Positions 1 through 64,000 of a stretch of 64,000 nt of DNA are shown in pieces. Under the pieces are notes generated by a model. The model saw only the letters and a list, made by a program, of their open reading frames with translations, was not told where the DNA came from and did not search any database. Source of the stretch: Eutreptiella sp. 'Long Island Sound 2002' (taxonomy: Eukaryota > Euglenozoa > Euglenophyceae > Eutreptiales > Eutreptiaceae); NCBI GenBank assembly GCA_964036045.1, contig OZ038385.1:3844001-3908000 (forward strand), given 5' to 3'. The first letter of the stretch is position 1; every line of letters starts with the position of its first letter. The translations under genes and the position numbers were made by a program.

Positions 1-66
1 CGCCTGTACATTGCAAGAAGAGGGGGGTCGTGGGGTTTGTTGTTAGCATGGCAGACCAAGAGCACT

Positions 67-672
67 TCACACCTCCGAAAAATCCGGCCTGATGTTGATT
101 GTCCGTACGCCTGGGGGCTGCAGCTCGGCTCGGCTGAAATCATAGTGCCCCTTCCCCGAAATGACTTCCTTCTCGCGTGTCCAAGTGCGGCCCATTGCAG
201 CCAGCATGGCCGTCACCACACGCAGCTGGTACGGCACTTCACTGCACAGGCTCCATGTTCTGCCACTCTCAGTGACCAAAAGACAATGAGGATCGAAGGG
301 CAACAAGTCTCTGAGGAAATGGGATGCCTCCGGCCGGGCCTGGTCGACATCCGCATCCCCGCAGTCCGCGCTCGGCTGGAACATGTCCGCGGTCCCTTCG
401 ATTTGGTAGAAAGTGGCAAATTTCTCAGGGCCACCCATTGTGTAACAGAACACAAAGCCGCCGTGCATGCACTCATCATCGTTGCCGAACGCAGACGGGG
501 GGATCCAAGCCAAGTAGCGACTCGTGGATTGCTTCGGGAAGAACTGGTCCCAGGCGCTGTCAGGCGGTACTTGGAAGAACTGATCCTGCTCTTGGAGAAC
601 GTTCGCTGCCCACTTCAACCATTTGAGGTTTTTGCCGTGCTTGAACCTACGGGCACGGTACAACGCTTGCAT
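67..672 (-). CDS. Hypothetical protein, member of a local paralogous module family
   Basis: This reading frame of 201 codons starts at an ATG at 672 and ends in TGA at 67-69. I do not recognise it in any named family. It contains the stretch AWIPPSAF, then a gap, then GGFVFCYT. This lines up with AWVLPKEF followed by GAFVFEYA in the gene at 7374-8476, so the two share a module. The product has no signal peptide or membrane segment. Just before the stop the sequence reads GAG followed by GTGTGAAG, which could be a 5' splice site. If so, the coding region runs off the left edge of the window and the apparent stop is intronic. It is the leftmost of three minus-strand loci with related modules in the first 8.5 kb. 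The coding call is fairly safe; the function is unknown. Confidence 0.6.
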   Translation of the reverse strand: MQALYRARRFKHGKNLKWLKWAANVLQEQDQFFQVPPDSAWDQFFPKQSTSRYLAWIPPSAFGNDDECMHGGFVFCYTMGGPEKFATFYQIEGTADMFQPSADCGDADVDQARPEASHFLRDLLPFDPHCLLVTESGRTWSLCSEVPYQLRVVTAMLAAMGRTWTREKEVISGKGHYDFSRAELQPPGVRTINIRPDFSEV

Positions 673-1764
673 GGCAGTGGGGTTACATGATAAAGGAGGG
701 GGCTACAAACAGGTTGAGTATCCTCCCACATGCACGGGATAGTCCGCCAGCCCCCTAGTAGAGGGGGCTATGGAGTGGTCAGCGCCCTTTCAGCCTATAA
801 GCTGACGTATGAGGGATATGAGGCACCATCGAGGTGTGCAGCAAGGGCACGAAGGGCACCAAGGGTCCCCCATGACTACCACCAGCACCTGGATGTAGTG
901 TGGGATGATGACCAACCACATCCGGTAACCAGGGAACAGTCGGAGATAGTCACTACAAACGGGGCAAGTGCTGGACACTAGGACACAATAAATGGTGGAT
1001 GCAACAAGGTGGAGGATCGCAGCAAGGGAGAGGGGAAGCCATAGGGAACAAGGACCAAAACTTGACGGCAGAAGAGAAGGCCGATAGCTAGTACGCAGCA
1101 GAACCAGAAGGCACAGCGGTGGAGCAAGCACGTAGGGAAACAGTGGGAGAGGAGAGGGGAGAACAGGGAGAGGGGAGCAGGGAACCCCACACAATGGACA
1201 GGTCACCAGCGGACGGAGCGGAGTCCACGAAACAGGAGACAGATACACTGTCAACAGGGACGGCCTCTAACCCGGGACCAAGCTTGAAATAAACACTCAA
1301 CAAAGGCCATTTGACCATACCTTGTTTATTTTGGTGAAACTTTTTTGTTTTTTTCCCTTGTTTTTTGACAAATTGTTAACAAAAATGGCCATTTTGACTG
1401 ATACATGCCTCCTTTTTCCTAATCCTTCCATAGCAGATTCATAGGAAACAAGTTTGTTGCATGTGATTGGTACCATTCAGCTCTGTATAATTCTCTTGTA
1501 CATGTTCAGATATGTCTGTACGTTTTTTAGACATGTTTCCTTGGGTGCGGTTTATTCCTGGTTCATTGCAGAATGTTATTGTTCAATTTGGTACCTGGTA
1601 CAAATCTAATCCCATGCCGTTTCTTGTTGGATGTTGCCAATCGCTGTTTATTTTTGGGACCTTCATTTAACTGAAAATGGTTTTACCTCTATGCGTTGTT
1701 TTTTTTCCCGGTTTTTTGGCTTGCATGCTAATAATTCCTAGTGGTCTTTGTTAATCCCTTCCCG
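673..1764. other. Intergenic; purine-rich then T-rich DNA, no gene seen
   Basis: From about 980 to 1290 the plus strand is strongly A/G-rich, which keeps the opposite strand open and produces proline- and leucine-rich frames without any domain. From 1310 to 1740 the plus strand is T-rich, with several T runs and many stops. I see no gene, tRNA or clear repeat here. Confidence 0.5.
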
Positions 1765-1860
1765 GGATTCGCAATCCACACTTTGTTGTCTGGCCTCTTG
1801 AGTTGGGGTTAGGGACTCTCAATCCACGGTTTGTTGCGTGGCCCCTTGAATCGGTGTTAG
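1765..1860. repeat. Dispersed ~45-50-bp repeat, locus 1
   Basis: Two degenerate units can be seen, each built around CTTGAGTTGGGGTTAGGGAC followed by TCTCAATCCACGGTTTGTTG or a close variant. The same unit occurs twice more at about 4060-4145 with the core TTGAGTTGGGGATACGGAC. The copies are in the same orientation, about 2.2 kb apart. Confidence 0.55.
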
Positions 1861-1985
1861 GGCCCTGCACATGAAACAATAGCACAGCATAAGCAGAGGG
1901 AACATGTTTCGAATCAAATGCTTCTGCGTTTTTCTGTGCGCGGGCTCCACTACCCGATTGCAGTTGCTTCGGTGGCCCAGTGGCT

Positions 1986-2321
1986 TTAGTGGCCCAGTGG
2001 CCACTCACTCCCCTCCCGCTCCCTGACAGCCCTGCTGTCGTGCTCCTGCCAAAGGCAGAAGCGCACAACGTTAGATGGTGGCACCCTCACCGCACAGCGG
2101 GAACAAATGCCATCCGTGGTACATCCCGCATGCACGCGGAAATGACAACCCTTACATTCAATGGTGTGGGAGGACACCTCGTTTCCACATGCACGGCAAG
2201 AAACAGTGAACAGATGGTCCCACAACTTGCATGCAGGCCTCATCAACCACCTGGTGGCACCTAGTGCAGGTGTACTTTGTGCCACGAATGTTTGCAGCAC
2301 AGCAAGCACATCGCACGGCAA
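1986..2321 (-). pseudogene. Cysteine-rich PHD/C1-like zinc-finger exon broken by a frameshift
   Basis: The minus strand has a strong 3' splice site (a T-rich tract ending TTTTCTAG) with the exon beginning at 2321. The first frame encodes a zinc-binding half, CACCAANI followed by CTRCHQVVDEAC. One base off, a second frame encodes CRACGNEV, then IECKGCHFRVHAGC and ICSRC, a Cys4-His-Cys3 arrangement like a PHD or C1 finger. The two halves are contiguous only if one base is gained or lost near 2230. I therefore read this as one zinc-finger exon damaged by an indel, or a sequencing error. The frame ends at 1986. A similar finger occurs inside the TIR element at 45.7-47.1 kb, so a transposon origin is possible. 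No function can be assigned. Confidence 0.45.
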
Positions 2322-3781
2322 CTAGAAAAATGAAGTAAGGGAGCGGGGGTGGCTCCCGGTTGCGATGGCGATGGCGATGGTGATGGGGCAGCCACCGCGG
2401 CTGTGACGGACGGCGGCTCCTCAATAGTGAACGCCCAGCCGTCACGTGTGGCGTTACTCTTGGCGGCCCGGGAGACTTGGCTGTGGTGCAACTTCGTCAG
2501 GGGGCCGCCCACCGGGGGCGGAGAGCGGTGGCAACATTAGGGAAGTGCATCCAATGCACACCCTCGGGCGCTACTGGACCGAGCGGCCGCATCCATACAT
2601 CACCACCCATTCCAAGGATCAGGATAGGAAAAAGTGACTAAAAAGGACCCATGATCACAGGAGACAAACAAATCGCACAGCAACGGGATCCAACACCATC
2701 TCTAATCAACGCATAGAATTAACCAACGGCGGTTGGAGGTGGCTCCCTTAACATAAAAAAAAATCGCTGAGCGTCCTTGTGGGACCCCCTAGTTGGCAGG
2801 TGATGTTAAACACCCAAAATGATGAAAATCGAAGAAATTGCACAGCTATACAACCAAAAACCTTCCCTCAGCAGTGCGGGAATGTGAGAAAACACAAATA
2901 AACATCAATAAACATCGATAAACAATGGTGGCTGCCCAACATCCGGCATTTTTGGAAAATAAACGAATAAACGCATTTATTTTTGATTTGACCAGTGGCA
3001 CGGCCAGTATTTAATTCAAGCTTGCCCGACACCAGAGAAGGAAAGGGGGGAAGGTAACGTGGGGAGGGCCCAAGCACGTGAGTGCGTTGTGCAACAGGCT
3101 AGGAGGGGATAGGGGGTGGTCCACTGTGGCAAGGGACATTGGATCCATCTACAGTGTGCAGGATACACAACAACTCAGGCTTGGAAAGTGCTCGGAGAAA
3201 AAGAGTCCTAGTGTAAGTGCAAGAAGGCACGAGTCCAAAATGGTTGGAAGAGACAGACAAGGAACGACTACGGCGCCAGCACATGAAGGCCACGGCCAAG
3301 TGCAGAACAGGGGTAAAGGAACAACACAAAGACAAGAACACAACCGCCAGGGATGACGACGTTGACACCCATTTCAAGATGGCAGTGACATTGAGGGAGA
3401 AGAACAGCATTTGGGAGAGCGATATGGAGGAGGCCCGCAAAGGAGAAAGGAAAAGACCACCGAAACAAGAGGGGCCTCAGAGGGAAAGGAGCTAGAAAAA
3501 GAAAAGTAGCCAAAGAATTCAGGCACAACAACAAGGGAAACAACGACAGGGTCAGGATCATAGGCACAAGGGTGGAACTAGCGGCCAGCCAGGGCATGCA
3601 GTTGGTAGGAATGAAACAAGGGGACTTGGAGGGGTGTAGCGGAGTAATTGAAGAAGGGGTGGAGGGAAAGGCCTATGTAGTCCTGGTGGGGGGAGTGAGG
3701 AGAGTGGGTGGACAACTGGAAGCTGAGAACAGAGGTCGGGGTGGAGCCGGTGGGAGTCCGGAGGTCGGTATGCATGCCCAG
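2322..3781. other. Intergenic; purine-rich degenerate sequence, no gene seen
   Basis: Positions 2362-2390 hold an imperfect GATGGC repeat. Positions 2640-3070 have no usable frame. From 3080 to 3780 the plus strand is A/G-rich and open in short stretches coding for charged, low-complexity peptides rich in Arg, Lys, Glu and Gln. These resemble the degraded tail of a basic protein, but nothing is recognisable until the J-domain relic begins. Confidence 0.45.
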
Positions 3782-3914
3782 TTAGGCATCAAACCCACGG
3801 CAACGAAGGAGGGCGTCAAGGGTGTCAAGGCGGCGTACGAGAAGATGGTCTTCGGACTCCACCCAGACAAAAACAAGAACAACTAGGAGAAGGCAACAGA
3901 GTTGTTCAAGTGAT
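3782..3914 (+). pseudogene. J-domain (DnaJ-like) relic
   Basis: The plus-strand translation reads LGIKPTATKEGVKG, then KAAYEKMVFGLHPDKN. This matches helices I-II of a J domain with the diagnostic His-Pro-Asp loop. A TAG stop interrupts it just after HPDKNKNN, and the frame then continues EKATELFK before a second stop. That is where helix III of a J domain would start. The stops, and the lack of any flanking conserved protein, make this a dead fragment, perhaps dispersed by retrotransposition. J domains stimulate Hsp70 ATPase; no such activity is expected here. Confidence 0.55.
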
Positions 3915-4059
3915 TGAACACGACATGTGCGAACTAGAAGGGTACCGCGGCACAGGCAGGGCAAGGAGGGAACAACCGTGCTATTGAGGAAACCGGGCCA
4001 ATTTGTTACCCCCCCGGTGCTATTGAGGATAACCGGTTCACAGTTCTCTCCTCCACGTT

Positions 4060-4145
4060 GGAGGCCCCTCGAGTTGGGGATACGGACTCCCACACTTTGG
4101 TGTGGCCCCTTGAGTTGGGGATACGGACTCCCACGCTTCGATGAT
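4060..4145. repeat. Dispersed ~45-50-bp repeat, locus 2
   Basis: Two near-perfect tandem units share TTGGGGATACGGACTCCCAC and the junction TGTGGCCCCTTGAG. They correspond to the diverged units at 1765-1860. No coding role is evident, although the minus strand is open and gives a repeated peptide around RIPNSRG. Confidence 0.6.
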
Positions 4146-4523
4146 GAGGCGCAATGGGATGGGAAGAGATGATGGGATGGGATGAGGCGCAATTGCTCAC
4201 ATGGTGTAAACTTTTTTTGGGGCTTTGTATCTAATCAACCACCCTACTCAGCGCTGACTGACACACCACAGGACTAAGAGACCAACCAAAGGGGAGGGAC
4301 CTGAGCGAACCAATGACCACCCGACTGCACACAAAATATGTCAAAATTGTTGAAAGCAAAATAAGACTCATAAGACCATAATCAGTTTGACAGACCCATC
4401 TACATCGCTGGCCTGCAACACCGGTGTAGTGCCTGTACCGAGGGGTCCTCCCATGCCTCTACACCACGAGGCACAGCCTCTGATGACCCCAATTTCTCAA
4501 TGAGCATGAGCAAATCAACCAGA
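4146..4523. other. Intergenic, no feature seen
   Basis: This interval lies just downstream of the minus-strand gene ending at 4524 and probably includes its 3' untranslated region. I see no credible frame, RNA gene or repeat. Confidence 0.4.
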
Positions 4524-5437
4524 TCAATGGAACGGAGACACATTTGGCTGGTTTACAATCCATAGCATTGTCAACAAAAAAACAGCAACACTGCAAGTCA
4601 CACTTGTCTTTTTCAGCGCTCTCGGGTGTGTGCAGTGTGGTCTGCTTACCCCCCGAGCTTTGCAACCGCTGCACAAAAACGAATTTCGGACAGCGTGGCC
4701 ACACGCTGTTTTGTTGCCTGTGGCACTCAGATCTTGAACAAAGATCCCAAACCCCAACACAGCGCTCACCAGTGTCAGCACCACAGCAAGAGGGGATGGG
4801 CAATATGCGTTGTACCAGGGCGTCAGCCAATAGGGCGTGGGAGAGGAAGCAGTAGCACCTGAGCACAATGCCCCTGCCCTGTTCTGGCGCAGAAGACGCA
4901 TTGTTCAGCACCACTAGGGCCGTACTGCAGCTTTGGCAGGCAGAACTCCCCTCATATTCTTTGAAGTACATCCAAGCCCCATTTTGCAGGAGGCTGGACG
5001 CCCCCGAAGCGGTCTCTCCAAACTTGTGGGGATACGCAAACACGAAGCAGTTTGCAGACAGCGGGATGTGCGGGCGCAGCTCCTCTAAGTGCAAATTGAG
5101 CTTCGACCATGCGGAGAGGCTGCCCTCTACTGGAACCGACTGGCTCTTTGGATGCGGCTCCAGCACATATTTGGGGAACTGCAGGTCGATGTTCATGTCA
5201 ACGAATTGGACGCGCAGCTCCACAGGCACCAGAGCCGGTGGCCCCTCCTCTGCAATGCATATCCACGACTTGATGAACGAGCGCGAGGAGGGGCTGGGCT
5301 CCAGCTCCTCCCCGTACTCCGCTTTTTCCTGCGCCTTTACCCAATGATCCCGGGCCCAGTCCCGGGGCTTCATTCGGAAGAACGTCGAAGAGAATTGCGG
5401 AACGGTTGTGTCCCCCACCGGGTCGTAATTCGCGTGT
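4524..5437 (-). CDS. Hypothetical module-family protein, two C-terminal exons
   Basis: Two exons fit together in frame. The first is 5437-4859: its acceptor CCCTCAG lies just above 5437, and its donor is CTCAG followed by GTGCTA. The second is 4668-4524: its acceptor is TTTTTGTGCAG and it ends in TGA. Reading phases agree across the 190-bp intron. The first exon encodes FPKYVLEPHPK and then HIPLSANCFVFAYPHKF and GAWMYFKEYE. These match FPPYALQEPHP, HIPLNAHWFVWAHP and GGFVYFDEF in the gene at 7374-8476, so the two are paralogues or parts of one gene. The last exon ends in a hydrophobic stretch (VAVFLLTMLWIV) that could be a tail anchor. The 5' end is missing: an upstream exon must supply two bases of the first codon. 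I know no family with this motif set and assign no function. Confidence 0.6.
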
Positions 5438-7019
5438 CTGAGGGTTGTGGGCGGATGGAAAGTGGAGGGTGTAAGACATTGGTGGGGTGGCGAGGTTTGC
5501 AAGGTTGCAGGGGGCTGTTGAGGATGGCAGAGGGTTGCAGGGCTCAATAGAGCACAGGGGCAGTACCCAGCTCCCCAAGATCCGACCCGCGCAGAAGACG
5601 CGGTGTTGTGCAAGGGAACCAGATCCAGGCTCCCTTGGGCGTTCCGGGGCTGTAGGGTGCAGTGTGCAGCGCAGGTTGGTGAGCTGGCGAGATTTCAATG
5701 GGTGCCACACTGGAATCTCCGTGTTTTGCTGCAGGCGTTTGCTCTCCGGCGCCCTCCAGGACTCTTCACACCAAGCACCTTGGATCCTCTAACAACCTTT
5801 TGCGAACCCCTGTGTGACATTCCGTCTGGTTGTTGTTCCTTTATGGGGCCCCGGACAGTCACCCGTTCTTCCCTTCGCATATTGCGTCGGGTTGCTGCTT
5901 TCTGTCAGCCGCTGCGGCCGGTGCTCTTGCTGATGTCGTTTCCGCGTTCGTGGAGCCCAGTATTTGGTGTGTTGGGGCTGCGCTGAATGCGGCATGGTGT
6001 GCCGTTTGCGCGTCAGTGGCGCCCAATAGTTGGCTTATTGAGGATGTGCTGGTTGTTGCCGGGGTTGTTTGACTGTTTTTGCTGTCCACGTGCCTCTGTC
6101 CACAGGCCGTCCATAGCCTGCCTCGCTGTGGTTCTGTGTGCGTGAGGCCCAGGTGCCCTGTTCCTCCACGCGTTGTCCCGGCCGTCCACCATATGTCCTT
6201 TTCCCCCTCACAGCTGGTCTGCCCCTGATGGGCTCCCGCTCCTGTTGCGCAAACAGCCCATCTGGGCTGCGGGAAACACCCCCCACCTGATGCCGGTTGA
6301 GCAGGGGTTGCCCTGGCACCCGGTAGCGACGGGGCTAGCTGGCCAGGCCATCCCCTTTGTTGTCGCTGCCTCCCATGTGCATGCTCTCCCATCCCCTCCA
6401 TTCTGGTTCCCTGTTCCGGGTGTTCTGGTTGCCTCTCCTGCCTTGCTGTGCCCATCCTCCTTGTCTGCTGTGCTCGCCCTTGTCCCTCCTGGTGTGGCTC
6501 CCGCGCTCTGTTGTGTCTGTGTTGCTCCTCCCCCTGTCTGTTGGCGCTCCTCCTTTTGGGCACCCACTCCTGCCCCACCCGCCTGCCCCCCCGTACGAGG
6601 ATTTCACATCTCCGTATGACGTTGACTGTCCCGTGCGCGGTTGGCTGGTCACGGCCCTGTTGCCACCCCTGTGGCGGGCACCTCCTGGTGCGCGGGGCGC
6701 AGCCCCCGCCCTTGTGGAGTACGTGGGCACCTTGTGTAGGGAGGGGGGGAGGTGTTTGCTGATGGCTCGCTCGGGGTGCGCCGCAGTTGGTGGTTGCTGC
6801 AGTGCTCGCACCTCATGGTTCCCTTGTGTATTGTTGTGTGTCCTGTTGGGGCTCGTCTCACTGCCGTGTGTGGGGCGGCTCTGTGCCCAGTTGCTTTGCT
6901 GCTTGCGTTCCTCCTGATTTTGGGCTCTTTCTTCTTCTGCCGGCACGCTCACCGCTGCTGATATGCGCCCCTCCCCTCTCCATGTACAACCCTGCGCACC
7001 CCTTCACGACCCCTTGACA
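5438..7019. other. GC-rich intergenic or intronic DNA, no gene assigned
   Basis: Both strands stay open for 150-240 codons between 5860 and 6950 because the sequence is C/T-rich on the plus strand. The predicted peptides are low-complexity (Pro/Leu/Cys on plus, Gly/Arg/Gln/Thr on minus) and lack any domain. It separates two module-family loci. It could be one large intron if they form a single gene: a possible donor at 7492 and the acceptor above 5437 are phase-compatible. Confidence 0.4.
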
Positions 7020-7290
7020 GTACCCAAAAAGTCTTCTGCAACCAACTACAATCCTCTACAATCTCGCTCCAGCACCCCGTCACCCTCAACAGCCATCACC
7101 TCCTGCAATCCTTCGCAACCCCTCTGTAAACCCATGCCTCTGCAACCCCTTGCATCCCATTTACAAGCCTGCAAAAGGTGCAAAAGCAGCCCCACACCAG
7201 CCTCTACAACTCCCTGGACACGCTGCAATCGCTCTGCAATCGCTCGCCTCTACTACCCTGGGCACCTGCACAATTAAAAACAAATCAAAC
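7020..7290. repeat. Degenerate CTGCAATC/TACAAC-type short repeat tract
   Basis: The plus strand repeats variants of CTCTGCAATC, CTACAAC and CCTGCAATCC at irregular spacing over about 250 bases. It has a strong C/T/A bias and few guanines. A shorter tract of the same style, seen from the minus strand, flanks the acceptor near 5440-5560. It looks like a diverged microsatellite rather than coding DNA. Confidence 0.45.
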
Positions 7291-7373
7291 GCTGGCTTCC
7301 GCTACACCATTGCCAACAATTATCCGGCAGCCGACTGGCCTAGACTTTACCGACGAGCCTCAGCAGGTGCTTT

Positions 7374-8476
7374 TCAGGTACTCCGGCGAATGTTCTGTCG
7401 TCCACAACAGCCCTCAGGGACAGAAGAGGGCGACAACCAGCGTCGGTAAGGGCGGTACCAAACCACAATTTGAGACAAGGGCTTTGTGGACCTGACTCTG
7501 AGGGTAATCGCCTTGTCAAACTTGGCCTCTTTGTACACGTTCGCGAATGTCGACATGTCCGTGATGATGTTCCCGTCCCACTTGAGAATCATGTCGCCCT
7601 GCTCGACCCCACACAACTTCAAGGGGCTGTCGAGGGATATATCAGCCACATGCATCTGCTGGTCCATGAACTCCAGCTGCACGCCCAGGTCACTCGTGGC
7701 TCGCTCGACTGCCGTCACCTGCTCTCCCACATCATCCGCGGTTGGCAGCTGCAGCCGCAAATAGCGGCTCAGGGAGGAGTCTGCATACTCAAAGACGAAA
7801 GCGCCCAAGGGGCAATCCAAGCTGTCGAACTCCTTGGGTAATACCCATGCAAATCGTGTCACTCCGTATTCCTTCAGATCAGAGTCCACGGGACATAGCC
7901 TGTTCTTGCTGTGGAGGACCTGGAGAGCTTCCCGGTGGGTGGCGGTCAGCGCGAAGGGACCCTGGAACGTGAGCGTGTTCCCCGGACGGATCCCGTTGAT
8001 CTTGATGACGTTGCCGAACTCGTCAAAGTAGACGAAGCCCCCGTACGTCAAAAAGCTGATGTGGTCGTTCTGCGCTTGTCGCCTGCGTAGTTGGTGGTTC
8101 CGGCCATCATCGCTCATGATGGGGTGGGCCCAGACAAACCAATGGGCATTCAGTGGTATGTGCATGTACATTCGTTGGTGCCAGGGGCACCGAATCGGAC
8201 TGAACGGGCTGATCCTGGCCTCCTTTTCCAATTCCGAGACGCACAGGTTCAACATCAGGGCCATGTGGTTGGGGTTCTTGAGTTTCCAATGTGTGCTTCT
8301 CAGGTTGTCGCCATCCTCCACTAAGCGGTCCAGCCTCAAGAACTCCAAATCGGCACAGACGTTGGGGCACAACTCAAAGAGTGCCACAGGCTCCGGGTGA
8401 GGTTCTTGCAGCGCGTATGGAGGGAAACATCTGTCAAACCCATCTCCAAAAAAGAAGGACCCGATTCTTGACGGCC
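7374..8476 (-). CDS. Hypothetical module-family protein with PDZ-like domain
   Basis: The minus strand has a clear acceptor (CTCCATTCCTCAG) just above 8476. The exon then runs 366 codons to TGA at 7374. Near its start it reads FPPYALQEPHP. It then carries HIPLNAHWFVWAHP and GGFVYFDEF, and a second related unit with AWVLPKEF and GAFVFEYA. The first set matches the gene at 4524-5437 and the second matches the frame at 67-672. Roughly residues 262-330 look like a PDZ domain: VADISLDSPLKLCGVEQGD, then ILKWDGNII and AITLRVRS, the usual strand pattern around a Gly-Asp turn. PDZ domains bind C-terminal peptides. The 5' exons were not found. The true 3' end may instead be a donor near 7492, joining this exon to the gene at 4524-5437 in one transcript. 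The coding call is good; the function is unknown. Confidence 0.65.
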
Positions 8477-8965
8477 CTGAGGAATGGAGAAGGGAGGGTG
8501 GTTAGCGATTGAACCGGAAGATGGATCAGATTGACCCCCAGTCCCGTTTAGGCCCCGAGCCATGAAAAGCGTCACTTGTGTCGGCTTCCATGTGAGGCAT
8601 GCCTACCTAGGCCCCACTGCAGGGCACTATTGGGCCAAACACCTAAAATACGTTACCACATAGACCCCACTGCAAGATCCTTGTGGAATGACCACTTGCC
8701 CACCTGAAGCTGACTGTGGCTCATTTGAAGGGACCAAATCACTGTTTGCATTGAACTGGGGGAGCGCTTCCGTTGCATTGCAGGTTGTCAAGGAAGCGCA
8801 AACAAGGGGACAAAAAAAAAGTACCGTGCATGTTGATCTGTTGGCACCATCGCTCTCTGCAAAAGACAGACTACGACCTCAGCTCCAGGTAAGGAATTCG
8901 CCACCTTTCCCGTTCTTCCATGGGCACAGCAACGGATCCACCAGAAAGGTGGAATCTAAGGGAGG
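8477..8965. other. Upstream or intronic DNA of the PDZ-module gene
   Basis: The missing 5' exons of the minus-strand gene should lie here or further right. I could not pick one out: several ATG codons occur on the minus strand, but none sits in a long frame with a convincing donor. Confidence 0.35.
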
Positions 8966-9121
8966 GGAGCAAAGCGGCTTCATAACTCCTGTTGCATCGG
9001 GGTCTCCAAAACGGAGAAGAGCAAAATGGCTACATAGCTCCGCTGTATCAGGGTCTCCAAAGCGGAGCACAAAAAAGTGGCGACATTAACCCTGCCATAT
9101 CGGGGGCTGCAAAGCGGAGAG
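8966..9121. repeat. Tandem ~51-bp repeat, three units, locus 1
   Basis: Three units with a period of 51-52 bp are marked by GTCTCCAAAACGGAG at 9002, GTCTCCAAAGCGGAG at 9053 and GGCTGCAAAGCGGAG at about 9105. The AAAATGGCTAC part of the unit recurs in a related two-unit array at 34929-35036. Confidence 0.6.
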
Positions 9122-9473
9122 CAACTGCACAGGCACTTCTCCAAACACAAAGTGCAACACATGTAAAGAGAAGAGGCTTAGAGGGGATAATACACTGCAT
9201 AAATATGAAAAAAATGGTGCAACGGGAACAGTTGATGTAAAAAACTGCCTGTGTGTATGGCACTCCTGGTATTTCCCTGTTGTGCGATAACCCCAAAATT
9301 CCACGCTACAAGCGCCGCCTCGGGCATTCTTCAGTACTAAGGGCAAGGGCTCAGACGTTGAACCTTCCAGAATGTGACCAACCATGATAATGACACAAAT
9401 CGTAAAGCCTGTTTTGCATTCCTTTGTGTGGGTTTTTAACAGACTTGGCCAGGTTGGGGGGTGCCATAAGGGC
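9122..9473. other. Short intergenic region, no feature seen
   Basis: This interval lies downstream of the stop codon of the TIR-domain gene. It should contain that gene's 3' untranslated region; nothing else is visible. Confidence 0.4.
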
Positions 9474-22500: not shown

Positions 22501-23070
22501 CATTCACCGTGCACCCCCACTATATACCTGTGTGCGTCATGGACCCAGCATATTGCCCACAGTTGATGCATGGGACCAAAACTCTGGCCAGTAGAAAAGC
22601 TGCAACACAACCAATGCCTTTTTTTTGCACGAGGTATTTCCGGGTGCAGGCTGCAGGGATAAGAATATGGAGGGGGAGTGAGAGACATAAGGAGGAAATG
22701 GAATGGATGTAGGATTGGATCATTTTGTGGCCAATATCTCTGTTTGAGAGGCTGTGCATGGCCCAAAGTGGATAGAGGAACAGTCAGCTTCAAGGTTGGC
22801 GCATGGACGAAATGTAAGGAAGTGCATTATGCCTGGGACCAACAAATTGACCAGCCTACCCTTCCTGCAGGCTATCTGAGTACGATTTGTGGACCCCCCT
22901 GTATCTACCTTGCCCATGCTACAGCAGAAATTCGATTTCTGCTGTACATACAAAAGCACAGTTTCGATGGGAGGAGGCAGGAGGGAGCCGCCGAAGCATG
23001 AAATGGCTGACGTCGACGAGCCAGCATATAATGGCACATGGATTGACTGGCTGCCCAACTTGGCTTCTCT
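19546..23070. other. AT-rich intergenic DNA, no gene assigned
   Basis: No frame shows a domain. Near 20300-20420 the motif TACGTCTAG and its complement CTAGACGTA recur, with CTGGTG/CACCAG pairs. This could be a decayed inverted-repeat element. A minus-strand frame at 19802-19987 with a Pro-Lys-Ala repeat is too short to support. Confidence 0.4.
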
Positions 23071-23594
23071 ATGAAACGGGTCGTTCTGGTTTCGTATAAG
23101 GACCAGGCCGGCTTCATAATTCGCCCAGACAGCGGCATCCCCTGGCCCGAAACGTGCACAGATGGGTACGTGGCATCACCACACCACACCACACGCTGAC
23201 AACCCCGCACCAGCAAGTCGCAGCAGCGAACATTCACTTCAGAAATCCACAATGCAGAACAACCCACAAGCCCCCCTGTACTTTCTTCCCAACTGAAAAA
23301 CCGGGGTCAACAACTGTAGAGATGGGGTGCGCGGACTCACGCCGAAGTCCTCCAGGTCGCACTGGACCGCACGGGACACGCCAGTCGCTTAAATGACGCT
23401 GACAAAATACACTGTGAAAAATTTGCCTTTTGTGTACAGATGCAGACTTCAAACCAAAGAAGGCAAGCCCCAGGACGTCAGATGCAGGGATGGAGGAGAC
23501 AAATCGTTTGGGACAAGATGGGGCAAAGATCAGACAATGCATCAAAGTGCATGCGAGGGACACACTCCGCAAAGAAACGCCAGGCGTAACATAG
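23071..23594 (+). CDS. Candidate three-exon gene, unknown product
   Basis: Exon 1 (23071-23165) begins with an ATG preceded by an in-frame TGA. It encodes MKRVVLVSYKDQAGF and later RPDSGIPWPETCTDG up to a GTACGT donor. Exon 2 (23243-23355) follows an acceptor CACTTCAG and ends at GTCGCA. Exon 3 (23440-23594) follows a good acceptor (TTTTGTGTACAG) and ends in TAG. All three phases fit (2, then 1, then closure), giving about 121 residues with a charged C-terminal part. Exons 1 and 3 look protein-like; exon 2 is cysteine- and proline-rich and has a weak donor, so it may be wrong. No family is recognised. Confidence 0.35.
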
Positions 23595-25636
23595 TGGTCT
23601 CTTCAGGGAGGGACCCGAACGTCCAGGCCCCCACCAGTACTTTGACTGTGTCATGGCATCTGTTTTCGCAGCTCCCCTTCCCCTCCTTCAGGGGGTTCGG
23701 GCTACCTGCCCCTGGGCAAGCACAGCTCTCTACCACCCCTAGCGCAAGCACAGCTTGGGTCAACGAAAACGACGGGCAGACCGGGACACAAACCTGACCT
23801 CCACTAAAACTTCTTTGTGGCCAGAGGAAACTTTCTTCGGCGCCATGAGCGTTTGGGGCCAATGACGGTGCCCCCTTGGGGGTATGAGCGGCAACGGCTC
23901 TCACACACGTGGCCAAGCCCCCGTTTCCCACTACAATCAGCTTGCAGCCGTATCATTTTACCTCAACTACTACAGCTACGGTTAGCAAAGCAAAGCCATT
24001 TTTCGCCGATTGCTTGTTCCACGGCAACTCAGGACTCCGATGTCCAGGATAATGCAGTTGCGCCCAACAACAAAAGCACAACAACAGGCATCGGGTGACA
24101 GGTGGTGGTGGTGGTGGACGGTCGTGGGGCCCCTTTCCCGCGCCTGAAGCACAAAGGTCGAGAGAAGAAGCCGACGAAGTCACTCACACGTTCGATTGTT
24201 GTTGACCAATTATAGTCGGCAGGCAACCAACCTCAGCTGGAAGCTGGTGTGCCACAGAACTGAATCAACAAGACGCAGCTGCAGACTTTCACTTAAGAAA
24301 TCCGCAGTGTGGACAGGCCCTAGAATATGCATCAGCAACCCTCCGAGATTCCCGATCGACAGCCCCAACAACCGACAATTGCAGTGCCCATTACCAACCG
24401 CCTGTCCCCGCTAACTCTCAGAAATTCCCCATTCATCACGGATTCCTGGCAGGCAAAGAGACATGCAATTGCCAAAAAGGCAGAGACCAGGAGGGCGCAA
24501 CCCCCTTTCCCTCTCTCCTTGTGTGCGTCCCTTCGTTCTCACCTTTTTTCCCACAAGTGAGGGAGTGTGTGTGTGCGCGTGCGCGTGCGCGTGTGCTTGG
24601 CACCATAAAATGGCAAACATAATTATTTGGGCATTCTTAAGAGTATGACCGCTTCGGTTGCCGTTCTTTCTCTCGTTGGTACTTGTCTCACCAGAGAAGT
24701 TGAATGCACAATCTTCCGTCAGAATCACTGTATCCTCATGCACATACACATCCATCGCCACCAGCCACCACATGATAGACCTCCTGTCCCACACGTTCCA
24801 TGTGTTTGCCACATGGATTCAATGTCTGCGGGACCGCCAGCACTTCTATCATCAATACACGCACTTGGGTGGGAAGCAGCTATGGCTCCAGATCTGTGAC
24901 GAAGAGAGCTTCCAAACTGCCACCAGTGGACCCCGTTCCGTCAAACATGATCATCCTCATCCCCTTCACTGAACGGGGCCCTTATTCACTTTACTCTCTG
25001 ACTTATTTGATGTGCCGTGGCCACGAAATGCAGTTGTGTTGTTGGCCGCCCACTCCTCTCCTCGCCCCCTCAGCTCACTCTGCTCTGCACCCATACCCGA
25101 GTCAACATCCATTGCCCTACAGCCTGCCGGGCCGTGCGTGTGCGTGCATGGGTGTCTGTCTCAGAGTCTTTTCCGTTGAAACAGGCCAAAGACCCAAAGC
25201 AACTTGTGTACGACAGTTTTGCTTGTTACCTGTCGGATTCCTGAATCAAAAACCCAGTTTCTGACAGATTGTGTGACAGCGTGTGTCTATATGTATTGAA
25301 GTGTATCAAATTGCCTTCTCTGTGTGCTGTCAATTGTACCATGTAGCCATTAGCATGGCTGCGGTTGTCATCCAGTGACACTTGGTTGGCATGGAAAATA
25401 GGAGCAGACCGGCTGCTCTGAGGAATGACACCAGCCAGTGCTGGCTCATGAGGGTGGGCACTGGGTTGTGTGGCAACCGAATCATCACCTATTTACAGAT
25501 ACACACTGCCCTCCCCACCCCGTCTCTCCCCCTATGGCAAAACTAAAATCACTTGCTTAAATCTAGTTCCATCACTTTGACCCCCCTCTTCTTCTCAACC
25601 GTCATTGTTTGGCTCTTCGGATCTGACGGCTGTGCA
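23595..25636. other. Intergenic; ambiguous short open frames
   Basis: Around 24660-24970 both strands are open. The plus frame has a Trp- and His-rich helical-looking stretch (FHVFATWIQCLRD). The minus frame ends at a good donor (CTCTG then GTGAGA) after a beta-like stretch (HEDTVILTEDCAFNF). I cannot decide between them. The rest shows nothing. Confidence 0.3.
24565..24596. repeat. Alternating purine-pyrimidine (GT/GC) tract
   Basis: Thirty-two bases of uninterrupted G-T and G-C alternation have the composition known to favour left-handed Z-DNA. It is a microsatellite. Confidence 0.8.
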
Positions 25637-25966
25637 TCACCCCTGCCAGGGGGCCATTGTGGCCCGCCGCTTTCGGGCCGGAGTCCCACTCTTGCCAGGG
25701 GTCATGCCGCTGAGGTTGCGCCCTTTTGCCTCTCGACCCGGATTTGGGGTTTTGGAACGGGGGGCCTTGGCGAGAGGTCGAGGGGTTTTGGAGCCAGGCC
25801 CCTGGACTCCAGCCCCCGAAGGCTTGGAGCGTGGCACCTTGGGTAAAGGGGCTTTGGGAGCCTGTGCCTTGGGGGTCTTTTGCGGGCATGGCAGGCGGGC
25901 TTTGTTGGATGGCGGTGGCGACGGCTGGGGGGCACTGGGAATGTTCTCTTTGTCGGCCTGGGACAT
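25637..25966 (-). CDS. Candidate exon with KEN box and Pro/Lys-rich basic tail
   Basis: From ATG at 25966 the minus strand encodes MSQADKENIPSAPQ, then about 90 residues rich in Pro, Lys, Ser and Arg with repeated KTPKAQ, SKTPRPLAKA and SKTPNPG motifs, then KSGTPARKRR. DKEN followed by I-P is a good match to a KEN degron recognised by the APC/C. The TP/SP sites look like CDK targets. This is the makeup of small mitotic regulators such as securin or sororin, but those share little beyond the degron, so I do not name it. A donor could lie near CTGGCAGGGGTGATG at the 3' end; otherwise the frame stops at 25637. Only this exon is proposed. Confidence 0.4.
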   Translation of the reverse strand: MSQADKENIPSAPQPSPPPSNKARLPCPQKTPKAQAPKAPLPKVPRSKPSGAGVQGPGSKTPRPLAKAPRSKTPNPGREAKGRNLSGMTPGKSGTPARKRRATMAPWQG

Positions 25967-26869
25967 GTGGGTGCCAGTGGACGCGTGGGGGAACGAAGAT
26001 GAGGCGCACCAGTGACATGAGGGGGCAATGGGCAGGTGCGGCAGCAATAAGAAGATGTCGGGCTTTAGAAGCAGAACTGGCATTGCAAACCCGCCGCTCG
26101 TTCATGAGGAAAAAGAAACAGTGTTCCGGTGCCAACGGTCCTTTCAATGGGGATGAAAAGGGACGGACAGACTTCGGGTGACTGAGGACGGGGGGAGGGG
26201 GGGGGCTCAAAATCCAATGTGATCGCTATGTCAGGCTGATCATTTTGGGGTACGTACCACATTTTGCATAACTTTTGAGCTGTATTTGGCACAGCGTGTG
26301 GTGCCAAACACAAAGATCCACCAATTCAGAAATCACCCCCCAACCCGCCTCCAACACACGCATGCCTCTCACAATGAGCACGGTGGCGTGAGTATGAGTA
26401 TGCTGTGGGGGCCACCCCCCGGCAGAAGGTTGACGTGATAAGCAGTGGGACAGGCATCCACTGTCACCCACAATACTACACCCCCTCCCCGCATCCTCAC
26501 TTACTTCCCTCCCCCTGGTCTCCTGGTCTCAACCAAAAAAGCAGGTCACACGAAAAAGACAAAAAAAACATGGCACTGGACACCAGTTGTACTACGTGGT
26601 AACGTACCCCCCCCCCCCACCCCCCTCCCCTGACACCCCCCGACCCTGCAACCTCCTCCTTTTCTTCAAAATCTGCCCGTTAGCCCATTTTTGGGACACA
26701 ATGTCGACCCTTGGGTCCAGTTCCCACGGATTTTTGGGCAGAGAGGGCTACGTGTTCCGGGGCTGACTGGGAACTGTTTCCCGTGATTCTGGACTCCCCA
26801 AATAGGGGGGGCTTTGCCGGTTGGTGCCTTCTGGTTTGATGCCCTTGGTTGTGTTCTGTGGAGGCGTGC
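25967..26869. other. Intergenic with a dispersed repeat fragment and C-runs
   Basis: A fragment at about 26195-26252 (G-run, GGCTCAAAAT, then GGCTGATCATTTTGG) recurs at about 32490-32560. A run of ten C's lies near 26609-26618. No gene is visible. Confidence 0.4.
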
Positions 26870-27130
26870 CTCCACGCTGGGTGTGGTTCCAGGGGAGTAT
26901 GTCTGGGGTAGGAGAGGAGCGTGTGCGTGGGTGGAGGCGGGGGAGGTGGGGGGCTGTATGGATGAGAATGGAATATCCATCCCCCTGCTCAGATTTGGAA
27001 CTGCTGCCTGTGTGGTGTCCAGCCCCCTGCCAGCACTGACAGGCTTCACATTCAGTCAATTCCAGAACGTAAAGTTTGGGACCGTCACTGAGATGGGAAA
27101 TTGCAACACAGGTCCAGATCCAGGGATAGG
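26870..27130 (+). repeat. Dispersed repeat family (GGATGAGAATGGAA type), copy A
   Basis: This copy contains GTATGGATGAGAATGGAATA, followed by CATCCCCCTGCTCAGA and, about 100 bases on, GAGATGGGAAATTGCAACAC. A second copy starts 290 bases downstream and a third at about 41480. The upstream G-rich part (GTGGGTGGAGGCGGGGGAGG) is also shared with the third copy. Confidence 0.55.
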
Positions 27131-27239
27131 GGGTTGCCATGAAGGCCGAGTAAGTGTGCCGGTTGGTACTTCCGAGTGTACGCACTGGTTTGAGGTTTGA
27201 AGGAATAAATTGCTTACGTTGTTTGTCCCAAGCCACTGA

Positions 27240-27425
27240 AGAAAAGCAGTTTTGGTAGATGAGAGTGGGACTGTCGTCCCTCTGCTTACAGATGCTGCTG
27301 CTGCCCCTTGGCGTCCCTCCCATACCTGCGCGACACGCTTCGCATTCAGTCATTCCCATGACAGTGAAATTTGGAGGGCGCTCACCACTGATGTGGGAAA
27401 TGTAACACAGGGCCAGGTATTTCAG
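27240..27425 (+). repeat. Dispersed repeat family, copy B
   Basis: GTAGATGAGAGTGGGACTGT, then CCCTCTGCTTACAGATG and later GATGTGGGAAATGTAACACA correspond position by position to copy A. Copies A and B form a diverged tandem pair; both strands stay open across them, but no domain is visible. Confidence 0.5.
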
Positions 27426-28009
27426 ATCACCAAGTGTTACTTTTCAATGATGCACAGGACTTCCAGGCATTTTGATATTTGTTGTTTTTTCGATGCCCCG
27501 TTCGTGCGATGTGCCAATGGCAACGGCATTTGGACTGGGGGAGGGGGGGTGCTGTGGGGTTTCGGCACAAAAAGCACAAAAATGTGGCGGGATGCAGCAA
27601 GAAACTTTAGCAGGTGCAAGAGACACTTTTGAAAGTTTGGGCACCAGCTCCAAATCTTGTGCAGCAGGAAAAACATGATTTCACCGTTCTTTGGTCTGTC
27701 AACAGGCACTCCCTAAAACTTCTCCAAGGTTGCCTCACCAAGTCTCCCCATAACCCGCCCAGGGGACCTGGTACAGAAACTGACTGCAGCACAGGTGCAT
27801 CATGTTGGTGGCATTCCATCCTGCTGGTGATCTTTCACCTTCCAATTGATCCCCAACCCCTTGTTACTGTCGTCAGCTTTGAATGGCCACTTCACTCCTC
27901 CCACGGCCCTCCCAGCAACACCCTTACATGATCCCGCTCCTTCCGCAATCATCGTCCCGTCTCCCAAACAATTTGTGCGGGCATATTTTGTGATGTTGGA
28001 TGGGCATAC

Positions 28010-28123
28010 CCAAGCATCGTGTGCTTCAGGGGCGACAGGCAGCTGCTGGTCCATCTGGGAGGCGCTGTGCAACTGGTTGATATACTGTGCCTCCGTGAGC
28101 ATCGCGCCCTCGGTTGCCTTGTA
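28010..28123 (-). CDS. Candidate internal exon, unknown protein
   Basis: The minus strand has an acceptor (GGTCTCTCTTAG) above 28123 and a donor (GCTTGG then GTATGC) at 28010. The 38 codons between, in phase 0 at both ends, encode YKATEGAMLTEAQYINQL and a helical Gln-rich continuation. It lies just left of the plastid-derived insert. No flanking exons were identified and no family is recognised. Confidence 0.35.
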
Positions 28124-28810
28124 CTAAGAGAGACCGTAATACCGGGTGGCAAAAACTGTTGGTTGTAAACACAAGCGCCTCAAAGTATGCCCCCCCCCCC
28201 CCGAAAAGAAATAGTTCTGCAACTGCAGCATCCGGATGCCAGTGACTGATTCACGATGCTGTCAATTATTCTTGAGCCCCTTATGAGTTGTCTTCTTCTG
28301 TTTTGTTTTGGCCCTATCAAGGAGTCCCCATTTAAGGGGGAGGGTCCCAGGAAGGGGCTCGGAAGAAACACCCATTCTCTGGCATGATAAAAACCCGCCC
28401 AACCAAACCCAAAACAGTCGGAATCAGCACGCTGAAGGAAATCAGGAAGGTTACCATTTGGCTTCTTCACAGAATACTTCTTGCAAAACCCTGAGTTGAA
28501 TATCACAATTGTTGATTGGTCATCACCTTTGTTCGAGCTCTATGCAGGGGCAAGGCTTGTCGAATGTTCCAGTGAAACCCCAGTGAATTCTGATGGTGGT
28601 GGACCTGAAGTAGTAGGGTTACCTCCTTTTATGAAGGGGGTTGTGTTAATTGGAGCCTTGGTTTACTAAGAAGAAGTGAAAAGATAATGTAAGCTTCATA
28701 TCATATGAAGTAAGGGAGCATCGGCTTGCAAGGGTTCATCCCTGGAGTGGTACCCAAGCCCTGTGCCGAGCATGAACTGGTTACGTATGTTGTCTTTGTT
28801 GTCGTTGCGC
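28124..28810. other. Spacer region; possible 16S rRNA 3' end remnant
   Basis: A C-run of 13-14 bases lies at about 28188. Near 28600-28640 the sequence GGGTTACCTCCTTTTATGAA resembles the anti-Shine-Dalgarno 3' end of a plastid 16S rRNA. The downstream stretch contains the palindrome CTTCATATCATATGAAG, as an rRNA spacer might. The 16S call is weak by itself but sits where expected relative to the two tRNA remnants. Confidence 0.35.
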
Positions 28811-28874
28811 TGGCTATTAGCTCAGCTGGTTAGAGCGCACCCCTGATAAAGGTGCTCAAATCCAGCATAGCCCT
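28811..28874 (+). pseudogene. trnI-GAU: Plastid-type tRNA-Ile (GAU) remnant
   Basis: TGGCTATTAGCTCAGCTGGT and CACCCCTGATAAAGGTG match the acceptor, D arm and anticodon arm of the plastid spacer tRNA-Ile with anticodon GAT. The 3' acceptor side ATAGCCC pairs with the 5' end. About ten bases of the variable loop and the 5' half of the T stem are missing, so the tRNA cannot fold normally. No intron interrupts the anticodon loop. Confidence 0.85.
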
Positions 28875-28940
28875 GCTACTGATTTAATCTACAATTACTT
28901 CTTTTAGCATTTATTTTGAGTTCTTGCCAGGTGATGTTTT

Positions 28941-29013
28941 TTGGGTATAGCTCAGTTGGCAGAGCGCTGCCTTTGCAATGCAAATGTCAGCGCTTTGAAT
29001 CTGCTGATTTCCA
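28941..29013 (+). pseudogene. trnA-UGC: Plastid-type tRNA-Ala (UGC) remnant
   Basis: GGTATAGCTCAGTTGGCAGA, the loop TTTGCAA with anticodon TGC, and ATGTCAGCG with TTTGAATCTGCT match the plastid spacer tRNA-Ala along its full length. The acceptor and anticodon stems carry mismatches, so this is a decayed copy. It lies 66 bp after the tRNA-Ile remnant and about 80 bp before the 23S remnant, as in plastid rRNA operons. Confidence 0.85.
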
Positions 29014-29094
29014 ACCACATATGCCTCTATTTTAAGTGAGAAAATTCCAAATGTCTTGTTGAGTTGTTTTAGCCTTGCTGGAAATTTGTTCTTC

Positions 29095-29410
29095 AAAGTA
29101 GCAGGGGTTATCATGGATCCCTTGGCATTTAAATGCAAAGAAGTGTTGTCGACGACGAAATGATTTGGGGGAGTTGAAAACAATTTTGATCTGGAGATCC
29201 CTGATTGGGGAAATCCTCTAAAACTTTTCACTGAACTTAGGAACGAAAAAGATATTACTTGGTGAACTGAAGCCTCTTAGTAGCCAGAGGCAAATAAAAG
29301 CCGAAGCGACCCTCTTTGTAGCGGCGAGCGAAATGGAATCAGCGCAAACTCTTCTATGAAAGGTGTTGTGGGACAACTTTCCGTTTAGTAAGACAAAATT
29401 ATTGAAAATA
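29095..29410 (+). pseudogene. rrl: Plastid-type 23S rRNA 5' fragment
   Basis: GACGACGAAATGATTTGGGG, GAGTTGAAAACAATTTTGAT, CTTAGTAGCCAGAGGCAAAT, TAGCGGCGAGCGAAATGGAA and GGTGTTGTGGGACAAC follow one another with the spacing of the first 300 bases of plastid 23S rRNA. Many substitutions are present and the match fades near 29410, so only the 5' end was transferred or survives. With the two tRNA remnants this is a nuclear insertion of plastid DNA, not a working rRNA gene. Confidence 0.88.
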
Positions 29411-30319
29411 ATCCCTTAAAAGGTGATAACCACCATGGTCTCATCTGGGCCTTCCATCCATGTCCGAATATTGTTTGGGTGAAATAGCTCTTTTCCTCCT
29501 GATCATCCTTTGCCTCCTTATTGTCCTCCTCGTCCTCCTCCGTTGCCAGTGCCTCCTCCTCCTCCTCCTCCTCCTCCTCCTCCTCCTCCTCCTTCTTCAG
29601 CAGGATAGACTTGCCCACCCCTCCTTACCCAGGCCCTCCTCCAGTATTTTCCACACCACAGACCAGGGTCTGTCTTCGTTTATACACCTCTTAGGCCACT
29701 CCGCTTTTACCACCCGAGGCCGCCTTGAATTTTCTTTTCTCCAAGCACAGGCTTGGGCCTATATCCATCCCCCTGAAAACATCCTGTCTGTCATGGATTA
29801 TAATTCATCTGTTAGATGCAATCAAGGGGCCAAACAGCCACCTTGTGTTGTTGGTTGCTTGCCTTGACTCCTTCCCTTTTGTTGCAGTACCTGGATGTCC
29901 GCATACACAACATTCTTCGGTGGTTGCGGTTTGATGTTCATGTTCATAAGGAGCCTTGGTAACTTTGCCATACACTCCCCCAAAATTGTGCTCTCTACAG
30001 CCATATTTGTGATTATGGAAGCTCTTGACGGTGCACTGTGTTCCAAACCGTTCCATTAGCGTTGGGCTTGGGACCACTTTATCCCGCGTGTAACCACCCT
30101 CCAGTTTCAGGGGGGGGGGGATTCGGGCTCAATGATTTGGGCAGGGGTAAATGAGCATAAACCAGGGCAAGGGTGTGCGGTTTGCTGTTCCACACTGTGC
30201 AAGGGCCCAGAAACAGCTTCCTTTTGGTTATTGTGCACTTGGAGTCATTTGGAAACCCAAAATATCTCAGAACTTTGAAAAAAAATTCAACCTTTGGACG
30301 AGGAGTGGTATGTCAGAGA
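29411..30319. other. Intergenic region right of the plastid insert
   Basis: It holds the CTC microsatellite listed separately. A minus-strand frame at about 29822-30046 carries a short Cys/His cluster (NHKYGCREHNF, then EECCVCGHPG). It is too short and isolated to annotate as a gene. Confidence 0.35.
29552..29595. repeat. CTC trinucleotide microsatellite (poly-Glu on minus strand)
   Basis: Thirteen to fourteen CTC units run without interruption. On the minus strand they encode a glutamate run followed by ALATEEDEEDNKEAKDD, so they could lie in an acidic exon of a minus-strand gene. No splice sites were confirmed. Confidence 0.75.
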
Positions 30320-30405
30320 GGGTTAGTACCCTAGTAATGTGTGTGCTGGATTGTCAGAGGATCCACATTCAACCCCCACAGTGCACATTTTTATGACCTG
30401 CCTCA
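30320..30405 (+). repeat. tRNA-derived SINE-like copy 2
   Basis: TTAGTACCCTAGTAATGTG resembles the A-box region and CACATTCAACCCCCAC the B-box region of the copies at 19461 and 36265. Like the latter it is followed by TTTTTATGACCTGCCT, a shared 3' tail. Confidence 0.45.
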
Positions 30406-30571
30406 AACTAGTGAAATTCAGGGCAAGCCTTTTTTTTTCATTCACAAACAAAAGTAGGAAAACAATTGCACACACAAATACAGGTTTTGTCTCCGATGCT
30501 GTATACGGTCTTCAAAGCCCGGTGTCAACGCATACGGTGCTCCAGCATGGATGTGCTTCTCAAAGTTCTGG

Positions 30572-30984
30572 TCATGAAGTGGGGTGGTAATGTGGCTCCG
30601 GATGCTGTCTTCCGGGTGATAATCCACCTTCTTCCTGCAACCTTTTGCAAAACAACAACCCATTGTCGCCATACTGCCCACACTTGCCATACATGTCAAT
30701 ATGTTGATCAACTGTTACATATTTTGCAACATACTTCCTGTCACCGGGCTGCTTAGGTCGGCAGCAGTCGTCACATTGCTTCCATTGGTCCCTGGTATTG
30801 ACAAGGTTGCTCCTTTGGAAAAAAGTGGTGCTAGTTGAGGGTACCTCACACACAATGAACACAACAGAAGCCCTGTTGCAACGTCCGGATGTTGTTGCTT
30901 AAACCAGGCCCGTTGAGTTGCGTCAAGGTCATTGGCTGAAATCAATATTCTCCCCTTGCTGCCACAAGCAGAACACTTTTCCAT
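30572..30984 (-). pseudogene. Cysteine-rich zinc-ribbon-like frame, frameshifted
   Basis: From ATG at 30984 (context TTCCATGG) the minus strand encodes MEKCSACGSKGRILIS and, 25 residues on, LLLCSLCVRY, a paired CxxC arrangement. After FSKGAT the coding character passes to the neighbouring frame: NLVNTRDQWKQCDDCCRPKQ, then a second Cys-containing stretch (DMYGKCGQYG, LLFC). One frame has to be restored by a single-base indel. The protein is unknown. It may be a zinc-binding protein of a mobile element, or a host gene with an unrecognised intron. Confidence 0.4.
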
Positions 30985-31696
30985 GGAAATTGTCTGTCAA
31001 CAAAAATGGAACATGGTTGCACAGAGGTATTTCTCACCACAGCACAGGAGCCTTCGCCTTCATTAAATGATCTTTTTTGCTGCTGCCGCCAGAAATCTAC
31101 TGATTTGGGTTGATTCAGAGAAACCGGGTCCGTGAAACGGGGGGGGGGTCACAGATGGATAGAGCACAGGGGGGTGCATTGGTGCTGTCATGTGCTTTGC
31201 ATGCACACCACATTTTTTGCATTGCGGCTTATCTGAACTGACGCTATCCACCCACCCCCTTCCCCAGTACCTTCGAGTGAACCACCCACACCCCTCTCCC
31301 AACACCATCAACGCCCCACTCCTGCGCTTCACCCCCCCCCCCCCCCGCTCCCCGCCCTCCAAGTTAAGTTGAAACCCAGAGGGCCTGGAACACAGACGAA
31401 ACGGAGCATCATCGCCGATTAACCACCGATACTCTGCGAGCACGCAAAGAGCAAAATGCAAAACCACCACAAAAAAGTCGGAGATTTTTTCGGGCGTTCA
31501 GACGCAGCACGCACGCGATGAGCGTTCTGATGCATGCGTGGCATCAGTATCTCGAAGGAAGTTATGCCTGGGCTGCAGTCTGTCTGTGCAGTAGCAAGCC
31601 TGCAACGACAGCAAGTGGTACACTTTGTTCGTGTTTGCACACGCGATACCAAGCTGTTGCGAACAAAGGGAGATTGCTGACCACTGGGCACAGCAC
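30985..31696. other. Intergenic with G/C homopolymers, no gene seen
   Basis: Runs of nine or more G or C lie near 31141 and 31332-31345. Frames here are shaped by these runs and carry no domain. Confidence 0.4.
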
Positions 31697-31801
31697 CTGC
31701 TGCATCGTCTGTTGGAACTGCTCTTGCAGAACACTGAATTCCTCCTGGCCTTCGCCGTCCGTCACGTCTGTCTCCACTAGCGCACCAATGCCTTTCAATT
31801 T
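31697..31801 (-). CDS. Candidate internal exon with coiled-coil character
   Basis: An acceptor (CAATGCTGCAG) above 31801 and a donor (GCAG then GTGCTG) at 31697 bracket 35 codons in phase 0. They encode KLKGIGALVETDV and then FSVLQEQFQQTMQQ, a heptad-like helix. Alternatively it starts at the ATG inside the acceptor. No neighbours were found and no family is recognised. Confidence 0.3.
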
Positions 31802-33227
31802 CTGCAGCATTGTAAGACCACAGAAAATGGGTGGAAAATTCGACAGCCAATGCAGACAAACATGGGGCTTCAGAATACGTCCGTACCAGCCTGGTTTCCC
31901 ACAGCCCACGTGAATCCACGCGTGCGCGAATCAGACTCCCCATCCCCTGTTTGCTGAGAGCAGCACCCCCGATCCCGTTGAAGGGGGGGGGGGAGAGAAA
32001 AAGCACTGTCGTTCCAGTTCCACGCAAATCTCCCAGCCCCATGGCCCAACCTCCACTAAAACTGTGGCTTTCCTTCCTTCAGCACAGGTCAGCTGCGGCA
32101 ACAGTTCCAGGCGCAGAATTGTTCAGCGCTGAAAAAATCTTTTTTGATCTGATGCACCCTGTGTTTGAGGTGTGTTCTTGAAGTTGTCCTGTAACAGATG
32201 TGGGTGTAGGCAGTGCAGAGGGACAGCCTTGTTCCTGCAGCCGAGGAGTCTTGATCCCAGCATCTACAGTATCTAACAACTACACGTGCACTCATCAGAG
32301 AGGGTACGTCTGCCCGGTGCACCCGGCATCCAAATCAATGTTCCGGCCATCTATCCAAAGGCGGGAAGAAAATTGCTCTGCGGGGGGGGGGGTGACACGG
32401 AAGCCCATTTTCCCAACCCCCCCCCCTCCTTGGCCGCCGTGACGGGAGGGGGGGTTCAGGGCGGGGGTGCCCGACCTGCCGTGCCGGGGGGGGGGGGGTC
32501 AACCCAACATCTATGGCTCAAAATGATACCCACGTCGCGCTGATCATTTTGACTACTCAAATGTGTGGGGGGGGGGGATTATTGGTGGAAAAAACTTTTT
32601 CAGGCTTAAATCACCTTGCAGAGGTTGTTAGATCAAAGCCAGGCAGGCGTATATAGGGGAAAACGCCACATACCCCCCCATTTTGGGCCTTTTTGGGCTT
32701 ATTCGCGTACCCTCCCCCAAGGGGTTGAATTGTTTGTTTAACCCCTTGTAAAATCATTATTTTGTCCAATAAATACATCCCCCAATGAGTTTTTGGTCCG
32801 GACCCCCCCCAGACCCCCCCACTTGAAACCCACTTTTTGGAGCTTTTGAGGGAGGTGGGGGGGTGGGGGTGGGGGTCAAAAATTGACCCCCCCTTTTTTT
32901 GGGTCGAAAGTCATGAATCTTTTGGTTTTTTTCGATTTTGAGCCGAAAAAGTGTTTCCGGGTCCCGACTCCATAGGGTTTGTATGGGGCGGAGTGGGACG
33001 AGCACTTATGCAGTTTATGCACTTTCAAGCCATTTTTGGTATGTTGGCGGTTTTGGCGACCTCGGTGACCCCGTAGTACCCACTCTGAGGGGTGTGCGTG
33101 GGGATGTTGTGACAGTATATGCCTACTAAGATACGGAAGGACGTTTTTTTGCAGTCTGTAGCCTTGCCGAGGGCCGGTCAATGCCGGTGCCAAAGACGCG
33201 AAATGGCTGTTTCCACCAATAATGGCC
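31802..33227. repeat. Homopolymer-rich repetitive region
   Basis: At least six runs of nine or more G or C occur (near 31985, 32383, 32409, 32486, 32568 and others). A ~60-bp segment at 32383-32445 (GACACGGAAGCCCATTTTCC followed by a C-run and CTCCTTGGCCGCC) is a diverged copy of 34078-34145. A hairpin (CAAAATGAT...ATCATTTTG) lies at 32518-32552. No gene is visible. Confidence 0.5.
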
Positions 33228-33985
33228 TGGTGAACACAACCTGCTTGTGTAGTTTTTCAGCCTATACAGCTCAAAAATCGAAGTTTTCGAAACTTATTTT
33301 TTTGATATTGTGATCACCTAAAATGACCATCCAAGGTATGTAAAGCATGTTTTAGGCCGTATTTATGTGTTTTTCACCCTATTGGGTATTAGCTCCGGGG
33401 GGGGGGGGTCTCCCAAGGGATGGGTACACAACCTACTAATGCAGCTTTTCACCCTAGGCAACTCAAAAATTGAAGTTTTCGAAACTTATTTTTATCATAT
33501 TGTGATCACTTAAAATGACCATCCAAGGTATGTAAAGCATGTTTTAGGCCGCATTTCCGTGTTTTTCACCCTATTTGGGTATTAGGTCCAGGGGGGGGGG
33601 GGGGTCTCCCAAGGGATTGGCACACAACCTGCTCATGCAGTTTTTTACCTTGGACAGCCAAAAATCGAAGTTTTCGAAACTTGTTTTTTTGATACCATGA
33701 TCACCTAAAATGACCATCCAAGGTATGTAAAGCATGTTTCACGCCGTATTCATATGTTTTTCACTCTATTTGGGTATTGGGTGCGGGGGGGGGGGGGGTC
33801 TCCCAAGGGATTGGTACACAACCTGTTTATGTAGTTTTTCACCTTGGACAGCTCAAAAATCGAATTTTTTGAAACTTATTTTTTTGATACCGTGATCACC
33901 TAAAATGACCATCCAAGGTATGTAAATCATGTTTTAGCCCGTATTTATGTAGTATTTACCCTATTTTGGGTGTGTGTTGCTTGGG
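33228..33985. repeat. Minisatellite, four ~193-bp units with G-runs
   Basis: CCAAGGTATGTAAA recurs at 33331, 33523, 33718 and 33913, giving periods of 192, 195 and 195 bp. Each unit contains AAAAATCGAAGTTTTCGAAA or a close variant, then TGATCACCTAAAATGACCAT, then GTGTTTTTCACCCTATTTGG and a run of 10-14 G followed by TCTCCCAAGGGAT. Unit 1 is truncated on the left; the last ends before its G-run. Length differences come mainly from the G-run. Confidence 0.88.
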
Positions 33986-34382
33986 GTAGATTCTCTGTGA
34001 GGTGGACTTGCCGAAGGCAATAGAATTTTGTGTTCCTGCACCTTCGGCGCCAACATCCGTTCTTACACAAAACAAAGGGCCCGACACGGAACCCCTTTTC
34101 TCCAACCCCCCCCCCCCTCCTTCGGCGGGCGTCCATGTCACCCCCCCCCCCCCGCAGAGCAATTTTCAGGTCGCCCAATGCTTTACCACCAAACATCACT
34201 CCCTCCTCCGGCCCAGGAACCCTAAGCACGAATGACACGTCAAAGGACAAGTGCGGGCGAACAAGAAAGCTTTCATGCCTTGGTATCGACAACCGTAACC
34301 CCTACCTAGGATTGTGTTCCAAGGAAATAATAGGGTGTATTGTAACATGGGAAGGTCATGGATGTAGAGAAGGATTGCAGAA
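33986..34382. other. Intergenic with C-runs
   Basis: C-runs of about nine to thirteen lie near 34107 and 34141. The segment 34078-34145 is the second copy of the repeat at 32383-32445. No gene is visible. Confidence 0.4.
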
Positions 34383-34841
34383 TTATGGTGCAACATGCAC
34401 AACTTCATCCCCACCAGTGTGAGGGTCAATGCATTCAATGCAATACTTCTCATTGTACTGCACACAAATTGTGGTGGTGCATTTGTGACAACACAAAGCA
34501 CAAACGTCTTCATCATCATCTTCACAATCATCTCGTGAGGCGGCGCTTGGGTCATCTACAACGGCCCAAACATGTGGCGGCACATGGTACCATGGACCAT
34601 AAGGTTGATACCATACTTGCCCCCTGATGCAAAACTGTGTGAAATGCAACAATACACACACACCTTGGTGCAATTGATCTGCATCGCCGGGCCATACGTT
34701 CCTAACCAATCCCCAATGCCACAAATGACAAAATAACCGTTCAATCCTTGCACTATACAAGCCGTGCACATCATTGTATGACTGTTGGCAATCACTCAAG
34801 TTCCCATTTTTTTGCCCAACAAATGGGACTATCACATGCAC
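34383..34841 (-). CDS. Doubtful Cys-rich frame with acidic stretch
   Basis: The minus-strand frame of about 152 codons ends with RDDCEDDDEDVCALCCHKC, then ICVQYNEKYCIECI. This acidic patch is followed by a cluster of six or more cysteines that could bind zinc. The upstream two thirds are Trp- and Tyr-rich without a recognisable fold. The Cys cluster resembles, only in style, the other finger fragments in this window. It may be a transposon remnant. Confidence 0.25.
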   Translation of the reverse strand: MHVIVPFVGQKNGNLSDCQQSYNDVHGLYSARIERLFCHLWHWGLVRNVWPGDADQLHQGVCVLLHFTQFCIRGQVWYQPYGPWYHVPPHVWAVVDDPSAASRDDCEDDDEDVCALCCHKCTTTICVQYNEKYCIECIDPHTGGDEVVHVAP

Positions 34842-34928
34842 CCTACCCTTGTAGGCCCCATCATGGCCACCACCTCAAAATCAAAGAAATCCCCCATGTC
34901 AACTTCGACCGTCACCTTATAAACAGTA

Positions 34929-35036
34929 TGGCTACTTCACCCCTGCCTTCTCGGGGTCCCCATGGTGGGAAAAAGTCAATATGGCTACGCAACCCTTGCC
35001 TTCTTGGGGGTCCCCATAGTGGGGAGAAATCAACCT
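34929..35036. repeat. Tandem ~54-bp repeat, two units, locus 2
   Basis: ATGGCTACTTCACCCCTGCC and ATGGCTACGCAACCCTTGCC begin two units. Each continues TTCTCGGGGTCCCCAT or TTCTTGGGGGTCCCCAT and ends in an A/G stretch. The layout matches the array at 8966-9121 (AAAATGGCTAC then GTCTCCAAA), so this is a dispersed satellite-like family. Confidence 0.55.
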
Positions 35037-35754
35037 AGAAAGGAGTGGATGCGGTGTAAATGAGCAAAAAATGTACGAAAAGGGGTGAAAGTGGGTGCAA
35101 GTGGGTGAAAATTCAAATATCACATATCCCAAATGCGAAAAAAGCATCAAAATACCAGTTTTCAAAGAACAACGGGTCCCCAACACAGGGATAAAAAACC
35201 GGAAAGGAGGAGGAGGACTAGGGGGGGAATATAGGAGAAAACTTTGCCCGGCGTGCCTGGCGTGCTAATGTACTCTCAGAGGGCTGTGCGTATCAGCCAA
35301 ATGGGCCATTGGGAAACTGTAGGGTGCCTAACTGAGCTATGGAAAAAACAGGAGGAACTACGCTAAGGTTCCCCTTGGTATCAGTGCTCACACCAGGGGC
35401 GCTTCTGTGCCTGGTCCGTACCTGGGAGTATCATTTTATTCAGCGCTGAACACTTCTGCACACGGAATGTCACAGAGTTTCGCGAATGGTTGGGGAAATC
35501 GCATGTTGATGGGGATGCGCAGTTGAATAATGCTTCGCTTGGAAACCGGGTTTTGTAAAAGATTTCAGAACCGGAAATGGGGTCCTTGCTTCGCTCTGCA
35601 CTGCCTTCAGAATCCTTCAGCGGCCCTTGGCCCTCGGCAAGCTACAATTTTCAGTTCGCCAGAAAAGGATCAGGGAGGGGTGCACTCCCTATTGCCAGGC
35701 CAGGTGCGCATTGGCGAGGCTCGGGCCATGGAAATCCGCTCTGAGGGCAAATAC
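35037..35754. other. Downstream part of the SKA2-like gene; possible last exon
   Basis: On the minus strand a phase-0 open frame of 86 codons follows the acceptor-like GAAAATTGTAG above 35641 and ends in TGA at 35381. It would complete the SKA2-like gene, but its sequence does not resemble the expected helical tail, so I leave it unassigned. Left of 35380 nothing is visible. Confidence 0.3.
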
Positions 35755-37199
35755 CTGAGCATTGCTCACAAGAATGTCTTGTGTGGCATTGATGAGGGCC
35801 TCCTTTGTTGCCATGACCTGGTTGCACTGCTTCTTGAGGGCTGAGGAGACGCACAAATGCGCAGGAACATAGAGTGGAGGCAAACTTAAGGAATCTAGGC
35901 TCCCTGTTGCGAAGCATGGGACGAAAGGATTCCCCAAAAGCCCTGTGCGGCCCCCCTTGAGGAGGGGGTGAGCGGTACCGTGCAAACACGAATATGTTTT
36001 AAAACACGAACATTTTGCGAAAATGAAAACAAGTAATATTTAGCAAAAATTTTTGTTGTTGCCACTAAACAGCGCCAAATTTTTTTGCAATTATTTTCAA
36101 TTTGCGAGCCGAAATCTGTGTATGGAGCCCCTAAAATTATTTTTTGTGATTCATTTTTGTCCAACTGCCATTTTGTGTTTGATAATGTATGCTCACTGCT
36201 GCCATTTGGAACAATTTTCACCCCTCAGTTTGTATATGGTCCTTGGCACTAGTAGGTCAGGCACAGGCATTATCCTAGTGGCCAGTGCACTGCCCTGGCA
36301 AATGTAGATTGTTGGTTTAAATCCTGCAGGGACTATATTTATCACCTGCCTTGCAGTGGTCCGCCCGATGAAAAAAATGTTTTCCATGCAAAGCTCACCA
36401 CACGAGCGTTCACAAACGGTACACACCCAACACTCTCCGGATTATTTATTTGCTGTCCTCTGGCCCAACATGGGGTTGCGCCACCCAGTACCCACCCCTG
36501 CCGCATCGGAGTCTCTAATGTGCAGAGCGTTGAGGTGGCGAAAGCATGTTCGGGATGAGTTGCATTGGGCAACCCCCAAAGGGGGGACGGTCCCCTGTTC
36601 CCCTTTGTGTACCCCCACGTGTTGCCCAGGTGCGGTGGGTCCTCCGCGTGGTGGGTGGTGGTCGTACAAGGCTGTAGGGCAGCTGCTAGTACTCAGAATT
36701 CGTGAAACCAAAGCACAAAGGGAGAATAGCTGTCCACTCACACACAGGTTAGGGTTAGGGTTAGGGTTGTCCGAGTCCGTACCGCCTTCCATGTGACAAA
36801 ACCAACATCCCGTTGCTAATCTGAAATTGTGCAGCACACAGACAGAGCTTCACTGGACGTAGGCACTTTGGAGCAGCATCCCATGTGCACACAGAGATGT
36901 GCCCTGACGTAATGAGAGTATAGAGCTGTTCAGTCAGCGAATGATGTGGATCTTGTTCTCCCTTGTGCCCGTTTCCCTGGTGAGTGGGCCGATACCAGGC
37001 TCATACCCGAGACGTCGCTGACCAGGCGATGCAAGCGGCTCAATAAAGTCAGGGGATTGGCAGCAAGGGGTAGTGCAGTGCCGTCAAATTTCTCGTGGAA
37101 CTGTGCATCTAGGATGTGCGCCATGTGGGTCAGGTCTGCATCCGTCTTTTGGAACTCCATCTCCAATTGACCCAAAGAATAGTAAACATCATTTGCCAT
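35755..37199 (-). CDS. SKA2: SKA2-like kinetochore protein (two exons found, 3' end open)
   Basis: Exon 1 runs from ATG at 37199 to 37007 (donor TCGG then GTATGA). Exon 2 runs from 35840 (acceptor GTCTCCTCAG) to 35755 (donor CTCAG then GTATTT). Phases fit and give 93 residues so far. Exon 1 encodes LGQLEMEFQKTDADLTHM and later NPLTLLSRLHRL. This matches the animal SKA2 start, where LELMFQKAESDLDYI and NPVTLLKEL hold the same positions. Exon 2 (LKKQCNQVMATKEALINATQ) supplies the next helix. SKA2 forms a coiled-coil dimer core with SKA1 and SKA3 that couples kinetochores to spindle microtubules. The final exon was not identified; the usual length is about 120 residues. The 1166-bp intron carries a SINE-like copy and a short telomere-like block. 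Identification rests on the N-terminal pattern. Confidence 0.7.
36265..36352 (+). repeat. tRNA-derived SINE-like copy 3
   Basis: GGCATTATCCTAGTGGCCAG forms an A-box-like start and GTTGGTTTAAATCCTGCAG a B-box-like element 35 bases later. The tail TATTTATCACCTGCCTT resembles that of the copy at 30320. It lies inside the intron of the SKA2-like gene, on the opposite strand. Confidence 0.5.
36748..36768 (+). repeat. Short interstitial telomere-like block
   Basis: Three and a half perfect GGTTAG units occur inside the SKA2-like intron. A longer degenerate tract of the same repeat lies at 59.9-60.4 kb. Confidence 0.7.
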
Positions 37200-37995
37200 T
37201 GCGCTGGGGCATTGTGACGTGGGCAGTGAATGGGGGCAGGCGAGGGACGTTGAGAAGATGGAGAACGGAATGCTGGATGCCTTGCACAGCCTTGTCGTCT
37301 GACTGTCATTTCCACTGTGCTTGCGCAATGGAGGGGAGGAGGGGGGTAATGTACACGGCAGACGTATAAGCACCGCAAAACTTGCACATGACCTGCACTT
37401 GAAATCTCCACATTCTGGAAACCCCCGCCTTTTGTGAAAAAAAAACCTCACTTGAGTTCGTTTGGTTGTTGTGGTTGCTTGCTGGGTGCATATACCACAA
37501 TCCATGCATCTTTTGGGGACTGCTTTCCTAAGGTGCCTTGTTGTGTGTCTCCGTATGTGTGCATGTATGTGTCTGTAGTGGGGTGTCATCCTTTTTCCAT
37601 CAGGGTATCCACGGTGCATGCGCAACCCGTTGTTATTGGGCACCACTCGTATGCTTGAGGGCCTTCGGTCTGAATCGAGGATCGAAATCGAACCCGGAAT
37701 CGATCGCCGATTGCCATCCACCAGCAGGTTGCCATGCACGTGCATCAATTCATCAAGCGTCATACTGCACAGTCAAGTGCCATGCAGAGGCTTGTTGCAA
37801 GGGCATGCACAGCCTCTGTTCCTGCTTTTTCAGTTGTATCAGAAAACGAGGGAATTCACCAACTCTGAAATTCATGTTGCTTCAGGTGTGTGACTTTTCG
37901 CTCAGCTGTGCGAATTGGCTTGCAGATGGCATCTGCGTGGGAATGCTTCTTGCATCCTGTGACATCATGATACCTTCAACATGTGTGTATGTATA
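37200..37995. other. Upstream region of the SKA2-like gene
   Basis: This interval should contain the minus-strand gene's promoter and 5' untranslated region. The minus strand stays open from 37763, but the extra 188 codons before the chosen ATG show no conservation and include low-complexity stretches, so they are not annotated as coding. Confidence 0.4.
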
Positions 37996-38740
37996 CAGTC
38001 CGAGCAAAAATTACCAAGGGAAATATTTCCCAGGAAAACATTACCCAAAAAAAATCAAAAATTAAGGTTGTTTTGGCAATTGTGGTTTTACCCCACTTCC
38101 GGGTTCCAAGTTCTTGATCATTTTTTTCCAATGCAGGCCCCTCTTTCTTGCATGGTCTATTTTTGTCATTAATGTGCATGTCGTTCCGCCTGTTGTGGTG
38201 GATGCGCATCGGGCGAGATGTGGTTTGTCAGCCCCCCGGCACAATTGGAGTGATGAGTACATCAAAACAGTTACTGACTGGGCAAGGCAACATGGCATGG
38301 TTGGGGCTATACAACGACATCAAAGAGGTGATAAGAGGGAGCACAAGTTGGGATGCCACACAGTTTATGGGTGGCTGAAGTATTTCCAAACAAATGGCGA
38401 TTATTTTCACACCCAGAAAGAAGGTCGAAGAAAGATTTTGTCTGAGGCTGAGTGTGCTGAAGTTCAAGATGCTGTCACCAAACTGAGAGCCGAGCCCAGT
38501 GGTGAGTCACTGACAGCAAATTGTGTTGCCTCTGCCGTTTGTCATGGCTGTTGGTTGGACCACAGCAGCCATTTGTCCCGCCCTTTAACCATTAATGGTG
38601 CAACTCACATCAGTTTTCCGTTGCCTTGTGCTGCATTGTGGCAGGGAAAAATGACGTCCAATTTGCTACGATACCAAAACATTGCCCAAAAAATTGGCTT
38701 TGTTGGCTAATTTTGACCTTTGGTAATTTTGCTTTGCATG
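37996..38740 (+). mobile_element. TA-flanked Tc1/mariner/pogo-type element remnant with HTH frame
   Basis: The left end CAGTCCGAGCAAAAATTACC at 37996 and the complement of the right end, CATGCAAAGCAAAATTACC ending at 38740, form imperfect terminal inverted repeats. TA flanks both sides (37994-37995 and 38741-38742). A 14-bp palindrome (GGGAAATATTTCCC) lies just inside the left end. The plus strand from about 38235 encodes HNWSDEYIKTVTDWARQHG and VYGWLKYFQTNGDYF, then KILSEAECAEVQDAVTKLR. This has the pattern of the N-terminal helix-turn-helix region of pogo-like transposases. The catalytic DDE half is absent, so the 745-bp copy is a deletion derivative that would need a partner transposase to move. 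Confidence 0.65.
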
Positions 38741-40635
38741 TATGTGTGGCATAGTAAGCACGGAAGGATTTCTGTTCTTGCTCTTCTGTATCCACCGCAA
38801 ACAGGTTGGTGTTCAGCCGCTTGTATTTGCCAGCATTACGCATGCTACCCTCTAGTGCTGTCCGTTTGTATGCTGATTGCATGTGGGGTTCCACTGCGTT
38901 GCTGCCACCATGTGGCGGCCTTCGCTAGGCTGCGGGTGTAAGCCCTCGGCTGTTCGTGCTCATTGACCTGCAGCGCACCAGGCCGTTTGTATTGGGTGTG
39001 CCCCATATGTCCCCTGGCACATGGTACAGCAGTGTCGAACTCCAGCTGCACACGTTGTGCACTGTGTGGCTGTTCTCGGGGCGTTTCCATGACATGTTTG
39101 CCCTTGTCGCTTCCTGGTCTCTAGCGCCCTGGGCCTCCTTGGGCCCTGCGCAGGTGAGAATAGGGGGTGGGGCACCGCTGCCACCTGCAGCTCCTTGTTG
39201 AGTTTCTGTGCTTGTTCCTGGTTATCCACAGTCTCTTGCTTGATCCTGCATTCCTGGACTGGGCTGCTGACAAGATACTCAGGGAACAGAAGATTCCAAA
39301 CGGAGCCCCAGGCTCAGACCACTTTTGGGAAAATGAACATGATTAGCAATTGATGCTGAGTACCAAGCATACGTACCTGTGCAGCTCACTGAAATTTCCA
39401 ATGCACATTGACCTCAGGGCTGTTTGCGCATTCAGGAACAAACATCACCGAAAGCAAGATGAACACAGCCTTCTGGCCCCCTCCCCTGGCAATAGCCCGG
39501 CATAGGATGTTGGACCACCACCTGTTGATGATCATTGAATGCTGACCGGCTTTTCCAGCAGTGTGTGTTGAGCACCGTAGAAATTTTAAGTCTTTGAAAA
39601 AAATGATTCATGCTGGCAAAGAGTTATTTTCCGATGAAAAAAGAAAAAAGGAAAAAAAATCAGATAATTTTTTGTGTTTCGGAGACCGTGAAACTAGCCG
39701 CAAAATGAGCAAAAACGAAATAATTTTTGCAGCGCAACAAGGAAAATTTGGGTCAAATTGCACGAAAATAGAGAATTGTACAGTCTGTACACCACATCTC
39801 TGGGCTCTTGCCTGTTTCTTGGCAGTTACCATGTTTCGGGGGCGTTTCTGCACAGCACGCGGACAGCGCCCATTAATACCCTGCAAACCACCCACCACTA
39901 GGGAAGCATATGTCTGCAGGGCAGATTTAGACAGCAATGCCGCATTTTCAGTGTGAAACATACCTCTATCTAAGTGTCTGAACTGAGTGACAATCTGAGC
40001 AGTCCTATGCACAGCGACACAGGAGTTATTGCAGCCACCTTGGCCATCGGGGGAAACGGGTCCAAAATAGCCTATTTTTCGCACAGCGCGCGCACAGCGC
40101 ACAGTGCGCCCCCTCAGTACCCTCAAACTTCCCCATACAAAGCAGGTTCGGAATAATTTGTGCCCCTTGCTTCTGCTGCGACTCACATCTCATGAACCAC
40201 TCATTAGCAATTAATCAAACCATCTATTAATTATTATTATTCACCCACTAATTATTCATTAAAGTCTTTAAATTTCCTTAAACCTTCGACCATGCCCACA
40301 CAATCGGCCCTTGCATTGAAGGATCCGCTCTGCCTGCTCCCAACAGCCTCCAAGGGGCAGCACCTACCGACCAGACGCTCCATTCGGACATAAGACGGCA
40401 TTCCACTCCTTTCTTTTTCACAGTCACGGTCCGATTTATGCAACGTCGGGTGGCTGTTGCGGCTCGTGTCGCTGCTTACGCTGCACAGACAGCAGCGCGC
40501 CCGCCCCAGAGGCATCGAAGATGTGTAGGTAGGAGCCCATTCAGGTCCAAATCGCAGATGTGTTAGGAGTCAGCTGGGGGGTCAGAGAGCGGGGAACCTT
40601 GCCCTTGAATATGCCGGGGGGTGCACAATACTCAC
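38741..40635. other. Intergenic, no gene assigned
   Basis: A-rich stretches lie at 39590-39740. A weakly duplicated segment around GCACAGCACGCGGACAGCGC (39854) and GCACAGCGCGCGCACAGCGC (40081) is seen. A possible further exon of the minus-strand candidate at 40636-40846 may lie near 40400-40490 (acceptor CTGTCTGTGCAG, donor GTAGGT) but its phase is uncertain. Confidence 0.35.
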
Positions 40636-40846
40636 TAAAGATTTGGGGCCTTGCCTTTCTGTTGGCGGCGACGCCAAAATGAACAAATCTAAGTGACATG
40701 TAGGCCTGACCAACCAGCCTTAGCGGCTCAACAGTACGGTCTATAGTCTGCAATATGCCCGAGCCGCTCAATAAATAGCTGGCACAATCCAACGAGAGAA
40801 AATATATACTTTGCCCTTTGACAGCGGATGCAGTCCTTGTCATCAT
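40636..40846 (-). CDS. Candidate first exon, unknown protein
   Basis: A double ATG at 40846-40843 opens a 70-codon frame that reaches an excellent donor (CTTTA then GTGAGTATT) at 40636. The peptide begins MMTRTASAVKGQSIYFLSL and includes GILQTIDRTVEPLRLVG and SLRFVHFGVAANRKA, a mix of hydrophobic and basic residues typical of a folded domain. I cannot match it to a family. The next exon is not settled. Confidence 0.4.
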
Positions 40847-42708
40847 TTTGGCAATGCCCGGTCCTCGACAGTGGGGCTATAAATCAATCCCATCAAAGCA
40901 TGGACTGCGACGTCATGGGCTGAACCATAGGGGGGCGTGGGAAGGGGGGGACTGCCAACTGCCATTTCATTACCATCAAATTAGTTCTGTCATCCCCCCT
41001 TGCGTTTTGCATAATGGTCAGCGCCTTCGGTCAACTGCCGTCCCGAGCTGCCTCTGGCAGCAAAAAGGACAATGCAAATCGAACCCTAAGCACCGCGTCG
41101 GGCAAGAGGGCTCAATTGCCCTACGCTCATGACAGTTCCGCACGGTTGGTGCCAAGTGGCAATGCATTTTGTTGGTTAGCCCCAGGGCACAGGTCCCTTT
41201 GAGTCGAGATGGTGTGGCGCCACCACAAGATGTGGCTCATCTTGGTGATAGCCCCGAACGGGTGTTTTCCCGACGCTCAGGACATTTTGGGGGGTTCCAT
41301 GGAGGCTGGTAGATTACCGTGTAGTACAACTGGTGTCCAGTTTCATGTCTCTTGTCATGTTTCATGTCCTACTTGTTGGTGAAGGGTGGTGCTTGCCCAG
41401 CGCACGCCACGCGCGGTGACACTCCCTCAAGATTGGTTCTCAAGGAGTGTGTGTCGGGAGTCGATTTGTGGGTGGGTGTGGCGAGGGTAAGGACAGGGGG
41501 TGGGGGAGGAGGCAATCTTGTGGATGAGAATGGAACGTCTGCCCCACTGCTCAAAAACTAACTGCCCCTTGGTGACCACACCCCTGACAGCGCCGACGCC
41601 CACGTGGGGGATGGGGTGGGAGGGCAACAGCTAAATGTTGCTGTCTGTACACCTCTTCTGCCTTTGTTTCTTTGGTTCAAGTAGGGCCGGGTCCTGCCTC
41701 GTTGCACCTGATCCACCTAAAACAGAGGTTTCAATGAGACATCTTCATGTGAATGAGACCTCTTCATGTAAAGGCGTTAAGCTTCAAATCCAGTGACAAG
41801 CTGGGGATCAAACCTACCCCTGGCCCCTACCCGGTCCAGTTTTCCAACCTGGTTTGCGGTGGCGTGCCCTTCTTCCTCCCGGTAGCCGCATACCACATGC
41901 GAACATGCCTTTCGGCACATACTTCTTTTCTTTCCCTAACTTTCCTTTCCCGAAACTCCTTGTGGCATTCCCGAATAGCTGATCATACAGGACCCTGCGG
42001 CGTTGTCCTATCTCGATCAAATCATCCAAACAGAGAGCCCGTCCTTTTCCCAAATGAACGTGCCCACTTCCAGATGATGCGGTCCTTCCGGAAGCTTATG
42101 CCCATGATACCCTCACAATTTTGCGGGCGGGCCGGGCACTCGCACCCGCTGTTGTGAAGGCACCTTTTGTGAAGGCAACCCTACTCTGGCTCCTGCTTGA
42201 AGTGCTATGGTGCAATGTGGCGCAATTCATGCCGGACTGACACTGACTTTCGGAGGAGACCGTCCCGTCCCATTGCAACGCCGTCCTCCATAAGACGCCG
42301 CCCCCCCTTGCAAGAGGCATAGACATACAAAACGGAACCACACCCTCGGGCCCACGCGAAAATCCAAGCGCAAGTGTTGACGGTCCTCTGCGACCCTTGC
42401 CTCTGCGGGCGGTTCGGGGGCAGTCTACAGACAACCGGTGGCCAGGGGGCCAAAACGTGTCATTGAAACACGAACCTGGATACACAAAATCCCACGCTGG
42501 CGGAGGTCGGGGAGAGGTGCAGCATGTGCCATGCCCTTGCTCCCTCCTCCCAATGCGTCTCGCTCGCTTGCGCCTGCTCTGTGATGCGGTAAGAGCGCCC
42601 TCAACGTTGATGACTGCCGCATGCGTGCTGCCCCGATGTCATCCAAAAGACGGGGAAATTCTCGTCGCCCCTCTCCGTCCGCCCCTTACATCTGTACACT
42701 ACATGTAC
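40847..42708. other. Intergenic with one dispersed-repeat copy
   Basis: Apart from the repeat at 41480-41600 there is a minus-strand frame at about 41890-42075 encoding LDDLIEIGQRRRVLYDQLFG and then KKYVPKGMFACG before a possible GTATGC donor. It looks protein-like but lacks a clear acceptor, so it is not annotated. The rest is featureless. Confidence 0.35.
41480..41600 (+). repeat. Dispersed repeat family (GGATGAGAATGGAA type), copy C
   Basis: GTGGATGAGAATGGAACGTC, then GCCCCACTGCTCAAAAACTA matches copies A and B at about 27 kb. The preceding G-rich segment (GGTGGGGGAGGAGGCAATCT) matches the segment before copy A. The copies are about 14 kb apart in the same orientation. Confidence 0.55.
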
Positions 42709-44814
42709 CTAGTCGTCATCCTGATTAAAAAGGACATGCCCCTCAGCCTTCGCCTCGCTGGGCTTCGCGGGCGCACCTGCCGTCACCACTGCCACTCCGC
42801 CCCTCGGGGCCTTGCAGACGAAACACGCCACGTTCCGTTGGAAATTCAGTGCCGCGCACGTCTCACAGATCCAGTCCGTAGGCTGCCGCTTCAATCCGGG
42901 CTTGTCCTTACCGCACGCCTCGCACCGGCACCGGTGCTTGGGGTTGCCCGCGCCGCACGCGCACCACCAACAACTAAGCGGCAGCAGGACCGCATAGGCC
43001 GCGGGCTTCACGGTCTGACACTCCTGGCACACGGACTTCGACGCGAAGTTGGCGCACGTACAGGCCTTGCATACCCAATCCCCTTTGAAGAACCCGGTCT
43101 TTCCCCGTGGCTTCTTACACTTCTGGCATGCCGTGTACTTAAAATAGCTGAAACTTCCACAGGCTTTGCACTCCCAGTCGCTGACGTTCTGCTTCTTCGC
43201 GCCCACTGGAGCCGCTCCCGCAGTGACCCCTGCGGCTTCCGGCGCTGGTTTCTCCTTTTTGGCTTTTTTGGCCGGAGGCATCTCGGGGGGCACCGCTGCT
43301 GTCTCCTCGTCGGCCTTTGGCTGAGCCTGTGGCCTCGGCTTGTTGCACGCGCGACATGCGAGTCGGAACCTGAAGTTTTGGAACCCACAACCGGCACACG
43401 CCCAATCCCCATCTTGTGCGGGGCGTTCCGCCTTCTTTGCTTTGGGCACATTGTGCAGCACCTCCCCCTTCTCCTTCGGCGCGTTGCAGCCGTAGCAGTT
43501 CGTGCGGGACGCGAAATTCACCCTCTCGCAGTTGCTGCACCTCCAGTCCCCCACCTTCTCCCCCGTCGTGCCCAGATCCCCGGGTCGAGGGGCGGTGCAG
43601 GCAAAGCACGCCTTGCGGCTCGCGTAGTTGTTGGCGTGGCAATTCGGGCACATCCAGTCGCCGACTTTGGGCTCGAAGCCCGGGCGCGGGGAGGCGCAGG
43701 AGAAGCACTTCTGGCGGCTCGCGTAGTTTTTGCACTGGCACAGCGGGCAAAACCAGTTGCCTTCCTCGTCCGTTACGCACGCCGCAGCCCCTTTGTCTCC
43801 CTTGCCCGCCGTGCCCGTGTCCGCGCCCACCGCGCCTTTGCTCTCCGTGTCTGCCGTGTCTTTGTTCTCCGTCTCCGCCGCACCGTTTTTGTCGCCGTCC
43901 TCCCGGCTCCTTTTCCCCAGCGTGACTGGCTTGGCCTCCACAGCCTCCGTGACCTCCGTGGCAACCTCGCTCTTCTCAGCAGCTTCCTCAGGCTTTGGGC
44001 CTGAACTCGAAGGAGCGGGGGCATTGGCGAAGCACGAGTGGCACTTGGTGCGTGTTCCAAAATTGGTCTCGCCGCACCCGACGCACAGCCAATCCTCCTT
44101 CCATTCGGCCTTGGGCTCCGTCAGCGGCGCGTCTTCTGCCCCGGCGGCGCGCTTTGCCTCCGCCTGGGCGGCGGCGCGCTTATTCCGCTTCTTCTGCAAG
44201 CCTGCCAGAATGGGATCCTGGTTCGTTGCCACCCACGCCCCCTGTTTGCTGGTGCCGATGATGATATTCTGCTCTTTGAGGTCGCGCTCGACGTCCTTGG
44301 CGCGTCGCATGAGCGCCGCGGTCTGCTGCTGGGTCTCCTCGGCCGACACGCCTCGCAGGTTGTTGATGGCGACCTCCTGCATCTCATCCAGCAGAGCGTC
44401 CAGCTCCTTTTTGGCTCTCTTTAGCTGACCCGTCGGTCGATTCCAGAGCTCCTTCGAGGTCTCAAGCTGCAACTGATGGACCTGGTTCATGACGTCGCTG
44501 AGGGCCTGCCGGCGATAATGTCGCTGCTGAAACTTCTGAGCCTTCGATTTCTTCTTTGTCTCGTGCGGTAAAGCCTTGGGGACCTTCCTTCCTGCAGCGG
44601 GAGGCTTGCCGCGTATCGGCTTCGGTGGGCCCTGGCTCTGGGCGTTGGGAACGGCCTCCATCCCCTTTGTCAATTCCGATGCCGAGGCGGTGCCGCTCAC
44701 CAGTTGCGCCCCTGTGCCGGCGCCCTGCTTCAGGGGTTCCGTAACGGGTGCCAGGGCCTTGGAGGGCGCCTTCGCTTTGGCCTTCAGCCTCGCCTTTGGC
44801 CTCGACAACGTCAT
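42709..44814 (-). CDS. Multi-RanBP2-type zinc-finger protein, 701 aa, intronless
   Basis: ATG at 44814 opens an uninterrupted frame to TAG at 42709. After a basic, Ala/Lys-rich N-terminus, residues 90-225 are helical and coiled-coil-like. From residue 241 there are eight canonical RanBP2-type (zf-RanBP) fingers of the form D/N-W-x-C-x2-C...N-F/Y...C-x2-C, starting near 241, 353, 386, 423, 470, 546, 579 and 647. A ninth near 616 is degenerate. Acidic and Ala/Lys/Pro linkers separate them. Such fingers bind single-stranded RNA (as in ZRANB2) or ubiquitin (as in NPL4); the repeated N-F-A-S-R after the second cysteine favours RNA. No catalytic domain is present. The codons are much more GC-rich than the flanks, which also opens a long shadow frame on the plus strand. 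An RNA-binding role is the best inference. Confidence 0.85.
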   Translation of the reverse strand: MTLSRPKARLKAKAKAPSKALAPVTEPLKQGAGTGAQLVSGTASASELTKGMEAVPNAQSQGPPKPIRGKPPAAGRKVPKALPHETKKKSKAQKFQQRHYRRQALSDVMNQVHQLQLETSKELWNRPTGQLKRAKKELDALLDEMQEVAINNLRGVSAEETQQQTAALMRRAKDVERDLKEQNIIIGTSKQGAWVATNQDPILAGLQKKRNKRAAAQAEAKRAAGAEDAPLTEPKAEWKEDWLCVGCGETNFGTRTKCHSCFANAPAPSSSGPKPEEAAEKSEVATEVTEAVEAKPVTLGKRSREDGDKNGAAETENKDTADTESKGAVGADTGTAGKGDKGAAACVTDEEGNWFCPLCQCKNYASRQKCFSCASPRPGFEPKVGDWMCPNCHANNYASRKACFACTAPRPGDLGTTGEKVGDWRCSNCERVNFASRTNCYGCNAPKEKGEVLHNVPKAKKAERPAQDGDWACAGCGFQNFRFRLACRACNKPRPQAQPKADEETAAVPPEMPPAKKAKKEKPAPEAAGVTAGAAPVGAKKQNVSDWECKACGSFSYFKYTACQKCKKPRGKTGFFKGDWVCKACTCANFASKSVCQECQTVKPAAYAVLLPLSCWWCACGAGNPKHRCRCEACGKDKPGLKRQPTDWICETCAALNFQRNVACFVCKAPRGGVAVVTAGAPAKPSEAKAEGHVLFNQDDD

Positions 44815-45691
44815 GGGGCAACCTCGGAATCGAAAAGGGTAGGCACTACAAACGAATGTAGCTGCACAAAAGGGGTGGGGTGGGGTAAGACCTGACTAAT
44901 TGGTAGAATGAAATTGGTAGAAAGACAAACAGAAACAAACACAAATGCAGAAAATTTGCAGATTGAGGCAATGCGCAATCTGACGTGTGTGCATCTTTAT
45001 TCTCCAAGTGAGACCCGGTTGAACCTCTAACACATACAAGACACAGCTACTGGTGACGTACTTGGAACAACAAGGCGGGGGGCAGGCGCAAGCAGACACA
45101 AACGGCAGAGTGTAGGCTTCCCCCATCCCGTACCCCCTTGCTTAGGGACGTCAATGTGCACAGCCGAGCTTAAAAGACGCCAGACCAGGGTTTCACGGTC
45201 GACTTTTTGTTTCTGGATGCTGCGCTGGAAAGCAAGCCTTGCGCATTCACGGCTCAAATTAGTGAAAGCGACGGTCAAACAGGCATCTCATGCTTTGTCA
45301 TATTCCGAAAATGGTCGCAACCGCGAGCATCACACCCTCAACACTAAACCAAGGCCCTGAGGAAATTGGCTTTGACAACTTTGCAGCACCTTGTTTGGGC
45401 CCTCAGGCTAGTGTTGACAACGGGCTTGTTGCTACCCTAGGCCATGAGATGAACACACCCAAAAAATCCATGTATCATTGAGTGCTGTGCTCGTCGTATG
45501 CAAGTGCAGATGCAGGGTTTGTCATGTGTCTCTACTTTTATTGTCCTTTTTTGGGGAAACTGGCAAACGAAAGCGGGATCTCTCACACAGTCGGCAACCC
45601 CCAAAGCATCATCCGGTCCCTGTGTCTCTGGGTCCCACATTGCTTAGGGTACCAACACACAATCACCGTACACTTACTGAATGTTTGCCTT
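44815..45691. other. Upstream region of the zinc-finger gene, no other gene
   Basis: The promoter of the minus-strand gene is expected here. A minus-strand frame at 45027-45278 (LSRECARLAFQRSIQKQKVD) is short and unsupported. Nothing else is visible up to the inverted repeat at 45692. Confidence 0.4.
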
Positions 45692-47089
45692 AAAAGTGTT
45701 AGCTAGGGGCGAGATTTTAGGACGATAATCGTTACCTGCGTCTCGCGGGAGAGGTAACAATTATCGTCTTGAATCTGGAGGGACCAAGCCAGAGGTAACG
45801 ATTATGGTCATGAAATCTCGGCCAACCGCCAAATCACCCAGGGTTGTGACCAATTAGTAAAACCGGCTTTTTGAGCCGTTTCCAATGAGCCTATTGGGAA
45901 GAATTTTCAATTTTCAACCGAAAAAACCGTTTTGGTAACCGAAATGATGACATCGTCATGACAAGAATAAAAAATGACAAAATGCCGTATTAGCGTATGG
46001 CAAGAAAAATAGGTGGCAAGAACAAACCTTGCATCGTTTTTTTGGTGGTTTCTAATCATCTCCACAACAATTTTCATCAAATTTGAGGCAAATTAATCTC
46101 ATCTCCTCAATTTGTAGACAAATTTGTAGACATCAGTCCTCCGTTCCTCTTCTTTGCGGCAGTACGTTGTGGCTCAAGCACACGACTCCCCAGCAAAGGA
46201 GACTGTTGTCTCAGAGGATATGTTGCCTCAAGGAACGGAATCACCGGGTAAGGGTGCCGTTGTTTCCGAGGATTTTATAGCTCAGGCTATTGACACCTCC
46301 CCTAATAAGGGTAGTGTGGCCTCTGATGCTTTGTCTATTGCTGAATCCGTGGATCTCCTTGCTCATGACCCTGTGGTGGTTTCTTCTGATTCGGAGTGGG
46401 ACTATGATGAGCACCCATTGACACAGGTCTCACTCAAAAGGTCCTTTGCCGAGGCTAGGGAAAGCTATTGTGCAGCACCTTGGGCAGCTCCCGCAACACC
46501 AGCACATTCCCCTGTGAATCACGACTTGTCCAATACTCCTCAGCCGTTTAAGAAGATGCGGCGAAGCGGTTTCCTCCTCGGACTGTTCCTCGCGAGAACA
46601 TCTGCTACAAGTGTTCTAGGGAAATTTTTGTTTTGCGGCCATTGCGTGGTGGTAACCACGTTCAATGCAATGCTTGCAATGCCCCTTTTCATGAGAAATG
46701 CTTCTACAGCTCTACTGTGAAGCCGGAGGATGGGGTGGGCCCTTGTTGTCTTGAGGCCAAGGATATCTATCTATAAATTTCGACTTTCGGAATCGGTGAG
46801 TGCATGCCTCACTCCAACGGAATCGGAGGACAAATCTTCAAACTAACATGTGTATTGTTTAACAATAAATAAATTGCATGCTAACCCTCAAAAACCCAAA
46901 CCTCACAACTAATGTGTAGAGTGGGACTTTTTTTCCCCGTATGGGTTTTTTTTCATGCCCTATGTGGTTTTCAAGCTTTCACTCCCTTTGCTTTGCCTTG
47001 CACATGCCTGAGGAGGGATGGGGCATGTGGCGCTGATATGGAGGTAACAATTATCGTCCTGAAATCTCGCCCCTCTACCTAACACTTTT
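45692..47089. mobile_element. 1.4-kb terminal-inverted-repeat element with multiplied ends
   Basis: The left end AAAAGTGTTAGCTAGGGGCG (from 45692) is the inverted complement of the right end, CCTCTACCTAACACTTTT (to 47089). The match continues about 47 bp inward through GAGATTTTAGGACGATAATC. The inner half of the end is repeated: inverted at 45752-45768, again at 45793-45820, and partially beyond the right end at 47104-47116. The left terminus can thus fold on itself. The only substantial frame is the zinc-finger protein at 46163-46776; no transposase is visible. A target-site duplication is not obvious. It is either a non-autonomous element or a member of a family whose mobility protein I do not recognise. 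Confidence 0.7.
46163..46776 (+). pseudogene. PHD-like zinc-finger reading frame inside the TIR element
   Basis: After an acceptor-like TCTTTGCGGCAG the frame encodes YVVAQAHDSPAKETVVSED and a long acidic, Ser-rich, probably disordered region (VVVSSDSEWDYDEHPL), up to TPQPFKKMR near 46560. The neighbouring frame then continues with FPPRTVPRENICYKC, then HVQCNACNAPFHEKCF and GVGPCCLEA. This is a Cys4-His-Cys-Cys2 cluster like a PHD or C1 finger, and it closes with TAA at 46776. Joining them needs a -1 shift, an unrecognised short intron, or an indel. The frame has no catalytic residues of a transposase. PHD fingers often read histone tails, so a role in choosing or marking insertion sites is conceivable but unproven. 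Confidence 0.5.
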
Positions 47090-48101
47090 GAGTAATCGTA
47101 AGTAGGTAACAATTATGTAATAAAAAGAATTTTGTTTTGGAGGCAATAGTGTGTGACATGCAACCAAAAGTAGAACCTATGAATCCTGACACTTCTTTTA
47201 AAAAAAAGAGGCAAAAATAGTGGCATGCCAACAAAAAGCAACCAAAGGTGGGAAGTCCCAATAAAAAAGTTATGAAACCATGAATTCTAGGTGTTAATTT
47301 GACAACAATATACATTTGTACTTCAACGAGCCAAAGGGGGTTGGCACAGCACTTGCACACCCATGGCCCCGTTTGGGGATGGACATGAATGGAATGGCAC
47401 ACGGCACATGATGTTTACAACTCCCCCCCAAATGCGCAAAGCACAAGGTTGAAGCAGATACATCCCACGGGATCACCTCACCCAATCTGCCCTGCCTTGG
47501 GACAAGTGGCACCATTGTATAGGGTTAGGCACGCATATATCAAACTTTCCCTCTTCTACTCCTGTTTACCTCACCTTCGCATGCCGCAGTGGCAGCAGAG
47601 AAAATAATTGATAGTTGCAGAACGTCATCGATGATGTGCCATGAGAAAAGCTAGGATTTTGATTTCAAACAACCCTTGTGCTCTTAAGGAAGCGCTCCCA
47701 AAGGTGCGGATTTCCATCACAACTATGGCGTCCTGGCTTCACGAAGATTGTCTAGGTCATGTTGTACGATTTGCCTTGCTAAATTTCATCGCAACCATTT
47801 GGGGAAAGTTTGAGAGGGGGGATTCGGAATGCAAAATCCACGAACAATGTCATGGTTATGCATCACTTTCTGAGTGTCTATTTTTTTTCGATTGCCCCTT
47901 CAGATGGACAATGTCGCACCACTAGTCAAAAAATAAGCCGTCCAGGACTAGTGGCATTTGGGCGCATTTCACCGAAATTTGAGCATCTACCTTGGTTGGC
48001 ATTGATCGTGCCACCTACGCCGTCGCCGACATTTCTCGTCTTTGCCGACTTCTAGTCCCATTTCGCAATTCCGACGTGAACGCGCCTATTTTCACGCTAC
48101 C
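47090..48101. other. Region between the TIR element and LINE ORF1
   Basis: This interval probably includes the LINE 5' untranslated region. A perfect 9-bp inverted repeat is at 47919-47954. Short frames at 47641-47925 show no domain. Confidence 0.4.
47919..47954. repeat. Hairpin, 9-bp perfect stem
   Basis: CCACTAGTC at 47919-47927 and GACTAGTGG at 47946-47954 pair perfectly around an 18-base loop. It sits about 150 bp before the first ATG of LINE ORF1 and could belong to the element's 5' untranslated region. Confidence 0.6.
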
Positions 48102-50810
48102 ATGTTCCCAAGACCATATACGCTCCTTGGTTGGTCCAATGCTTCCCAAACGCAAAATTCTATGGATATTGATGACTCCAAACATCCCACTTTGCCAAAA
48201 AATAAAAAACTTCATCCACGCTTGCCTAGCGGTTCTCCACTCACCTTTGGACAATACTCACATATTGACCAAGCGGCGCCTACGGCCCTACAGCGATGGG
48301 CTTCCGTTGAAAGCAACGCCGAAATCCTCATATCTCGAACACGAAGCATCAAAGTGCAAGGCAACATGGCGTATGATGCCAAGAAGCGAATCCACACGTG
48401 TGCCACGTTGCGAAAATTATGGGACACTTGCCAATGGAACCATGAGTTCAACGTTTCCGACAAAAAGAACTCCTTCACGGAACTCAACACCACTATCCCG
48501 AAAGGCTCGGGCTTCTACTCAAATTGTGCACACGAAGACTTGGCGCACGTCTATGATATCTTGCACATCCACAAGACCTTCCTAGTGTGCCCGGTGCCGT
48601 ACAACTACGTGGACCACGACTTAGGAACCACCGTAGAGACCGTGACGGATTGGGCGGCCTCCATAGGACACGCCCTTCAACTAGCCCGCTCGCGCAACGA
48701 AGAGTTCGAGGGATGGTTCATGTTACCGGCGCCCATTAAAAATTGCAATGCGGAAAATTGCTTGTTGGTTGACCCCCGTTTGCTTCTCACTCCCTTACGC
48801 CCCTTTATTACGCAGCGCTTTAGCTTCCATGATGCAAAGCAATGGTGGATCCCCGGCAACCAAAACGTTGAGAACGCCCAATAAATTTTGGGGAATGCTC
48901 TCGCCGTGCCATACATCGCCTACCGACTTCATTCCCAATCATGGTATGCTCCGTCTAAGCACCCGAGCGTCACGGTTGACCACTCCTCAAGCCTACGTCG
49001 CTTCGTACATCAAAGTACCAACTTGGATATAGAGCAAGCACATGTCATACTTCGATTTGACGTGCTACGAGAGATCATTGATCAACGAGAGCTCCCGAGT
49101 GACCAAGAAGACACCAACACCCGAAAGAAAGCGGAGCTAGGCAACGTGCGGGACTTCTACAAATGGTTGAACAATACGCTTGCACTGGACTTTGAGGGCG
49201 CGGCGACTACCACCAATTGCAAATATTATTTTGAGAACGGAGAAGCCCTTCGTGCACCACACCCAAATTATTATCGGTACGACTATACCATGGCTCCGGC
49301 TCTTGCAAACGAACTTATGTCCGTGGCTTTGGAGCATGGAGATTTCTTACAAGGGCGATTCTATGTGATTGAAGTGGCAAAAATGGTTGACCAACACTCT
49401 TTTTTTGTGAACCCGTCACGCAACGAGAGAAACCGCCACAAGGGAGAATTTACACCCACCGAGGTCATGAACACCCCCATGGGCCACATGATTGGAGGAC
49501 GAGGGCGCACCCGTGTCATGGGCACGTCAATCAAGAGCCGGGATAGCGTGATAGTCCGATTGGACCTTAGCAATACCCCAAGCGACGAAGGGCGCTCGCC
49601 TCTCTCTACCTTTGCATCTTTCCTCCACACTAATGGAGCGATGGTAATGTGCACCTCAAAGGACGGAGCGTTGATCACCTTCAATGCATTTGGACAAGGG
49701 GGCAAGCAGGAAGCTCACGCTAAATCTCCGCCAACCATGGTCTCTATTCCGCCGCCGATGCCTAGTCAGAGAGAGCCAAACGAAGTGGATGTCCAAGCGC
49801 CCAACACGACCTCACTTTTTGACATTCAATGTGCGGCGGGTCTCCTAGGCCCATTCACGCGGTTTGAACTCCACTCGAGATCCGAAAATCCTCCTATAAG
49901 CTTCTACTCCGTCACCTATGAGAAGCTCCAATCCGCTCAAATTGCCACGGGTTTTGCTATGGGCCCCATTTCCTTTCACCCGTCCCAACCTTATCTACAG
50001 GTTGACACACTCCTACACCTCGACCCCTCGGTGGCTGAGGAGGATCGCCCGGCGGAAGCACGAGTGCCAGCGGGCCTGAATGTCGGCGCGGGGGCCTTCC
50101 TCAAGGACTACATTGCCAACTACAAGGAGCATCAAACACTCCTACGCCCGCCTCGCCGCCCGCCGCGACAAGAAGATCGACAACCGGAGGACCTCACGGA
50201 GGAAGACCTCCCGGGCTTACGCATCATCCAGGACGTCATCGACATGACTATGGAGACCACCCTAATGGCCTACCTCGAGAAGCAGGAATGGGAGCGAGAG
50301 ACCCGAAGAGGCAAGCTGCACTACGGATGGAAGTATGTGGATGCCTCCCACACCCTCGAACGAGCGGAGGAACTCCCCACGGAGCTCATGAATCTCATCG
50401 ACAACCTCATGGACGCTAAAGACTCGGAGGACATCCCCCTGCTAGCGGTGCAGCCGAACCAAGTCAGCGTGAACGACTATGAACCTGGGGTGGGCATAGG
50501 ATGGCATAAGGACATCGATGACCTAGGCGACACTATCACCTCGATTTCACTCATGGGGGCTACCACCATGGAGTTCCGTAAAGGAAATGGCCCGGTGGTG
50601 AGTGTGCGGGTACCACGATACTCAGCCCTCCAAGTCACGGGAGAACTTCGAGAACAATGGCAGCATCAGGTGCCCTACCGCATGAGCGATTTGGTGGATG
50701 GGGCCGAAATCCCTCAGGACCGGCGAGTGGCGGTCATCCTTCGCAACGTGCAGTGTGCTCTGGACGCCGAACCCGACGCCGAAACTCAAGACGGCAGCGG
50801 GCAAGCTTAG
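48102..50810 (+). CDS. LINE ORF1 with C-terminal AlkB-type 2OG-Fe(II) dioxygenase domain (one in-frame stop)
   Basis: The frame from ATG at 48102 is interrupted only by TAA at 48882-48884 (NVENAQ, stop, ILGNALAV), giving about 900 codons. The first 800 codons show no domain I know. The last 130 codons are a classic AlkB fold. They contain VNDYEPGVGIGWHKDID (Asn-x-Tyr then His-x-Asp), ISLMGATTMEFRK, RYSALQVTGELRE, WQHQVPYR (distal His) and RRVAVILRN (the two arginines that bind 2-oxoglutarate). Relative to a residue 1 at 48888, the metal ligands are His540, Asp542 and His593, and Arg613 and Arg619 follow; all are intact. Known AlkB proteins remove methyl groups from DNA or RNA by oxidative demethylation. 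In an ORF1 it might repair or demethylate the element's own RNA. The stop may be a mutation; the domain identification is firm. Confidence 0.85.
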
Positions 50811-53800
50811 CGAACTGCTTCAACGCCTCGGCGTCCCTCAACCCAGCGCGCATCGTTTGAGCACCCCCCCTCCATCCTCTGAACCCCTCCGCCCCCGCCC
50901 CATCCCTAAAAACCCGCGACCTTCACGCTTGCCCGACCTGGCTTGCTTTGGTCTTGAGCCCCCTCCCGTGACCAGTTGGAGGCAAAGTAAGGGGTATGTG
51001 CGCCCAGCTGCAAAGCTCAACAACCCCCCGCCCCCCACGCTCAAAATCCTTTCACACAACCTGGAAAAGAAACCCCCCACCCCCTTCATTTTCCACCACC
51101 TACAAAAAGGGTACCATGTCTTGCTCCTCCAGGAGCTGAACGAAGAGCCTAGCCTCCACACATCCTTAGCCACGGAGGGAAAAAATGCAAAATTTTCACC
51201 AACATCAAGAAGAGAGAGAAAAAGAATGGCACTGCCATCGTGGTCTCTTCGGCATTGCGGCCCTACACAAAGTTTGTTCCGAACTCGGACAAAGATGGAC
51301 TCATGTGCTCGGTTGAAATAACCCTCCCGGGCGGCCCCCCCACACTCCTCACTTCTCTCTACTCTCCCCCACCCGCAATTACCAGGCGCCCCGTGATTGA
51401 AATCAACCTGTCGCGTCTTCTTTCCCGATACCCTTACCATGTGGTGGGAGGTGATTTCAACTGCATCCGCAATCCCCATCTAGACTCCTTGCACGCCGAC
51501 TCCAACCCGTGGGCCTGGGTCACTTCCAAAACATCGGGCAGTAACCCGTCATGGATCGATACGTGCCGACACATGCACAGCACTGCCCTGGGGTGGACCC
51601 GACCGGCGTCTAAGAACAGATTGAACTACATCTTTGCTTCGAGGAGCCTCTTCCATGACCAAAAAATTGCTGACGCTTCAATTCTCTATGGTGATTTCTC
51701 TACCAACCACCACCCTGTCACAGCACAACTGCACTCATCCCTCATCCCCACGCAATCCCCCCCATCCCCCCGTAAACGCTTCCGAAGGCTAAAGAAACAG
51801 GAATTGCTCCGTCTTCAAGGGGGACTGCAACCCCTCGAGAAATGGTGTGAGGACTTTAACAAACACCTCCATGACGTCCCGCCCTCTGACCTGGTCCCGA
51901 TAGTGGACGCCATACTCCGAGAGTGCTCGGAGGCCTACCACTCGATTACCACCCCGGCGGGAGGGACAGCCCCGTCCAAAATTCAGAAAGAATTCACCCA
52001 ATTGGCCAATGCCCTCCCCCCAGCCTCCCACCCCCGTTTTGGAGAAAAAATGAGGCAACTCAATGACTACCTCGATGAATGGCAGAAAGCGAAACAGAAA
52101 TCGGCCCGGACCGCGGTACACAGAGCGATCGTCCAGGGCCGCCAACTCAAGAGTGCCATCCAGAAACACCTCCAACCCCCGGATCAGGCTCCAATCTCCC
52201 TCAGGCGCTCTGACGGAACCCTTGCTACAGACACCAAAGAGGTTGCAAAGATGTTTTCGGATACACTCCTCCACTTGGGGGGTTCGCCTGACTACACCCC
52301 CCCCGACGATTTCACGGAGCGCCTCCTGAGCCACACCCCCTAGTGCCCTTCGGGCACAGAAACTCCCGAACATGACATGGTCAGAGTTTACCGACATCCT
52401 CCACTCGGCTAACCCGCGCAAGGCAGGAGGAGACGACCACACCAACACCTACCTGCTCTCCGTCCTCCCCCCCCACCTGCAGACGCTCTTCTTTCTGGTG
52501 GTAAATAGCTTCCTGCATGAGCCCCTGCCTCCCCACTGGACTACTGCCCAAGTATGTTTGATCTACAAGAAAAAATACCCCCACGACCCCGCAAACTACC
52601 GCCCAATAGCCCTTTTAAACTCTGTCTACAAGCTAGTGGCCCGACATGCCGCCTCTGCCCTCCAAACCTTCATCAGAGATCATTCCCTCATGCACCACAG
52701 CCAACACGGGGGCATGCCAAATTTCCGAACCATGGACCACCTTTTCCACGTCACGGCAGAAATCGCCCGAAGCCCCCAGGCATACCATTTTTACATCGAT
52801 TTTCACAAGGCCTTTAACAGCGTTCCCCATCCCACCCTCCGCCGGGTCCTCCACCACTATGGAATCCCGGCGGGGCTGGTAGACCTGATCAGTGGACTCT
52901 ACGCCCACCCCCAGGATGCCCCTCTTGTCAACGATGTCACACCCTACCATTACCTCCAAACCAGGGGCCTCCGCCAGGGCTGCCCCATGTCCCCTGTCCT
53001 GTTCATCCTTTATTCTAATGTGCTGCTCCATGCAGCCCCTCAACCCTCTCCTTTGGAGAGACCCGCCGAGACCTCTGCACACGCTTTCATCGATGACAAA
53101 TTGTACCGATTACCCTCCCAGACCTACATCCAAAAGTTAATTGACTTCTATGACACGGACGCCACGATATGGGGGCTCCAAATGAACTGTGACAAGTCAG
53201 AGGTGCACGCCCTGGGTGGCGTCCCACAGCATGACTTCCAGAGCCCAAGCGGCTTCACACTTTCTACTGTCGACCCGGATACCAAACAGCCACGGAAGGG
53301 CTACAAATACCTGGGGGTTTACATCTACAACGATAAGCACCCTCCGCAACTCCGACAACAAATACACTCGGAACTGAGCAACTACTTCGTACACCTCTCA
53401 CCGCTTCGCCTCACCCTCCCTGAGCTGGTTAAACTGGTGAATGTCCAACTGATACCGATCCTCACCTACCGCCTCATTGCCCACCCTTTTCTCCCCATCG
53501 AAATAGATGAGCTCACGGCAGCGGTCTGCAGAGAGCTTGCTACGCATGGCAGGATCTCGCCCTAAGTCTCCACTAAGGACATATACCAGCCACGTGCTAA
53601 AATCGGGCTAGGCCTCCGCCACCTGGGAATAGCGGTTCACAAGTCTTTTGTTGAGGCGGGACTAAGGTACCTGAACCAGGACGGACCCCCGGCCAGTTGT
53701 GTGGCAGTTAGAGACGCCCTCCTTGCGACACGGCAAAATGCCCTTCAAGATAGCTTCCTGGATGCGGCCAACCGCCCGAGTCTTCGATTCCACACCCCTC

Positions 53801-55653
53801 GACCATGGAACCCCTGCCTCCCCTGTGAGCTACACGAGTGAGAACGACTGTATGCTGCACCCCGAAATGCCCCCCCTTGCCTGGCCACGGTTACCAAAGT
53901 CTACAAAAAAACAGCCACCATTTGCTTCGACACCGGGGAATCCGCTACCATCACGGAACGGAGTAATTTCACCTTCACCCCCCCCAACACCCCTCCTCTC
54001 CCCCCGGGTGACATAACCCACTACCACCTTTTCCCACCCTTCTCTTCCCCGCAAACTCGCAACCCCGACATCCCGGTTCCTCTTCAAGCGGACCTCATGG
54101 ATAGCACCTGTGAAGGCCACTGGTTCCACCTGCCTAACCTCCGCCACGTTCTAAACCATGAGGATCTAATGGGGTGGGGGTGCATTCAGGCGGCTAACCT
54201 CGTCGCCGAGCTCCCCTTTGATGACACGGCGTGGATCTATACGGATGGAAGCTCGGGAGATGGGGGCCATGGCAGCGCCTTCGCTATCTTTTGGCAACAA
54301 CAGTGTTACGTCCTCTGCCGCTCGTCACCCTCACCCACCTCAGGGTGCTCCGAGCAATAGGCCATGGCAATGGCGTTAGCCCACCTCCCCAACATCCTCC
54401 CCAATACTCCGGTGGTGATCTTGGGTGATAACCTTGACACAGTCGAAGCGGTCAACCGGGCCCTCTCCAGCCCCCCCCCAGCGAGGCCGTCCTCTTACAC
54501 ACAGGGCACACGTGACACTGCCTACACATCCCTCCTCGCCCCCCTCCCCCACCTGATCCATGTGGCTTGGATCAAGGGCCACGCACACTTTATGGGAAAC
54601 GAGCTCGCGGACTATTTCTCAAAATGGGCCGCTCAAGCATTACTGTGGCACCCCTCCCTCCTACCCTCCCCCCCTGCGGGAGTAGTCACTAGTGGGGAGC
54701 TAGCCCTCATCTCAAAAATTCCGAAACACCACACCCGCTCCCTCTTCCCGACCCACCCACACACGCGCCTGCACTTCAACACCAGCGCAAGCTTTCTCCA
54801 ACAGAGCAGCTTTTTCTCGGCAATCGCATTCAAGTGGGTGTCAGGCACGTATGGTTGTCAGGACTACAGACCTCACTGTGACACCAGTGACCGAACATGC
54901 CCTAAATGTCAAGAAGTGCACCCAATGGATCCCGTCTCATTCTGCGCCCTCTGTCCCACGATGCAATGGTTCCAGCAGTGTCTCTCCAGCGCCTGGCCCC
55001 CCCCTTTTGACAAATTAGCACTCAAATGGTGGATAGCCAGCGACTGTGGGGACCGACGACTCGCTACCAGAACGCTCGTCCCAAAAACGCTCCACACAAC
55101 GCTTGCAACGTCCCCGTCAGGCAAGGACCCCGCTATGCATGCTAAGGACTTTGACAGCGCCCTGGTTAAACGCAATAGGGCGCTCACGTCACTCATCGAG
55201 GACGCCAACAAATTTCTCCACGACAACCCACCCGGGGCCATTGGCCCACCAGTGACCAGAAACAATTATTTTGATTCCCTGGGTGAATTCAGTACCTCCA
55301 GAGGCCATGCCCCCCGGGACCCGCCAAAATACGTTCCCCCCTCGGCCCTGCCTGCGGCGGTGTTGACACCCCCGAAACGCAAAGCCTCGGATCAACCACA
55401 GCGGAAAAAACGCCCCCCGCCCCCGGCACCGCCCAAGCCAGCAAAGCCCAGCGCAGCGCAACGCGCTCTGGACGCCTACCTGCAGCCTATTGGCCCCGGT
55501 CCCCCCCCCCCTCCTCCCCCTGCGCCACCCCGACGTGACGGACCCCAGGCGCAGCACAAAGGGCGAAAGCGCAGTGAACCCGCCCTCCCCCCGGCCACAC
55601 ACCCTCCTGATCCCAAACAGCCTCGGATCGACAGATTCTCCCCCCCGAACTAG
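50698..55653 (+). pseudogene. LINE ORF2 (endonuclease, reverse transcriptase, RNase H), broken
   Basis: The frame opens inside the end of ORF1. The endonuclease shows LKILSHNLEK, VLLLQELNEE, HVVGGDFNCI and FSTNHHPV. The last motif normally reads S-D-H, and here Asn replaces Asp. The reverse transcriptase contains PANYRPIALLNSVYKL, YHFYIDFHKAFNSV, LRQGCPMSP and AFIDDKLY, so the YxDD box is FIDD with both catalytic aspartates. RNase H keeps WIYTDGSSGD, VILGDN and WIKGHAHFMGNELADY. Between them is a Cys-x2-Cys...Cys-x2-Cys motif (CPKCQEVHP, FCALC) in the tail. Two one-base frameshifts and three stops interrupt the reading frame, so no full-length polyprotein can be made as the sequence stands. 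Most breaks fall in homopolymers or as single stops, which suggests recent decay or sequencing error. Confidence 0.85.
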
Positions 55654-57170
55654 CGGCCTGAACCTGTTGTGTGTCTCTCCTCATGCCTCCAGTAATTCCA
55701 CACGATGTAGCTAGCTAAACCACCCTGACCACAGCCGAAAGTACCCTCTGTTAGCCAGGCTTTGCTTACAGTTTCGAATGCACATCCAACTCTCATGATA
55801 TATCGCATATATCACCCCGGCGGACGCCCTACAGGATCTTGAGGCGCCGAGCACCCGAATTTGCATTGACCCAATGGCGTAAGGGGCATCCATCGGGTGA
55901 CTCGGCCTACTGGCTTCTGCTGTAAAGTAGTTTTGCAGTGTAAATTTGATCGAACAGTCTTCACCGGACTCAAAATGTGTCTACGTGCAAATGTCATGGT
56001 TCTGCGATCGACCCGAAAAAGGGGTTGGGCGTCAATTTGGTCATGCCGGACTTGTAGCTCGGTGGAATGTTAGCCGACCGAGCTAGTGGGCCAAAAGTCC
56101 GGCGATCCAAAGTCTCACCCCCCAACCACAGGTACCACGATGTGTTTTCGAGTGCACAACCGCACAACCACATATACGCGTCGTAGTTGCACATGTGAAT
56201 ATAGTGAATAATGTCATAATACATGTTCACATTACTTCGTCCCTGCATTGCCATCCCCAATACATGTACACAAGTGCCAATGCGTGATGACACGTATTTC
56301 TTCACGACCAGGAAATAAAAAAAGCACATTGGGCATGCCTTGTAGATAGGCTAAGTTGGTGGAACATTCCATGGAGACAACCCCAGCCCCAACCTTGGTT
56401 GCAGCGGCTTGGTGGCACAACTAGAGCAAGGACATCGCGAGATAGAACTCCGGGGAGAGAGTCGGCGACAATCTGAGAATTTTCGGTTGAGAATAGGATT
56501 GACTGGACACCCCCCCCCCCTCCGTCCCTCCCTCCCTCCAACCCGGGTTCCAAGACAAGCCAAGATAGGTCCCAAACGTCGGGCAATAGCACAGCAATGA
56601 ACGCCGTAACAAACAAAAGTGCTAACTTGTTAATTGTGGCGATGACCAACCACAAAGAGCTGCCGCCAAAGAGCTGCCGATGACAGACTTGAGACTCTCA
56701 AAGTGTCGCTGACTCTCTCATGTGCTGCCGGCCCTACCTCACAGTGGACATTGCGTGTAACCTTGCGGTAACCCCCTTAAAAAGGGCTTAGCCGCTTACA
56801 AACGCACGGCGACTTGGATTTGGGCGATTTGGGTCATAAATGGGTTTAGGGTAACCTCCCCGTGCATACTTAGCCCCCCCAGAAAGAACGATGCCCAAAT
56901 TTTGAGAATTTTGACCCCCCCTTCTTTCCGGAATGCCGCGTGCACTGATGGTATAAAAATAGGTTGGTTCATTTGAATCCCGCTGTTTTCCTTGTCTTGA
57001 TGCTTCTTTGGAACAAGGGAAACAAACAAGGGCAACTGGAAACGCAAAAGCGTTCGAGTGCATGGTTCCGTATGCGAACATGCACTATTAGTTGGTGGCC
57101 GGGGGGGGGTCGGCCACATTGTATTACGGCATGGCGTCATGTATCCTTTCCTCATGCACGAACTAGTTTA
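55654..57170. other. Intergenic between LINE and pogo element
   Basis: No gene is visible. The LINE 3' untranslated region should start here, but no A-rich tail marks its end. The strong hairpin at 56045-56103 and several C-runs (56509-56520) are the only structure. Confidence 0.4.
56045..56103. repeat. Two-part perfect inverted repeat (hairpin)
   Basis: GCCGGACTT at 56045-56053 pairs with AAGTCCGGC at 56095-56103. Inside it, TAGCTCGGT at 56055-56063 pairs with ACCGAGCTA at 56077-56085. The fold is a long stem with one asymmetric internal loop. It is not a tRNA. It may be a transcribed structure or an element end. Confidence 0.65.
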
Positions 57171-57420
57171 CAGGGGGTGGTAATAGTTCGTAAGTGTAAA
57201 GGTTCGTTTTGTAGTGCATGTAGAAACCGCCCGCTGTTACGAACCGCTGCAGCAACGAACTCAAACCGCACAGATGTGTTCCGGGATTGGTCAAATCTGG
57301 GAAGGGAGAACAGAGGCTTTTGTATCGCGCTCCGTTGAGCTTCTGTGGTCATAATAGTAGTAATAATGATGATAGTAACAATAATGATCAATAACAATCA
57401 TAATTTTTCTGTCTTCAGTC

Positions 57421-59232
57421 ATGCAGCGCTTCCTCACAAAGGGAGGCCAGTCCGTGAACGACGCTCTGGCTGCAGTGGTGTCGCAGTCCCAGAGCAAGAA
57501 GGTCTCCACCAGTTCTAAGGCCCGTCAATACAAGAGCTCAGCGCCGAGGACTTGGCTAGAGTGGACGCTGTCGCAAAAGTCCCTTTGTGTGCAACTGTTC
57601 CTGGAAGGTAACTACAACCACGTTGTGCTGCGTTACGGGTGTCAAGCGCCGCCCCTTAACACGCTTCGCACCTGGGCTGGCAAGGTGCAGGAGGGTGAGC
57701 CACTGGAAGAGTACGGCACCAACTCAGTTCTCAGCGGCACAGAGGAGGAGGCCATTCTGAAGTTCATCAAAGAGTTGAAGTATGAGGCTGCCGTGATTGA
57801 CCTGGACACCATTGCGGCGCTTGGAAGAACAGTCGCTGAGAGGTCTCGTGGGCCTGGTCTTCCTCATGTTTTGGACCGCCAATGGGCTGCAAACTTTCGT
57901 CGGAGGCACAAGATGGGTTGTCTCAAGAAGATCACGACTGAGCGGCTGCCTTCTACAGTGTCTGACTTAGCGCTCGACAACAAATGGAGACGTGAATTCT
58001 TGCACTTCGTTGAGCAGCCTCAAAAGTATGGTGTGCGTATCCTTGAAGGTGAACCCCAGTCGCTGCCGCCGTGGGCGCAGTTGGGCCTGGACGAGACACC
58101 CCTCCAGTACGCGCCCAAGTTGCGCGGAAGGTATGCAGCCGGAGAAAAACAGGTCAGACACTACAGCAGCGCTGACAAGCGACAGGCCACGGCCACGCCT
58201 GTGGTCAACCGTGAAGGCACCGTAAAGGTACTACAAGTGTTGCACAGAGAAAAGACAGGGCGCTGCCATGCGCGTCTCGACCTGCCTCAGGGCCTGCCAT
58301 CCTACATGCACGAAGACCACGCGGAGAAGAAGTGTCAGACTGGCGACACATTCAAACGCCTGATGATCAAGGTCGACACTGAAGTTGCGAAGGACAGACG
58401 CGACCATGGCGTGGCGCAGAATTACCCATGTGTCGTCATCATGGACTGGGTTGGAAGCCATCTCGACGATGACGAGTTGAAGCGCGTCGACGACGCTGAA
58501 ATAAGGCTGGTCAACTTATACTATTTTGTGGCGCGGCCACATATGTATGTTTTCTTTGGCCGCGCTCGTCGCAGCCATGTCAGCAATGTTGGCGATCAGG
58601 TCATCGATCCAGGCATGAGAGCATGGTTGCGCGACAGACTGAAGTGTCGCCACATTGACCATTGCCTAAAGATCCACGATGGACTGCTGCCAAAGCACTC
58701 CAAGCTGGATAGCAGCGAGCCTACCATGAAGGCGCTCCTTGTAACTTGGTTTGCTGAATGGGCTGCATCCCCTTTGACAACCACACACATTCTCAGCAGC
58801 TGGAACATGGTGTTTACAGAGGTGCCAGTGACAGAATCTGTAGATGATGTGGACCTCCCTTGCCCTTCAGCAGCCATCCCCATGCCTGCACCTTTGCTGT
58901 CTGTCGTTCCTGGTCATGTTTCAGATTCAGAGGAAGCCTCGGAGGGGCAGGCAGAGGCAGATGAAGCCTCTGGGGCACAGGTGGAGGACAACATTGACGT
59001 CCTGTCAGTCCCAGGCACACCACCTGTACAAAGAGCAGCAAAGAGGAGGGCTGAGACCCGGTTGGACAGACTTGCCAAAAGGTTTCGTGCTGCACCACGT
59101 GATGTACATGCTCAGTGTGCGGCCAGGGAGAACAGGCAAAGGGCAAGGGAGGCGCGGGAGGCAGTGCAGACTTCGGATGATGAAGGCACACTGAGCTGTG
59201 CAGTGATGCTTACCATGAGTGAAAGAGAGTAG
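57421..59232 (+). CDS. pogo-like DDD transposase, 603 aa
   Basis: ATG at 57421 opens a frame to TAG at 59230-59232. It is preceded by TTTTTCTGTCTTCAGTC, so a 5' untranslated intron may end just before the start. Residues 45-95 hold a first helix-turn-helix (TLRTWAGKVQ). Residues 150-172 hold a CENP-B-type second one (DRQWAANFRRRHKMG). The catalytic core shows LGLDETPLQYAP (Asp224), CVVIMDWVGSHLDDD (Asp342) and GDQVIDPGMRAWLRD (Asp396), matching the DDD triad and spacing of the pogo/Tigger group. The motif before the third Asp differs from the usual Q-P-L-D. The last 130 residues are acidic, then Arg-rich. The enzyme would excise and reinsert the element flanked by its 19-bp ends. With the intact ends this copy may be autonomous. 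Confidence 0.9.
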   Translation: MQRFLTKGGQSVNDALAAVVSQSQSKKVSTSSKARQYKSSAPRTWLEWTLSQKSLCVQLFLEGNYNHVVLRYGCQAPPLNTLRTWAGKVQEGEPLEEYGTNSVLSGTEEEAILKFIKELKYEAAVIDLDTIAALGRTVAERSRGPGLPHVLDRQWAANFRRRHKMGCLKKITTERLPSTVSDLALDNKWRREFLHFVEQPQKYGVRILEGEPQSLPPWAQLGLDETPLQYAPKLRGRYAAGEKQVRHYSSADKRQATATPVVNREGTVKVLQVLHREKTGRCHARLDLPQGLPSYMHEDHAEKKCQTGDTFKRLMIKVDTEVAKDRRDHGVAQNYPCVVIMDWVGSHLDDDELKRVDDAEIRLVNLYYFVARPHMYVFFGRARRSHVSNVGDQVIDPGMRAWLRDRLKCRHIDHCLKIHDGLLPKHSKLDSSEPTMKALLVTWFAEWAASPLTTTHILSSWNMVFTEVPVTESVDDVDLPCPSAAIPMPAPLLSVVPGHVSDSEEASEGQAEADEASGAQVEDNIDVLSVPGTPPVQRAAKRRAETRLDRLAKRFRAAPRDVHAQCAARENRQRAREAREAVQTSDDEGTLSCAVMLTMSERE

Positions 59233-59359
59233 TACCTCCTGTTTCCTCTTGAATAACAACGAATCGATCAAATTGAATATGTGGTTCATCCTTTGCAACA
59301 GCGACATGTCCGTCAAAGGGCAGTGAAATCTGTAGGGTTGGACGATTTGCACATGAGAG

Positions 59360-59760
59360 CACTTTTTTTTTGTGGGCATTTTTCCTAATTCACGCGAGTT
59401 GCGCATGGCAATGGTGGTTCATAAAAAAGCAGGAACTCTGACCACTTCAGAGAAGAAAAACAATATAAAAAAAAAACAGGATTTTCAACATACAAGTCAG
59501 GCACAAAAAAAAACAAACAATATTTCAGTAGGTAAAAAAAAACGGCATTTTGAATGCAGAAGTGGGTGACAAAAAGAAACAGTGTAGGTTTTTCAGCACA
59601 AAAAGGAGAGCAGGTTTTGAAGAAAAAAAAAGAGATAAAACATTTTACACAAATAGCAAGAGTGCAAGGTGTAGAAAATAAAAGTGTAATGTTTTGAAAA
59701 AACGAGGAGAGAGAAATAGTACCAGTGTTGTACAAATACAAAGAAACATTAAGGTAATCA
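59360..59760 (+). other. A-rich 3' region of the pogo element
   Basis: The plus strand has many A runs of 7-9 separated by short GT-containing words such as CAGGATTTTCAACAT. It lies between the transposase stop and the subterminal repeats and is probably the transcript's 3' untranslated region. No second gene is present. Confidence 0.5.
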
Positions 59761-59890
59761 AAAGAAGAGGATGTCGGTACCAACCTTTACATCGAAAAAC
59801 ACCAGCCTTTTACCAACCGCTGCATGAAAAACATGTCTAAAATCACCTTTTACCAACCGCTGCATATATGAACTATTACCACCCCCTGTA

Positions 59891-60390
59891 GGGTTAGCTT
59901 TACATGGTTTGGGTTACGGCTACAGCTAGGGTCTACGCAGGGGTACCTGGGGGGGGGGGTGCGGGTTGACACGGCCAGACACAGCATATGATTTCGCTGG
60001 TTATGATCAGCGTTAGGGTGAGGGTTGGGGCTAGGGTTGGGGTCAGGGTTTGGGTTAGGGTTGAGCTTAAGGCTAGGGTTGTGTTTACGGTCAGCGTTGA
60101 GATTAGGGTAATTGTGTAGGTCGTTGGTTTCAATCTCTGCCTGATTGCTGTTGTAGTAGAAGAGTGGTTTCTTGAGTTTACGGTAAGGATTGAGGTTAGG
60201 TTTAGAGTGAAACTCATGAGATAGTGCAGAGTTTACATTGGATGTGGGATACAACCTATAGAAACATCAGGTACATTTCGGTTATACTTGGCGTTAGCAG
60301 TAGGGAGAGGCTTAGGCCTGCAGTTACACCTTAGAAAAGGTTAGGGCTGGGGTTAGGGTTAGGGTTGGGGTTGGGGTTAGGGTGAATGTT
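59891..60390 (+). repeat. Degenerate interstitial telomere-like (TTAGGG) tract
   Basis: The plus strand repeats variants of GGGTTA, GGGGTT, AGGGTC and AGGGTG. The clearest stretches are about 60012-60080 and 60338-60384 (GGTTAGGGTTAGGGTTGGGG). Short non-repeat segments interrupt it. The pogo element's right TA abuts the tract directly. It points to an old healed break or a subtelomeric origin, with a TTAGGG-type rather than TTTAGGG-type telomere. Confidence 0.65.
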
Positions 60391-62838
60391 AGATCATCGT
60401 GTAGCCCAATGGGTGCAATCCAAGTTAATTGCATTTGCGGTTAGGTACATATTGGTTAGGCACACGCCTACAAACAAGGATCCACTGCTTACAAGTGAGA
60501 TAAAACTGTTCGTTTCCCTTGTTATTCTCCATCCCATATGATCCTATTCACCCTTGCTATTATTCCATTCGCACCCCTGCACAACCCAACACATCCATTT
60601 TACTACACTTTGCAATTGAGCCGAAGGACATCCTTGTAGTTGTATTTACATGTCATGCAGAAAGATATCCAATAGAATAACGAGTTATATGATGAAACCT
60701 TACCTATCAGTTTTTGTGCATAATATTTGCAGCGATCAAGTAGAGGAGATATGAGCCTTTTCGATAAGTTTAACTCAAATGTGGCGTTGTTGTTACTGTA
60801 TATTATACAACTCGAACGATGTATGAATGAATGAATAGAAGGCATCTTTCTAGGCCTGGTTTAATTCAAGCCCGGAGCATGGAAATACCTGTTCCTGAAA
60901 GATGCAGACATACCCAACGAGGCTTGTCCGGCACAACTGGTGGTACAACTTGCAATTGTTGAAGCTTTACGTCTTGCTTTGACATAGCAAATTCTAGCCA
61001 TTTTACCACCATGCGGAGTGATTGGACACAGCAAATGTTGTGCATACCTTGACACCAAGAATTGCATGCCCTCTTTGTTCCTCCTCCGTTGGAGCAGGAA
61101 CCAAAGAGGGTAACATTCCAGTCTTCTGCAATAAAGGGCATACTTGGTTGTGATGTGTCTTTGTGGTGTGTCCACTGTTTGCCCCTCATCAATAGTAGAT
61201 GAATTAGTAGTAAATGGAGGTGGCTGTGTAACACTATCTTGACTTCTCCAACTATGTTGACTTCCAACACCTTCTGGAGCACCCACAGGCGGCCCCTCTC
61301 CAGTTGTTGCATCTTGTGACTGTCTTCTCACATAGTTGCCAGTGGTCGGTCATACTATATCACCCTATGTAGGTGTTGGTGCATTCGTTGTTGCCTTCTC
61401 AACTGCATTGTCCTTACTGCTCATAATAGAACGCCTTTCATCTTGATTTTCTTTACTGCCTTTCTGGCTGTGCACCATACTCCCCAAGGCAGCTGTGTGC
61501 CTGGTTGCTCCAACATCATTTTGTTACTTGGATGCTTCTTGAAACGATGCCATATTCGCAATGAAAGGGTGCATTTTGAAATGTGGAAATGGTGCTGGCA
61601 AATTTGGTAACGGTGGCGATGAATTGATTGACGGTATGGTGGCAAAAGTTGTGCATCCGCATTCAATATCTTCAAAAGGTTGTGTTGTACCTTGGGCTGA
61701 GGTCGTGAAACGGCGTAATATGTCTTGGTGATACTCCACTTCTTTGGTGTTGGTAGTGGTGTTGTTGTGGCCTTCTTGTGTGTCTTGGGAGGAGGTGTCT
61801 GATTGACATTTGGTGAAGATGTGGCCGATTTCGTCGTTGCGTTTTGCAACCATGTAGCCAATGACGTAGTTGTTGCAATTGGTGGTGCCCTGGTTGCTGG
61901 TGCATATTCATGTAGTCCTACTGCTATTGTCCTACGCGCCAAATTCCTTCAATAGCCAGTCGCTCCAAGTGACAATCACAAAATATAGAGAGTACAAACT
62001 CTACGTTGCCCTTTCCCTGATGGAGCAGTTGAACTGTGGAGGCACACATCCAACACAACGGGGGCGGCATCCAACCCGTTTTGGTTTTTGCTCCGCTGAA
62101 GTCCAAAGCTTTTGTATCGAAAAAGATAAGTAAGAAAAAGTCACTGCCTTGTCTTTCTTGGAGGGCTTGATCCAGGCCAAGCCCCCTTTAAAACCCTTTT
62201 GTTGATGCTAAGACTAACTTAAGTATTTTTATCACTCTTTTGAAGCTTAAAGTACACTTTCTCAAAGTAACTAGGGTTGTAACCCTAGCCCCCCATGAAG
62301 TTCACCCCTACCACTCAACTGAGCGGAGGTATCTTCCTTCACGGAGGATATACCGAAATAAAATAGGCATTTCATGCTTTAGGCCTTTGAGGTTAAGCCT
62401 AGTCGTCTCCCACCCCAAGACCCCTATACTCAATTGTTACTACCACTTCATGTGGTTCTACTTTTTAACTGTTTCTGAATTCAGTTGCTTGGCCAAGTCA
62501 TATTCTGTGTCTGGTCTGACACCTATGCCCCACATTCCTAACCAGCACCATTTCACCCAAAAGAGTGCACATGAAGTGTTTGATGCTATCTTTGAGGCTA
62601 GAGTCAGCCCAGTTTTCATATAAAATGTTTTGTATTATCCATTTGTGATTGAATCTTTGTGTTTATACCTGCTTTGTCTATCTGCAGCCCTTCTGTGTTA
62701 CACTGGATTTCAAACTATTCATTGATTCGATCCACATCCTGTTCTTGCTCTACTTGCTCCTTTGGTTTTGGGATTTCATCATCAAAAACCTGCAGGATTT
62801 CATCAAAATCTATAGGGCACTAATCAAGGACATCTTTC
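60391..62838. other. Unassigned region; decayed minus-strand frames and possible 5' LTR
   Basis: Between 60861 and 62106 the minus strand carries overlapping frames in several phases. One begins with a Cys pair region (PPLCWMCASTVQLLHQGKG) and another is Thr/Pro-rich (NQTPPPKTHKKATTTPLP). They look like one damaged gene, but I cannot identify it. From about 62110 to 62838 the sequence could be the 5' LTR of the retrotransposon that follows; its left border is not visible. Confidence 0.35.
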
Positions 62839-62851
62839 TGGTAGCAGACGC
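62839..62851 (+). promoter_or_regulatory. Primer-binding-site-like sequence
   Basis: TGGTAGCAGACGC begins with the ten bases complementary to the 3' end of many eukaryotic initiator tRNA-Met molecules. LTR retrotransposons commonly use this tRNA to prime minus-strand DNA. It lies about 80 bp before the gag-like frame, as expected. The LTR boundary just before it (TG...CA) is not clear. Confidence 0.4.
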
Positions 62852-62922
62852 AAACCCTGAGAACCTTTCGAACTGACTCTGCGCAGAAGCACAAGAAAAG
62901 CACACTGAAAAGCACATTGAAC

Positions 62923-64000
62923 ATGTCCACTCAACTGTCCTCCCGAATCTGGACGCTCAGAGGTGTACAAGTGCAACATGGCAGTGTAGCCCCCCCAAAC
63001 AGTGAACCGCCCCTCAGAGCAGCATCTGGGTCTCAGGGAGATCCAGAGCACAGAAGGGCGGAACCAAATCCACGCAGAACAATCCCATTAGCCATGGAAA
63101 CCTTAGCGGCCCATGGTGAAGACAGCCTGCAAAGGCTCCGCAGGCGTGTCGAACCTTCCATCGCCCGGTCGGCTTGTCCGGCCTCGTCTTCTACCGTACT
63201 TGGAGTTGGTTCTGAAGAACAAGAGGACCTACGAAGGAGGATGGACGACTTCATGCTCCACGAAGAGTACCACAAGTCCACCATAGGAGAAGATGGAGAA
63301 ATACCTCTTGATGCTCTCGGGTCGCCGCCCTAAACTGAGATGGGCTCCTTCCGCTATTCTGGGCCATCTACAGACATGGTGGACACAGTATCACTACCGA
63401 GACGACCGAGAGTACACAAACACCCGAGAGCAAGGCATCCAGACCTGCCGATAATGGATCCTCTTCGCCCAGAGCCCACCCATGGGGCTTTGGATCGTAC
63501 GGCCGAACCTTTGGCCAAACTTCTATCCGGATCGGAAGACCCGGATGTGACAGCTCCGTCAGAGGCTGTCAAGGCTAAATTGGGTATCACTGAACCCATA
63601 CCCAAGCCAGCGCTACTCTCACCTTCACCCGGATTGAGGACGTTGGCTGATGATCTCAAAAGATCAAGGGTGTCCAGGTTGCTACCCAAGGTCACTTGCC
63701 CCAGCCCTTTTCATCCTCGCGCCAGGACAGTCCCTATTGCTAAACTACAGGACATGCCGGTGACGGAGACTGAGAAAAGAGGGCTTTGAGCCCTGGCACC
63801 TCTTGCCAGCGTATCTCCTTCTCCTTCTGGCCTAACCCCGGGTGGTGGGAAGATTGGCAGACGTATTGCCCAGGCGAACAACCAGCTAGAACTGCCGGAG
63901 TTCGACCCGAAAAATCTGCCTGAATGGGCAGAAGAATTTGCTGAGTTTCTTTTGCTCACTGGCCAATCCCATGTGGATGTGGCCACCAAATGCTCCTTGC
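62923..64000 (+). pseudogene. gag-like start of an LTR retrotransposon (two in-frame stops, runs off window)
   Basis: One plus-strand frame starts at ATG 62923 (MSTQLSSRIWTLRG) and remains coding-like to the window edge. It is interrupted only by TAA at 63331 and TGA at 63787. The first half is Arg/Ser/Pro-rich and disordered, with an acidic helical patch (EEQEDLRRRMDDF). The end reads LELPEFDPKNLPEWAEEF and LLLTGQSHVDVATKC, the style of the N-terminal capsid region of Ty3/gypsy-type gag. No protease, reverse transcriptase or integrase is inside the window, so the family is uncertain. The two stops argue that this copy is dead, unless they are sequencing errors. Confidence 0.5.

Follow-up and report, generated by a model that had tools for sequence, protein, structure and literature searches.

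What does an AlkB-type dioxygenase do at the end of the first open reading frame of a LINE? The question is raised by a locus in the euglenophycean Eutreptiella sp. 'Long Island Sound 2002', within a stretch of 64,000 nucleotides (contig OZ038385.1, positions 3,844,001 to 3,908,000), the whole of which we call the window. A sequence-only reading had picked out iron and 2-oxoglutarate ligands near the end of a frame that overlaps an endonuclease, reverse transcriptase (RT) and RNase H frame, and had proposed that the element may protect or demethylate its own RNA, or counter host silencing based on methylation.

Anatomy of the element and its dioxygenase domain

The frame in question is ORF1 of a non-LTR retrotransposon, a LINE of about 8.1 kb that occupies positions 47865-55989 of the window (8,125 bp; Table 1). 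Target-site duplications differ in length between copies, from 16 bp with one mismatch in the window to 17 bp (by eye) in copy L036, an exact 18 bp in L032 and 19 bp with one mismatch in L034; for L031, none was found within the stretch fetched. The window copy is a fossil, because its ORF1 has one in-frame stop (TAA at 48882) and its ORF2, read against L036, has four (52341, 53563, 53839 and 54358) together with two frame changes, one between 51150 and 51240 and the other between 52344 and 52375. Its endonuclease and RNase H matches in Pfam are both weak and under their cut-offs (0.035 and 0.0066). L036 has a long open ORF1 of 916 codons and an ORF2 frame that stays open for 1518 codons, up to the end of the fetched stretch, with endonuclease, RT and RNase H domains (PF03372, PF00078 and PF00075) all over their cut-offs; among solved structures, ORF2 matched L1 ORF2p, R2 and an RT-like protein. 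The two frames overlap, as had been noticed from the letters alone, and the ATG of the ORF2 frame lies +1 relative to ORF1.

Table 1. Features of the AlkB-carrying LINE, in window positions
Feature	Position	Strand	Remarks
5' target-site duplication copy, AATGTCATGGTTATGC	47846..47861		16 bp, one mismatch against 55990-56005; ATC follows, then the element
Spliced leader at element 5' end	47865..47890	+	exact 26-nt Euglena leader, sequence as in the excerpted text of PMC6242988
5' UTR	47891..48101	+	9-bp predicted hairpin inside, 47919-47954
ORF1	48102..50810	+	ATG 48102, final stop TAG 50808; 902 codons plus stop; L036 homologue open, 916 codons
Predicted RRM fold, ORF1p	49770..49982	+	from model of L036 homologue; position transferred from L036 numbering
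AlkB / 2OG-FeII_Oxy_2 domain, ORF1p	50196..50765	+	limits transferred from L036 model
His-x-Asp iron ligands	50505..50513	+	His 50505-50507, Asp 50511-50513; family-A copies: His 52/52, Asp 50/52
Distal His iron ligand	50664..50666	+	51/52 family-A copies
Two arginines, six residues apart (2-oxoglutarate and substrate side)	50724..50744	+	Arg 50724-50726 and Arg 50742-50744; 52/52 and 50/52 family-A copies
ORF2 (endonuclease, RT, RNase H; Cys/His-rich tail by eye)	50698..55653, start approximate	+	frame ATG 50698; overlaps ORF1, +1 frame; broken here
Reverse transcriptase segment, ORF2	52372..53562	+	PF00078, 2e-26
3' UTR and element 3' end	55654..55989	+	aligned with L068; match stops at GTGCAA(A)
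3' target-site duplication copy, AATGTCATGGTTCTGC	55990..56005		pairs with 47846-47861

A Pfam search of the 640-codon open frame at 48888-50810 matched PF13532 (2OG-FeII_Oxy_2) over residues 478-616 with an E-value of 8.2e-13 and a score of 49.4 bits (curated cut-off 31.2), and the predicted structure of the domain has the double-stranded beta-helix fold. Among solved structures, the best sequence match of the AlkB region is ALKBH8 (7.8e-15), followed by S. pombe P8A3.02c (Ofd2) and then by NMAD-1, a DNA N6-methyladenine demethylase by its PDB name. His-x-Asp, the distal His and both arginines were all located where they had been placed in the window copy. These results confirm, at the level of sequence, that ORF1 ends in a predicted AlkB-family 2-oxoglutarate dioxygenase with every Fe(II)/2OG ligand present; a profile search without an AlkB hit, named beforehand as a refuting outcome, did not occur. 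By fold and by family comparison the domain extends over about 190 codons, rather than the 130 first given to it.

The AlkB domain does not stand alone in ORF1p. The AlphaFold model of the full-length ORF1 is poor (mean pLDDT 38), and within the L036 homologue the segment upstream of AlkB is modelled as a beta-alpha-beta-beta-alpha-beta RRM with ten-residue means of 71-88. RRMs are frequent in LINE ORF1s; Pfam gave no RRM match in ORF1, and an NCBIfam search returned nothing informative. For the RRM plus AlkB, the best Foldseek match is again human ALKBH8, in its RRM/AlkB part (PDB 3thp/3tht; 2.8e-17 over 360 columns, rmsd 12.6 A). ALKBH8 is a cellular enzyme that has a methyltransferase domain and works on tRNA, where it hydroxylates the wobble uridine instead of removing methyl groups. 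ORF1p is alike in giving ALKBH8 as both its top sequence match and its top fold match, the latter spanning both domains, but differs in that some 70 residues link its two domains, in lacking a methyltransferase match and in being borne by a transposon. ORF1 stops within about 15 residues after AlkB, and Pfam found no methyltransferase in three ORF1s, one each from the families A, B and C described below. In this respect ORF1p differs from what would be expected of an ALKBH8 orthologue, which would have a C-terminal methyltransferase domain.

The same comparison bears on the idea that the domain acts in trans on host RNA, hydroxylating or demethylating tRNA or mRNA in the manner of ALKBH8 and so favouring translation or blunting RNA-based silencing. 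The ALKBH8 matches are what recommend this idea, but an ORF1 that ends after AlkB without the methyltransferase found in ALKBH8 speaks against it, as does the fact that LINE ORF1 proteins are mostly cis-acting RNA binders; no host target is known, and we consider this explanation unlikely. The closest solved relatives (ALKBH8, Ofd2, NMAD-1, ALKBH6 and ALKBH7) are varied in their substrates, and AlkB, ABH2 and ABH3, which share the fold, act on DNA. With NMAD-1 also among the close matches, the domain might instead act by repair or demethylation on the target site, or on newly made cDNA, in the course of target-primed reverse transcription; however, it sits in ORF1 beside a predicted RRM and not in ORF2 with the endonuclease and RT, and we hold a role on DNA to be decidedly unlikely.

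Elsewhere in the window, a 380-bp piece of 23S rRNA at 29133-29512 (Rfam LSU_rRNA_bacteria, 69.5 bits), perhaps a plastid insertion, would fit a plastid-bearing host. By eye, a tRNA-Ala-like sequence lies directly before it (28945-29512 region); ARAGORN called no tRNA in the window. Degenerate GTTAGG/GGTTGG telomere-like repeats occupy 60012-60383, and a 603-codon open frame at 57421-59232 resembles a DNA-transposon transposase by eye. Open frames at 14072-16191, similar by eye to class II fructose-bisphosphate aldolase, overlap a 154-bp tandem array (5.2 copies, 96% matches).

Copies, families and selection

A search of the 2.28-Gb host genome (2205 contigs) with the AlkB domain as query gave at least 151 matches, which came from the 150 scored among 1587 first-look candidates. 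By hand count, at least 101 of the matches listed, the window copy included, are near-complete family-A domains (170 or more of the 183 residues covered, with an identity of 82% or higher) on many contigs, and 82 of these 101 have no internal stop; three matches with equal scores, one on C5 and two on C1230, may reflect duplication in the assembly. The other matches listed are fragments or of lower identity, down to 31%.

Six loci, five of them divergent, were fetched at length. Four families, A to D, carry AlkB, the domains of B, C and D being about 30-36% identical to that of A and those of family D (L035, L046 and L047) 37-39% identical to that of C. ORF1 has 903 codons in L031 and L032 (family B) and 860 in L033 (family C), with identities to the ORF1 of L036 of 27%, 26% and 27%, respectively, and in each AlkB lies at the same end. 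Family B also includes L034 and L045, and family C L048 and L049. PF13532 scores, taken from one ORF1 per family, are 53.2 bits in A, 33.7 in B and 43.1 in C. A host AlkB gene lying beside a LINE was ruled out, as the ORF1s of families A, B and C are homologous throughout and each of them ends in AlkB.

The domain, whose presence with intact ligands in other copies had been put forward as a check, is carried by many copies in four families, with motif variants in C and D. Across 52 family-A copies (30 top-ranked, L036, 18 lower-ranked and three subfamily copies), the conserved Asn is kept in 51 and the Tyr in 52, beside His in 52, Asp in 50, the distal His in 51 and the two arginines in 52 and 50. 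Aligned family-B copies likewise retain His-x-Asp and the Fe and 2OG ligands. In family C (L033 and L048) the iron motif is His-Phe-Glu, that is His-x-Glu rather than His-x-Asp, and the three family-D copies have His-x-Glu in two (L035 and L047) and Asn-Ile-Asp (Asn-x-Asp) in one, so that the domain may have a different activity, or none, in these two families.

Selection was gauged by Nei-Gojobori dN/dS, with the AlkB part set against the upstream part of ORF1. Subfamily dN/dS in the AlkB part of family A is 0.07-0.10 at dS of 0.8-1.0; the contrasts for L038, L037, L039 and L044 read 0.068, 0.103, 0.148 and 0.284, beside 0.082, 0.106, 0.228 and 0.312 for upstream ORF1. Our inference is based on these contrasts and not on two pooled values, namely 0.145 for the 30 top-ranked copies plus L036, which is too low because the ranking favoured copies whose protein resembles the query, and 0.47 for 18 hand-picked lower-ranked family-A copies, which is biased upwards. 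The contrasts support purifying selection on the domain between family-A subfamilies, apparently about as strict as on the rest of ORF1. Family B, with few pairs, shows less constraint (nonsynonymous to synonymous counts of 12.5:4.5 for L031-L045, 9:11 for L031-L032, 7:6 for L031-L034 and 16.5:11.5 for L032-L045). Within family C the ratio is higher for AlkB than for the upstream part, at 0.081 and 0.032, respectively, in L033 against L049 (upstream range 0.03-0.05), so that AlkB is the faster to change there.

The patterns in families C and D raise the possibility that AlkB is kept as an RNA-binding or assembly module whose catalysis is secondary or lost, at least in these two families. Such a role would accord with His-x-Glu in C and two D copies, with Asn-x-Asp in the third D copy and with the faster evolution of AlkB in family C (0.08 against 0.03-0.05 upstream), but the Fe/2OG ligands are retained in family A and in the aligned family-B copies, and His-x-Glu is a working triad in some 2OG enzymes; on balance, we find this quite unlikely. 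Chance or artefact, whether a degraded fusion confined to one dead copy or an error of assembly, might be suggested by the broken ORF1 and ORF2 of the window copy, yet at least 101 near-complete copies on many contigs, four families and low subfamily dN/dS make its probability practically negligible. A single-copy accident is ruled out by copy number and the four families.

In other collections, tblastn confirmed no ORF1 or RT relative on viral contigs, and in the protein database ORF1 relatives appeared only in ENA records, probably of this genome or a near one, and one short JGI contig among the best 7994 candidates scored. As these candidates were the length-limited ones sharing most words with the query, AlkB-LINEs in other organisms are possible.

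The spliced leader at the 5' ends

The element begins with ACTTTCTGAGTGTCTATTTTTTTTCG, an exact match to the 26-nt Euglena spliced leader, a sequence given in the excerpted text of PMC6242988 as the spliced leader of Euglena gracilis and reported there in E. longa too. The exact leader stands at the 5' end of L031, L032, L033 and L036 as well as of the window copy. It starts 19 of 20 family-A copies sampled for a long frame or high rank (10 exact, nine with one change; L086 lacks it), and is found in family C in L089 (one change) and L090 (exact) and in family D in L091 (four changes).

At all 30 junctions inspected, a C precedes the leader, as TC in 24 and AC in six; the junctions are those of L007, L031-L034, L036, L038, L069-L085, L087-L091 and the window, those of L007 and L038 belonging to neighbouring elements in the opposite direction. 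In L032 an exact 18-bp duplication is followed by AC, and in L036 a 17-bp duplication by AATC. Because the 3' target copies of both lack these bases, they are not simply target sequence, and are possibly cap-derived or untemplated.

L034 carries a leader that lacks two bases and meets the middle of ORF1 (oriented position 1201) at an internal AG, exactly after the TTTCTAG of its relatives L031 and L032. Its duplication is of 19 bp with one mismatch, and its 3' end has a short run of A. The arrangement indicates retrotransposition of an element RNA that had apparently been trans-spliced at an internal site, and since L034 combines an internal-AG leader with a target-site duplication, trans-spliced LINE RNA can, it would seem, be retrotransposed. 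The full-length copies examined have the leader, then ATT and then family-specific sequence. No AG precedes the ATT, and the leader may be either added anew in each round or inherited as DNA.

These 5' ends allow a further reading, in which LINE RNA would be trans-spliced like host mRNA, the RRM-AlkB part would strip methylation, including that of the modified leader, and RT would copy to the cap, leaving full-length copies that start with the leader and whose one or few extra bases, ending in C, are a trace of it. We regard this combination as rather improbable; such an element would repair the very template from which it is copied.

Just after the leader, family A has a hairpin with arms CCACTAGTC...GACTAGTGG in a computed fold, also present in L038. 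In family C (L033), arms GCCAAATC...GATTTGGC with a similar loop can be discerned by eye; the minimum-energy fold of the family-C sequence pairs them differently.

Proposed role and known systems

The explanation that we favour, with somewhat better than even confidence, is that ORF1p coats the RNA of its own element, with the RRM helping to hold it and AlkB oxidising methylated bases on it. Under this proposal, ORF1p would bind the element RNA partly through the predicted RRM, and the AlkB domain would oxidise methyl or related groups there (e.g. m1A, m3C, m6A or related marks). Mark removal would then let reverse transcription reach the 5' end and/or hide the RNA from host reader proteins. 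Base methylation on the Watson-Crick edge brings reverse transcriptases to a halt, so full-length copying would gain if the protein that binds the template carried an eraser. RNA as substrate, the element's own RNA as target and a benefit to reverse transcription are what we infer; protection or demethylation of own RNA, as first suggested for this locus, is plausible from the predicted RRM beside AlkB and the position in ORF1. Counting against it are the motif changes in families C and D, the weak constraint in some family-B and low-ranked family-A comparisons, the faster evolution of AlkB in family C, the hydroxylase activity of ALKBH8 and the poor ORF1 model.

RNA base methylation can restrict or help retrotransposons, and a LINE that keeps an ORF1-fused AlkB through several diverged families would offer a tractable system, in a non-pathogenic alga, for asking whether target-primed reverse transcription is held back by modified bases in the RNA.

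To our knowledge, the orchid Gypsy elements are the only other retrotransposons known to possess an AlkB. Among selfish RNA-based elements, plant RNA viruses also bring an AlkB of their own, but they are viruses and not retrotransposons. Literature searches on AlkB with LINE or non-LTR elements, and on Euglena with AlkB or retrotransposons, returned no report of an AlkB-LINE, most subscription papers being outside their scope, and the paper on the draft genome of E. gracilis does not use the terms AlkB, transposable, retrotranspos or reverse transcriptase in its main text (PMC6366073).

Within the Euglenozoa, trypanosomatid LINEs also have a conserved 5' end, Pr77; according to the excerpted text, Pr77 gives unspliced transcripts, whereas the elements described here start with a spliced leader, the comparison being one of 5' ends (PMC8190864). 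The genome of Diplonema papillatum, another euglenozoan, has roughly a dozen genes of AlkB type as well as numerous LINE-like ORFs, and in the excerpted description, on which the comparison is based, the AlkB genes are not linked to LINEs (PMC10161547). Two precedents, as their excerpted texts present them, are the AlkB of orchid Gypsy elements (PMC9289625) and the DNA methyltransferases of Symbiodinium LINE ORF1s (PMC5890265). Ty3/Gypsy elements of the orchid Phalaenopsis carry an AlkB that demethylates m6A RNA in vitro, and share with the elements here a retrotransposon-captured AlkB-family domain with its ligands retained. However, theirs are LTR elements with an ALKBH5-like domain in a separate extra ORF, whereas here the element is a LINE and the domain, which follows a predicted RRM and forms the last part of ORF1, is closest to ALKBH8 and to the Ofd2, NMAD-1, ALKBH6 and ALKBH7 structures (PMC9289625). 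SymbioLINE-Dnmt of Symbiodinium is likewise a LINE whose ORF1 has a nucleic-acid modification enzyme under purifying selection, but that enzyme is a cytosine methyltransferase, a writer, where the AlkB domain described here would be an eraser or hydroxylase (PMC5890265).
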